A stretch of 64,000 nt of DNA, from NCBI GenBank assembly GCA_905221615.1, contig CAJNDT010003835.1:425793-489792 (forward strand). The letters are read 5' to 3'. The notes beneath the pieces were generated by a model that was not told the origin of the DNA, made no database searches, and worked only from the letters and a program-made list of their open reading frames with translations. Shown one piece after another: positions 1-64,000 of the stretch; the stretch's first letter is position 1, and each line of letters starts with the position of its first letter. Source of the stretch: Symbiodinium sp. CCMP2592 (lineage: Eukaryota; Sar; Dinophyceae; Suessiales; Symbiodiniaceae). The position numbers were made by a program, and so were the translations under genes.

Positions 1-203
1 CGTGGGGTTTCTAGGAGGGAAAGAGGGGCGCAGGAGTCACTTTGCATGTCTCACTTTACCCGCACCATTTCTTGACGTTCGGGTTCATGCCTACGTACAT
101 AGACTTCAGGGTGTCGACATCTCCACGGACAGCTAGCAAGCAGCGCACCTGTCGGCGAGGTGATTTCGTTTCGTTCGTAGAAGCCAGAGGGGCCAAGGGC
201 TTA

Positions 204-316
204 CCCAGAGATTCCGATATCCCTTAATCAAGGAATATTCATTAGATTATATATAGTAGGATCCCTAATATGATTTAAGGAATATTCCTTAATTCAGGGA
301 TATTGGAGTCTCTGGG
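204..316. mobile_element. IE-A copy
   Basis: Inverted ends: CCCAGAGATTCCGATATCCC and GGGATATTGGAGTCTCTGGG. AT-rich centre with repeated TTAAGGAATATTCC. No coding capacity. Confidence 0.8.
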
Positions 317-1104
317 CACCGTCTTGACAGTGTTTGTGAGTTCGCTGATGCAAGTTTGTCCTTTCGCCCGCAACCGCCGAACATCGAAACCCCGTCTCGA
401 TGCAACTTATGGGGTTTCAGAACAGGAGGGACCGTATTCACGACATGTCCCCAAGCATGGGAGCAGTAGTGTGACCCACATCTTCTGAAATCATAGCCCC
501 AGACGGTACATCCAATACCCCCGTGCTTGAGGGATAAGAAGTATTCCTTAGTTAGTTGGCATGCCAAAATGTAATTTAGAGTCCGTAAGACTGGAATAAG
601 GAACCTCAAATATGCCGTCGGCGTAGGGGTCTATACGGATTACTACAAGGATTACTATAATAGGTTTAGCTGGCGATAATTTGAGACTGTGAGGGCAATG
701 AGATGTGTCTATCGATCCTTACAGTCATGGGAAGCCACAAGGAGTTTTAGACTCTTATTTCATAATTGGTTCCCGTTAAGTAACAGGTACCGAAGAAGTA
801 TCAAAGTATGGTTCTCCAAAGCCCAGATAAAGCCTTCATAGTTCTGGCAGGTGCAAGGATTGCGGGGCTTATAGGGTTCAGGGGACCGCCGTTTAGGGTT
901 TAGGGCTCGGAGACGAACCGAACCATCCCAAGCCCTTAGCCCCCAAAATCCCAAATCCACATCCCGAAACGCTCTCCGAGAAGAGAAGTTCCGGCCCTTG
1001 GAGGGTCGGGGGACTTAGTAAGTAGGTAGTAAGTAGACTTATAAGTACCCTAAAAGGGGCCCTAATTGGGGTTATGGTACTTAGAAGTCCTTAAAATAAC
1101 CAGT

Positions 1105-1380
1105 TACTAAGTCCCCCTAAACCCTAAACCCTTATAGAATCCCTATAGATCCCTTTAAAGGGGCCCTTTAAAGGAACCCCTTATAGTTACTAAGTCCCCC
1201 CCCACCCTCCAAGCCGGATTTAGGGTTTAGGAGCTTCCTTTCACGGTAAACCCCTATGCCCGAAACCCTAGAACCCGGCCCTAAACACTTTCCCTAAACC
1301 CTCACTCAACCCTAAATCCTAAACCTTGAACCCTAAGACCCAACCTTAAACCCCTAAACCCCTAAATCCTAAACTGTACT
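1105..1380. repeat. Interstitial telomere-like CCCTAAA repeats
   Basis: Many CCCTAAA/CCTAAACC units, degenerate and mixed with CCTTTAAAGG. The plant-type TTTAGGG repeat is also the dinoflagellate telomere unit. Similar blocks lie at 1850-1893, 7530-7580, 13225-13330 (TTTAGGG sense), 30760-30830, 35560-36120 and 43770-44110. Confidence 0.85.
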
Positions 1381-1385
1381 CAACC

Positions 1386-1442
1386 CTGTCTGGAAAGGTG
1401 CTGTCCACACTGGAGGGGCAGCTCCTGAGCCAGAAGAGACTG
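1386..1442 (+). CDS. Candidate exon, unidentified gene
   Basis: An open stretch of 19 codons with strong G/C third-position bias (LSGKVLSTLEGQ, then LLSQKRL), followed by a possible GT donor at 1443. It is flanked by telomere-like repeats and an IE-C element. The upstream acceptor is not resolved and no family is recognised. Confidence 0.35.
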
Positions 1443-1477
1443 GTCTGAAGCTTGCTATTATGAGGAGTTCTGTAGTG

Positions 1478-1578
1478 TGGGAGTTTTCCGAAAATTAGGG
1501 GCACCTTAGTTTGGGGTCCTGATAATATGGATCCTACTATATAGGGTACTATATTAGGGTCCCCCTAGTCTCGGAATG
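1478..1578. mobile_element. IE-C copy, right end decayed
   Basis: The left end GGGAGTTTTCCGAAAATTAGG and core GGGTCCTGATAATATGGATC match IE-C. The right arm is mutated. Confidence 0.65.
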
Positions 1579-3916
1579 TCGGGCCTTTCGCACAGGTTGC
1601 GAAGAATTGGGTAAAGGGTTTATTTCGGGCTGTTGAGGCGTGGATTTTGGGGCCCGAATGCTTTTCTGGTTCTCGCGGGTTCATGGTTCAGGGATTCTGG
1701 AACTGTGAAGGCATGTTAGGTTTTGTGCATGAGACCGCTCTTTTGGGGAAAGCCATGAGTCAACTTGTGTGTCGTGACAGCAAGCGCATTAAACCAGAAA
1801 AGTGCGAGTGAGACCACGCATGTTCGAAAGCACCACCGGGCCTGCTACTGAAACCCTAAACCCTAAACCCCTAAACCCTAAACCCCTAAACCCTTGTGTG
1901 GGGTTTGCCTTTGGTATCTTTGGGGCTTGCCTACTATTATGACTTTCCTTCCATACTGCACTTTGTGTTGTATCACCCCACTATGCCCCTATCCCTACAT
2001 ACCCCTTACTTCAGCATGTTTTATACCCTTTGCTCTGGTCGTCTATGGGTAATCTAGTGTTATCTCCGTATTGAGCATACTCCACATAGGTCCCTGATTT
2101 ACTCGGCCAGTATACCCTAAGAAACCACTAACCCGCGCCCCGCGCCGGCAACATGGCACTGTCAAGTGGACTGGACATGCTAGAAGATGTATGAGCTGCA
2201 TGATAACTGCCTGTGATGGATTGCATGGAATTTACAGCTGCATCTGCATGGCCTCCGCTGCCAAACGTTTACATGTCTGCATGGCCTCAGCTGCCAAATG
2301 ACAAAGAGCCTGACATGTGAGTCTGCACGCTGGGTGTATAATATGGGCAGAAAGACGGCTGACCAAAGAGCTTACTATGACCTCTCGCTGTGAGAACAAC
2401 CCTGCTGGTTTTCTGGAATTTGTTTGCATGAGGCAGGGATCTCAGCGATGTGGCCGATGCCTGCCCAAGTCACTGACGGCGACTTCCCCTATGGATAACT
2501 GCATGAGGAACGCTTTGCCATACATATTTGGAGGCCATCCCTCCAGGAATTTATTGCATGATGGCAAGCACAACATGGGGAAGACATGGCTGACTAGACA
2601 AAATCGAGGAGGACGGTCAGTTGGCCTACATTATATGACTGTAAGAGATTGCATGAAGGGCTCTTGAAGATGAAGTATGAATTCATAACAACCTGCGGCC
2701 CCAACTCTGCATGCTTTTGCCATTAGCGCCGTTTTCGGCTGCTCTGGCAGATATGTGAACGAGCTGGAACATGTGACGTCGTCTGCCATGAGGTGACTGG
2801 ATATGATTGAGTGCGATGTACGCGTTGTGCTCAATCATGTCCAGACACCATCCAATGAGCTAATTCATACACTGAGGGGTGCATGCCAGAATTTGTTTCA
2901 AGTCAAGCATCGGGTCATCATACTGCAATGTAGTTATCTCGTCCTGTGGCTACGGGGTGAAATTTCTCTAGTCGAGTCGGGCAAATAGTCAAACCATATG
3001 TAGGTTGCTCCACATACTCCAACAGTTTCACCTTTGTCATCGATAGTGTCAGAATTAGATGCTCGTAACGTCGGTAACAAGCTGACTTTTGGGGATCGTC
3101 AAGTATTTGATCCCCACAACAGATCGCAGTGCCTGAGTCAACCCGGCTCTTCCCTGTCGCATATCACTACTGAATATTGTAGGGTCTGATCCCTATACCC
3201 GTGACCCTGAGCGATCTGCCGAGTATACTGCCTTGGAGTCCGAATGTCCCTGATGCTTCAACTTGGATTCCAAGGAGAGGTTTCGCAGACAGGTACAGTT
3301 ACTTTATGTGTTGATAGCCTTTGTTGCTGAAACGTAGTGACGAAGCCTCTTAGTGTCGTTTCACTTTGCAGACTCGAACTCATATGCCTCGCCTGGTTTG
3401 TCCGAGTGTGAGCGCCGAAACCCTAAACCGCCGACGTATCCGTGGAAATTGTCCGTTTCGGGGTGCGGGCTCAAGTAAATAGGGGTTAAACAAGGGTTTG
3501 CCAGGAGGATAACTTGAAGGAATAGCACGACAAGCGACTGTCTTCATCACTGACTTACCTCCGCTTTATTGTGAACCATTGTCGCAGCTGCGCACTCAGA
3601 ACTGGAACGTAAGATCAGCATGATGTTGCGGACTTCTCTTGCATCAAGTTCCTTGCTGCAAACGATAACTCCACGACCGCCTCTGCTTGCAAACTAAAGA
3701 CCCTCTCCACCTGCATCCTGCTACCGTGCACAGGCATAGACATCAACATGAGAATACTGAGAACAAGTCTTATTATTTCATTTTTGTTCTTGTTAGTATT
3801 GTTATTATTGCTATATTAAGATTATTGTTATTATGATTATTAGTATTATTTTTTATTGTATATATATTTATATATACACATATTTTGTAGGGTTTTACGG
3901 GTTTGGGGCTTTGCAG
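1579..3916. other. Mostly unexplained stretch
   Basis: Contains a CCCTAAA block (1850-1893), a region (2160-2860) with recurrent TGCATG and CTGCCAA motifs but no repeat period I can define, and a dispersed-repeat copy at 3358-3425. No supported gene. Confidence 0.5.
3358..3425. repeat. Dispersed repeat CCTCGCCTGGATTGTCCGAG, linked to CCCTAAA
   Basis: A unit of about 40 bases (GCCTCGCCTGGTTTGTCCGAG then TGTGAGCGCCGAAACCC) that runs into CCCTAAA. Other copies: 6351-6390, 6470-6510, 6527-6566, 9796-9835, 17888-17925, 29712-29758, 35984-36060 (two), 40110-40155, 43393-43425 and 43890-43930. The 3358 and 6320 copies share extra sequence upstream (TTTCACT...AGACTC). Confidence 0.85.
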
Positions 3917-4074
3917 GTTCGGGGCTTCCTGCTTCTAGTTCCGAAGCCCTCGAGTCGAGCGAGATGAGGAGCCGAATCCGAGCACCGGAGCTGTCTGCTA
4001 CCTCTTCCCCCGAGCGGCATGCTGCCGTGTACCGGGCGGGACAGCTGGAAATCATCTCCGAGGCACTTCCGGGG
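3917..4074 (+). CDS. Candidate internal exon, unidentified gene
   Basis: An AG acceptor at 3915-3916 is followed by an open frame with coding-type codon use (includes APELSATSSPERHAAVYRAG and LEIISEALPG). It ends at a possible GT donor at 4075, or at 4082 in the alternative reading. Splicing the GT at 4075 to the exon at 4886 keeps the frame. The intervening 800 bases hold a GGA-repeat tract and an IE-F element. Protein family not recognised. Confidence 0.5.
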
Positions 4075-4771
4075 GTGCAAGGTATGAAATTTCTACTCGG
4101 CCTCATGTCGGCGATAATCACTCCTTCATGTCTTATTACACGTGGTTTGGTCTTGACGCTCTGATTGTGTGAGTGTCAATTCGAGGTGAATATTGCTGTC
4201 GTGGCCATGGCTATTGCAGGAGTAGTCGTAATGGTAGCGGTGGTGGCGGCGGTGGTAAGCAGCAGTAGCAGGAGGAGGAGGAGGAGGAGGAGGAGGACTA
4301 GTAGTATATAATGTAAGCGCCTTTATCGTTAGAACAGGGGTTTTGGGGGCTTTCCTTAACACAACTTTAGTAAACGTACCCCCAAACCCCATTTAGTTAT
4401 TAAGGCCCGTAGGCAGATCGTCTAAAGGAACCCTTAAATGGTTCCCTTTTGTCAAAAGAACCCATTCTAATTATTAAAGCCCATACATTCGTACCAGGGA
4501 GCACAGAACCGAAGAAACTGTAGCCGGCTGTTGGTTGCCCAACTCTCAATTTTGCTTCAATAAAGTCGGCCCCGTGTACCTTTTAGGGTTTAGGTTTTAA
4601 GGTTTCGGGTTTACAGCTCGAGTCCGCGCTCAAAAGAAGGTTTCGGGTTTAGAGTATATAGGGTTTAGGATGGTTTAGGGTTTATGAATCGGCTCCACCT
4701 AGAAGCGAAGAGAAAGCGCGACTCCTTCCCGGCCCAGTCGGAAGCTTCAACCAAATAATCTAGGGGCATCC

Positions 4772-4870
4772 AGGGGCCTTAATAATTACCTATACTATCT
4801 TGGGGTTCCTTATTAAGTATAATGATAGTATAATGGGCCCCGAAACCCGATTCTAATCATTAAGGCCCCT
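4772..4870. mobile_element. IE-F copy
   Basis: AGGGGCCTTAATAATTACC left, ATTAAGGCCCCT right. The most frequent family in the window; the core carries TATACTAT and GGGCCCC with AACCC. Confidence 0.85.
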
Positions 4871-4885
4871 CTTTGATGTGTGCAG

Positions 4886-4945
4886 GCCCTCAAGGAGATC
4901 CAACGCAGACGCAAACACTTCTGTGGAGAGAACGGGCTGCTGGAG
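4886..4945 (+). CDS. Candidate internal exon, same unidentified gene
   Basis: An AG acceptor (4884-4885) is followed by 20 codons (ALKEIQRRRKHFCGENGLLE) and then GCGATT, a GC donor in the AG|GC context seen in the identified genes here. IE-F ends just upstream (4870), so the intron's 3' part is element-derived. No family recognised. Confidence 0.5.
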
Positions 4946-4984
4946 GCGATTTTCTGATGGTCTCGCGCCCCTTCATGTGTACCC

Positions 4985-5078
4985 TAGGCCTCCAGTTACC
5001 TAAACAGTGGCTTACTAAGCATGCGAAATATAGCCCAGTAGCCCATTGTTTTGGCAACTGGTGCCTTAGGGGGGTAGT
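4985..5078. mobile_element. Inverted-repeat element IE-N upstream of the retrogene
   Basis: The left end (CCAGTTACCTAAACAGTGG, from about 4991) is an imperfect inverse of the right end (ATTGTTTTGGCAACTGG, to about 5062), with outer CCTAGGC/GCCTTAGG. Non-coding, MITE-like. Its right arm superficially resembles a spliced-leader relic. Confidence 0.6.
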
Positions 5079-5101
5079 TTTCGGAACGGTTGCCCTGAAT
5101 C

Positions 5102-5138
5102 CCAATTTGGCTCAAGCCATTTTGGCTCAAGGCTCAAG
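5102..5138 (+). repeat. Tandem relict dinoflagellate spliced-leader sequences
   Basis: Three consecutive copies of the 3' part of the dinoflagellate spliced leader: 5102-5116 (one mismatch to CCATTTTGGCTCAAG), 5117-5131 (15/15 identical) and a truncated GCTCAAG at 5132-5138. The known leader carries CCGTAG before this 15-mer, and its internal AG can serve as acceptor in a later round of trans-splicing, which would leave exactly this 15-nt relic. Tandem copies imply repeated cycles of trans-splicing, reverse transcription and reinsertion of the gene that follows. Confidence 0.9.
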
Positions 5139-5173
5139 GTTTACAAGCGGGTCACCTCGATTTGCAGGCAAAA

Positions 5174-5917
5174 ATGCCTTGCCCATCCGCGTTAAAGTAC
5201 GCATGGGCCCTGATGGTTCTCCTGGCTGTTCCAGAAGCTGCGGAGGATGACTGTGAGTCCTTTCTGTCCACTCGCAAGTCCACCAGTGGAATCATTCAGC
5301 ACACCACGAACGGACTTTGCATCCCAGACAAGGACAAGAAAGTGCAAAGGTGGAACGTGTCAGAGAAGGTCTCAGTCGCAGTGCGAGACAACCACCTGGA
5401 CTTTGTCGGGTACCATGGTGCAACCTTGCACGGGGTCACCTTCAATCCAACTTGCTGGAGCATCACTCCGGGCCAACCAATAGAAGAGCGCTGTGTCATC
5501 GACGACGAGGGTGACAAACCCAACAGGGTAAAGGTTCTTTGTGGTAGACACTTATCCGATATGGTTGTCACAGATTTCCATGCGGGTATGTGGGGCAAAA
5601 ACAACTCCTTCCTGAGCCTCCAGGAGGACGGCAAGATGCTTGAATTGAATTTCGCCCTAGAAGGCATGATGACCTTCAAGTTCAAAGAGGGGGAGCACTG
5701 GCGGCGGGTGAAAACGGTCCGGATGCGCATTGCCCAGGGCAGCTGGAAGCGGTGGAACCCTTGGAACATCTATGTGATGGGCGAACGATGCGAAGATGTG
5801 GAGATTAGCATCGACGACGAGACCAAACCTTCTCATGAGCTTCAATGCAAGAACTTGGGGCTGGCCTTGCGCAGATGGGGAAACCATGTAATCAATGTTT
5901 CGCCATATCCCTATTGA
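5174..5917 (+). CDS. Intronless secreted or lumenal protein of unknown family (retrogene-like)
   Basis: A single open frame of 247 codons. The ATG at 5174 is preferred because the upstream in-frame extension is only four codons and lacks an ATG. The N-terminus is a short polar stretch, a hydrophobic core (YAWALMVLLAVPEAA, residues 9-23) and then an acidic, cysteine-containing mature region, which is a likely ER signal peptide. The rest is soluble, with scattered cysteines, a Trp-rich patch (WKRWNPWNIYV) near residue 195 and no family I recognise. Tandem spliced-leader relics lie 36-72 bases upstream, so the gene probably arose by reverse transcription of a trans-spliced mRNA; the absence of introns fits. 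It lies between exon-like patches of another + strand gene (4886-4945 and 6574-6648), so it may be nested in that gene's intron. Confident as a gene; function unknown. Confidence 0.8.
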   Translation: MPCPSALKYAWALMVLLAVPEAAEDDCESFLSTRKSTSGIIQHTTNGLCIPDKDKKVQRWNVSEKVSVAVRDNHLDFVGYHGATLHGVTFNPTCWSITPGQPIEERCVIDDEGDKPNRVKVLCGRHLSDMVVTDFHAGMWGKNNSFLSLQEDGKMLELNFALEGMMTFKFKEGEHWRRVKTVRMRIAQGSWKRWNPWNIYVMGERCEDVEISIDDETKPSHELQCKNLGLALRRWGNHVINVSPYPY

Positions 5918-6573
5918 GCCTTATAGAGACAATTTCCCTGCAGCAGCCCGGACATGCAAAGAGTCTTCCTGCGCCGGCAAGAGCCAGTAGCTGCATTAGA
6001 GCCAAAAGAGTCTAAGAGAAGTATTCTTCAGCAGTATTCGCACAAACTGCGGAAGATCAAGCCTGTCCCTGTTCGTAGAATTGCAAGTGGCGCTGACTGC
6101 AGAAAGGCGAATCTGCCTGCTTGCGATGGGTGCCGAATTTGAGTGAGCAGTTAGCAGTTGCAGAAGTGTTCTCGGCCCAGAGCCTGCGCCGAATGGTCGG
6201 CTAGACAGGCGGGCAGCATTGCAGCTGCCTTTGAAAGTCTTTCAAGGGGAGTGTCGGATGGACAAGTCTGCCTGGATCACGGACCACTGGTACATCCTTG
6301 CATTGTGTTCGACCGTGCGTTTCGTTTCACTCGTCAGACTCCAAACCACATGCCTCGCCTGGATTGTCCGAGTGTGAGCGCCGAAACCCGAAACGCTAGG
6401 CCTCCTCTTGTGAGGATGTGCCAAACCCGCTCCGCCGACTCCCTGAAGCCCCATAGCCTATGGGAATCCTCGCCGAGGTTTGTCCGAGAGTGAGTGCTGA
6501 AACCCTAAATCTCTCAACCCTTGAACCATGCCTCGCCGGGATTGCCCGAGTGTGAGCATCGAAATCCCTCCAG

Positions 6574-6648
6574 GAAGGCGAAGAGGAGGAGGGAGCGGAG
6601 GTGGACCCAGAAGAGGATGGCGAAGAAGAAGAGGCTGCGGAGAAGTAG
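6574..6648 (+). CDS. Candidate terminal exon with acidic C-terminus
   Basis: An AG acceptor at 6572-6573 opens a frame of 24 codons made mostly of Glu, Asp, Gly and Ala, ending in TAG at 6646-6648. It directly follows a copy of the dispersed CCTCGCC/TGTCCGAGTGTGAGC repeat. It may end the gene whose exons lie at 3917-4945, but the frame connection cannot be shown. Confidence 0.4.
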   Translation, partial: EGEEEEGAEVDPEEDGEEEEAAEK

Positions 6649-6655
6649 CTATCAG

Positions 6656-6657
<2 letters not shown>

Positions 6658-6692
<35 letters not shown>
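6658..6692. repeat. (TA)n microsatellite
   Basis: About 17 TA units, followed by TATG/TATA-rich sequence to about 6800. Confidence 0.95.
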
Positions 6693-6696
<4 letters not shown>

Positions 6697-7130
6697 ATTA
6701 AACACTATACTATATATACACATACATATGTATATGTTTATGTATGTGTACGTGTATATATATATATATGTATGTATATAATAACTGTATGTATATGTTG
6801 GTATATAATGTCGTACATTGCCCCCTATACGATGCTTGGTTTTTACGGAAGAAGACAACAGACGTTTCATGGTTGATGGTTCGGCTTATTATGTCGACCT
6901 TCCTGTTTTGCGCCGATTTCATACTATAGCCGCGAGAGAATATTGCATGTTGGAGTTCCCTGCACTTACCGCCGGTGTGTATTGCTTCTTCAGTGCCTGA
7001 AGTCTTCTTGTTAGGGCTTCTGAAGCCGTCGCAGCTTTGAACGCCGCCGTCAAACAAACCGCTGTCTAGCCTTACACAGCAAGCCATTCCGCGATCTCAT
7101 GTGATATTCTGCAACTCAGACCACTACTGT

Positions 7131-7228
7131 AGGGGTCTTCACAGTTACCTATACTATTTCGGTTTTTCATTATAATTACAGCATGATATACCCCAAAACC
7201 CTGTTCTAATTAATTATTAAGGCCCCTA
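7131..7228. mobile_element. IE-F copy
   Basis: AGGGGTCTTCACAGTTACC left, ATTATTAAGGCCCCT right; same core. Confidence 0.75.
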
Positions 7229-7639
7229 TATGACAGTACCACATCGCAGCAACAGCCCATACCCGCAGACCCTCGACTCTCCCCACCTTGATCTCTTCCC
7301 AGCACCGCTTGAAGGAGGAGGCTAGATGGCCCCGCCCCGCGACTTCGAAGCGCCGTCGGATTCTCTGAGCACCGCCCGAGCGGAGAGAAAAACATCGCGG
7401 TCGATTTTGAGGTGATGGGGAGGGAGGGTTTATAGTTTCAAGAGTTAGGAATGCCATTGGTCATTGGTCTTGGATTCAGGGCCGACAGGACATCTACTGC
7501 CCCCTTTGGATAGAGAGTTTACATAGAACCCCCTAAACCCTAAACCCAAACCCTAAACCCTAAACCCAAACCCTGAACCCAGTATCCCAGACCACGTCTC
7601 CAACACGGACTGCCGACTCTCCGCTCCGAACAGTCTCAC

Positions 7640-7810
7640 CCAGAGAGCCCAATACCCCTCAATTAAGGAAGATACCTTAAAGTATTTTACGGGGTCATAT
7701 TATGATTTAAGCTTCTATTCCCCTCAATTACGGAATATACCTTAAACTATAAGGGGTTCATATTATGATTTAAGCTGTATTCCTTCATTGAGGGGTATTG
7801 GGCTCTCTGA
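7640..7810. mobile_element. IE-B copy, internally duplicated
   Basis: Ends CCCAGAGAGCCCAATACCCC and GGGGTATTGGGCTCTCTG. The middle repeats the left-half unit, so it is longer than other copies. IE-B resembles IE-A, with GGGCTCTCTG ends. Confidence 0.75.
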
Positions 7811-8198
7811 GCATGCTAAGGTACGGAGTGGAGTATGCGCTGTGGTGCTACGTGAAACGGCTGAAAGTTCTGCGGGACGGAATGTTAGTGTCTCTTTGCT
7901 GCAGAGGCTAAAGGTTTTTCACTTCTTTATTGAGTCGGCTTCGTGACGTCTTGGGGAACAAGAACTCCTGCCATGCACATGGGGAAAACGAATTCCATGT
8001 TCTGGGAGACTACCACCGGAGGAGTCCACTGAAGGTCTCACATCAAGTCGACTCGGGCAATGCAGGGCCTGAGAGCCTTTTGGGAATCATGGACTCCTGA
8101 GTATGTCCCAGGTACTTGCAACATTCGGCGACTTAGTAATCAGGTTTACGATCGGTTGTAGCCCTAGTTAGTTAGTGTAGTTCGATCCATGTTTAGTA

Positions 8199-8300
8199 GG
8201 GAGTTTCCGAAAATAGGGGGTACCTTACTTGGGGGTCCTTATAATAAGGATCCTACTACTTAGGGTACTATATTAGGGTCCCCTATTTTCGGAAACTCCC
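8199..8300. mobile_element. IE-C copy with 4-bp target duplication
   Basis: Perfect GGGAGTTTCCGAAAATAGGG inverted ends. AGTA occurs on both sides. Confidence 0.88.
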
Positions 8301-8750
8301 AGTAAGTTCCCTGATCCATTGCATAGAGGTCGTGCAGGCTGAAGCTCATCCGGTCCGAGAAGTTGTCATAAGCCGGGTGAGCTTTAAGCTCCTCAAACCC
8401 TCCAAACTCTAAACCTTACAAGCCGTAAAGCCCTAAATCACCCGCCTCCCCCGCCCTCCAGGAGAGAACCCTAATCCTGATCAGGATCGACCTCTTCATC
8501 ATCGTTTGCGGCCTCGCACCTTGCTCCAGACCTGGAAGAACTGTGCTTGATATTGGAGTCTAGGGTTCTAGGGCTGCAGGGTTGTAGGGTGTTGGGTTCG
8601 GTCTTAGGTTCAGTGAAGCCCACGTCGTTCGAGAACTTGGGACTTTGTGGTTCTCGCAAGCCACATCGGAATCACCGATCTATCGAAGGAGTTTGTTCTC
8701 TCGTGGCTGGCTTTGTTTTCCTTTCATTGCCTTTAGTTGCTGCTGCTGTG

Positions 8751-8753
8751 TGT

Positions 8754-8796
<43 letters not shown>
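8751..8796. repeat. (GT)n microsatellite
   Basis: About 20 GT units. Confidence 0.95.
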
Positions 8797-8798
<2 letters not shown>

Positions 8799-9871
8799 GA
8801 GGCATTGTGGCAAGCGATAAATGCGATCATCAAACTCGTGAACCTTCTTCTTACGACGGCGGCGGTTGGATTTACCGTTCTTGCATGCTGAGCCACTGAG
8901 CAACTCAAGGTGAATTATTGTCTTACTGTTGTTACGTGTACTCTGTACTCCCCGTTCTGGCTGATTCTGGCTGGTTATGGTGCTGACTGGCTTTTCATCG
9001 TTGTTTATTGAACTATTGACGTTGGCTGTTGATGTTTTGCGGTTCGGATGGATACGTGTCGACTGATTTGTGTTCCTTGGGGTCTTCCAGGTTATCGTGG
9101 CTCGCTTCGTTCTGCTTCACCTAGCAGTGGCGCGTATTTCTTTGCCACTGTGGGCTCGGCGATGCTCTTGGGTTCGCCGGGGTTGAATCTTAACATGCGG
9201 CTTCAGACAGTAAGGGAACTTCACAGACATTAGCTCAGTGTATGGAGACCTCACGGAACGGACCCTCCATATTTGGAAGCCCCCAAAAGCAGAGTTGGCC
9301 TTGACTTCGGGTTTCCACGATTAGCGCGACATGTACACTCACAAAAAATGCTCAGGAGCCCTATACACACACTCACCGAAATCGTTATAAACCCGAAACT
9401 GCCCAAAATCCTAAGCAAGCAGGCAGAGGTCTTGATGTCGGAGGCCAGCGGCAATGTCTTCGCACCCTCGGTTGCAAGGAACAGGAGTGCGAAGTGTCTT
9501 TTTGGAACATCCTTTCAATCTTCTAGCCCTGCACCACCTTACCATAAGGCCTCCGCTATAGCCCTATAGCGCTTACGACTATGAGCCCTCTACATAAAGC
9601 CAAAAGCCTGATGAGGAAACCTTTCGTAGACCTTGCAGCGCCTTTGACAGTACCTTGAAGCAACCAAAACCCTGAACAACCTAATCCATTTAATTGTTAA
9701 CCAAGACCTACATACAGCGCGGACCCTCGAAGCCAAATTGAAATCTTGATAGAGCTTTGTAAACACCTTAAACCCTAGCCCCTAAACCCCTTAAGCCTCG
9801 CACGGCTTGTCCGAGTGTGCGCGCCGAAACTCCTCAACCCAAATAACCCTTGTAGAATTCCCTTGCTAAAC

Positions 9872-9983
9872 CCGGAGAGCCCAATATCCCTTAATTCAGG
9901 AATATAGCTTAAATCATAATTTGAACCCCCTTATAGTTGAAGGTAATTATATTCCTTAATTAAGGGGTATTGGGCTCTCTGGG
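9872..9983. mobile_element. IE-B copy just before the channel S4 exon
   Basis: Ends CCGGAGAGCCCAATATCCC and GGTATTGGGCTCTCTGGG. Ends 24 bases before the S4 exon. Confidence 0.8.
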
Positions 9984-10007
9984 AACCCTGAACCCTGAGT
10001 CGCCCAG

Positions 10008-10422
10008 GTTGAGAACTTCAGCCTGCTCCGCGTAATGCGCATCGCTCGCATTGCCCGACGCTCTGCTCAGAGTTGAGAAATGCCTGGAACCTTACTAACC
10101 CAATGTAGGAACCTGATTTTGTTCAGGGTCTCTTCAAAGGGGCCTATAAGGGTACTATAATAATGTGGGAACCTTATTAAGAAACCCTGGGCCTATAACC
10201 CCCAAAATAGTACGATTCATACAAAGAACCCTAATAAAGGCCCAAGGTCTCTTACTGAGGTTCCTACACTACCCTTGTTAAGGACTTGTACATGGAAAGC
10301 ATCATAAGGGGCCCGAACAAGATAGGCTCCGGGTACAAGTGAATCCCCACGTCGCCTTGTACATGGTTGTTTTTCACTGTATGTTATACGATGAAAAACA
10401 GTAGCATATTTGATAATGATGA

Positions 10423-10479
<57 letters not shown>

Positions 10480-13400
10480 CATGTGTGTATATATGTCTGT
10501 TTGGAGATATATATATATATATATGTATATAGTCAATGTGTACATACATACATAGTTTTGGACCCCGGAGCCGGTGAGGTGCTCTTTAAAATAGATAGGC
10601 TTTACGGGAGGTGTCGGGTCCCTTAAAGGAGGCCACTTCCCTGGAGCGTTTGGGTTGAGGGTTGAAGTGGAGATAGGTGCAGACGATGCGCGCTCACGAC
10701 AAAGTAGGAACCCCCAAACCCTAAAGCCTAAACCCCAGTGTTGTGACCAATTCTGGCTTCGTTTCGCCGGTCCTTGAACATGTGGGAGTTTCCGAAAATA
10801 GGGAACCCTTATATAGTACCCTAAATAGCAGAATCCTTATTACAAGGACCCCGCAATAAGGTACCCTTCATTTTCGGAAACCCCACTCCCATGTGGCGAG
10901 AACCCAGAGAGCCCAATACTCCTTAATTAATATGATTTAAGCTATGTTCCTTAATTAAGGGGTATTGGGCTCTCTGGGAAGGTTTGCTGAAGCTCTTCCG
11001 ACGCTTCAGCTACCTGAAGGAGTGGCTCGGAAGGATTCAGGCCAAGGGGGTTCCAGGCTTGGAGCGGCTTGGAGCGGAAGTCACCGCGAGTTCCCAAAGA
11101 AGCCCTACATCCTATATCCCGGAACCTAAAGTAGGAACTTAAAGTAATCTTACAAGCGCTACATCTTACAACCCGGAAGCTAAAGTAGTCTTACAAGCCC
11201 CATGACGGCTTAAAACCCTCGCATTTTCAGATTTGTCCTGCAAGCTCTGCAGAGATGGGTTTTGCGAGCATGCACCCTGTACCCCTGCGGCTGTGCTTTT
11301 TTTCAGTATGCGAGATGCACAAGAAACGTTTGTGAAATCTGAGAGATTTTAGACCCGAAAGATCTGCCAGCATATGGTGCAAAGCTGGTCTTACAAGTCA
11401 TGGGCACTGTTCCAGCATAGAAGCCTAAGTGATCACAAATCTCAATAACTCCCCAGGGCTCCTTATCATAGTTACACTATATACTGTACCCCCTCCAAAC
11501 CCTGTTAAAATTATTTTTTGAGGCCCCCGGGGGCCGGCCCCTAGATTATCTAGACTTGGGTGGAGCACGGTCCCTGGGTTACGAAAGCCCCCGGCTTCCA
11601 CTTATAGGGTTTAGGGTTTAGAGACGGTCTAGGAGTTAAGTTGTGATTTAGGGGGTTTGGGTTTTTTCTTGGGCTTAGGGCTGGGGTTTAAATTGTGCCT
11701 AACAGTAGATTTGGGGTTAAAATTGTGCTTTAGGTTTAGAAGCTGGTGGTTGTACAGCAATAGGGTCCAGGACTTAAATTGATCTAGGGTTGCGGATGTT
11801 ACTCAAATAAGGATTCCCAAATATGGTGTAAGGTCTGGGCATACCTACATACCGACACACACACACAGAGACACCAAGGCGCCAGAAACTCTTCATGCCT
11901 CGACAGCAAAGCCGATTGCTCCAGGCTTCGGAAGCTGCTATCCATGGCTACCTCCTGTATGCGAACATTGTGCTGGTCGTTCATCTTCTGCTTCATGGTA
12001 ATGTGCCCTACCCTGGTTTTGGGGTGTGGAGTTCAGGGCGAGGGTAGCGTTCGCGGTTTGGGAATCTCTCTTCCAGGATTGGGTTCCAGCTCCTGGTTCG
12101 CAGCAGGGTTCCCTGTGCCCCAATCTGCAAAACAAGGCCTACCCATAGACCCCGTAGTAGTTCCTTTTTGGGATTACCTTATAGGATTCTACATATGAAC
12201 CCCAAAAAGGAACTACTTTACTATGGGCTCTATGGGTAGGTCTAGGTCTAGGTCTGCTTGGGCCTGCTTCTTCTTTCTGGGGTCGGTTTCCTGCACCTGT
12301 CCTCCCAGGAATATTTGCGTGACGATCTGCCAAGGACCATTTGGGCTATGCTCATGGTGGACCTGGTGCAGCCGTGACACGGCCGCGGCTTTATTTATGG
12401 TTTAGGGTTTAGGGTTCACGGTCCCGTTTCGGAGATGTCACCGCTTTGTGATGATGACTGCATGTGCCGTCATGGTATGCCTGCAGCTGCTCCCTTGGAC
12501 CCAAATAGCTAGAGATATGATTAGCAAGGATTGTCCAATGCCTTGCCAGGTAGGCACTTCGGTCGGTGCGGTTCGGCAACCCTGTCTGTGCTTACCCCGC
12601 CCCCGAAGCATCTCCCAGGTCCCACTGTATTACTGATGTCCTCAGATCCGGCGTCTGCCCTGGCCCTGAAGCCTTGCTAAACCCCTACACCCCCTATAAA
12701 CCCTAAACCCTGGCCCTCCTGCCTACATCTCATAGCACCCGAGGCTCATCACCGAGCTCGGGAAAGCCGGAGAGTTTGGCGACTGCGAGCAACTGGACTC
12801 TTCTTTCGGAGTCGAAATGTAAGCGCAGGGTGTAGGGTTTAGGCTTTTTTTTTGGGGGCTTAGGGTTGAGGGGGAAGCTCAATGTAAGGGTGCCATAATA
12901 AGGAAACCATATCCAGTTCAATAAACCATCCGTGTTACAACACAGAGTCCCCATGATGGGCTGTGAACTCCCCATTGCGGTAACAGTTCCTTGCTATCAA
13001 CCCCTATTATGGTAAATTACCCTGAGCCCGAAACCCTAAAACACCCCAAACCTTAAACCTTAAAGCCCTATACGGTAAACCCTATAAACCCTAGAGCCCT
13101 ATCATACTGACATGCGCTCCTTGATCCCAGGCAATGTCTCCGAGCAGCCGCGTCGGCCGGGTCCTCGTGTGTTTTTGTTGTTCGAGCTCAGGGTTTTGGG
13201 AATTTGGGGTTTTAAACTCATGGCTTTCGGGTTTAGGGTTTAGGGGTTTAGGGGTTTAAGGGGTTAGGGGTTTAGGGGTTTAGGGTTTAGGGGTTTAGGG
13301 TTCAGGGTCTGGGGCTTGGGTTTTTTATTGTTTGGATGCATTCCAAAGCTTTTTCTATGAGTTATGGCCCCCCCAGCCACTCGTAGTGACACTATGGGAT

Positions 13401-16400
13401 GATGCTACTTACAATAGGAAGGTCTTACGATTACGATATTCCTATCATACCGCTCTTGCGGTACGGGTTTCTCGAGCGTAAAGGCACCTGTGGGCTTGAG
13501 AGGTTGGGGGTTTTGGGGTGGTACGATTTAGGGCTTAGTGGGCTTCGGGAGATACTCTTCCTTCGGAAGAAATACTGAGGCCTCATTCTTAGAGCTTTAA
13601 CTAATGTCATGTTTGTCTTTTTGGTGTTTAAGGGCCTGGAGTTGATCCGGTTCTTCCTAGCGGGCCTAGCATGGTTGAACATCAAAAAGGGTCTACTTCT
13701 TTTGGGTTTTTTGGGGCAGGGACCTCCGTGTCTAGGCCACTGTGCTCTCGTGTCTGCAGGGGTGTTTTGATTTTTGGGGTTTGGGCCATTGGGTTTCGTG
13801 CTGCTCTGTGGGGAGAGAGTTCTACGGGCTGGCAGGGCTTCTAAATCTTCACCTCTCAGGGTTTACCCATAGGCCCCATAGTAGTTCCTTTTTGGGACTA
13901 CCTGAATGAATTCTATTTATGAAGCCCAAAAAGGAACTACCTTGGGGGCCTTGGGGTAGGCGTTCTTGGGACTTCAAGCTCAGATGTCTAGGCTTCGAGG
14001 TTTAGTGTTGGTGAGAGGGTATGTAGATAGGAGCAGATTTATGTAGGATGGGCTCCAGGCTTGGAAGTTTAGGGTCCCGGAGTAGAGGCTTGAGGGGTCT
14101 TGGAGTAAGGGAAGCTTTGACCGTTGGAGTTCAGGTGCTAGCCCGCCTAGGCCTGTTGCAGACAACTTTGCCAGCAGTGCAGGACCCTTGATTTTGGAGG
14201 TTCGGGATCTAGGCTTTCGGAGTTGGGGCGGGGGGTTTTGGGTCAGAGGATGTCACAGGTGCAGTCGTGTTTGAGAAATTTCAGGTTTGGTTTTATGGTT
14301 TTCATTTACGAGCTCTCATTTTTGGTTACTTGTTGCAGTGTTCGACGGATCGGAGTTTCCGTTGGAGCAATCTGCAGGTCTATTTTTTTTTTGCCTGCGT
14401 TCCTGCAACCCGCTTTTCGAAAGGGCTCATGGCATATCGTGCGGTGAACGGTTTCTTCGTGGGGGGCGCCGTGCTCATCGCACTTTACTCCTGGGCCGTC
14501 TACGGGGCTCTCACAGAATGGCTGATCCCTTTGGGTCGCGCGGTCCATCCGGACATGGAAGCTGCCTTCGTAACAGAGAAGGCGTCGATCTACCTCCATG
14601 CATTGACCTCGGCAACCGCCTTGGCAATTGGTCCATTCCAGGTGATCCCATCTTTTCGCCGAACGCATATGTTTGCACATCGCTGGGCCGGCCGTGTGTA
14701 CTTTCTGTGCGGCACGATGGGCTCTGTCACAGGCGGGATTGTGGCCATGAAAGCCCAGGGAGGCGTCGTTGGGCAAGTGGGCTTTATGTGCCTCTCGGTA
14801 GCATGGACGCTGAGCAATATGATTGGCTTTGCTGCGATTGCATTCCCCAAGATTCGATCTGTACCGGTCCATGAACGGGCCATGCAAATCAGCTGTGCCC
14901 TGGCATACTCAGCGGTGTCTCTGCGCATCATGCTTCCTGTTGCGATACTCACGGAATTCCAGCCTGTTTACGGTGCCATCGCGTGGCTTTGCTGGACGGT
15001 GAATCTCGTCGTCTTGGAGTTCATCCGCTGCTACTTCCTGGACACAAGTGCGAATAACGCCACACCGAAGATCGTGACGCTGGAGCCTGCAGAGACGTCG
15101 GCGTAGAGAGCTGAGAGCCTCCTCAGATTTCGGGTTCTGGGCTCACGAAGGGTATCGAGCTCACTGGAACTTAGAGCCATGTTTCTGAACGGGCGAACTT
15201 CTGCAGAAGAGTTGAGATTTTGGAATGTGTTTTGGGTTGCGGGATGTGTTCATTTGTCATAAGATCTGCCGAAGGAACCTGTTCGCACGGACCAGCACGT
15301 GCAACATTTGAAGTCATGCACCAGAGGATGGTGCGTTGCTTTGGCGGCAACCTTTCAGACGCACACAAGATGTAAGCAACAATTACGTAAGAGTCTGCTG
15401 ACCCGCGACTTTGTGCATCTATGTGCTTAACGTGAGGTTTCCCTTTGAGAGTTGCGTCGTTGATATGGCTAAATGGTCGCCGTTCCCTTGCCATGGCACC
15501 GAGGGGAATTCTAAGAATCTCCAAAACACCCCGGTTGCTAATCGCAGGGCAGACTGACGTGGGTACCTGCAATCGCCTTTGACAGCTTGTGGCTTGAGAA
15601 CCCAAGGATGGGTTACGGTTTAATATAGGGGCCTTAATAATTACCTATACTGTTTCATGGGATCCTTATGATTAATTAGAACTATAGTATAAAATGCCCC
15701 AAACCCTTATTCTACTGATTGAGGCCCCTATAGTACGGGTTCAGAGGCGGGTCCCCGTGTATCGGTCACGTGGCATGTTGTTGCCCTTTAACTACCTCGC
15801 TCATCAGATGTACGGATCGCCTGCCGCCGATCCAGGCTTGCCTGGTCCTGACCGAACTGAATCCTGTTCCAGAGTCGGGCCCAACCCCTTCGCGAACAAA
15901 GACACTACGTAGCAGCGTTTGATAATAGATGCCTCTTTTCTTACCCTGTAGGATGGGACCAATTCATCGAAACATATTGAAACATCGTAAAGGGGAGTAG
16001 CTTTGCCAGAGAATTCGGGGCAAGCATCCTATCTGAACTATCCGAGCTTGGCAATGCCAAGATGCCTGCGAAAGACTCCGTGATTGACTTCACCCCTAAA
16101 CTTGGTCCGCACAATGGACTTTCTAAACCCCAAGAACCTTACATCGCAAATCCCCTGCACTCCGAAGATCAGGCTCAAAGCTCGGGGCCCAACTGCAACA
16201 GGAACCGCAACGGGAACCGTTTAAGAACTCTTTAGTCACCCCCAAAGCCAGGCGTACAGGTACCTACAAGCGGAACCCAAGTACCCTAGTTTCCTCAGGA
16301 GTCTGTTTTATAGCTACCTCAGAATGCTAATGCTAAGGCTAATCGCAATCATAACAACACTACAAGATGAAAAAATGCATTAATGCAATAATAGCAAAAT

Positions 16401-19400
16401 ACTAACATAATAGTAAGATCATACTAACCATAATAAGAATACGAACCACAACAGCAACACCAGCAGCAACAACAACAACAACAACACTATCAACAGCAAG
16501 AAAATATCAATAACAAGATCAAAAGCAACATCAAGAACAACAACAAGTATAACAGTACCAATTAATAATACCAGAAATAATGACAGCAATACGCCCCAAA
16601 GCCCTATTCCATTTGTCCATGCCCCTGAAATCACCGATTCAGGTGATGGATGCGAACTTGCTGCTTTTCAAGAGCCTTGCATTCGAACGCCGGTGGGATG
16701 TTCCAGGGTTGAGGCTTCAGGGCTTAAGGGTTCAGGGGTAATAATAATTACCCTAACCATCGCACGCTTGAAAAAACACTGGATTTCGCTTGAAAATACC
16801 AATCGATTCTGCTGCGCTTGAAAATACCATGTGCGCTTGGCATTTTCTATCGGACCCGCTAGGAATCGGTTGGGATGCTATTTTCTCCGCTAGGTTCTCC
16901 GCTAGGTTTTTATCATCGATTCCGCAAGGTTTTTCATCAACGATTTCGCTTGGTTTCCCGTGCCCAGCACACCAAAAACATCGAGCCCAACCCGGAATTC
17001 TGAAGCACACAGGTCTTCACAGGTTTTCACAGAATTTCACAGGTTTTCACAGAATTTCACAGATCTTCACAGATTAGTCTGTGAAGATCTGTGAAATTCT
17101 GTGAAGATCTGTGAAATTCTGTGAAGATCTGTGAAAACCTGTGAAGATCTGTGAAAACCTGTGAAGATCTGTGAAAACCTGTGAAACCAGAAATCGCAGG
17201 CTTCAAGCCCGGTCAAACACCCGTGCTCCTGAATGCTCCGCTTGGTTTTTGCTATATGCTGCTATTGGTTCCCCGCTAGGTTTTTGTTTCGCTTGGTTTT
17301 CACAGAAAACTAGTGGATCCGCTTGAAAATATCAATCGGACCCAATCCGCTTGAAACTACCAATCGAATCCGTTTTTTTCTGTCGGCCGATGGATAGGGT
17401 ACCTATACTATTTTGGGGGTTCCTCATTATAAGTATAGTATAGTGGGGCCGCAAAACCCTATTCTAGTTATTGGCGCCCCTATATTAGGGGGTAGGGTTT
17501 GGGCTTGTCGCGGGGCTTGTCGTGCTACTTGAGCTGATAGGGTTCAAGGGCTTTTTCTGTTGCGCCACCCTGATCCCGAATCCATACTCGCAATGCGCAC
17601 AAGTGCCGTACAACGGTAGGCCTCACTAGCTCGAAACCCTGGAAGATGTTCTGTAGACCCCTTCATCAGGGGTCTACATGAAGCCTCGGCCCTGAAATCA
17701 AACCCGCAGTCACCAAGTGGCAAAGTGCTCGAGCGAAAACTCACAAAACCCTACCTGGCATGTTGGTTTAGGAAGAGCTGGTGTTCCGAAGGTGTCGGGC
17801 TGAAATTGAAAGGTCGAGGGTCGCGAAAAGCGGCTGAAAAGCGTCTCTCCGGCATTTTGAAGCGGAAATGTGGAAACCTTAAACCCCGAACCATACGCCT
17901 CGCCTGGATTGTCCGAGTGTGAGACCCTGAACATAAAAACAGTGAGTGAGCACAAAGCACTAAACAACAGTCTTGAAACCTTAAGCCCTAAACCTTAAGC
18001 TATCAAACCTACGGCAGAGATGAATCCGATAGCTCCGTCCTCAGAGCCTGCTTAGACAAAAGCAAGGACCGTGATCGCCGGTGACAGCTGGGGCAGAATC
18101 GCAGTGCCGGTGATCGAGGCATGTGACTGCCCTCTCCGCTAAGAGTTTAGGGATTAAGGGTTTAGGGTTTGATATGGAGGCCTACAGAATCTAACTATTG
18201 AGGCCGGTTTGTTTTGGCTCAGGTTTCAGGGTTCAGTAATCCCTGCCGAAACTCTTGCGCAGAAATTGCAGTTTTTTGTTTGCTTTGCGGAGGGCGCCAG
18301 TCCGATCCAAGTGCTTGGGGAGTTTGTGTTCTACATCGCAACGTATGATCGTCTCTCCGTTTCGAGGTTTAGTAGGTTTGAGTCCTAAAGTTCACAGAAC
18401 AAAAGCCCACACGGGTCCAAACTCTCCTGAAGCCGCATAAACCCGACTTGTCGAGCTGGAAGCTCTGGGCGCAGGTTCATGGTTAGTTAAAGGTGGGGTT
18501 AGATGTAGGATAGCTACAGTTATAACCCATATTAGAGGACTTTATAAAGCCTCACTTGTAACTACCCATGAACCTCCAAGTAGAGCTCCCTGAAAGCCTT
18601 CAGCATTCAGCCTAAACTCCCCCAAAGCAGAAACCAAAGAGCTGCCCGGCTGCAAAAGCGCTAACCTAGAAGTGAGTAGGCAACCTTTAACCTTTTTTGG
18701 GTAGTATAGTCCCTATATAACCCCTATATAACCAAAAACGTTAGCCTTCAGATCCCCATGATACCCCGACAAGTAGACTAAGCCTCAACACCCAAAGACC
18801 AAAAGCGCCGAACCCGAAACCCCCAAACCCGACAGTCGTACATCCTACGAAGTCGCACCGAAAAGTTCTTGTCTGGCTCGCCAGAGTTGCTAGAGTGTAC
18901 TTAAAAAGGCCCCAAACCCCAAACTCAAAAGCCAAGCTCAGAAAACCTCCGAGGGGTCTTGTAATGGGGTCCTTGCAAGGATACGATAATGAGGTTACTT
19001 TAGGGTTTGTTTCAGCGGTTCAGGGTTTGGGGTTGAGGCCTATCCCGCGACGGCGATCATCTTTGTAGGCTCCTTGCTCACGCTGGTTTTTGGAGCCCCT
19101 CGGCTCTGTCTTTCTTCGCGCTTCGAGGTACTACAAGACTCTAAGGGTACTATGACAAAGGGGCCTTAATAATTAGAATAGGGTTCCTTTAAAGAGGTCT
19201 CTAAGGGCTACCATAACGATATGCTTCGAGGTACCGGAGGGCTCTATAGTTCCTGTTCAAGTATTCCAAGTAGGGTCCTTTTACTGCGATGTCCAGTAGT
19301 CTTGTTCTGCTTCCTAGTCAGTATTGAGTGCCGTCTTCTCATGATTCATATCACAGTCCCTACACCAGCTCATGGTGGACGGGAAGCATCTTCTGCCCGC

Positions 19401-20783
19401 TCCCACCCCCCCCCCCCCGAGACCTAACACCAACAAAGGAATATTAGAGTAGCACAGGTGATTCAGTCTGAAGCGGTGCAAAGCCTTCTCTTCTGAAGCT
19501 TCCCGCTGAGGTGCTTAACCTGATCGTCGCTGTAGTGGCAACTTGGATTTGATGCCTAGAAAAGCAACCCCGGGGTAGTGCTGATCCTACGTAGCGTCTC
19601 CGTTGTAGTCCCTTTTCTGGTTTACCGAGTTTATGTTCCAGGGTCCTAAGTATAAAATGGGTTTACCAAAACAAGGAACTACAACGGAGACTATAGGTAA
19701 AACCTTAAGCCGCTTTCATCTCCTTTCCGGCCTTGCTGATGACGGGAGCCGATGTGCTTCAGCACACCCTGAACTCTCGCGGTTGAAAGGTTTGCAGTAC
19801 GTAGAGCCCTAAATGTTTAGCCCTAAATGTTTACAGCAACCGGCCGGGTTCTAGGGTTTAAGAGTCTGGGTCGAGGTTCCTTGGCCTCTCGACCATGTTT
19901 TGATGCGAAGCACATAAAGCCATACAGTCATGCGGATGTTTCAGAAGCATCAGTTCCTGTATCCGTCTGACGGGGAATCCAAGCCTGGCGATTGCCGATG
20001 CGGAGTGTGAGAGTCGAAAAGGCTTCTCGAAGCATCAGAAATGACCACACCAAGGTAGACACCTTTGCTGAAGCACGCGAGAAGGATGTCCTAAACCTGG
20101 CCGAGGACGGCTGTACATGTCCAAGTTTTGACCCTGCAGTGACTAGGGGCTGCCCTTCTGCGGCTTGTTGTATCTGCCATGGATAATACTTCGTTCTTGT
20201 GGTCGCTACTGCTGCAGTTGGCCAGTGCTGTGCTTGCTGTTCTGCACGGGCGAGCTGCAGTCCTCCTCAGACCAGCGCCGCAGGAGATGGAAACCGACAT
20301 CGAAATGGACAAGAAGTTCCTACAGAATCTGTGTGTCAGTTTGGAGTTCTTATTATGACCGCCCGCCCTCTACAAGAGCAGATGAGAGGGAACGGGCCTT
20401 CTACTGCAGACCTGAAGCACATTCACAGAATCGATTGCAGTAAGCTGCACACAACAGTGCCTATGAACTGACAATGTGTAAGGAAAGAGTGCAAGGACTA
20501 AGTCTTGCAGTCCTAATGCTTTAACCCCTTTAACAGATGCGGCTTCGAGGGACGTCCCCTAGCAAGAAGCTACCATCTGGCAAGGGAGCTTAGAATAATG
20601 CCATACAGCATATAGCAGTATAGCATATCATACATTACACATAATGTCTCTTTCCGTGATGTATGACCTTCAAGTATGTATCCTGTAATGTGTATTGTAT
20701 GTGTGTATATATATATATAGAGAGAGAGAGAGAGGTGTAGATGTATATACAGATGTATATGTATAATATAGATATGCACCTAC

Positions 20784-20844
<61 letters not shown>

Positions 20845-23800
20845 CGTATGTGTTGTATATAGTCTGTAATGAATATCCAGATGCACTACGCCCAACCAAT
20901 TATATTTAATTTGTAGTATATACATATATACAAAAATCAATAAATGCATATATATATATATATGTTCAATACAAACTGATCCAAAGTTCAGAACAGATCA
21001 CAACCGACTGCAAAGATGACTTGGCAACACTGCAGGTTTGGGCTAGCCTACTGCCCAGAGGCTCCATAGCAGTTCCTTTTGGGGGCTCATATTTCATTCC
21101 TATAAGGTAGTAAAGAGGCTCCATAGTAGTTCCTTTTTTGGGATTACCGTATAGGATTGAAAAAGGAAACCCCCACAAAGGAACTACAATGGAGCCTTGG
21201 GGTATTCCGTGGATGAATCCATGGTGCCTAGGAAGATCTTCGATCGTGTGGATGAAGACGGAAGTGCCTTGTGCTGTAAAGCTTGAGGGTTTGCGGCTTA
21301 GAATGTACTGCCTGGTTTAAAAGAGTTTAGGGCTGAGGGGGGGAAACAAGAACACAGAGGGATACTACCATATGAAATGCCAAGAAAGCCAGCTAGCTAT
21401 TTGCTTCAATGACCGCATCTCCTGGATAGCTACGAGCTACGTCTTGGGCCCGAACTGAATCTCTGTAGGCAGTCTGTAGGTATGAGGCCAGTGATCTCGT
21501 AGTGGGTTCCAGCTTGAACCTCATAGGTTGTTGGGGATTGATGAACCATTGCTCAGCCCCAGATCCTAGACTAAGAAACAGAAACCGGAATGCAAACCCT
21601 GTGGCCGCAGCTGCTAATTGGGCAAGGAGTTTGTTTCACAGCCTTCAGCCCCCCCCAACACCGGTATCCCAATCTCCACCGGCCCCCCCTGCTACCACTT
21701 GCCCCCGCGCGTTTCTGCTTTTCCAGCAAGATTCCCGTGCACCTCTGCTGAAGTGTGCTGGATCGCACCCACGAGACTTCGAAGTCACGTGGTTTCGTGC
21801 TCCCTCCTTGTGTGAATCATGTTTCTTCCGGTCACATCGAAATTTTTAAAGACTATCCACGAGGAGGTGACTCCGACTGGCACCATACGGCAACCTTTAT
21901 TGAATTATTCGTTCAAAATCGCGCATGACTTCCCTGGAGAGTCCGAGCAACCCCAAAACGTTTAATCCGGTGATAACTGGATCAAATCTCCCCAACCCCC
22001 ATATGCAAAAATGACTAGCCCAAAACCCTGGAACACAAGAGCACACACACAACGCGAACCTAGAACTTTTAACGATCATCCGCCCCACTTTCACTGCAAA
22101 GCTTCCAGCCAACTAGTAGACCTCCGAAACCCTAAACCCCTGAAACTGACGATGATCAGGTGGGGAGCTCACTCTCAGCGAGCTAATTGAAGGAGCCAGG
22201 AAAGCCACTGCCCCAGAGGTTTTGTTTGAACCAGGTGTTTCGGGAAAGGCGTTTTGGGTCTTAAAGGATTAGGGCTCGGAGCAGACAGCAGACGTATACT
22301 TGTATTCTTTATGATATAAGGCATCATCTCGCCGATTTAGTTTTTAGTGGTCAGGGTTCGTAGATGGACAAGTGTCTACATACGGTTTTTTGGCGTGTTT
22401 TTAGGGTTTGGTTTTTGGATTTTAGGTGAAGGTTCAACTTCAGACGAATATCATGGCTATGACAGTGTGAACCGTGGGGGGGGGTTAGGGACAACGTTAG
22501 ATTTTTTGAGGTGCGAGTGCGTCTGGGTTTGGGTTCAGGATTTTCGGTGGTTGAACCTTTTCAGTCTCTTGTCCAGTCTTATCCTATGCACCTGAAGTTC
22601 GATCAAATCCTTGAGCCTTTACCCCGAATGATTTCCCTGAACCTTGAAAGCCCCAACTGTTCAATTGCGAGCATAAAGGCACTAAAGTTTTTCCAGGAAA
22701 GGGCCATCAACCCAGAACATGTACCCCGAACCTTGAACCCTGAAGCCCAAAACCCCGAGAGAAACAGCTGCACCTGTGGCTACAGCTTCCATAGTGCTAG
22801 ACAGAGAACATGCCATATGCCGCGACCCAAAACTTTAAAACCCTCATGCGACTGTAGTACCCTGAACCCTAAACCTTGTCGAGTTCCGGGATATCGGGGT
22901 GAAGAGTTTAGGGTAAGGGCCCCGGATCTCTATAGGGTTCCTTTAAGCGATCTCTACAGGGTTCCTTTGAGGGATCTCTACAGTGTATCATCTTTGCCCC
23001 TCCTGCCAACGCTCAGGATACTGAGTTCCAGAGCCGCCTCCGCGTCATGGACATCGATGAGGCCGGTACGCGCGGGCGTAATGTAGGGGCCTTAAGAATT
23101 AGAATAGCATTCCCTTTTCCTTTCAAAGGGGACTATAAGGATTACTGAGAGGGCTATTTCAAGGGTTTAGTATACGGGGCTTTAGAATTAGAATAGGGTT
23201 CGGGGTATATTATTTTATTTTAACTACAATATAAAAGGAACCTACCAAACCCTCTTCTAGTTATTTAGCCCCCTGCATTAAGCGCGTCCTTTCAAAGGGT
23301 ACTAAGCAAGGGCTCCTTGTCAGGTCCCTTGAAAGGGTACGGTGATGGGGTCATTAGGAGGGTGCCTTTAAGAGTACCGCGATAGGGATCGTTATGATAT
23401 CTATTGGGGTTTCCGGTCTGGAGGGTGGTGGGGATTTTTTATTTGGAATCTCGCTTTAAGATTTTCCATCCGAAAGCCCTCGATTTAGGGCTTTGGGGGG
23501 GGCTACTGTCAAGGTTTATGATGGGAATCCCACCGTGAGGCTGACTTGCAGCAGCTCTTTCAGATGATCGACACCGACGGCCTCGCGACAGCACCGGACA
23601 GTAGTCTACCCTGAACGCGAAATCCTATGCTGCGGTCGGGTTCCGAAGGTCTCTGCATTGCTGGGGTTCAGCACCCTTATCCCCATTTAGGGTCGTCTCT
23701 TTTTCAAACACGATCAAGGCAGGTGCAACACTTTCCCAAGCTTCATGCGCGGGGATCAAGTCCCGCCAAGCAGGTCGAACGTAACCCTACCTGAAGGTTC

Positions 23801-24404
23801 ATGGTGCTCGGAAAGTGCAAGTATGGTTGTAACGGGTTGTAACTACCCTTGTATTTTGGGGGAAATCTCGCTATGAGCAAAATTTCAACGTCTATCACCC
23901 ACTAAGTCTCGTGATGATTGAAGTAGAACGCAATGTACGCAGTGTGCGTATTTGTGGCATCCCAGAGACTCCAATACCCCTTAACTAGGGAATATTCTTT
24001 AAATCAGATTAGGGATCCGACTATAATTTAAGGTATATTCCCTGATTAAGGGATATTGGAGTCTCTGGCATTTACATTGAACGAGGGATCGGCCTGACTT
24101 GGCGTATTGCCTTTTGCCATCGTGTTGGGTCTGGTCACATGTTGTACAGCCCCGAAGAGCTGAACCATATCCACACATATAGATAGATAGATATACAGCA
24201 GTGTGTATATATATATACATATGTATGATATAATATTTCTATTACTATATCAGGGTTTTTGATATGTAAAGCGGCAGTGCTTACCTTCATTTTGTTATCT
24301 CAGACTCGGGCACCGTGGAGCGCGACGAGTTCATCCAACCGCTTAGCCGGTGGGTACACGAGTCCAAGCGCCACGGCGAGAAGTTTGCGCTTTCGATGCT
24401 CTAA
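10008..24404 (+). CDS. Voltage-gated cation channel with C-terminal EF-hands (5' part not found)
   Basis: Exons placed by frame and family logic: 10008-10059 and 10982-11024 (S4, Arg every third residue, VMRIARIAR and LLKLFRRFSYLKEW), 11925-12002 and 12335-12373 (S5), 18067-18118 (pore, AGDSWGRIAVPVIE), 19038-19094 and 19511-19537 (S6), 20055-20105 and 20284-20330 (DTFAEAREKDV, acidic linker), 21232-21263 and 22160-22203 (EF-hand DEDGSGELTLSE), 23017-23061, 23540-23579 and 24304-24404 (second EF-hand DTDDSGTVERDE; stop TAA at 24402). Most junctions keep phase with AG acceptors and GC, GT or GA donors. S1-S3 and the extracellular loop between S5 and the pore were not located; 12374-18066 may hide a loop exon. 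By family it should pass Ca2+ or Na+ across a membrane under voltage control, with Ca2+ sensing at the C-terminus. Selectivity cannot be read. Confidence 0.85.
10424..10530. repeat. (TA)n microsatellite in a channel intron
   Basis: TA/TATATG repeats between the two S4 exons. Confidence 0.95.
10782..10890. mobile_element. IE-C copy with CATGT duplication
   Basis: GGGAGTTTCCGAAAATAGGG left end, inverse right end. CATGTGG flanks both sides. Within a channel intron. Confidence 0.85.
10903..10978. mobile_element. Short IE-B copy at a channel intron end
   Basis: A compact 76-bp IE-B. Its right end runs directly into the AAG acceptor of channel exon 10982-11024. Confidence 0.8.
11450..11540. mobile_element. 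IE-F-related copy in a channel intron
   Basis: CCAGGGCTCCTTATCATAG left and TTTTTGAGGCCCCCGGGG right, same core order as IE-F. Confidence 0.6.
12139..12240. mobile_element. IE-D copy in a channel intron
   Basis: CTACCCATAGACCCCGTAG left, CTATGGGCTCTATGGGTAG right; inner arms AGTTCCTTTTTGGG and CCCAAAAAGGAACT. In the intron between 12002 and 12335. Confidence 0.85.
13863..13960. mobile_element. IE-D copy
   Basis: TACCCATAGGCCCCATAGTA left; inner AGTTCCTTTTTGGG and CCCAAAAAGGAACTAC arms. In the long intron that holds the DUF2306 gene. Confidence 0.8.
14429..15106 (+). CDS. DUF2306-type multi-pass membrane protein, nested in a channel intron
   Basis: An intronless frame of 225 codons from the ATG at 14429. 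The open frame continues upstream to 14267 but without another ATG. Six hydrophobic segments are visible, around residues 7-28, 53-72, 90-105, 115-138, 150-170 and 175-200. A conserved HRWAGRVY motif (residues 84-91) is the hallmark I associate with the DUF2306 family of predicted membrane proteins, whose function is unknown to me. The gene lies on the same strand between channel exons 12335-12373 and 18067-18118. A host gene cut every 30-100 coding bases around an intact 678-base gene suggests late insertion, probably as a retrocopy. No clear leader relic precedes it. Confidence 0.75.
   Translation: MAYRAVNGFFVGGAVLIALYSWAVYGALTEWLIPLGRAVHPDMEAAFVTEKASIYLHALTSATALAIGPFQVIPSFRRTHMFAHRWAGRVYFLCGTMGSVTGGIVAMKAQGGVVGQVGFMCLSVAWTLSNMIGFAAIAFPKIRSVPVHERAMQISCALAYSAVSLRIMLPVAILTEFQPVYGAIAWLCWTVNLVVLEFIRCYFLDTSANNATPKIVTLEPAETSA
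15627..15729. mobile_element. IE-F copy downstream of the DUF2306 gene
   Basis: TAGGGGCCTTAATAATTACC left, GATTGAGGCCCCTATA right. Confidence 0.85.
16765..17385. repeat. Composite repeat block with a large inverted array
   Basis: Units of CGCTTGAAAATACCAATCG and CCGCTAGGTTTTT flank a central array. At 17011-17075 the array runs TTCACAGAATTTCACAGG; at 17076-17190 it runs in the inverse sense, GTGAAGATCTGTGAAATTC, giving a near-perfect hairpin centred at about 17077. In a channel intron. Confidence 0.85.
17395..17484. mobile_element. IE-F copy, left end trimmed
   Basis: The core GGTACCTATACTATTTTGGG and right end GTTATTGGCGCCCCTATA match IE-F. Confidence 0.7.
18471..18580. mobile_element. IE-H copy in a channel intron
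   Basis: GCAGGTTCATGGTTAGTTA left, AACTACCCATGAACCTCC right. Confidence 0.8.
18671..18777. mobile_element. IE-L copy in a channel intron
   Basis: GTGAGTAGGCAACCTTTAACC left; right end CCCCATGATACCCCGACAAG. A near-identical arrangement occurs at 37034-37140. Confidence 0.7.
19511..19537 (+). other. 27-nt microexon of the channel (S6)
   Basis: An AG acceptor at 19509-19510 is followed by nine codons (VLNLIVAVV) and a GC donor at 19538. It fits exactly between LTLVFG (ends 19094) and VDTFAEA (starts 20055), in phase 0 on both sides. Confidence 0.8.
19588..19698. mobile_element. IE-E copy in a channel intron
   Basis: GTCTCCGTTGTAGTCCC left and ACTACAACGGAGACTATAGG right. In the intron after the 27-nt microexon. 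Confidence 0.8.
20700..20960. repeat. TA, AG and CATATA microsatellites in a channel intron
   Basis: Runs of TATA, AGAGAG and TACATA repeats before exon 21232. Confidence 0.9.
21051..21203. mobile_element. IE-D copy with two left ends
   Basis: AGAGGCTCCATAGCAGTTCC at 21057 and again AGAGGCTCCATAGTAGTTCC at about 21115, sharing one right end (GGAACTACAATGGAGCC). Looks like partial duplication or nesting, in the channel intron before 21232. Confidence 0.75.
23178..23273. mobile_element. IE-F-like copy
   Basis: GGGGCTTTAGAATTAG left and CTAGTTATTTAGCCCCC right, AT-rich core. In a channel intron, preceded by another partial copy at about 23091-23160. Confidence 0.65.
23961..24069. mobile_element. 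IE-A copy in the last channel intron
   Basis: Same ends as 204-316 (CCCAGAGACTCCAATA...ATTGGAGTCTCTGG). Lies in the intron between channel exons 23540-23579 and 24304-24404. Confidence 0.8.
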
Positions 24405-24439
24405 TCCTTCTTGGATTCGCTGGCTCACTTATCCTGAGC

Positions 24440-24459
24440 CATATATATATATATATATG

Positions 24460-24501
<42 letters not shown>

Positions 24502-24590
24502 CATTATAACGTTGTATATGTGTGTATATATATATATGTATGTATGGATGTGTGTTTTCATCTATTATGTGTATATATATATATAATAGA
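24440..24590. repeat. (TA)n microsatellite just after the channel stop
   Basis: TATATA and TGTATG repeats beginning 36 bases after the TAA; would lie in the 3' untranslated region. Confidence 0.9.
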
Positions 24591-24784
24591 CTTCATGCTT
24601 ATGTATGTATCTACACATAGGGCACAGGGGTTGATATTCCAGTTTGCCTATGGGACCTCTACTTTTTGAGCAGTGGCTTCTAGTTTGTAGCAGGCTCGAG
24701 GATCCAAGCAAGGTTTCAGGGTTAAGACTTCTAGCCAGGGCCTCAGGCGGCATAGGGTTTAGGGTGGACGGTGTTCCAGGATTT

Positions 24785-24884
24785 GAGAGTTTCCGAAGAT
24801 GGGGGACCCTAATCTGGCACCTAGATAGTAGAATCCTTATTAGAAGGCCCCAAATTAAGGTACCCCAAATTTTCGGAAACTCCC
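24785..24884. mobile_element. IE-C copy, ATTT flanks
   Basis: GAGAGTTTCCGAAGATGGGG left, TTTTCGGAAACTCCC right, ATTT on both sides. Downstream of the channel stop. Confidence 0.82.
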
Positions 24885-25099
24885 ATTTCGACGTCTTTCG
24901 AGGTTTGATGAACTTCAGAGGCTCGGACAGGTAGTTGCAATATCTTAATAGTAGAGTTTGGGGTGCTAGGGGGCTCTCTAGGGGGTTCTGCTCAACACTG
25001 GATGGGTGGGCTTGAGTAAAAGCTGGAAACAAACATCCCTTTACCAAGTTCAATAGCTTGGGAGTTGGAATAGAGGCCCGAAGGATTGCAATGATTATT

Positions 25100-25222
25100 C
25101 CTCAGGGCTCCTTCTTACAACTATACATTGTGGTACACTATTCTTCCTTAGGTTCCTTGGGTTTCCTTCATAGAACTACATTGACACATACACCAAGACC
25201 CTGTTAAACTTATGAAGGCCCT
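25100..25222. mobile_element. IE-F-related copy (CAGGGCTCC type)
   Basis: CTCAGGGCTCCTTCTTACAA left and CTTATGAAGGCCCTAG right. The copy at 11450-11540 has the same variant ends. Confidence 0.55.
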
Positions 25223-25604
25223 AGAGAAAAGGGCTCCAAGACCTCAAGTCTCACAATAGGTACATGAGGGGTGTACGTAAAGCCCGAACGATCCCAAGCC
25301 CCAAAGTTTTAATCTCCAAGGCCTAAGCTAGAGACCCCATGCTATGCTTGGAGCATGCAGCATGGACAAGAGTGGGCCCGAATTCGATTCTGTGACGATT
25401 CCAACTTCCATGATCTCAGGGCCTGGGTGCAGAGACTGGAGTAGAGTAGTGTGTGTTTTGGATCCCTTCTGCAGTCCGGGTGTGTATGTACAGAGCCTTG
25501 ATACTTCCAAGGTTCCAAATGAGGTGAGGCCACCCCCCGACATTATTAGTGACCACAAGGCATAGTGGCAATCAAGATAAAGTCTTCTTATGTTCCCAGT
25601 AATA

Positions 25605-25692
25605 TAGAGGCCTAAATGATTACCAACACTGTTTTGAATTGTGGTGATAGTATAAGGGACCCCAAGACCCTATTCTAATTATTAAGGCCCCT
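25605..25692. mobile_element. IE-F copy
   Basis: TAGAGGCCTAAATGATTACC left, TCTAATTATTAAGGCCCCTA right. Confidence 0.75.
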
Positions 25693-25905
25693 ACATTATA
25701 CCACTACTAGTGCATGGCGGGCCTAGGACCGCTCCTCGCTTCATCAAGTACAACTTGATGCGATCCTTGCACGAGCAAGAGCAGTTTCTCGATTCAAGTC
25801 GGTCCATGTGTGGTGCTTCCTGATAACACGTCAAAGCACCCCACCCGCCCCCATGCAGTTGCTGGGATTAGAGTGTTTTGCCTTACGGTCGGGAGCTAAT
25901 TTTAC

Positions 25906-26012
25906 TTGAAGGTTCGTGGATAGTTCTAAGTGGGGTTTGAAGTCCTGTAACCTTGTTTTCAGCTAGCGCAACCCTGCTTATATCTTTACTTATAACTACC
26001 CACACGAACCTC
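25906..26012. mobile_element. IE-H copy
   Basis: TTGAAGGTTCGTGGATAGTT left, TATAACTACCCACACGAACC right. Confidence 0.75.
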
Positions 26013-26325
26013 CTGCTACAGGTCCGGCTGGGTCTGGGTTTGGCTGAACGTGGCGGGTTCAACAGCTTCACGACGGACATTCCTCGCATGTTTTAGAGCC
26101 TTGTAGCCTCCCCCGCACTCCTTGTGAGTGTCACGGCCGGATTCTTGCCACGAGGCTGAAAAAGATCACTGAGGTGAGATTCGCAGCTTGTCTTGACCTT
26201 GAAGCATAGCTTCCAGAAAGCATAGGGGCCCTAGTCATTGGTCGCGTCGAGTATAGACCCGGCACAGAGGCACCGTTTTTCACCCCCCAAATAAGACCCC
26301 CGAAAAGCCTCTGAGAGCTCCTGGT

Positions 26326-26427
26326 TAGAAGGGGGCCCCCACCCTGTAGTAGTGGTATAATTGGAATATAATAGGGCCCTAATATAATCCTTATAGTCAC
26401 TATTACAGGGTGGGGGCAGCTCCTAAG
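26326..26427. mobile_element. IE-G copy
   Basis: GGCCCCCACCCTGTAGTAGTG left, CTATTACAGGGTGGGGGC right; palindromic AGGGCCCT core. Confidence 0.85.
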
Positions 26428-27006
26428 CTCCTGGTGTCAAATACCACTCGCAGCAGCCCTTGTTTTGACGCTGCTACGATTGGCTGACGCTTTTACCCTT
26501 GTGGCTCTAGGGGTTTAGGCTTCTAGGGAAGTACATAGAGAAGATCTCTTGGGGTGCAGGGTCCAGGGCGTTCAGGGTTTGTAGGGTCTAGGGCATAGTC
26601 AGCATTCAGTATTGCAACAGACTTACATGCCGCGCATGTGTACCAAATGTCCGTTTCGCAGGCAGTGACCCCAAAGCGAAGATCTGATCTCTTTTTATTC
26701 GGGTGCATATTGCATTTGTGAACATGCGTGGCGGCGCAAGTTAGCCAAATTCAGAACAAAGCTCATCCAGAGCGCCCCTCCTTACACACAGCATACCTCT
26801 GTAGGTTCAGAAGGACCGGGCGGACTGTAAAGCGAATTCCCTTTGCTTGGAGAGTCTATCTGACGACCGCATGAGAATTTGTGGCACCGCTGTTCCGCGC
26901 ATGATGTTCGAATATAGCTACTGCTTGTGCCCCTGGCTTGTCAGTCAAGCACTTGAACTGTCTCGTAGAATCATAGTCACGGCCCTTCGCACCGCACGTT
27001 TTCCGG

Positions 27007-27065
27007 CATTTCGACGATCCGGAAGCTCAGGACCAGATGAACAAGGACATCCAAAGGCCCTTGTC
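27007..27065 (+). CDS. Candidate exon, unidentified
   Basis: An open frame reading HFDDPEAQDQMNKDIQRPL with G/C-ending codons. No clear acceptor directly upstream; a GT follows. Lies in an otherwise gene-poor stretch. Confidence 0.3.
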
Positions 27066-27419
27066 GGTTGATGTGAGACGTGAAACCGGACTATGCCTAA
27101 ACTGTCAGCACCTAAGCTGGGCTGGTGAGGGCTGCAGCAAGCGCAGCTTTAGGTTTTGGCCGTAAGTGGATGCAAATTCTGCGACTGCAGTGTAGGGCGA
27201 TAGGATGATTCCGCTGCAGTCAAGTTCTCAATTCCTGTCTGCCATGAATATAGGTTGCTCCTGTATTACTGTATAGATGCGGAAAAGGTGGCTCTAGTCG
27301 AGGAACATCATTTATTTCGTATGTTACTACAGTCTCTGCTGAGACATACCATGGTATAACACCCAAACCCCGCGTTCTAAAACATCATGCTACAAAGCCC
27401 GTTTTGCACCCCTTAGAAA

Positions 27420-27790
27420 AACCTGAGTAGTAGTAGTAGTCGTCGTCGTCGTCGTTGTCGTAGTCGTAGTAGTCGTAGAAGCAGCAGTCGCAGCCGCAGT
27501 CGCAATAGTAGAGTATAGTAGCAGTTGCAGGAGCAGGAGCAGGAATAGGAGTAGGAGCAGGAGTAGGAGTAGGAGCAGGAGTAGGAGTAGGAGTAGTAGG
27601 CGGCGGTGGTGGTATTGGGGCGGTGGTGCTGGCGCTGGCGCTCGCGCTGGTGCTGTTGCTGGTGCTGGTGCTGGTGCGGTGCCGGTGCTGGTGCTGGTGC
27701 TGGTGGTGGTCGTGGTGGTGGCGGCGGCAGTTGCAGCGGCAGGAGCACGAGCTGCAGCAGCAGCAGCAGCAGCAGCTGCAGCTGCTGCAT
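27420..27790. repeat. GTA/GCA/GGT trinucleotide tract
   Basis: Imperfect repeats of AGT, AGGAGC, GGTGCT and GCAGCA. Long open frames on both strands are low-complexity. Confidence 0.92.
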
Positions 27791-28245
27791 TCGTTCACAA
27801 AAAGCGGTAGTGTCATTGTAGCAGGTGTCGTTGCACAGTGATTAGCCGTGGCCGTAGTGGCACCAATGCGAATTTGATGGCAAGGTAAAAGTGGTGGTTT
27901 GATGTTGGCAACATTGCCAGTGGTAGGAAAGCGCCGTTACTGTCATGCACTGCTTCGAGGATAGGGAACCATACCTGCCGGCGCGGCGACCACGATCGTG
28001 AGATTGACAAGGGGAGAACCGGGCCCAATTGCCAGTACGGACTCAGAAGCCCTAAACCTTTTGCGATGAAAACTTAGTATCTAAGCACGAAGCCCTAAGC
28101 CTTATATAAATCCGAAACTGGTAGTCATGCATCTTGCGCCCTGCACACCCCGTGAGTCTTAACCCTTAGCCCTACATCTGAAATTTTAAACTGCCCTAAA
28201 CACTAAGCCGCTATGAGCACTTCAAGCCGGAGCCCTCCACGCCAG

Positions 28246-28290
28246 GATCGCGCTGAGCCTCGGCATCCGACTGGAGCGCACTTCCTCAAG
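28246..28290 (+). CDS. Candidate exon, unidentified
   Basis: An AG acceptor (28244-28245) is followed by an open frame (IALSLGIRLERTSS) with strong third-position G/C. The donor is not evident. No family recognised. Confidence 0.3.
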
Positions 28291-28931
28291 TAGGCCGAGC
28301 CTTTTGCCGAGGGATCCGCCTACAAGAAATGCTTCGTCAATGCAAAGGGACCCTTTTTTTGTTGTTTGATATTTTGAAATAGATCAAATGATGCTTCCTT
28401 GTGTCCTGCCCAAAAGGGACCAAGATTAGTGATCCTTTTGTTTGTTTTCGTGGTTTGGCTGTCTGATGTTTTGAAAGCCCCTTGTGAGCGTCGAAACATG
28501 ATCCCTCCTTTCCTGCCCAAAAGGGACCTAGATTAGAGCCACCTGAAGTCTGTTGCCCAAAGATTCGAACATTAAGTTCGGTGTTGGGCCGCGCCTGAAC
28601 TTCGATTGGGGTGACTTTGTCCATAGAGGGGGCATTGATACGGGTACATTATTTGATTTTTGTGTATATATTCGCACATGACAGCACGATTTTATGGGGA
28701 CTGCGCAGGGTTTTGATATTACTAGATAAGTATTCAGGCCACTACGGACCCGGGCAAAGTGATGGCATTTGCCTGTAACTTCGGTGTCGGACGTGATTGT
28801 CGAAATCTGACATGTGAGCAAGACAGGTTGAACTCTCACTCGAAGTTGCCGTGACAGTGATCAACAACCCTGTGAAGTCTAAGCTCCCATCAGCCACAAG
28901 AGCTTAAAGCCCATACTACAGGGGGCCTGAT

Positions 28932-29028
28932 GGGGCCGTACTAAATACCTATACTATCGTGGGGTTCCTTATTATGAGATAAGGATGATGGGCCCTCAAA
29001 CCCTATTCTAATTACTTATTAAGGGCCA
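28932..29028. mobile_element. IE-F copy before candidate exon 29075
   Basis: GGGGCCGTACTAAATACC left, TCTAATTACTTATTAAGGGCC right. Confidence 0.75.
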
Positions 29029-29074
29029 CGGTACCACACCGGTTCCAGCTCCAAATTCTCCGGTCTTCTTAGAG

Positions 29075-29140
29075 GCCGAAAGAGAACAAGAAGTCGTCCC
29101 TGATCCGGGCATCAAAGGACCTTGTGAGCCAAGCAGCAAT
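29075..29140 (+). CDS. Candidate exon with canonical donor, unidentified
   Basis: An AG acceptor at 29073-29074 and an open frame (PKENKKSSLIRASKDLVSQA), ending at GTGAGT at 29141, a strong canonical donor. IE-F (28932-29028) lies just upstream in the presumed intron. Basic, lysine-rich peptide; no family recognised. Confidence 0.5.
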
Positions 29141-29768
29141 GTGAGTTCGATTCCGTATTAGAGTCTTCAAGCGAGGGTTTAGGAGTTAAGGGTTTAGGGT
29201 TTTTTTCAACTGTTCAACTTTTCGGTGGCCTTTCCCTGAGCTCCAAGGTAGTGTGTGCCAGGGAAGACCTCCCGAGATTACGGCGTCAGAAGGTCAGGCC
29301 TCCCCCAAGACCGGGCTACCCCAAGTTGTACTCATAGTCAGTCAGTAAGCCTGCTACTTCGACTGTAGGTCATTTTGGCAAGGGCTTCGAGGAAGGTTTG
29401 CCGCGACATCAACCCTAAATCAAACTAACCCTGCAATACGGGCCTCGTCCTTACAAAGTAGTAGGGAAAAACCAGCAAAGGGCTCAGAGTCATCGCCTGA
29501 AGCCGTCCGCAATTGTAAACAAAGGTAAACAACAGGGCTCGATGCTGTGCAAGTCCTACAGTAGCCTTCCCTCGAAGCCAGCCAGGGTGAATTCGTACTT
29601 TGTGCATGAGACAAGGCATTGACATTTGCGGTTCTGCCCGCATGCACGTATGCAGGTGCGTTCACGTAATGTTCGTTGTCCCTCAACCCCCAAACCCTAA
29701 ACGCTGCGAGCCAAGAACCTCGTCTGGCTGTGTCCGAGTTGCGAGAGCGTAAATGGCGGTTTCCTGAG

Positions 29769-29823
29769 TTCGTCAGATACCAAGGGAAAGCCGAAGACCA
29801 CGTCATCCGATGGCTCCTTGCCG
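29769..29823 (+). CDS. Candidate exon, strand ambiguous
   Basis: The + strand reads FVRYQGKAEDHVIRWLLAG between an AG acceptor and a GT. The opposite strand is also open, with good codon bias (KEPSDDVVFGFPLVSDELRK). All identified genes here are on +, so + is listed. Confidence 0.25.
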
Positions 29824-29920
29824 GTGGTGATGGGAGTTGAGGGTTTGGGGTTTGTAAGGTTTAGTGCTTCGGGTGTAGAGCCCGGTCTGACAAAGGGTTT
29901 AGGGTTTAGAGGTTGCAAGT

Positions 29921-29921
29921 C

Positions 29922-29973
<52 letters not shown>
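29921..29973. repeat. (AG)n microsatellite
   Basis: About 25 AG units with one AA break. Confidence 0.95.
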
Positions 29974-29975
<2 letters not shown>

Positions 29976-30590
29976 AATCATGCTCCTAGAGGCACTTCAG
30001 AGAGACCCGTGCGTTGCAAGTAGTGGCACACGTACGCAAGGTTCAGTGTTGTTCGTCTCAACTCTATCGCACATCCAAGCCTTGTTCCAGAGATCCACTC
30101 TTTGTTTCAAGTGTCCGCGAGTTTTGAGTTCATGGGTGGTATTCTTAGGAGGTTCTGATGAGTAATTACGGCCTCTGTTTCCGGAAGCACTTTCGAGACC
30201 CTGGTACGCTCGGCATTTGCTTCACGATGCCTTCACGTGATTAAAGTAAGCAAACCTTGTAACTGTTAAAGGCTGTGCAATCAAGACAAGGCACACCTGA
30301 GTGTCTTGAGCCGCTTTCGAACTTGTCTCGTTTCTGCAGATGCTTCCCAATGCTTCGCCCAGGTTCCCTAATGTGGCTTTTGTGAAGGCCCCAAGTCACC
30401 ACACCTGCATCACGCAGAACTTGCAAGTGCTTCTCTATCACTCCTACTTTTCCATCACGAAGAAGCAGCCTTTGTGATTCAAAAGTGGCGAGCAAACTCA
30501 ATGTTACTTCGTGAGGCTGAAGCCCTATCCGGCTTCTTCTTTCCCAACACAGGCTCCCTAAGCCCTGTAAACCCTAAACCTTTAAACCAG

Positions 30591-30707
30591 AACCCGCCAA
30601 AGGTGATGAGGTACAGACGACTCTCTCCGCACCCGACGAAACGGCCTCGCAAGTGTCGGACGCCTTCGATGAACCAGGCTCCCTCGCAGGCCTTTATTGC
30701 CCGGCAA
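30591..30707 (+). CDS. Candidate exon, acidic, unidentified
   Basis: An open frame after an AG at 30589-30590 (DEVQTTLSAPDETASQVSDA, then FDEPGSLAGLYCPAK). Strong coding bias, no domain. Surrounded by telomere-like repeats. Confidence 0.4.
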
Positions 30708-31116
30708 AGATTGGGGTTCAAGGTTCAGCAAGACGGAGGACACCGCCCAAATCCTGACCCCGAAACCCTAAAACCTAAAAGCCCTGAGCCCTAAACCCTA
30801 AAGCCCTAAACCTGAACCCTGACGATGCTTTTCGTCTCCACGCGGGCACATTTGGAAGCACCAAATTTAGGGTTCAGGGTTTAGGGTTGCATTCAAGGGC
30901 TCAGGCGGCTAGCTGCCACGCGTCCTTGCGTGCAAGCCTGCAGCAAAAGGGGGGTTGTTTAGGGTTGCTTTTAAGGACTCCATAAGGGTAGTATGCGGCT
31001 TGAGGGTTTATCTTAGGGTTCCTTTTACGGGTTTAGGGTTTATGCAGGGTTTCTAGGTTTAAGGCATGAAACTCTGAATGAAGTCTGGACTACCCTACCC
31101 CTACCTCAAACCCTTC

Positions 31117-31183
31117 AATGATCCTTGCGTCCAGAACCCCGAAGCAGTGCCGTCCCTGGTCGAGCGGGCCCGGAGACAAACAT
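31117..31183 (+). CDS. Candidate exon, unidentified
   Basis: An open frame (NDPCVQNPEAVPSLVERARR) with G/C-ending codons, ending at a GTAGAG donor (31184). The acceptor is not certain. Confidence 0.35.
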
Positions 31184-32195
31184 GTAGAGTTATGCAATGC
31201 TGAATATATACATGTCTTCGGAAGCTCCAATGAAGTTCATCAGGGGTAAGCTGCAGGTAGGTGTGTAACTCTTCGCTATAGAATGCTTTTCCAAGACAGA
31301 CCGCAAGTGACCCGGCGACATGGATCGTCATGTGCGAAATGAGGTTCTGTGCAAGTCGCCGCTTTCGGGTTGGGAATCGTTGCCTTCAATATTTTACATG
31401 TTGGCAAGTGATGGTGTGACTGAGCTACAACTCCGACCTCAGTTTTGCGATTTGGCGTCTAGCCGTGTAATGTGGTGCAGTAGAGGTGTGGGGCTCTTTG
31501 AACCGCATAGTTGCATTCCCGTCACCGCTTGAGTATTCCAACGTATGAATTGTCCATTTGATCGTGTGTCATGGGCCGCTGATATATTGTAAATCCCCAT
31601 GAGATCCGCAAAAGAGCGCTGAAGATTAAATAGATAGCTAAAAAGTGCCAGGCCGCGCAATGTCCACTATACAAACCTGAGGTCCAAAACCCGCAAGCTG
31701 CAGTAGCCGGCTCACAACTGAAATTGAACCAGCTCTACTAGTAGCCGTTCGCTTCTGCCCCGTAGGTACGTAGGCTCCCCACAAACAGGCATGTGCCGGT
31801 GATGATGCAATCATCGCAAGCCGTGTTCCCTTGATCGAAGCGTTTCTGCACCATAAACCTCGGCTAACCATGAAGGATCTCCATAGCAATGTAGGGATCT
31901 TGCTAGGCAGCCCGAACCCTCAAATTCCTGAAGGCTCGCCCGGCTTCACTCCGGGCCTCACTGCTGCACGGCAGTCGTTGCGCAAGGAGCATGGCGAGTG
32001 TGGGATCGGATGTCTCGAAAGATGTTTGGGAACAAGACGAGCGGTAGGTGGAAGTGGGAGAGCGAAGACCGTCTCATGTTTGTTATTAATTACGATTTTT
32101 TATCTACTGTTATGAGTGTTATTGTCATTATTGCTATGCTTATGTTTATGGTGGTTATAACTATTAGTGTGAAAAAACGTCGTTGTTTCTACAAT

Positions 32196-32289
32196 GATGG
32201 CCCTGGTGAGGATCCGCCGATGCTCTTCCATGCACAGTCCACGCAAGATTTGGAGCAGGCCCTGCCTCAGGGAACCCACACCTCGCGGC
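32196..32289 (+). CDS. Candidate exon, unidentified
   Basis: An open frame (DGPGEDPPMLFHAQSTQDLE, then QALPQG) with coding-type composition. Borders unresolved; no family recognised. Confidence 0.3.
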
Positions 32290-32769
32290 ATAATCCCCGG
32301 TTCGTATGATATGAAATACACATTCTCTCTGTGCATATCTACCCACACATACACACATTTGTTCTACCTTATGTACGGCTTTATACGGCGCTTCCCTCCA
32401 AACATCCAAACCCTTCGAGCCTTAGTCCCGGCCGTAGCAATATGTTGTTGCTGTAACCACGATGTGATCTCGTCAGTACGCTTTCAGAAAGCCCGGGCGA
32501 TGCGGGCCTTTGCTGAATCCTGATGCTGTACCGGCCAGCTGCAACGCTGCAGGTAATTATCACACATCTGAGTGCAGAAGGAAGAAGAAGAGATACGTTA
32601 TCAACACCTAAGGTATAAATCCAATCGCATATTCGCACCTTTCGGGTTCATGTGGTGTGGGCAGGGTTTGCCGAGGCCTTGCAGCGGACGTTTCAATAAC
32701 AGCTTCTAAGGATCATGGAGATGTTCGGCCAGCCAACACCTTGGACGACCTAAAGCCTGAAACTCCATA

Positions 32770-32842
32770 TGGGGGTTTCCGAAAATTAGGGGTCCCTTAT
32801 TTTAGGGTCCTATATTAGGGTCCCCTATTTTCGGAAACTCCC
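32770..32842. mobile_element. Short IE-C copy, CATATG flanks
   Basis: A deleted 73-bp form with complete ends. CCATATG/CCATATGG on either side. Confidence 0.85.
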
Positions 32843-33867
32843 ATATGGAATAACATAGACAGTGTGCAGTATTGAATTTAGAAGTCAAGGTTTTTAAATA
32901 CATATATATATATATATATAGATATATAAGTATATGTATATAAGTATACACATACAAGATGTAGTAACAAGTCAACATCTGTCATGTAAAATCTAGTATC
33001 AATCTTGACATGAGATCGACTCAGGTGGCTCCCCACGGGGTGAATACCTTGGATTTCTCGAGCTTCAAAGACTCTTGGCAGCATAGCGTTAAGGGATTTC
33101 GGGTTTAGAATTTAGGGCGTAGGGGCAGCTACGCCCAGGTTTTGCTGTCTCCGGGGGTTGCATAGCAATAGCTGGCGAGGTTTCTGCCCTGCGAACGAAT
33201 ATCTAGCCAACTCCTTCCGATATCTTCGGGTCGTTGTTGATTATACTACAGAGGAGCTCCATAAACTACACATTCTGTGTGAGTTTATTGTCACAACCAC
33301 GGCGGGTTCGAGCAGTAGACGCAGAAGCCCAATAACCGAGTAGTCTCTCATGTCTTGTATGTCGGATTTTAGTGTCTTTGCATCTTTGCGCTGCCGCTGT
33401 TTTATGATATTCGGGTGACAGCTCTTATTAATTATCTGATAATCTTCAGCCATCCCATCTGTCCGGAAATTATTTTTGATTGGTAACAATTTGCGGCCGG
33501 TTAAGAATAATCGCGCTGACTCGGCTTCCATAAGCGAGCCTTTGACTCTGAATATCTGTCAGGAATGCTCCTGCTATCAAAAGCCCGGCTGCGTTTGTGA
33601 ACCATGAGCTCGTTTATTGCTATATGGCCCGACCATAGAACCTGGTGCCTGAATTGGTGAGTCATAACCATCGTCATCATCATCTGCCTTTTTTCTTAGC
33701 TCTTGAGGCTTGTCGAGGGGCAAACATCCGCAAAGCTATGTATCGACACTCTCAGAACCCATGCTGTGGCCTCCCGCTTTCCCAAGACGGCATAGATGAA
33801 GCTATTAATGCAGACGCAGAGCGAATGATCGTACATCGATGTCAGCAATCCCTGTAGCTGCTTGTGA

Positions 33868-33885
33868 TAGCCCATTCTGGCTCAC
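33868..33885 (+). repeat. Degenerate spliced-leader relic upstream of the ankyrin gene
   Basis: TAGCCCATTCTGGCTCA matches the leader core TAGCCATTTTGGCTCA with one inserted C and one T-to-C change; the terminal AG is lost. Its position just before an intronless gene supports the reading. The match alone could be chance. Confidence 0.55.
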
Positions 33886-33923
33886 CTTCACGCAGGCAGT
33901 GGGATATCCTGAAATGCGCCGAC

Positions 33924-34823
33924 ATGATACGTGTATGGAGGTTGTCGGGGGAACAGGTGGCCCAAGTGGACATGCAGGAATTCCCCGCCGTGAGAACTGG
34001 GGAAGGTTTGAAGCGCCACTTGCGTTTGCTTTATGGCTTCCCGATGTGCCAGCAACAGCTTTTCAAGGACAGCTGCAGGTTGAGTGGTTCTATGGCGTTG
34101 ACTGGTCCCTGCGACGTGCAGCTGTCGCTGTGGCCTTGGAACCAGCAAGAGGTTGCAGACGAGCTCACGTGGGAATTTTCCAAAGGCAACATTGAGAACG
34201 TGCGTTCGCTGTTGGCAGCTCGCGCTCACATGGACCTGACTGCTGCCTGCAGGACTGCTGTTGTGAACGATTCCGACGACAGCTACATTGAGCTCATGCG
34301 GCTGCTCATTGAAGCCCGCTCTGGTGATGATGTTTCCGAGTCTCACGACTACAACACAGCTCTCATGCTTGCATCCGAAAGCGGCAAAGCTCCGCTTGTT
34401 CAGTTGCTTGTGGGCGCTCGTGCAAACATAAACTTAACTGCAAAGTGGCCCTGCAAAACCGCTCTTATGCTGGCATCGGAGCTTAACCACGTGGAGGTGG
34501 TGCAGATACTCGTGGAAGCCCGTGCTGACATGGATGCCGCTGCCAAACACAAAACAGCCCTCGTGATAGCTTCCGAGTTTGGCCACGTGGAGGTTTTGCA
34601 ATTGCTTGTGGAAGCCCGTGCTAACGTGGATGCGATTACGGGGTTCAAGACCGCTCTCATGAGTGCATCTGAGCTTGGTCACATCGAGGCTGTGCGGTTG
34701 CTTGTTGAAGCACGTGCTGACATGAAATCGCAGCATTGCGGCAAGACGGCTCTCATGTACGCGCGTGAAAGCGCTCACACGGAGATTGGGCAGTTGCTGG
34801 TTGAATCCGGTGCCAAAGTGTAG
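33924..34823 (+). CDS. Ankyrin-repeat protein with ubiquitin-like N-terminus
   Basis: An intronless frame of 299 codons from the ATG at 33924 (MIRVWRLSGEQVAQVDM). The N-terminal 60 residues resemble the short ubiquitin-like segment common in dinoflagellate ankyrin proteins. About six ankyrin repeats follow from residue 95, with the ALMLASE/GHVEVVQLLVEARA pattern; the second repeat is less regular. Ankyrin arrays bind protein partners, and nothing shows which. Stop TAG at 34821. A degenerate spliced-leader relic lies 39-57 bases upstream, so this is probably a retrogene. I chose ATG 33924 over the upstream GTG because the family usually begins this way. Confidence 0.85.
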   Translation: MIRVWRLSGEQVAQVDMQEFPAVRTGEGLKRHLRLLYGFPMCQQQLFKDSCRLSGSMALTGPCDVQLSLWPWNQQEVADELTWEFSKGNIENVRSLLAARAHMDLTAACRTAVVNDSDDSYIELMRLLIEARSGDDVSESHDYNTALMLASESGKAPLVQLLVGARANINLTAKWPCKTALMLASELNHVEVVQILVEARADMDAAAKHKTALVIASEFGHVEVLQLLVEARANVDAITGFKTALMSASELGHIEAVRLLVEARADMKSQHCGKTALMYARESAHTEIGQLLVESGAKV

Positions 34824-35370
34824 TGACAGCGAAGCTGGTCTCCGCGAGAGCCCGTGCCTGTCCAAATGCGTTTGGAATGGATGGGGCGCGCTGGATTTCC
34901 CTCAACCTCCAGGTACCTAGGTTTCGAAGCGTATATTCTGTAACCCAGTCCCCCCCATGATTTAGGTAACTGGAGCCCTTCGCCTCGGTAGTGGGGAGGA
35001 ATGTACACGAAGTTCTCTGTGAAGATGGAGGGGTCCTTACTATGAAGCAGGCACTGGTCTTGCGGGTAGTGTAAAGGCTGGGGAGGCGTGGGAAGATGGG
35101 TTCGAACAGGCCGGAGAAACGCAATGATAACACTGTTTCGACTCTTGTTTACTTCGAGTGCCCAACTGGCACTGGCAACTTCCATGACCAACACCGCCCA
35201 ACTGCTGAGTTTACACATGCCTTTCCATTTCCGAATGCAATCTTTGCACTGTGCTCCTCAACCCCAGAACCCTGCAACCTGTGTCATCTACTCCGTGAAA
35301 CCCATCCATTAGGGACCCAAACAGGACGGAAGCACAAGCATTTTGCAGTGGTATCTCTACCTTATCGGGC

Positions 35371-35402
<32 letters not shown>

Positions 35403-36152
35403 GGGAGTGCATGTGGGATACTCTTTATCGAAAAATATTGCTTATGTGCTCTTTTCCGGGCCTTGGTCCACCTTCAAGCCCAAGCACATCTAAAGTTTCT
35501 AAAGACTCTGAATTTGCTTAATGGGAAGAAACCGCGTACGCTATAGCCCAAGCCTCAAACCCTTCCTAAACCACACAGCCCTAGTACTAAACCCCTAAAC
35601 CTTTAACCTCAAACCCCTAAACCCTCCGAGTGCGAGTGCAAAATCCTAAACCCCAGCCTTCGAGCCCAAGCTGCAAGCCCCAGGACTTGTCATTCTAGTA
35701 TGATGGGCCCCCCAAACCCCTTATATACTCTGATTATGAAGGGGCCCTTAGCAAAACCTTACCCTTCAAGCCCAAGCTTCGAATCTGCTCCTGGATTTGT
35801 AATTATGGTATGATGGGATCCAAAACCCTACTCTAATTATTGGTGACGGGGTCTTATATTAAACCCTAACCTTCGAAGCCCCAAGCTTCAAGTCTGCCGG
35901 GTTATACTTATAGTATGACGGACCCCGAAGCATTATTCTAATTATTACGGGCCCCCCCTGAACCCTAAACCCCTAAACCCTTGCCTCGCCTGGATTGTCC
36001 GAGTGTGAGCGCCGAAACCCTTGCCAGGCTTGTCCGAGTGTGAGTGTCAAAAAAACCCTTAAAGCTTAAACCCCTAAACCCCTGAACCCCAAACTCTAAA
36101 TCCTACCCTTCAAACCCCCAAGCTTCAAACCCTAAACCCAAGTCTGCTCCAG

Positions 36153-36218
36153 GATTTGTACAAGAAGCATCGAATCTCCAAGACCGAGGCAGCGGATGCC
36201 TTGCTCCTCTCAAAAAGG
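36153..36218 (+). CDS. Candidate exon, unidentified
   Basis: An AG acceptor (36151-36152), 22 codons (DLYKKHRISKTEAADALLLS, KR) and a GTAAAG donor at 36219, phase 0 on both sides. Strong exon signature between IE-K-like and telomere-like repeats. No family recognised. Confidence 0.55.
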
Positions 36219-36329
36219 GTAAAGTCTGGGGTTCTAGGGATTCTAGGGGTTAGGGTTATAGGGACTACAATAAGGAACCCTTAAGGGCCTTTAGGGACTA
36301 TCTGTCATAGGGTTTAAGGTTTTTAGGGG

Positions 36330-36424
36330 TTTGGTGCTTAGTAGGGAATGGGGGAAAGGATCCCTATGGTAGTCCCTATATCATCCCCAAGAAGAATCCA
36401 TTCCCCCATTCCCTCCTAAGCACC
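36330..36424. mobile_element. IE-K-related element
   Basis: TGGTGCTTAGTAGGGAATGG left, CCATTCCCTCCTAAGCACCA right. Shares TAGTAGGGAATGG with IE-K but has different outer ends. Confidence 0.75.
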
Positions 36425-37033
36425 AGGGAGCCAAAGGGTATGCTCGGGTTCTAGGGGCTATTATCACTGTGGTACAAGGGCTCTTGTACTATTTTGGGGG
36501 ATGGGTTCTTATCACTGCGGTATGGGAATTCCTGTAAGGGTCTATATACTTCTAACAGTATTCTGTGGGGGGTTCCGTATCACTGTCCTATAAGAGTTTT
36601 TGCAAGGGTTCTAGGGGCAGGCGTTTCGTCGTTCAGGGCTTTAGGGGTGTTCAGATTATCTTCGGAGGAGCTTAGCATTCAGAGTTCCGTTCAGAGGTCT
36701 AGGGGGGAAGTTCCATTATTGTGCAGGTTTAGGGGCTGATGGAAGGGGTTCGGGATGTAATGAGCGTGATGTAGATAAATCTTTTGCAAATGCCAGTGAC
36801 TGCTGATGTGGGAATCTTCGTTCAGGATTTGATACGCAATAGCACTGTTCGGACTATATAGATCTATAGACATACACTAGACCCATAGAGTGGCGTGTTG
36901 GGAAAGCGCCAAGGGTGTTGAGTTCAGCGCATTTTAGGTTTGGGGCGCAAAGTTGTCGGAGAAGCTAGTTCCAGCAGTTGGGGGGTTCGGCGCTTGGGTG
37001 CAAGCTGAGGGGGTGGCTTACTTTAAATCCTAG

Positions 37034-37140
37034 TAGTCGAGTAGGTAACCTTTAACCTTTTTGGGTAGTATCGTCCCTATATAATCCCTATATAACCACA
37101 AAGGTTAACCTTTAGTTCCCCATGATACTCGACAAGTAGG
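37034..37140. mobile_element. IE-L copy
   Basis: AGTCGAGTAGGTAACCTTTA left, CATGATACTCGACAAGTAG right; repeated CCCTATATAA core. Confidence 0.75.
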
Positions 37141-37255
37141 AAATGGAGGGCATTGCCAGTAGTGGGATGGAGCGGGTGTGTAGCACAATCGTGAGACACG
37201 GCAGGTCTCCGGAAAGGGTGGGATGCTGGCTGACTCATGAACCCTCAACCCTAAA

Positions 37256-37346
37256 CTTACCGTTGGTTAGTAGGGAATGGAAGAATGGTAGTAATAGTAG
37301 TTATAGTTGTACCCGATTCCTCCATTCCCTACTAACCAAAGGTAAG
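37256..37346. mobile_element. IE-K copy
   Basis: CTTACCGTTGGTTAGTAGGG left, CCCTACTAACCAAAGGTAAG right. Same family as RND intron 3. Confidence 0.88.
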
Positions 37347-37378
37347 TCAACCCTAAACCCTAAACCGTAGTCCCCGGC

Positions 37379-37483
37379 CTACACCATGCGCAGGACGGCG
37401 TCCCACTGCTCGACGGCAAAGAGAGCTCACCTGCTCTCAGCGACTTGGCTGCAAGCAACAAACTGGTTGTGCTTTGGGACAAT
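37379..37483 (+). CDS. Candidate exon, unidentified
   Basis: An open frame (HHAQDGVPLLDGKESSPALS, DLAASNKLVVLWDN) directly after an IE-K copy and a CCCTAAA block. Codon bias is coding-like; borders are uncertain. Confidence 0.45.
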
Positions 37484-37638
37484 TTTAATTTCCCAAATGT
37501 CCTTAGAAGGGGAACCTGTTCATAAATAATTTTCAAGGGTTTAGAGCACAACCCAGCAAAAGGGCGGTTCTTCAAAATACAGTTTCATGTTGGATCCCTC
37601 CCAACAAGTACTTCATGGTTAAAGTCAGGACCCCAAAA

Positions 37639-37758
37639 GGGAGTTTCCGAAAATAGGAGACCCTAATCGGACCCTAATCTAGTACCCTAAATAGTAGGAT
37701 CCTTATTGAAAGGACCCCCAAATTCAAATAAGGCACCCCCCAACTTTGAGAAACTCCC
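37639..37758. mobile_element. IE-C copy with insertion
   Basis: GGGAGTTTCCGAAAATAGG left, TTTGAGAAACTCCC right. AAA flanks. Core duplicated. Confidence 0.78.
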
Positions 37759-38339
37759 AAATGGAACCCCTAAAGGCCCTAAATTAGAGAGTCAGGGACC
37801 TCGTTTCAACCTGTTCCCGACATTGACATGCTTTGCTGATCATACCACGTCCGTCTTGAAATTGGTTTGTCTTTGGCAGTCTGAAGCAAAACTGGTTTTT
37901 TGGGGCTGTCAGAGCAGATTCGATTGTGCAGTGCAGCGTGTACTGTTTGCGCTTTCTTCTGGAGAAAGTCATACACGCGTGATCGTGGCACCGTAACACC
38001 CAAACGGTACTGGTGACACCAAAGAAACAGAACAAGCATATTCACACTGGGGCGAAGTACAGATTGGATGATGCTGACAGAAGAGCCCAGAAAGCTAGCA
38101 CAGGAGAGCATGAGACGAGCAATGGTATCTAATGGCAACAGCTGTAGGACAAAATTGGATTGAGTTCTGCTGGGAAAAAGTGCCACAACAGAAGCACAAC
38201 CTGCGGAGTTGCTGAAGCAACGAGAACAACAGTGAGCAGAGCAGCAACGGTAGCAACATCAGCAGTAGCACCAGTAGCTGTCAGCGTCCTTATGAAGACT
38301 CATTCCAATACTTCTGAAGACTTTTTTTTGGAAACAGTA

Positions 38340-38436
38340 TTGCAGTAGAAGCGGTGGTAGTGGTAGTAGTATTCGCCGTCGCAGTAGTAGTCGTCGTCGT
38401 GGTGGTGGCGGTAGCAGCAGTAGCAGTAGAAGTAGC
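38340..38436. repeat. GTA/GTC trinucleotide tract
   Basis: Repeated GTAGTAGT, GTCGTCGT and GCAGTAGCA units. Confidence 0.85.
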
Positions 38437-38457
38437 TAGGTTACGACCTCCCCTCAG

Positions 38458-38552
38458 GCCATCACGACGAGGTTCCTGGCGACGAGAACCTGGACGGGGT
38501 GTTGAACTCAACATTGCAGGCTCCCGCAGCTGAAGATTCCTCATGTTTCTTT
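38458..38552 (+). CDS. Candidate exon, unidentified
   Basis: An AG acceptor (38456-38457) precedes an acidic open frame (HHDEVPGDENLDGVLNSTLQ, APAAEDSS). It follows a GTA/GTC simple-sequence tract. The opposite strand is also open but low in complexity. Confidence 0.35.
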
Positions 38553-39031
38553 GGTATATTTTCATGATTTCAGAATCTGCACCAGGTTTCTACCATGTAT
38601 TCCAGAACACCATTTTATGTATTCAGGCCGATTTTTTACAGCAGTGCGGCTTTACACTCACGTGGATAGGCGAGGGAGCAATCAAGTGCTTTATAGATCG
38701 CGGCCGCGAAACTGCATGCGGCAGCAACGTCACCGTGCTCATCATTGTCGCCAGCATACTCGTCATGCAGATGCGAGCGTTGCCACCGCCATCATCAAGG
38801 CAAGCAAGCCATGATACTATAGATGAGGCAAAGGCGGAAGACCGCCTGGCAGAGAGGCACAGCAAGCATGAATTGAACTCACCTGAAAGCACGGCAGTGG
38901 TGGCCTCCTTTCCACCAAGCAGAATATCGAGCCTGCTCATAGGAGGCAAGAGCAGACGTTTACATAAACGCAACTTGTGCGAAGCTAGTGAGTGGGCAAG
39001 CTGCTTATCGGAATACTGGCGAGAATCGTGA
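38543..39031 (+). CDS. Low-support open frame with one hydrophobic segment
   Basis: An open frame of 162 codons containing VTVLIIVASILVMQ and a charged tail, overlapping the candidate exon 38458-38552 in another frame. Codon bias is weak. It could be a real membrane-protein exon or chance. Confidence 0.2.
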   Translation: MFLWYIFMISESAPGFYHVFQNTILCIQADFLQQCGFTLTWIGEGAIKCFIDRGRETACGSNVTVLIIVASILVMQMRALPPPSSRQASHDTIDEAKAEDRLAERHSKHELNSPESTAVVASFPPSRISSLLIGGKSRRLHKRNLCEASEWASCLSEYWRES

Positions 39032-39727
39032 TGATGATGATGATGATGATGACGGTGATGAGTGACCAGGACCAGAGATTAAAACCCTATTCTAATTATT
39101 CAGGCCCTTATGCCCTATGTTAAATGTAAGCAAACGGGCCCCGACAGTCATCGACACCCTGTCGGGGGTTCCTTTAAAGGGGTCTATAAGGGTTACTGTA
39201 AGAGATCGATAAGGGTACTACAATATAGGGGCCTACACTACACCCTCCAAGAGGTCTGAGCGAGCTAATGCCGGCGAGCAAACGAAGCCCCAGCGCTAGA
39301 ACCGAATCATTATTGTCACTATTGTCAGTATGATAATTTCTGTTTTTTATATATGATTGTCATTATCATCATCATCATTATCATTATCATTATGACCTGT
39401 TATCATAAGGCCTAGACCTATAGATGTTGCTGAGTTTCGCTTCGACGAGCGTACAGCGCCCGACCAGGGGAGTTGGGGGGGTGGGGGTTCTGGTCTCTTC
39501 TGAATAACTAGGGGAGTAAGGCTCGGCCCCGCCCCCGACAGTTAGGGTCTCTTCTGGGGCTCTCTAGATTGAGAGTTCATGCTTTTTGGTCTAGCGTTGA
39601 TGACAATTCCATGTGTCCCCAGCAGTGTTGCAAACACGCCTTACACCATGGACCTAAAAAAGCACCCTTAATCCTCCTTAAAGGCCTTAAACACCCCCAG
39701 CCGTAAAATGTCCTATATCCCTTTAAC

Positions 39728-39840
39728 AGTGAGAGCCCGAATATGCCTTGAGTTATAGCGGGCCGGGTGACGCCATTTCATGGCATATATAAAGGTATAA
39801 AGAGGCATATTCCTGAGTTAAGGGGTATTGGGCTCACTGA
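39728..39840. mobile_element. Degenerate IE-B copy
   Basis: CAGTGAGAGCCCGAATATGCC at the left and GGGGTATTGGGCTCACTG at the right, with mismatches in both arms. Confidence 0.6.
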
Positions 39841-39867
39841 CCCCAAAACTCCTTGAAGCAACGTACT

Positions 39868-39979
39868 TGCAGGTTCACGGGTAGTTATAAGTAGGGTTAT
39901 AAGTCCATCAATCTGGGTTGTAACTATAGACATCCTACTTACTACCCTGCATATGAGTGTAACCATGAACCTCCAAGTA
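39868..39979. mobile_element. IE-H copy next to IE-B
   Basis: TGCAGGTTCACGGGTAGTTA left, GTAACCATGAACCTCCAAG right. Confidence 0.8.
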
Positions 39980-40162
39980 TACTGACCTTTACATTACCTA
40001 TCACTTGTTTTTGCAAAACCTTAAACCCTGGACCCTAAACCTTAAACCTGAACCTAGGGCCCTATAAGCCCAAACCCCTTAAACCCTAAACCCTTCTGAC
40101 CTACAATCGCTATAGACCTTGCCAGGCTTTGTCCGAGTGTGAGTGTCAAAAAAAACCCTTCT

Positions 40163-40245
40163 GAGAAGGTCGCTGAGACTTTGGTTGCCGAAGCGGCCTC
40201 GGCGGCTCTCGCGAGAGCCGGCTACACTTTGCACCTCAAATCCTT
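40163..40245 (+). CDS. Candidate exon, unidentified
   Basis: An open frame (EKVAETLVAEAASAALARAG, YTLHLKSL) with strong G/C third positions, starting right after a copy of the dispersed GTCCGAGTGTGAGTGTC repeat. Predicted helical. No family recognised. Confidence 0.45.
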
Positions 40246-40409
40246 GAGTTTAGGGCCTGGGTGCAGGGTTTAGTGCGTTTTGCGGCTTAAGGGTTTAGGG
40301 TTTAAAGCCCCGAAAGCAAAGCCCTGAAGCTCAAAGCTCTGCTGCACAAAAGGGTTCAGAGTTTGAGGGCTCTTTATGCGTTTTAGGGGGTCCCTGGATT
40401 GCTTTGCAG

Positions 40410-40452
40410 ACAAGGCAGCTAGAAGGGATTCAATCGCGAGGCAGTTGAGAGC
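40410..40452 (+). CDS. Candidate exon, unidentified
   Basis: A TTTGCAG acceptor is followed by DKAARRDSIARQLRA in frame. Possibly continues the 40163-40245 exon; phase untested. Confidence 0.35.
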
Positions 40453-40576
40453 TTGGTGTTTTGACGTTTCGAATACCTGGGAGAGGGAGAGAGGGCTTCA
40501 TGGTGGTGCCGGGCCTGTGTTCCTCTTTTTTTTGCATCGGGATGGTTTTGGCTTGCATTTGCTTCGGTCTTTTCAG

Positions 40577-40700
40577 GTTGTAGAAGTTCTGCAGTGGGTT
40601 TGCCCGGGCTTGTGCGAGAAAAACAGACGCTTGCATGTGGAAGCCCAAGAAGGGAAGGAAGCCAAGAGGGAAGAAAAGAGGAGGCAAGCACAGGAAGTCG
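40577..40700 (+). CDS. Candidate Lys/Glu-rich exon, unidentified
   Basis: TCTTTTCAG provides a pyrimidine-rich acceptor. The frame reads VVEVLQWVCPGLCEKNRRLH and then a charged coil (EGKEAKREEKRRQAQE), staying open to 40939. The exon end is unknown. The charged run could be a coiled coil. Confidence 0.4.
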
Positions 40701-41357
40701 GGAACGCAGGTGGCAAGTATAAAGGCAGGACAGCTAAGAAGGTAGCAATCAGGGAAGGATACCTGCTCAATGCCAGCGAGAAGCAAGCAAGCTGGCAAAA
40801 GCAAGGATGCCACAAGCAAGAACAGATCGATGCTCCGCCTCTTCCGAAGATGTTTGTCGGAGGATTTATAGAGGCTCAGAGAGTAGAATGCAGGACTTGG
40901 GGTGCACTGGAGTTTCGAGCTTTCTTGTTTGGGTTTTGAAGCTTTGGGTTTAGCTATCTGGGAGCTCCAGCACCCACAGTGTGTCCCTATTGCTCGGCGA
41001 GGCCCGAGCCAGTCTTTTTTTGGTGTTCTTTCACACTTCTGTCTTCGTAACTCAGGCATCTGCGGCTGAGGGCACTGATGCGCAATGGTGGCCGGGCAGC
41101 ATTTCTGGCTGCGCAAGAACTTGCGTGTATCGTACTTCGAGGCCACGTTGTGTGGGTTTCCCATGGCTCAGGCAGAGGCATGTGTTTTAATTTCAATGCA
41201 CGTTCGAAGCCAACACCGCTCGCATGCACGTTAAATTAAATGAGCTTGTCCGGGTCAGATCTACATGTGACAGGCAGCAAAACAAGTAGTTTATGTGCAG
41301 GTATTCCAGTTTGCATACGGTTACCTGTGCTCAGTGTCAACATCAATAGTCGCTTCC

Positions 41358-42467
41358 ATGCCTGAAAAGTCAGCCGCACTTCCATCATTTGCCATGACCA
41401 CGTGCGGCTACGAGGGAAGCACATCCTCGAGCTCGCGGCGGCCACGGCGGCGCGAGTCACGACCGCTGCGAGTCTGTCTTCTGGTGGCGGTGTCCGGTGC
41501 TGTGCTCTGGCACCAAGCGGGAAATGCCTTTGTGACAGCTCTGCCGCCGCAGAGCCGTGGCCGCCTAGTGGGCTCTCTGAGGCTTTCGGCACTACCTGAC
41601 GAGGATGGTGTCAGCTTGTATGATGCGGAGGTTGTGGGCGAGACCGACCTAGACGAGCTAACTTCAGATGAGCTGACTGTGAGCTCCCTGAGCTCCCAAG
41701 CCCAACCTGAGAGGAGCCGCGGAAGAGACAGCGCCGCGCGTGGCGCGCGTGGCAGAGCTCGGTGGAAGCCCCCGGGCCAGGTGGCGCTTGACCCGAAGTT
41801 CCGGCGCGAGGGCTTCTTCCAGAGAGCCGATCTTCCAAGGCTGGATCCCATGGAGTTCGACCAGCGTCAGGTCCTCCAGACGCTTTCTGTGGAGGAGCTC
41901 GAGGCTCGCTCCTCCTTCCGCTGGGGCTTGGATGCCAAGCGGAACGATCGGCGCAAGCTCAGGAAAGGATCACGCGTTCCGCGCGAGGACCGTGAGGAGG
42001 GAGGTTCTGGAAGGTGGTCGGAAGGGGAGCAACGACCCGAGGGTGACTCGGACCCGGATCCAGAGTACAACCCTTTCAAGAGCCGTCCTCTCAGGCAGCG
42101 CATGCGGAAGCCCCGGGTGAAGCCGGCTCCTCCTACTCAGACGGCCCCGTGTGTGGCAAACGCCCTGAACAAGACGACATCCAGACGTCCGAAGAGGTTA
42201 AGTTCCTGGCTTTTGAACACCAAGGTCCCAAAGGAGAAAGATCCTGCTGCCACAAGGAAGCTGCCACAACGGGAATCCGGATCGGAAGATAGGGTTGGCT
42301 CCTCTGTGTACCGCAAGATGTACAAGGCCGTCATGCGGAACTACGGCCCACTTCCATGGGAGCGCGTGGAGGGGCAGACAAGCTGGCTGGACCCGGCGAA
42401 TCAAAGCTGGGAGGAGCTAGGTGGGGTGGGTTTTAATACAACGCCTGACGTGCACGTCCCAGTCTGA
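41358..42467 (+). CDS. Plastid-targeted protein of unknown function
   Basis: An intronless frame of 369 codons from ATG 41358; ATG 41394 is an alternative. The N-terminus has a basic, Ser-rich stretch (SSSSRRPRRRESR) and a hydrophobic core (LRVCLLVAVSGAVLW), then GNA and FVTALP. A signal peptide followed by a Phe-initiated FVAP-like motif and a basic segment is the presequence of nuclear-encoded peridinin-plastid proteins, which travel through the ER. The mature region is hydrophilic and charged, with long Arg/Glu-rich stretches and a conserved-looking end (YRKMYKAVMRNYGPLPWE). No catalytic domain is recognised; an RNA- or ribosome-associated role is only a guess from its charge. GC content is clearly higher than in the flanks. 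Confidence 0.7.
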   Translation: MPEKSAALPSFAMTTCGYEGSTSSSSRRPRRRESRPLRVCLLVAVSGAVLWHQAGNAFVTALPPQSRGRLVGSLRLSALPDEDGVSLYDAEVVGETDLDELTSDELTVSSLSSQAQPERSRGRDSAARGARGRARWKPPGQVALDPKFRREGFFQRADLPRLDPMEFDQRQVLQTLSVEELEARSSFRWGLDAKRNDRRKLRKGSRVPREDREEGGSGRWSEGEQRPEGDSDPDPEYNPFKSRPLRQRMRKPRVKPAPPTQTAPCVANALNKTTSRRPKRLSSWLLNTKVPKEKDPAATRKLPQRESGSEDRVGSSVYRKMYKAVMRNYGPLPWERVEGQTSWLDPANQSWEELGGVGFNTTPDVHVPV

Positions 42468-42992
42468 GTGTCGGGTTATTGTTTCAAACTGTTCAAGCTA
42501 GTAACCCTCGTAACTACCTTTGTAGTCTCTCCAATGATAAGTGCGTAGTAAGCATACTAAGTTCTCAAGGTAGTCGCATGCAGCAATCCTGGCAACCGTT
42601 ATGGCAACCCCAATAACAGTTTCCAGTGCGTGCGTCCGGCTACTTTTTTCTATTCGTGGGAAACGGTATACATTTTTGCGGTACGGAAAGAAAAGTAAAC
42701 GGCATGCCTAAAAAGTAAGCGAGTGCGGGTAAATGTCGACATCTGAGTACGGCTTTTTTTCACCAAAATGTCGACATAGTTCGGGTTGGGTACGGGTACG
42801 GGTTGAGTACGGGTCGTATTTTCAACATATTTGTTGACATTTGGGCCCGGTACGGGTTAGTACGCTTTTTTGTGTCCGAAGCAAAAAGTAAGCGCACTCA
42901 TCTTAAATGTAAGCGGGTAGCGCAGCATCGGAAAAAGTACACGTTCGAACTCACAGGTTGTGTAGAGCGAGCATAGCAAGGAGGGGAATTGT

Positions 42993-43093
42993 AGGGGCCT
43001 GTAATGCTTAGAATAGGGTTTTGGGGACTATATACTCTGCGTATACAAATAAGAAGGAACCCCAAAATGGCATTAGGTAACTATCTAGGCCCT
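42993..43093. mobile_element. IE-F copy upstream of the helicase start
   Basis: AGGGGCCTGTAATGCTTAG left, AACTATCTAGGCCCTTA right. Ends 92 bases before ATG 43185. Confidence 0.7.
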
Positions 43094-43184
43094 TATATGT
43101 TTCCCTTCTAATTTATAATCGCCCTTGTAATATAGTAGCCCCTTGTAGATTCCTTTTGGGCCCCTACAGTAGCTCTGTGTAGGT

Positions 43185-46100
43185 ATGGACAGCCCGGAGA
43201 GCCTCAGCGTCATGGACCTCTTGCAGGACTTCGGAGTGAAGACGCCGAACAGACTCGCAGTCGCTGACTGAGTAAACTTTTTGGGTATTGTTTGTTTTGT
43301 TTTTTGGAAGGGGGGTTACTGTGTTCCCGTTTAGGCTGAAGTTGTGCAGCTTTGGGGGGCGTATGAGCTCATCAATCCTACACCCTAAACCTTGCCAGGC
43401 TCGTCCGAGAGTGAGTGTCAAAAAAGGCCCTAAACCCTAAACCGAGCCAGGCGTGAGGCAAACAAACAACAACACAACCCTAAACCCTCAACCTTGGCAT
43501 GCGAGAGGGAAAAAAACCAGCCAAGGACTGCAGTCTTTGGCCTTGCCGGCCATCTTTTCGGGTAGTGATGTGATGCTCACCTCAACGACGGGATCTGGGA
43601 AAACTCTGGCTTTCCTTCTCCCGCTTCTGCATCGCTTCGTCTTCCCCCTCGGGCAGGAGGACCTCCGGAGGTATCGCTCGAAGTTGCCTCATCACCTTCA
43701 GCCCAAGATTCCGGGCTTCGGACACGGGAGCCATTTTTAGTTTCCATAGATCCGTGTTATCTTAACTCCAGCCAAACTCCGGAAAAAACCCCGAAGCCCT
43801 AGACCGTAAACCCTAAACCGTGGTAATGGTAACTCCAAACAAACTCCCTTAAACCTCGTAAACCCTAAACCCAGGATTCTCCGAACCACAGGCCTCGCCT
43901 GGATTGTCCGAGTGTGAGCGCCGAAACCCCGAAGCCCTAAACCCTAAACCGTAAACCCTAAACCGTGGTAATGGTAACTCCAACCAAACTCCCCTGAACC
44001 CCCTAAACCCGAAATCCAAAATTCTCCGAACCACATGCATCGCCCGGAAGCCCTAAACCCCGAAACCCATATATAAACCCTACACCCCTGGTAACTCCAA
44101 CCGAACTCCTTGAAATCCCGAACCCCTAAACCCAGGATTCTCAGCAAGCCGAAGATTCTTGTGGTGGCCCCCGGCCGGGAGCTCTCGAGGCAAACTGCGC
44201 GGGTCATCGCCGACCTCCTGAGACCTTTCCCACAGCTGCTCGCCACGTGAGTTTAGGACATAAGTTTTAGGGGCCAAAATATATTTGCCAATAGTATTCT
44301 GGGGGTTCCTTGTCATATTTAATCATACTTATTTGTGGTATATAGAATAGGCCCCAAAACCCTATTCTAAGTATTCAGGCTTTTTTTGTGACTTTGGAGG
44401 GCTCAGGGTTGATGTGAGTCGACAGAGTTCGGAGTTGCATAGGCTTCAAAACTCGTTTGGGTCAGAGTTGTATAGACTTTAGATCAAATCTCTTGGGCTA
44501 ATGCAATGTGGGCATAGATGTATACATATACCATCCACACACCGCTAGACGCGAAAGCTGCACCTTGATCGACTGCTCTATGAACTTCATTCAACTATGA
44601 GGCTCAATGTCACGCTCTTGGTGGGCAAGGACAACCACAAGCGTCAGGACGAGCGGCTTGCGGAGAGGCAGAGGGTTTAGGGGTTTAGGGCTGGCTGTTG
44701 AGTGCTGTTTCCTTCGTATCTTCGGTGCAAGTGCGCTGATAACCCGGCAACACCACAGGAGGCCTGGATGCAAAAGGGCTGGCTTAGGGGTTTAGGGCTT
44801 GTAGGGTTTATAATGTTTAGGTTAGAAGCTGCCCCCACCCTGTAATAGTGGTATAATAGGAATATAACAGGGCCCTAATATAATCCTTATAGTATCCTTA
44901 TGGTCACTATTACAGGGTGGGGGCAGCTTCTAAGGTTTAGGGCGAGCGGCTTCCCTAAACCCTAAACCCTAAACTCTTGCGGAAAGGCAGCCTGTCGTTA
45001 TTGTTGGCACTCCTGGAAAGCTGATGGACCACTCCATGGAGGGCCGTCTCTTGGTAAGCCTTGGGGGTATGTTGCATTTTTGGGTATTTTGGGGTGGTAT
45101 TTCGTATAAGCAGATAAATAAGCAAATGAATATATATATATATGTATACACACACACACATATGGCCCTTATTGGGCTGAAGAGGATTGTGTTTACTACA
45201 GCAGGGTTACACTGAGGTTTGATTCTCAGTGAGCTGGATGCCATCGTCTTTGACGAAGTCGATGCCCTCCTGAGTATGTCTCGTAAGGACCACCTGCAGC
45301 TTCTTCTGCAGCACATCGGCGTCAACGAACAAGCCCAGCGGATTCTGGTATCTGCCAGTGGATCCATGGAAGGGAATGCCCTGGATTTTGCAGAGACCAT
45401 CTTACGGGATAACTGGAAGCTCGTTGGGCCCAGGCATGGGATGGAGCTGCCGAAGCGAGTTCTCCATCTCGTGAACGGTGCTCCGGACGTGGACAAAAAG
45501 CTCAGCTTCCTCAGGCGCTTGTCCACCTCGGACCCTGCCTGTAACAGCTTCTAGGCCCCAAAGCAGTTCCTTTTTGGGATTACCTTCTATACAGGATTCT
45601 ATATATATGAACCCCAAAATGGAACTACTTTGGGGCCTTTGGGTTCCCCAGTAGTGCCCTTTTGCACTTTACAGATGAGGGTTCCCTTACTAAAATGGAA
45701 ACCAGGAACAAGGGTAGTTGCCCTTATGAGTGGGGACCGGGGCACTGGGGGAAACCTAGGCTTCATCGTCTTCTGCAACAACCATGAGCGTGTCCGCAAG
45801 GTGGCGGAGCAGATGGACAAGCAGCTGGGCATTCCAACCGAGTACCTCACGGGCAACCGATCGAAAGAAGCTCGTGACATGGCCCCTTTGCTGCTGTTAG
45901 GAATTGTTGTTTGTTTCTTATACTGGGTTTAGGAATTCTGTTTTTGTTTTGTTATGCTGTATCTTAAGGGGGTGTATGAGAACATTATTTTCTTTTGGTT
46001 GTAAGAGCGGCTCAGGCCATCTACCGTGTGGCCAAGGGACAGGTCGGGGGGGTTCAGAAAACGGGTCACCCGTTTTCTGAGGGCTTTTTGGAATAAGCAA

Positions 46101-47714
46101 GAAGGATACTAGCCTATAGTCTCCATTGTAGTTCCTTTTTTGGTTTAACCAATTTTAGTTTTAAGGATCCTAGAAGGTAGCCCCCAAAAAGGAGCTACAA
46201 TGGAGACTATAGGTACTGTCTAAGGGTCCCTAAACCCTAAACCAGTCGTGAGTGCTGACACCCTTCATCTGCGAAGCTGCCTTCAACTCTTGCATCGACG
46301 TCACCTTCCGTGCTAAGTCTTAAGTAGGAGGGGATAAACCCTAGCCCTTATAGACCCATTATACAGGAACTTCTGTTGAAATTTTTTGAGGCCCCTACAT
46401 TGCGGAACCCTCCTATGGATCCCCTATAGATCCCTTTTCAGCTTCGAAATTCAGGTCCCTTTCCTCTCTGAGACCCAGAACTCCAATATCCCTCAGTTAA
46501 GGAATATTCCTTAATTTATCTTAGGAATCCTACTATATAATTTAAGGAAGAACCCTTAATGAAGGAATATTCCTAAAATATTTTTTGGGATCCCTCATCT
46601 AATTTTCGGAATCTTCCTTAATGAAGGGATGTTGCAGTCTCTGGGAACTCAGAGGTTCAGGCCCTGGTCTCCACCGACGCGGCCATGCGGGGTCTCGATT
46701 TCAAGGACCTGACCCTCCACTAGCAGAACAAAGGGGTTTAAGGTGTAGGGATTAGAGTCTAGGGATTAGGAGTTAGGGGTTCAGGGTTTCCGTTTTGGGG
46801 TTCCTTGTCTTACCTCGATTTGGAGAACCATACTTGAATTCTTTTTTGGTACCTGCTCCTTCAGGGAACCATTATAAAATGACAGTCTATACTTTCTTCC
46901 CTTGTTACTTCAAAGTCCAGTCCACTAACAGAACAAACAAACGGAGAGATTTAGGGTTTTAGGGTTTAGGGCTTAGTATCAGCCGGTAGTGCTGCGCGTG
47001 GATCTAGGGCTTAGGGTTGGAGACCCTTCTTCCAACTTGGACCATTGGAGGCACATCAGAGAGACCTCGTTCAAACAGGAGACTCGTCTTTGCCTAAAGC
47101 CCTGCATAGGACCTGACTCACGTGGTGAATTTTGAGCTCCCGGGGGATGCTGCGACCTATGCGCATAGAGCCGGTCGTTGCGGCCGCATGGGCTTCAATG
47201 GCATCGTCGTGAGCCTAGCCTCGGGTGGCTATCAGAACCTGAGCTCCTTTAAGGGTTCTTTTTAAAGGGGTCTATAAGGGTTACTATAAGGGATCTATAA
47301 GGATGCTATAACGTAGGTGCCTACATAACTAATTATATTTTTTTTTTTTTGGGGGGGGGGGGCATCCTTATGGTAGTTACAGAATATGTAGTGGGCCCCT
47401 GAAACCCTATTCTAATTGTTAAGGCCCCGAAGGCCCCTTTCTGTCAGAACCTGAGTACACTCTTGGTGATAAGGTTACCCACTATAGACTACCGAAGGTT
47501 TACAGTGTTTCTGGCTTGTGAATTCAGCATAGAGCTGAAGTTTTACATTGTTTCTGGCTTGTGAATTCAGCAAGCAAGGAACAAGAGGTTGCGAAGTTAT
47601 GCCGACACCCTCAACTTCGAGCTTTTTGAGGCCAATGTCAACGAAGGTGTGCTGGGAGCGGATCTGAGCATGACCTATTCTCCGAGACTGCGGAACCAGA
47701 GTGTGCGACTCTAA
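43185..47714 (+). CDS. DEAD-box ATP-dependent RNA helicase, 12 exons
   Basis: Exons 43185-43259, 43534-43700, 44145-44246, 44602-44667, 44987-45045, 45217-45546, 45760-45881, 46016-46051, 46655-46705, 47110-47231, 47444-47465 and 47571-47714 join in frame to 431 residues. Motifs appear in order: Q-like [19 protein letters not shown]; Ia APGREL; Ib GTPGK; II DEVD (Ala replaced by Val); [37 protein letters not shown]. Both RecA-like domains are therefore complete, and the length fits a minimal helicase core. The expected role is ATP-driven RNA strand separation; the cellular target is unknown. Donors are mixed: GT, GC, one GA (46706) and one unresolved. Nearly every intron is flanked by a direct repeat and filled with inverted-repeat elements or telomere-like DNA. 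The start ATG 43185 is preceded by a possible acceptor (43181-43182), so an upstream exon remains possible. Confidence 0.9.
43770..44140. repeat. Tandem degenerate unit in helicase intron 2
   Basis: The block GTGGTAATGGTAACTCCAA/ACAAACTCCC plus CCCTAAACC is repeated about four times with copies of the GTCCGAGTGTGAGC repeat, filling the intron 43701-44144. Confidence 0.75.
44268..44384. mobile_element. IE-F copy in helicase intron 3
   Basis: TAGGGGCCAAAATATATTTG left, TTCTAAGTATTCAGGC right. Within intron 44247-44601. Confidence 0.75.
44822..44934. mobile_element. IE-G copy in helicase intron 4
   Basis: TTAGAAGCTGCCCCCACCC left with its inverse at the right: over 25 bp of near-perfect inverted repeat. 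Confidence 0.9.
45552..45640. mobile_element. IE-D copy in helicase intron 6
   Basis: AGGCCCCAAAGCAGTTCC left and GGAACTACTTTGGGGCC right, starting five bases after the GC donor at 45547. Confidence 0.85.
45648..45755. mobile_element. IE-M element, second element in helicase intron 6
   Basis: TTCCCCAGTAGTGCCC at the left is mirrored by GGGGCACTGGGGGAA at the right, with inner AGGGTAGTTGCCCTTA. Directly follows IE-D in the same intron. Confidence 0.7.
46055..46081. repeat. Perfect short palindrome at the start of helicase intron 8
   Basis: TCAGAAAACGGGT is followed at once by its inverse ACCCGTTTTCTGA. Could form a hairpin next to the donor at 46052. Confidence 0.75.
46113..46213. mobile_element. 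IE-E copy in helicase intron 8
   Basis: CCTATAGTCTCCATTGTAG left, CTACAATGGAGACTATAGG right: near-perfect 19-bp inverted ends. Confidence 0.9.
46474..46645. mobile_element. IE-A copy in helicase intron 8
   Basis: A longer IE-A copy with an internal duplication of the TTCCTTAAT motif. Its right end (GCAGTCTCTGGGA) lies ten bases before the exon at 46655. Confidence 0.75.
47339..47363. repeat. Poly-T/poly-G run in helicase intron 10
   Basis: A run of 13 or more T followed by 13 G. Lengths are likely to be unreliable in the assembly. Confidence 0.9.
47466..47570. mobile_element. Helicase intron 11: IE-J-related, internally duplicated
   Basis: A GT-AG intron of 105 bp. GTTTCTGGCTTGTGAATTCAG occurs twice in tandem at the right side; TTACCCACTATAG matches the IE-J core. 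Confidence 0.75.
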
Positions 47715-49546
47715 CACAGCTGTAGGCAGTTTTGGACAGATAGGGTGCCTTCCCCACGCTGTGCTATTTGAATGGGTTGGAGCATGCGCAATAAACTACT
47801 AGGTCGGCTGGGTTTGTTCGCGGCGCATGTATGGGTGCCATTGGAGCGTGGCGGGCTGCACTCTATTAGAAGTGATGTTTCTCACTCTGCGGACCGCGAG
47901 CCGGGAAGCACATCTGTTTAGCCCGAGTGTGAAAGTGCGAACTCCGTTTGTGCGTGTGGGTTCTGTACCTATGATTCGAGCCACTCTTGGTCCACGTAGC
48001 TACTGGGCATTTGGAGATGGGGCTAGGCAGTCATGTGGCTTTTCAGCTTGTGAATGCAATGCCGCGCGATTGTGCCTCGGAATAGTCGTCCTCACGACTG
48101 CTATCACCACCACCGCTCCCACCCACCAAATAACAACCACTTGCCGCACAAACACAGGCTCGGATGGGATTGCATGATTTTGGGCCCTAAAATTCAAAGG
48201 TCTGCAGTTTACAACCCAGGCTATTTAAACAGGAGGGCTCTATGAAAAGTTCCAGCATCCCAATCCGAAACACACAAATCCAAGCTACAGACCTGGTAGG
48301 AACAAGGCTCCGGTGTTGTGGTTGAGGATGGTGCAGTGTTTGTTTTGCAGTAGTTTGTAGATATGGGTGAAACACTCCGGGTCGGAGTTTGCTATTATTT
48401 CCGAGGTCAGAAGCGACAGCAGCAGCATCTGGCAGGAACAACCACAGCAGCGATAGTCAGAACACCAGGCTCGTGGAAGCACCCATACCATCCGCCACGT
48501 TGAATGGTCTCCGTATGATATTACCTGTTATGTCATTACGGCTTTGCCGGCTAAGACCGTTAAGACTGTAGCTTCAAGCAACCACACTGCAGTCACATGG
48601 GGACCCCAAGCCCTATTCGTCAGAACTTCATGGCAGTCCGAGCTGCTATTGAAATCTGGGTAGTTCTCCGAACCAAGTTCCCTTTTACTGGTAGGGCCCT
48701 TTGGAAAAGGCACTTAACTCAGGGAACTACCATCTAAGGTTCCGGCCATGACTCACAGGAGACTCCGACGTCCGGTGTGTTTGTCGTTGCTTCGGCGGGC
48801 TTCTGCAGTTGAGGTACTTGAGGGTTCAGGGATTCCATGTGGGCTCTGTGTCTCTTTAGGGTTTACTCGTGTGTGTGTGTGTGTGAGTGTGTGGGTGTGT
48901 GGGTGTGTGCAGGCCGCGTTCAGGGTTTTGGGCAGTGGGGCTTGAGCCTCAACTTGCATTGTTCCACGAGGCTTCCCACCGGTGTGACTAGCACATGGGC
49001 CAATGCCTCGATGTCCCGCAGGATCTAGTGATTACTCTAAACCCCAGACCACCTATCTGTCATCAGCTTTCAGGAGTCGGCGCAGCCTTAATAAAGCTCT
49101 AGAAGTCTGAGGCTGTAAGCTTGAAGCCTTCATATTTGAGCATGTGCACCTTCAAGGTGGACTCAAAAAGTACACAGCTCGCCCATAAACGCCTTATGGT
49201 TTCTTCTGACGGTGCATCCCCTAAAGAAGGCACGCTCGTAACCCTAGCAGTGGCCCAAACCGTCAAGGATGAGGCCGAGCCGTTTAGTCAGTCATTGGGT
49301 ACCCTAAACCCTAAACTAGGCCTATAAACCAAGACCCATGAAGCCGTGCCTGCATCGAGCGAGTGTGCGAGTCTACTAGCGTGGGGGTTTTTAGTATAAT
49401 TGTAGTATAATGGGCCCCAAAACACATTCTAATCATTAAGGCCCCTGTGCTAAATCCTTATAATAGCTCTTAAAGTAACCCCTTATAGACCCCTTTAAAG
49501 GAGCCCTTTAAAGCCTATTCCAATGATTAAGGCCCCCTATATTAAA
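47715..49546. other. Region downstream of the helicase
   Basis: 3' flank of the helicase, a (GT)n/TGTGGG tract near 48865-48910 and an IE-F-like fragment at 49385-49447. The open frames at 47827-48177 and 49121-49327 lack convincing codon bias. Confidence 0.45.
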
Positions 49547-49640
49547 GCCTGGAAGCAGGAGCTCGAGGAAGATGAAGCACTGAGTCCACGGTGTATCTCG
49601 GGCCACATGGGTGGCCGCCTCAGGGAAGCGAGCGAGGGCT
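49547..49640 (+). CDS. Candidate exon, unidentified
   Basis: An open frame (AWKQELEEDEALSPRCISGH, MGGRLREASEG) at the end of an IE-F-like fragment that supplies the AG acceptor. No family recognised. Confidence 0.4.
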
Positions 49641-50050
49641 TGGAATGTAGGCAATGTAGGACTTTTGGGCCTAGTCAGGGCCTTAAGGGTGATACGGGGC
49701 TTTTGTTTGCATCCTGGTTTCGAGGAGAGCATTAATCAGGGGATTCTTGACCAGTATCTTATACTGGCATTGTGGGGCAACGCACGGGGTGCTAGCCAGA
49801 CAGCCACAAAACGCAGCACCAAGCCTGACTATCACAATGGGCTTCAAGCCTCCGACACCCCACAACATCCCACAATCCAAGCCCCAAAAAGCTGCGACGA
49901 AGATCTGTTTCGGCTTCGTTCCATGCCAGACCCAGAATCCCTACAAAACCCCTCCATAAACCCAGAACCCTCAAACCCAACACACCCCCCAGCACTCAAG
50001 CTTGAACACATTCCCCATCCACCCCCCTCCCCGTGTGGCAAGGACCAGAC

Positions 50051-50143
50051 ATGGCGCAAGGCTTACGGCCGCAAGCGGAAGCTCAGATCCCGCAGGTGGA
50101 GACCCAGGCCCGCCACATTTCTTTCATGTTCAAACAGTCAGAG
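50051..50143 (+). CDS. Candidate small exon or ORF, unidentified
   Basis: ATG to TGA, 30 codons (MAQGLRPQAEAQIPQVETQA, RHISFMFKQSE), with coding-like bias, immediately before the trinucleotide-repeat tract. May be a terminal exon. Confidence 0.3.
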
Positions 50144-50159
50144 TGATACTTTCAATAGT

Positions 50160-51150
<991 letters not shown>

Positions 51151-52071
51151 AGCCTGGTAGAATAGTCGACTAGAAGACTTGTAGACTCGTGGCGTGGCCT
51201 AGTAGACCAGTAGACGGGTAGGACACGTATTCATACTAGCGCGCTGTGTGTTAAAAAGAGCACTGTCGAATCTTCGCGAGTAGAACGAAGCAGCGAAGCA
51301 ACCATTCCAAGAGAACCTATGAGGCTACCAAGGCCATCCCATGAGTCCAACATGTGCAACCGATAGCACGGTCGGCGCCCAGAGCTTGCACCAGCGTGAC
51401 AGGGACGCGAGTCGCACCAAAGACGCGCAGGACTGAAAAACGAGATGCACCCAAGAAAGGCATGGCACAGCACGATTTGGCGGAATCTCGCGAGGCGGAA
51501 ACACTGGGGCTGCGGCAGGAAGAGCAGTCGCACCCCAAATGGCTGCCCCAAGTGTTACCACGATGCTTTGGGAGTAATTCTCGCGAGAGTCCGAAGAGGA
51601 ACAGTAGAAGAGCAACAGCAGGAAGGAGAAATATGTCAAGCATGTTGAGGAGTTGTGTTCTTCAGGGGTGTTAATGTTTTCTGACTCCTACTGTATCGGC
51701 TGGTGAAGGTGGTAGGGGAGGTAGTGCAAGGCCTCCAAAGTCGCAATTTAGGGTCAGCAAGACAGCCCACCCACCGAAACGCATGGGTCAGGAGCCTCAA
51801 TACAGCGGCCAAGCTCAGAGCGAAGGCAGGTCGATTGAAGTTTGGGAGTTTCGGGCCCGGGTTCGTACTTCCCAATTTCCCAACTCTAGGCATAAACCAC
51901 CTCAGACTCCGTGACTCTCCTGAATTCGCCAGCTTGCCTACATAGCTCTCGCTTCAGGTTTCTCCTTCTTGGAATGCGGGTTGGAAAAAGGGGGGCGTTC
52001 TCAAGATCTGCAGTTCCGTTTGCTTGACCTGAGAGGCATGAGGACACTGTAAGCTTTGCAAAGCTTTGGAA

Positions 52072-52120
52072 ATGGATGAGCGGGCTCAGTTGCGTCCCAG
52101 ACGGCGGAAAGGCCGACCAG
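52072..52120 (+). CDS. Candidate first exon, unidentified
   Basis: An ATG opens 16 codons (MDERAQLRPRRRKGRP) ending at GTGAGG (52121), a canonical donor. Basic peptide. Linked downstream exons cannot be proven. Confidence 0.35.
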
Positions 52121-52737
52121 GTGAGGGCCGCCTACCCGCAAGATGCAATCAGGGTTTAACCCTTATAGTACGGTTATAGTAACCCGTTAAAGGAACCCTT
52201 ATACTACCCTTATAGTAACCCTTTAAAGGAGCCCTTATAGTACCGTTATTTTAACCCTTTAAAGGAAGCCTGTGGAAGAAGGGAATATCGCCGAATAGGG
52301 TGGCGCAGGATCCCACACAATTCCCGCAAGCCCACATTTGACAAATGCGGTAAGTTGGATTTGTCAAAATTCGATCTGTCTGGGCAGGTACGACGTTGGG
52401 CGTATCACAGAAACGACTGATACTGCCGGTTTGACAAGCAGAAGCTGGCTTTGCGGGGGTGCGCAGGCATTTCTAACGACCCGAGAGGAGAAGATCTAAG
52501 AACAGACTAAGCGATTTTGAAAAAAGCAGCTGTCACCGCCATCATGTGGTACATAACAGGCTTGCACCATACGAGACGATACGGTTATGCGTTCTCACAC
52601 ACATAGCCGAAGCTATGTTCTGAGTTCCTTCGGTGTGGCCTTGGCATTGGAGGCTCCTGAGTTCCTGTCATTGGCTGGGGTTGAGAGAGCCTTCGTACCC
52701 TTAAGCCGCAATGCTCCCCTCAACCCCAATCCTTATC

Positions 52738-52843
52738 CTTGGTAGCTGAGTGGAGACACTTCACACTTTTAGGGATAGTATTACCCACCATAAAACTGAA
52801 AGTATAAACTTTTTTGGGCTTATGAACTCAGCAACTAAGTACC
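52738..52843. mobile_element. IE-J copy
   Basis: TTGGTAGCTGAGTGGAGACA left and TATGAACTCAGCAACTAAG right. Same family as RND intron 1. Confidence 0.8.
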
Positions 52844-53333
52844 CTGAAACCTTCAAAGCCAGATCTGGCCCTGTCTAAAACTCTTCTTCGGAGACATTCT
52901 CGTGGTGCATGGTGGGGCACAGAGGCTGTTGGTTGTAATGGCATGTGGTGCGAGGCCCAATCGCACTGGGGCTTAAGTGCATCAAAAAGTATATGGAGAC
53001 TGAAAGTGTCGGATGTTATTGCGCTTACTAGTCAGACCCCTTATGAGCGTTTCGATAGAACGTCGTTTGACCCGACTGCAGAGTATGTCTCAAGGGGATT
53101 GACGAGGCTTGCACGGTTTTTGTTTTCCCTGGGCCGGAAAGTCAGTAGAGTCTATAGTAGCTGTTGTGAAGGCAGCACTCTGAGGTTTTACAAGAAGAGT
53201 CCTACAGAATTTGATGAATCTTCAGAGGGATCTTGATCTCCAAATATGGACACCAAACCTTCTACACCTGTGGGCATAGCCCGTTACATCCCAAGATTGG
53301 GGTTTCAAGACCGTTCAGGCTTTGGGGCGTAAT

Positions 53334-53394
53334 ATAGGGGCCTTATTAATTACCTAATACCGTACCCAAAACCTTAGTCCGTTTATTAAGGCCC
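53334..53394. mobile_element. Short IE-F copy
   Basis: AGGGGCCTTATTAATTACC left, TTTATTAAGGCCC right; central deletion. Confidence 0.7.
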
Positions 53395-53464
53395 TTGGTT
53401 CAAGGTTTGCTTGGGTCCAAACCCGGAATCGTTCGACCCTCAAGCTGTGAACGTGTGGGTTCAG

Positions 53465-53529
53465 CATCGGCAGTTCCGGGCAGCCCCGCAGCTTCTCAGT
53501 GTGCACGCAATTGATCAGAGGAGGACAAG
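53465..53529 (+). CDS. Candidate exon, unidentified
   Basis: A TTCAG acceptor, an open frame (HRQFRAAPQLLSVHAIDQRR), and a GT donor at 53530. Coding-like codon use; no family recognised. Confidence 0.4.
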
Positions 53530-53818
53530 GTTCGTGTCAGAAGTTACGGTTTCTGTGGGTTGAGAGGGGTCTAGGGTTGGGTGTGCTTAAACACAACAAG
53601 GAATAAAGATGCACATTTGTAAGCCTATCCCAACCATGAGCTGGATAACAAGCTTAATGGAATTCGGTTTCCCTTGCAAGTATGGGCAGTATGAGGGTCT
53701 CATGGCTAGCCAACAACACAGCTGCCAGCAACATCACAGATTTCGCCTCCTGCCCACAGTGGCGAACTGAGGAGCCCCTTGTACCCGGTATTACAGCATG
53801 CCTCGTTCATCGTTTACG

Positions 53819-53928
53819 GAGAGGTTCATGGGTAGTTATAAGTGGGATTATAAGTAGGGTAACTGTAGTTATCACCCATACAAACGGAATTGCAACCCCA
53901 CTTATAACTACCCATGAACCTCCAAGTA
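53819..53928. mobile_element. IE-H copy
   Basis: GAGAGGTTCATGGGTAGTTA left, TAACTACCCATGAACCTCC right: perfect 18-bp arms. Confidence 0.85.
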
Positions 53929-54219
53929 AGGCTTAGGGCCGAGGGGTTTTTGCAGTGTTCCGAAGGGTTGGGCTCTGGATGTGTACTGGGGTTTAGGGGT
54001 TCGGGCCCCAAACCGTAAGCCGCCAGCCTCGTGCGAGCGTGACTGTCGAACCAGTGAACCTAGCAATGCAGGAGGTCACCCAACACCGCACATAAAATGT
54101 TGGGTGGAGATACATTTATACTTTATACTATAAGATGCTACATCATACCCCTCAGCCTGCACATCCACATATTTTACTTGTATGTATAACTGATCTTATA
54201 TTATATTATATGCAAGTAT

Positions 54220-54385
54220 GCAAGTATGTATGTATGTATGTATGTATGTACGTACGTCTGTATGCATGTATGCAACTTATGCATGTATGTATTTACGTAT
54301 GTGTATGTGCGTATGCATGTATATATTTCATGTGTTTATATAATATATATATATATATATGTATATATAATATACACATACATAT
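54220..54385. repeat. GTAT/TATG microsatellite
   Basis: Repeated GTATGTAT grading into TATA. Confidence 0.9.
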
Positions 54386-54625
54386 AGGTTTTGGTACCTG
54401 GTCCTCTTCGGCGACTTGCTTTCAGCTTTCGTCGCCCGTTTTCTGCAAGCGTCTTAGTGGAGATGCTCAGCTGATCCCTTGGTTTTGTCAATGCAGTTCA
54501 GGGTTTAAGGTTTAGGGGTTCAGGGATTTAGAGCGAATCGTGACGCAAGGATCTGGCTAGTCCCCAAGCCCCGTTGCACAATAGAAAGGGTTTTAGCGTG
54601 CAGGGTTGTAGGCTTTAGGGTTCAG

Positions 54626-54916
54626 GGAAGTCTTCGGCACGGTGGATACCAGACAGTATGAAGAGATTGAGGCCATAATGGAATCAGTCCGTGCCGATTG
54701 CAGTGCTTCTCTGCCAGTCTGTGTTCGACCTTGAAATCCACTCCCGATTACCCAGAGACTCCAATATCCCTTAATTAAGAATTATTCCTTAATCATATCA
54801 GAGATCCTACTATAATTTACGGAATAGTCCTTAATTAAGCGATGTTGGAGTCCATGGGTACAAGAGCTGAAAACCCGAAGGCATCTGAGCATCTTCCAGA
54901 ATTACTGCTGTCGCAG
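54626..54916 (+). CDS. Two exons of an unidentified gene split by IE-A
   Basis: Exon 54626-54716 (EVFGTVDTRQYEEIEAIMES, VRADCSASLP) ends at a GT in phase 0. Exon 54867-54916 (LKTRRHLSIFQNYCCR) starts after AG in phase 0 and ends at GT 54917. The 150-bp intron holds a complete IE-A element (54751-54858). Family unknown. Confidence 0.5.
54751..54858. mobile_element. IE-A copy as an intron body
   Basis: IE-A ends (CCCAGAGACTCCAATATCCC and GATGTTGGAGTCCATGGG) between exons 54626-54716 and 54867-54916. Confidence 0.8.
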
Positions 54917-55158
54917 GTCCAGGGGAGGCGCTAATGTCTGCTACCCCTAGAGATTGGCTAGAGAAAGCCTAGACGAGCACTGTCTACGAATATGATGTAA
55001 TGTGGGAACCTGATTAAGAAACCCTGGGCCTATAACCCCCAAATAGTAAGGATTCATATATGGAACCCGAATAAAGGTCCATATATTCGCCTTAATGCCA
55101 AGCGTTGTAAGCAGCATCCCCGGAAGCGACGCCACCCTTCTCTAAAGGTCCCAATGTA

Positions 55159-55250
55159 GGAGTTTCCGAAAAGTCGGTGTACCTTATTTGAGGGTCCTTA
55201 GAATATAAGGATCCTACTAAAGCGTACCTTGTTGGGATCCCGTCTTTGCG
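55159..55250. mobile_element. IE-C copy, ATGTAGGA flanks
   Basis: GGAGTTTCCGAAAAGTCGG left and TTTGCGGAAACCCC right; ATGTAGGA is repeated beside each end. Confidence 0.78.
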
Positions 55251-57210
55251 GAAACCCCTATGTAGGAACCTTCCTTACATGAATCCTACTATTTTGGGGT
55301 TATCGGCCTAGGGTTTCTTAATCAGGTCCTACATTATTATAGAACCCTTATAGATCCCTTGTAGTAACCCTTATAGACACCTTCAATGGGACCCTTATCC
55401 CTGAACCTTACCCATCCATGAGCTCTAGGGGTTTAGGGTTTAGCAATCTTGAAGTCCAGCAGCAAAACTGTGAAGTGTATAACTACTACGGGTAGTTAGT
55501 GTTACTATTATGGTAAGTATGCTTACTCTATATTATGGTAATGGTTACAATCTGGTTTCGCGAATAGACCCTATCACTGGATATCCCACTCGGGAGCCCC
55601 CCAAGTTTCGACAGGTCTGGTAAACAATTGTTTGTAGATCGGTTTCAAATCAACACCCTCTCAACCCAACCCCACTCCAGAGTCATGTCATAAACCTCAT
55701 GGCGCAAGTTGTGTAGGCAGTAGGAGATCGCAGCAAAATATGTACGTATCGCATTGACATCCGCGCAAAATCCTCAGACTCGCTGCACGGAGTTGCATGG
55801 AACGATCTCGAATTCGTGGTCTCTTGCCGGAGGCTCATTACCGTTTTGAAATTTTGCAGTACATCCCTTGCACTCTAATAATGACCTGAAGCCGAATGCT
55901 GCTGTCAGTCTGCGTAGGCGGAGTAAAGTGTTCCCAGACTTTCTTTACCAGTACCAGTGACCTATACGGCACGTCGGCAGTGACTGTGGTGCTGTGTAAG
56001 GGGGTCTATGACATCAGCATACACCAACAGTGCTGCAGCAAAGGTTGTCTCAGCGATACTGCTCAGTGAGACTGCGCCAGCACCACCACCACCACCACCA
56101 CCACCGCAGTCGCCCCGCCACTGCCAGCACCTTTACAAGCAAGAACGACCGCGACCCGCACAACGACGACCGAGCGACTAATTACTGGTACTTCATGAGT
56201 TCTATCTTGTTACCAGTGAGACTCTTGATACTACGACTGACGTCCTTATTTGTCTTCCTGTTGTGTTGGGTTGCTACAGACCTGATGACTTGCAGGGTCC
56301 ACCTCATTCGGCCTCATTGTAGCAAAGTTCGATGGCTGCCAAGTTTTGGTCTTTCCGCGGGCACAAAAGGTGCACCGAATTGCAGACACTGGAAGAACCA
56401 GCACAGCTCTGGTGTTTTGGAAACGAGCTCAGCTCTGGCGTTTGCTTATGTGCGGACTTGCCCTGTCAATCGTGGACTCAAGGCTCATAGGTTGCAATTA
56501 CATCAGAATTGAATTCGGGCTTTAGGAGTTGCAGTTACTGCCTAGAGAGAGCGTGGGCTCAATGAATTCTCTAAGCAAGTGGCAGAAGACCTCCTTCGGC
56601 GGTTAGTAGGCTCGAGCCCGCTCCCCAATGCCTGCCGCAAAGCAGGTACAAGTCATACCTTTAAGGACATCTCCATAAATTCATGGCTAACATAGCGCGT
56701 AAGTTAAGGTGCTATCGGGGATGTTCGCGATGACTGTGGTAGTGGCGATGTTTATGAGGGCAACCACGTTGGACCGACAGCTTGTTCCCGTCCTGATGTG
56801 GTTTACTGCCAGGGGAGTCCTCAAACCCAGTTCACAGAGCACTGTCGCCTGGGATCATCAGAGACAGGCCTGAGGGATTTCGAGGTTCCCGGCACACGAA
56901 TCCAGGCCCTCTGAGCTTTGTGCCACTCGGTTGACAGAGGGGTGGGCTCCCGGAGCTTTTCCTAGACTTCCAGGTCCTGCCAGCCGCGAGCAGCATGCTG
57001 GCACTTTAACAGGAGATGGGTTTCTAAGCCGCCGTGGTTGCACAAGATAAACAAAGCGGACTCGTACAGAGCCTACCAGTATCCCCACACAACTTCTCCG
57101 AGCCGGTCTGGGGCTCGGTTTCTTCGCACAAATAGCACAAAGACCCCAAACCCTAAGACATAAAACCTTCTCGGACATACCCTTCAATGTGGGCCTCGTC
57201 CTTGCTAAGT

Positions 57211-57311
57211 GGGGGTTTCCGAAAATAGGAGTACCTTCTTTTGGGGTCCTTATAATAAGGATCCTACTATTTAGGGTATTATATTAGGGTCCCCTATTTT
57301 CGGAAACTCCC
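57211..57311. mobile_element. IE-C copy, AAGT flanks
   Basis: GGGGGTTTCCGAAAATAGG left, TTTTCGGAAACTCCC right, AAGT on each side. Confidence 0.85.
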
Positions 57312-57611
57312 AAGTAGCTAGAAGGGAAAAGACCTTGAACCTTACACCTTCTTGCTGGAGTCCCTGCCTGCTTCGTGACAGCTCATGAGCCGAAGGTGTG
57401 GGATTCCGTGCCACGAAACTTCTCCAGTCCACAATAATACTAATACAATACTCTTGCCATATTTATAGTACAGCACGGTACAGCAAAAGTATAGCTGACT
57501 AGAAATTTCTAGCAAGCAATTTGCTCAGGCTTAGCGTTTCGTGCTGACTGAACGGTTAAGGGATGTCTAGGAGTCTGGGTGTAGCTTTCCCCAGTGTTCG
57601 AAAATTCTCAG

Positions 57612-57697
57612 ATCACAAGAAACCTGCCTTCTCCGGCGGGGGCACAAGCCGAATACGGCCTCAGCCATCCGCATTCTCCCGCCTTTCCGGGTGCAAG
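57612..57697 (+). CDS. Candidate exon, unidentified
   Basis: An AG acceptor (57610-57611), an open frame with biased codons (NLPSPAGAQAEYGLSHPH), and a GT donor at 57698. Possibly an upstream exon of the 58530-60060 gene; the phase link is untested. Confidence 0.4.
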
Positions 57698-58529
57698 GTT
57701 ACTGGGCTATGAGCTACGTTCTCTGCTTCTGGCTTCTGGGAAGGGTGTTGGAACATCTGACACGTTGTTTTCACACGACATTGTGCTGTGGTTCAGGTTG
57801 GGCAACATCGACAAAGCTAAGCTCTTTTTTTGTTGTTTGAAAAAAGCAATGTAGAAGGATAGTAATTAAACTGAAGTTGAATATGTAGGTCATGGATATA
57901 CGTTATTTCAAAACAGGAGAACTTCTGCTCTGCCGTGGAGACGCATGGGCCAAGTTGGGCTGCAAAGCAGAGCCAAGTTGGGCCCGTTTTCTTCTCCCTC
58001 TGCCCCCATGGGAGCAAGTGTCGGCTTGCCCAGATTGACGAAACCTGAGCAACCTGAGGAAGGTGTGGCAATGTACAGTTCTGTCGCTCGACGTATCAAC
58101 ACAAGAGACAAAAGATTCCTCTGCAGGATGGAGGGCGAGTTGCCTTTCTGTGCTCCCTCAGTTACTTACCCAAGATTGTGATCAAAACTCTAACGGCCGC
58201 GTGCCACTATCGTCTTACCATATTGCAACGATCACCACTACCACCAACACCAGGAAAACTGAGAAGGTTCTGGCAGCGTGGCAGAACTAGGCGCCACGCA
58301 GGCAAACATCACAGGTTCACAGCAAGATCCAGAAGTCGCGAGAAACACTGATGGAGGGAGCGCATGACAATACCATTGATCACCGGAAAGCAGCTATGTA
58401 GACGCGTAAATCATGACCACTACTGTATACATACATATACATCTTTATACATATTTCGGGGTTCCTTATCATAAGGCGGAATACTAAACCCCATACTAAA
58501 CCCCAAAACCCTTTACTGCCCCATTTCAG

Positions 58530-60060
58530 CAGAAGAAGCTGGTCCCAAACACCGGCTGCCATCAGAGGGACAGAGACGAGGTTTCGCTCTTTTCTGCAAC
58601 GAAATCCCGTGGTCTTGGCAAACCCTGCGGCTCCAAATAGCCCAAAGTAGGTAGCATTTGTAGACTTTAGACCCCAAAGTGGGTACTACGGTTGATGATT
58701 CAAGTCCTGCATTGCCCATAATAAGGAGTAGACCATACATCCCATAGCTTAGGGTCCTAAGCTAATGCAGGATGTATATAAACAGTATTTGCATTCGTGG
58801 AGGTCTAGGGACAGGCCGGCTGGCCATGCTTTTAATAGGGGCACTGCAGTCCCTACAGCTGTGGCCCCGACCTCGGCTGCTCCGACGTTTCGCGTAGCGC
58901 AGAAAGATTTATACACACATGCACATGCCTAGCTGCCTACCTAGCTACCTACCTAGCTACCTACCCACCTACCTGCACACGTACATAACACACATCATGG
59001 ATACATATTGGTGGTCCCACAAGCCTGGCTGGCGCTAGCGGGGAGTGGACAGCCTGTGCCGAGCCCGTTAAAGATACCCGGCAGAAGGCCATCATGAGAC
59101 CCCAAGCGGTTGGGCAACTTCTTGCAAGGTGCACCTCGGACCTGGGCATGTTGCAAATTGGGAGTTTCCAAAAACAGGGGGTACCTTATTTTGGGGTCCT
59201 TATAGTAAGGATCCTATTACTTAGGGTACCATATTGGGGTCCCCCATTTTCGGAAACCCCCAATTCAGTCCCAAATCCATGCTGCCAAAGTGGTCAAGGC
59301 TTTCCATGGCTTCGCTGTGTCACTGGATGAAGATGCCCGACACAGCTCCTCAAAACCCAAATGGCTTCATGGCCTAATAAACTCCAGCCTGAATTTCAGT
59401 TTTGGTGGAGGCAAAGGGTTCCTATAGTCTCCATTGTAGTTCCTCTTCTTGAAACCAATTTAATATTAAGGATCCTAAAAGGTAACCCCAAAAAGGAACT
59501 ACAGTGGAGACTATAGGTAGAGGCCCAAACACGACCAGAGCTCTTCTAGGGAAAGCTCTGTGGGAGCCAGGTGGGTGGTTGTCAAAACTATGGTCCTTTT
59601 TTGGGTCCCTATCGGCACCTAATATTTAAGGTACCCAAACAGGGACCCTAATTTTGACAACTACCCAGCAAAGCCTGGCTCCTCATGGGATATGCCTTAG
59701 AAGCTGCCCCCACCCTGTAATAATGACTGTAAGGATTATATTAGGGCCCTATTATATTCCTATTATACCACTATTACAGGGTGGGGGCAGCTTCTAAGAT
59801 GCCTCGGTTTAGGGTTTTTGGGCTTTGGGGCGGTGTAGGAGTCGCTGCATGCCAGGTGCAAAACAGGGTGTAGGAGGGTTTAGAGGTATATAGCAGAGAG
59901 GAGGGTTTAGGGGTGGGTTATCAAACTTAACGACTCGGTGCGGCATGGGGAGCAATCTGCTGTGCCGGCCCTGCGTAAGGCCTCGCTTGGACCTGCCATG
60001 TGGCCGGACACCTGGAAACAAAAGCTTGATGGAACTTGCAGAGGCCAGGAAGTCTTGGAT
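58530..60060 (+). CDS. Multi-exon gene of unknown family split by four different elements
   Basis: Open patches in one consistent reading: 58530 to about 58640 (LFCNEIPWSWQTLRLQIAQ), 59024 to about 59155 (DTRQKAIMRPQAVGQLLAR), 59269-59410 (SQIHAAKVVKAFHGFAV...NFSFGG), 59523-59570 (NTTRALLGKALWEP), 59669 to about 59693 (KPGSSWDM) and a tail near 59950-60060 (ALRKASLGPAMWPDTWKQK). Junctions 59410/59523 (GC-AG, GAGGC repeated) and 59570/59669 (GT-AG) keep phase. The junction near 59157 and the one near 59694 are not resolved to the base. The intervening pieces are IE-C, IE-E, IE-I and IE-G. No domain is recognised. A further open patch at 57612-57697 may belong here. The next gene starts about 110 bases downstream on the same strand. 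Confidence 0.6.
59160..59262. mobile_element. IE-C copy as an intron body
   Basis: TGGGAGTTTCCAAAAACAGG left, TTTTCGGAAACCCCCA right, between open frames ending near 59155 and starting at 59269 (acceptor ATTCAG). The donor is not resolved to the base. Confidence 0.85.
59421..59518. mobile_element. IE-E copy as an intron body
   Basis: CCTATAGTCTCCATTGTAG left, CTACAGTGGAGACTATAGG right. Inside the intron 59411-59522, whose GC donor and AG acceptor both sit in the exon repeat GAGGC. Confidence 0.9.
59571..59668. mobile_element. IE-I introner, whole intron (GT-AG)
   Basis: The intron begins GTGGGTGGTTGTCAAAAC and ends TTTTGACAACTACCCAG: the inverted ends carry the GT donor and AG acceptor themselves. 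98 bp; phase 1 kept between WEP and AKPG. Confidence 0.9.
59698..59798. mobile_element. IE-G copy as an intron body
   Basis: TTAGAAGCTGCCCCCACCC left, inverse right. ATGCC occurs on both sides (59692 and 59799), a likely target duplication of exon sequence. Confidence 0.88.
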
Positions 60061-60173
60061 CTGAGACTGAGACCCCTATCCCCTCTCTGGAGTTGCCAGA
60101 AACATGAACTGCCTACTGCAAGCTTCCACGTCTCCGCAGTCGGGCTTCAAACTTCGGCTCAGATGTTTGAGCC

Positions 60174-63100
60174 ATGGCTGAGGGCGCGAAAGATGTTGCA
60201 AAAGCAGCTTCCATTCCGAGGTCCTCATCCTCTCGCCGCATCCTGCAGATCGAGCGCACTTTGTCCAAGACGTCCACTGCGGTTAGCCACGCCCAGGAGC
60301 ACTTTTTCAGCCGCATCGCCCGGTGGATTGCAAGACGCCCTGTTGTCACCATCGCTGGGTGCCTGGCAGCCTTTCTGGCATGCATCCCAGGGATGCTTCT
60401 GCTAGATGGTTCTGAGAACATGTTCGGCTTCATCAAGATCATGGTGAACTTCATGGATACCTTTACGTTCACGACCACCGACGAGTACAAGGACTACAAA
60501 CGTGCGACGGCCATTTTCCCTGATACGCGAGGCCTTGTCTTCCTCGCAAAGCCTCTGGGAGGGCGGACAGTTGTATCATCGGATGTGATCCGACAGATGC
60601 ACAAGGCAGAGCTTCAGATCAGGGATCTAAGCCGATTCACGTCGGACGATGGACGAGAGTTGGGCTTCACGGATGTTTGTGAGAAGTTTAGCTCAGACTC
60701 GCCATGCATCACAGGGAGTGCCACGACCACGCTTCTTGGGACAGATGTCGCAACCCGCCTTTCCGAGCTCGAAGCACTCGAGAGGAATGCTAGCTTTACT
60801 GGCTCCGACGCTGCAATGTGGGTGGTTCAGGCTATGGGCATACAGCAACGGGCAGGCCTTCCGCTCGCCTTCGCTGCGCCATCCCCTTTCCCTGGGGCTG
60901 ATGCCGACGACCCGACTCTCAGTGAATGGCTCTCCCAAAGCAGTGCCGCTCAGTAGCTAAGTGGATACACTTTTTATATACACGGTTTGGGATCATATTA
61001 CCCACAATAGAACTGAAAGTGTTCACTTTTTGCGGCTTGTGAACTCAGCAACTAAGGCCGCCATGTCCAGCTTCACGCTGATAGACACCGAGGACGGCAT
61101 CCGCTTCGAGAAGCAGGCGGCGAAGGACATCAACGAGAACGGCTATCCCGAGAATGCGGTTGTGAGAATTAATCAGTTCCTGGACCCCAAAAAGTATGTA
61201 GAAGAGTAGCCTTTATAGGTATTTGACCATTATGTTGCTTACTTTGGGGGCTTGAGGTTCAGCTCTTCAACGATTGCGATGGAGAGTGTGCAGATTGGTA
61301 TGGACAACGTCCCGCTCATAGCAGTCACCCTGTTCCTCATGGCAGGCTACGTGGTGCTCATGCTGGGCACCGACACTCGGATCCCGGGAAACTCCCAGAT
61401 AAAGCTGCTCTTGGGAGCAACTTGCATTCCAGCTTTGTCCGGGTTGGCCAGCTTTGGCCTCTTGGGATACTTTGGGCTTGGGATGACCGTCTTAGGGACC
61501 ATGGTGCCTTTCTTGGGTCTGGCCGTTGGCGTTGATATCATTTTCCTGCTGGTCTCCTCCGTGAACGCTGTGGGCCCGGACGTGAAGGACATGGAAGAAG
61601 TCATGGTGAGAGCTCTTCCCCGTGGGGGCGTTGCAGCAACTACACTTACCTTTGGTTAGTAGGGAATGGAAGAATGGTAGTAATGGTTATAACAGTAGTT
61701 ATAATTCTACCCCATCCCTCCATTCCCTACTAACCAAAGGCAACTACAACAACCTTGACATCCGTCTCTGCATTCACCATTGCCGCGGCCACCAGCACTG
61801 ATCTTCCCGGCTTCCTCTCCTTCAACCTTGGTCTTGTCATGGTCCCTATAGTCTCCTTAGGAATTACTTTTTTGTGTTTTTGTTCATATAGAAATCCCAA
61901 GAGAATTACATAATAGTTTAGTATGGTTCAAAGGGGGGTATAGGTCCTTATCCTCAACTGGATCGGCATGCTCATCATGCTCCCGGCCATGATCACGCTG
62001 AACCAACGCAACATGATCGCACGGGAGGAGCCGCAAAGTGGTTTCGGGGCACAGGCGCGAGTTGTCATGGGAGGCGGACGCAAACTGAGGGCCTTGATGA
62101 ATGCCAAGCTCGGTGAAGCCGTAGAGCGCAGTCTGCCCTTCCAAATCTGCGGGGCCTCCGTATGGTTAGTACTTACCATTCTTGGCATCTACTTTGGGCT
62201 GCAGGTGGGGCGAGGCATGCCGGATACCTACTTCGTGACCGATTCCTCTAAGGTGCACGGCTACTTGGAGGATGTCCAAAGCTCCTTCGTGGGCAGTGTG
62301 CCCATGGAGCTTGGTCTGGTTTTCGATGCACCGAAGGTTCTTGATGCCTCCTACAGGAGTCGCATGTCCGACTTGGTTGCCGCACTGAACAACAGATCGG
62401 ATGTTGCCTTGCCCGTTGATTGTTGGCTCCATCGTGCAGTCGGCGCTTTGAGCCCTTCAGCATCGATGTGCGAGGTGGACACCGCCGTTCTCACGTACCT
62501 GAACGATACCAACACGGGCTTGGTGAGTGCTCGGGACTCCTCCGGTGGTATAACCGACCATCTGCAAGCAGCCCGGTGTCGCGTTTTTCTCTGGCAGCCC
62601 ACGGACTCAGGGAAGCGCAGTGAGCAGGCGCTCGACGTCATCAGCCAGGTGAAGGATGGCTTCCCAGAGCTGAAGGTCATCCCATACCACCTGAGCTTCC
62701 CAAGCCAAACCGCGCGATACAGAATCATCAAGGATAAGACCTTCAGCACGGCCGGGTTTGCTTTCGTCGGTGTCTTCCTTGCTGTGCTGATCACCATGCC
62801 CGTTCACCTCGCCTTCATGGCGGTCGGCAATGTCATGGCGGTAACGTGTGTCTTGTTCGGCTTCATGTATGCCTGCGGCATCACTTGCAATGTCATTTCC
62901 TACAGCGTCTGCGTCATGGCCATCGGTTTCTGTGTCGACTACAGCTGCCACATCGTGCACTTTGCCGAACATGGCGTGGAGCCAGGAACCCCTTGGGACA
63001 AGCGAATGCGGCACTCACTCGAAGCCTGCAGCTTTGACGTCATGCAGGGATGTTCAACAGCCTTCCTTGGTGTGGCCATGCTTGGCTTTGGCTCCGCCGA

Positions 63101-63299
63101 GGCATTCCGTATTTTTGCTCTACTTGCGGTAGTCATCACGCTTGTCGGTGGCTTCTTCGCACTGATCGGCCTGCCTTGCTTGTTGGCTCTCCTCTCGAGG
63201 GCCTTCCGTGCCTGTGCTAGCTCTGAGGCTGAGAAGGAGGCTGAGATGCCCGAGACGGGCACTGACATTCGCCTTTCCTTCGAGCAGTTCTCAGTGTAG
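60174..63299 (+). CDS. Patched/RND-family protein with sterol-sensing domain, five exons
   Basis: Exons 60174-60944, 61057-61193, 61257-61635, 61740-61841 and 61944-63299 give 914 residues. TM1 (VVTIAGCLAAFLACIPGMLL, around residue 60) precedes a long lumenal domain. A cluster of hydrophobic helices from about 315 to 475 forms the sterol-sensing region, with GVDIIFLL near 394 where the family usually has GVDDxF. A second lumenal loop is followed by the C-terminal bundle, with GFCVDYSCHIVHF near 791, a Patched-family signature. Expected role: proton- or ion-coupled lipid or sterol export or transport; the substrate is unknown. Three of the four introns (60945, 61636, 61842) are element-derived. 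Exon 3 could instead start at 61263, also in frame. The ATG at 60174 gives the usual short cytosolic N-terminus. Confidence 0.9.
60945..61056 (+). mobile_element. Intron 1 of the RND gene: IE-J introner (GC-AG)
   Basis: The exon repeat GCCGC occurs at both ends (60945 and 61057). The intron begins GCCGC and ends CTAAG, 112 bp, phase 0, between SQSS and AAMSS. Its body matches the IE-J copy at 52738-52843, including ...CAGCAACTAAG at the right end. Confidence 0.85.
61636..61739 (+). mobile_element. Intron 3 of the RND gene: IE-K introner (GC-AG)
   Basis: The nine bases GCAACTACA occur at 61636 and again at 61740. Between them lies an element with near-perfect inverted ends (CCTTTGGTTAGTAGGGAATGG and its inverse without the last base). 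Removing 61636-61739 rejoins VA to ATTTLT in phase 0, with a GC donor inside the left repeat and AAAG as acceptor. Same family as 37256-37346. Confidence 0.92.
61842..61943 (+). mobile_element. Intron 4 of the RND gene: divergent IE-E-like introner (GT-AG)
   Basis: GGTCC flanks both sides. The intron starts GTCCCTATAGTCTCC, resembling the IE-E left end, and ends GGTATAG. 102 bp, phase 0; rejoins LVM to VLILNW. Confidence 0.75.
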
Positions 63300-64000
63300 G
63301 CACTCGTGTTACATCTAGGCACGTATAATTATCTATGTCACCTTGCAGCTTGAGAGCTTTCGGAGGTTATGCTCGGATCGAGTACGCCTCCGAGTCTTGC
63401 ACACATGCTTTTCCACTGGGCAACATGTCCGTGTCAGAGTCCGTGTCACATGTCCCCTGCCCAGTCGAGCTTGCAACCTGTAGAACTACAGTTTGGCAAG
63501 TAGCACGAACACCTTGCGGCCACACAGGTGTGCCTGCAGAGCTTCGTCCCGAAATAGCGCTGGAAAAAGGCCTCGCGATGCAGTCAATGCGGTTCTGGTC
63601 CACAGGTCTTGCCTAGCTTGACGACTTGTGTTTGATCGTTCAGCCGTGCCCATGCAACTATAAAGACGAAAGTATTGAGCCACGGGCTGGCAGCCAAAAA
63701 AGGCCATAAAAGGAGTTGTCACTTTGGAGGACGATGCAGCTTCCAGTCGTGTACACATGTAGGAATGTAGGAGTTTTCAGAGTATTGGGTACGCCGAGTA
63801 CCACAGCTCCTTGCTTGGCCAAGGCCTGGCGTCAGCTGCCTCCCCGCTGGTGCCTTGTTCAGGACGGCGCACGTGACACTTGGGTGGTTGTCAATATAAT
63901 GGTCCCTTTCTGGGTCCTTAATATACTACGGCACCGAATATTCAGGGTACCCCAAAAGGAACCATAATCTTGACAACTACCCATTTCGAAGAGGTGGGCA
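63300..64000. other. 3' flank of the RND gene
   Basis: No supported gene. IE-I at 63880-63984. No AATAAA-type signal stands out, as is common in dinoflagellates. Confidence 0.5.
63880..63984. mobile_element. IE-I copy near the window end
   Basis: TTGGGTGGTTGTCAATATAA left, TCTTGACAACTACCCA right; same internal TGGGTCC and GGTACCC pair. Confidence 0.85.

Follow-up and report, generated by a model that had tools for sequence, protein, structure and literature searches.

An intron probably gained by insertion of a MITE-like inverted-repeat element in a Patched-like gene of Symbiodinium sp. CCMP2592

An intron of a Patched/NPC1-like sterol-sensing gene in Symbiodinium sp. CCMP2592 appears to have been made, almost in its entirety, by a short mobile element, here called K. 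The intron lies within a 64,000-nucleotide stretch of contig CAJNDT010003835.1 (positions 425,793 to 489,792; hereafter the window). The best explanation, to which a probability of roughly three in four can be assigned, is that K inserted with duplication of the four bases TACA, that a GC located upstream of the duplicated bases serves as the splice donor, and that the tail of the element refills the exon.

In a first-pass annotation of the window, a 104-bp piece was described as edged on both sides by a 9-bp repeat and as restoring a Patched-family frame upon removal. The repeat is present (GCAACTACA, at 61636–61644 and 61740–61748), and cutting out 61636–61739 joins ...RGGVA in frame to ATTTTLTSVSAF..., although the junction quoted in that annotation, VA/ATTTLT, is one Thr too short. 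Keeping the piece in produces stop codons. With a 9-bp repeat, ten placements of the excised piece are possible, and direct reading of the sequence showed that only the GC...AG placement pairs a GT, GC, or GA donor with an AG acceptor. Restoration of the domain was also evident in the Pfam comparisons, the sterol-sensing score being 64.6 bits for the spliced product versus 42.5 for the upstream piece translated as far as its stop, and the Patched SSD score 52.9 versus 38.4. Furthermore, the match of the spliced protein to NPC1-type proteins of solved structure crosses the junction in the three alignments printed, and the frame downstream of the intron is open for 451 codons. The coordinates of the features are collected in Table 1.

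Table 1. Features of the Patched-like gene and of element K in the window (positions are those of the window).
Feature	Position	Strand	Basis or remark
Second K copy, intact tail GGTAAG	37256..37346	+	11-bp flanking repeat TCAACCCTAAA
Exon upstream of K intron, first part of sterol-sensing/Patched domain	61219..61635	+	Open frame; Pfam PF12349, PF02460; 5' limit provisional
Inferred intron, GC...AG, 104 bp	61636..61739	+	Sole length-neutral placement among donors 61600–61649; missing at 5/5 related loci
GCAAC, exon bases that probably became part of the intron and include the GC donor	61636..61640	+	GCAAC at same exon position in L050 and L051
Probable target duplication TACA, left copy	61641..61644	+	4-bp register from family
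Element K, CTTACC...CCAAAGGCAAC	61645..61744	+	Compared with 43, then 80 full-length copies
Left inverted arm	61649..61677	+	
Right inverted arm, containing TACTAAC and putative acceptor AAAG	61712..61740	+	
Exon downstream of K intron, 102 nt, in phase	61740..61841	+	
GCAAC, tail of element K (G[T/C]AAG in the family), probably replacing the lost exon bases in the mRNA	61740..61744	+	Tail counts
Probable target duplication TACA, right copy	61745..61748	+	
Next inferred intron of the Patched-like gene, GT...AG, resembling an element (CTATAGTC...GGTATAG)	61842..61943	+	Removal keeps frame
Last long exon of Patched-like gene, with stop	61944..63299	+	

A six-frame search of the same genome with the upstream exon found five related loci besides the window's own, and all five read through the position of the K intron without it. 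Two of these, the paralogs L050 and L051, show 81–82% protein identity to the window gene over the upstream exon and align with the spliced window DNA at 79% over 467–468 nt, continuing without a gap across the junctions of both the K intron and the next intron. The L050 alignment is wholly gap-free, and L051 has two one-base gaps, both well upstream of the junctions. Where the spliced window has GCAGCAACTACAACA, GCAGCAACGACCACG stands in the exon of L050, and L051 has the same bases. At three more distant loci, 26–27% identical over a longer alignment, neither junction shows a gap. Since the intron is missing at all five related loci, that at 61636–61739 appears to have been gained, with the window copy representing the derived state. 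For this one well-polarised intron gain, a single genome supplies the site with the insertion, five relatives without it, the element family, and the length of its duplication.

The element belongs to a large multicopy family. The assembly searched comprises 1.098 Gb in 5,383 contigs, in which the terminal inverted-repeat (TIR) 25-mer of K occurs exactly 4,865 times, both ends counted, with no occurrence of a control pattern. Of 1,513 candidates in the genome search with K, 40 places were scored; the first 39 loci fetched with their flanks are these places minus the window's own, and hence those most similar to the window copy. From 49 matches, 43 full-length copies were kept, including the two in the window, and six partial ones were dropped. 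A later set of 47 loci was chosen for GY, GYAAS, or GYNN patterns, which biases the composition of their duplications, and 24 rows were dropped before the count of 80 copies given below. In the 43 copies, the consensus is CTTACCTTTGGTTAGTAGGGAATGG ... CCATTCCCTACTAACCAAAGG(T/C)AAG with a length of 91–110 bp, and the four-base tail is TAAG in 28, CAAG in 9 (37 of 43 together), and another sequence in 6. Near the 3' end, CCAAAGG is found in 39 of 43 copies and TACTAAC likewise in 39, or in 35 with the element in the reverse orientation. Short length, inverted ends, a short duplication, and high copy number identify K as a short non-autonomous DNA transposon of the MITE-like kind. Its inverted ends, put at about 20 bp in the first-pass annotation, are longer in the window copy, where one comparison put the arms at 32 nt and 91% complementarity and another at 29 nt, of which 27 match. 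The second copy reported at 37256–37346 does exist, and K is mobile as had been argued from it, on the strength of the family-wide duplications more than of that single copy some 37 kb into the window. The claim that a mobile inverted-repeat element has become a whole intron is likewise borne out by the insertion-free related loci, the restored domain, and the size of the family.

Several wider searches were also performed. An inverted-repeat scan of the window gave 64 pairs, some of them redundant or simple-repeat, and none in each of five block-shuffled windows. No exact match to the TIR 18-mer was found in a viral contig collection; a single match in prokaryote contigs, in a cyanobacterial MAG, was discarded, the rest of the element being absent there. 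Neither an Rfam search of the window at the gathering threshold nor a tRNA scan of it returned any hit. The assembly contains 429 exact copies of the 21-base dinoflagellate spliced-leader sequence and none of a control pattern, which marks it as that of a dinoflagellate. In addition, an inverted-repeat element at 36332–36425 of the window has the core CTTAGTAGGGAATGG in common with K and different ends, and is perhaps a sister family.

The length of the target duplication was read from the family. Around CTTACC...GG(T/C)AAG, 24 of the 43 closest copies carry an exact 4-bp duplication, versus 2.1 expected from shuffled pairing. The four bases before CTTACC agree with those after the tail in 30–32 of 43 copies at each position, and the next four positions in 3–12. 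In all, with the later pattern-picked copies included, the duplication is exact in 43 of 80 copies and absent as such in 37. The window copy's target duplication is therefore most likely TACA rather than nine bases, TACA being an exact 4-bp match in the family register. In this register the GCAAC at 61740–61744 aligns with the element end G(T/C)AAG. Three details of the first-pass annotation would thereby change: the nine repeat bases would not all be target duplication; the GC donor, which it had taken to be target sequence duplicated on insertion, would belong to the exon and lie outside the duplication; and AAAG, the acceptor, which it had placed at the element's end, would lie 5 nt inside the element. 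Indeed, TACA itself contains no GT, GC, or GA, and the donor lies 5 nt upstream of the duplication.

A true 9-bp duplication, in which K entered with its right end shortened (CCAAAG) and GCAACTACA became duplicated, making the GC donor part of the duplicated target, is an unlikely reading, even though the repeat is exact. Such an event would require an unusual duplication length, the loss of 5 nt from the element's end, and a target that happened to resemble the lost tail GGCAA, in addition to a departure from the 4-bp norm of the family. Long repeats do occur, with three of the 80 copies having intact ends flanked by exact repeats of 11, 14, or 15 bp and not 4 bp (L031:2438–2528, L078 near 460, and window 37245–37357), and a 12-bp repeat entering the tail at L058. 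We favour the 4-bp reading by about four to one, as a matter of judgement and not as a computed ratio. More generally, a direct repeat at the borders can exceed the true target duplication where exon and element tail are alike, a point of importance whenever transposition is inferred from repeats of this kind.

Two of the copies with long repeats were followed further. At L031, a search for an empty site of the 14-bp repeat showed the flanking repeat family to be diverged at the junction, and for the other three copies in the same query no empty site was found among the matches listed. At L058, near 460, the K tail CCAACGGCAAG departs from the family toward the sequence upstream of the duplication, yielding the 12-bp repeat, possibly through gene conversion or altered end joining. 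This locus was set aside as a second example of likeness between tail and exon: its 12 bp are real, but it had been chosen for the GCAAG there and is thus not independent support.

On the preferred reading, the insertion with TACA duplication, one copy of K would have entered an exon of the sterol-sensing gene, and the donor recognised by the spliceosome would be the pre-existing GC, 5 nt ahead of the duplicated TACA. The acceptor would be AAAG, 5 nt before the K 3' end, with TACTAAC just ahead of it. TACTAAC is a classical branch-point sequence, and here just a few bases separate it from AAAG, an unusually short distance to an acceptor. That splicing occurs, which donor it uses, and the branch point are in this case deduced from the DNA. 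The intron would remove the five exon bases GCAAC, for which the last five bases of K (G[T/C]AAG in the family, GCAAC here) would substitute; because five exon bases go out and five element bases come in, the spliced mRNA would keep its length and codons. A single G-to-C change in the K tail (GCAAG to GCAAC) probably occurred, after which the mRNA sequence would be unchanged as well. The match between exon and tail is partly expected, since a usable donor and the tail both resemble G(T/C)AAG, and the remainder is coincidence or selection on the codon. Folding of 61626–61759 as RNA gave a hairpin of −55.3 kcal/mol, versus a mean of −28.2 for 200 shuffles (z −8.3), and such a long hairpin in the transcript would bring both intron ends together. 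Element and intron would thus be the same piece of DNA except for a few bases that come from the target or the tail, and the window copy of K appears to behave as an introner.

Splicing from a donor farther upstream (the GT at 61606 or 61630, or a different site in frame), with loss of residues from the protein, seems quite improbable. Donors at 61600, 61606, 61612, 61630, and 61633 are in frame with the AAAG at 61739 and would drop 12, 10, 8, 2, and 1 codons, respectively, and that at 61606 reads ATG/GTGAGA, which better fits the consensus. However, full length is kept at all five related loci, and among donors from 61600 to 61649 only 61636 preserves that length; moreover, GC and GA donors are described as common in dinoflagellates (PMC7789003). 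That K merely interrupts a decayed gene and remains unspliced is very improbable: splicing is deduced here from continuity of frame and domain, but the downstream frame stays open, the domain is whole once the piece is cut out, and the same reasoning also takes a second element-like intron cleanly out of this gene.

This second intron, at 61842–61943, is likely another inserted-element intron, of an element type other than K. It carries a 4-bp duplication, GTCC, at 61842–61845 and 61944–61947, its GT donor falls within that duplication while its acceptor coincides with the element end, and it is missing at the same five related loci. The arrangement follows the pattern of the Symbiodinium microadriaticum introners (PMC9860276, Fig. 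2B legend). Other families of about 75–170 bp with long inverted ends also occur in the window (204–316, 9871–9983, 23962–24068, 46500–46574, and others), among them families beginning CCCAGAGA..., GGGGTTTCCGAAAATAGG..., CCTATAGTCTCC..., and CTTAGAAGCTGCCCCC...; their duplications are mostly ambiguous.

For the K family at large, the evidence leans towards a MITE that has only now and then become a whole intron. Among 84 copies, 55 combinations of orientation and register have an open frame across a GT-, GC-, or GA-donor junction, the window copy accounting for two of these. Twenty of the 55 were run against Pfam with no matches, a search that would miss genes without Pfam domains, and on this footing no second convincing whole-intron copy was found among the 84. 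Duplications starting with GT or GC number 296 of 4,865, about half the one eighth that equal base use would give; at the position 5 nt upstream, either dinucleotide is found in 590 of 4,865, about the chance level. Because the donor-like GYAAS is not enriched 5 nt upstream of the duplication (12 of 4,865, below the approximately 19 expected at equal base use), a general upstream-donor route finds no support. The window copy suggests that a transposon family whose duplications seldom start with GT or GC may still occasionally make an intron by borrowing an outside donor. At L100 (minus strand, approximately 620–260), a K copy adjoins what by eye looks like a coding exon, VYWEAFEVEQFPVQDSMKYY, and AAAG/GTAAGT there could be a zero-length exon; this copy gave no Pfam match, and it was rejected as a further K intron, its duplication being mismatched and the exon borders ambiguous.

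A tentative and rather doubtful extension is that the ends of K are composite splice modules, consisting of TACTAAC, AAAG, and then G[T/C]AAG, which yield seamless introns from a resident donor 5 nt upstream. The two ends being inverted copies of each other, the same outward-facing 3' module would be presented in either orientation; AAAG/GTAAGT, its last T often supplied by the duplication, is complete in 18 of the 43 copies read in one direction and in 32 of 43 read in the other. If so, the donor-like tail would re-supply the exon bases taken by the new intron, transposon bases would become codons, and within longer introns K could serve as a ratchet-like (recursive) splice point.

With respect to known systems, MITEs in general have a short constant duplication and long inverted ends and are too short to encode a transposase. 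K, likewise too short to code for one, resembles them in its 91–110 bp, long inverted ends, short constant duplication, and thousands of genomic ends, and would differ in that its ends resemble a 3' splice-site module in either orientation. The introners of Amoebophrya are described as having hairpin-capable inverted repeats and direct repeats of 3–5 nt over the exon–intron borders, with many introns being strain-specific (Farhat et al., 2021; PMC7789003). K is like them in its inverted repeats, short border direct repeats, and dinoflagellate lineage, whereas Amoebophrya introns with their 3–5-nt repeats are mostly non-canonical and the K intron is GC...AG. Introns of Prorocentrum cordatum are reported to be rich in introner elements, found there by a pattern search for inverted repeats together with 3–5-nt direct repeats (Dougan et al., 2023; PMC10666404); by description only, K can be likened to these in having inverted repeats at both intron ends in a dinoflagellate. 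A survey of five dinoflagellate genomes reported recent introner activity in four of the five species, with many families, and 12,253 introner-made introns in Polarella (Roy et al., 2023, as cited in PMC11453091), and K may already be among those families.

A further close comparison is with the published introners of Symbiodinium microadriaticum. These are described as having a 4-bp target duplication and inverted ends, and as carrying the 3' splice site while the 5' site comes from the duplication; recruitment of splice sites from neighbouring exon sequence is also mentioned (Gozashti et al., 2022; PMC9860276). K shares the 4-bp duplication, the inverted ends, the element-carried 3' splice site, and a 5' site on the target side, but differs in that its 5' site would lie not in the duplication but 5 nt upstream, with the tail refilling the exon. 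Overall, transposon-made introns are of an already known kind, of which the window copy of K is a good single example.
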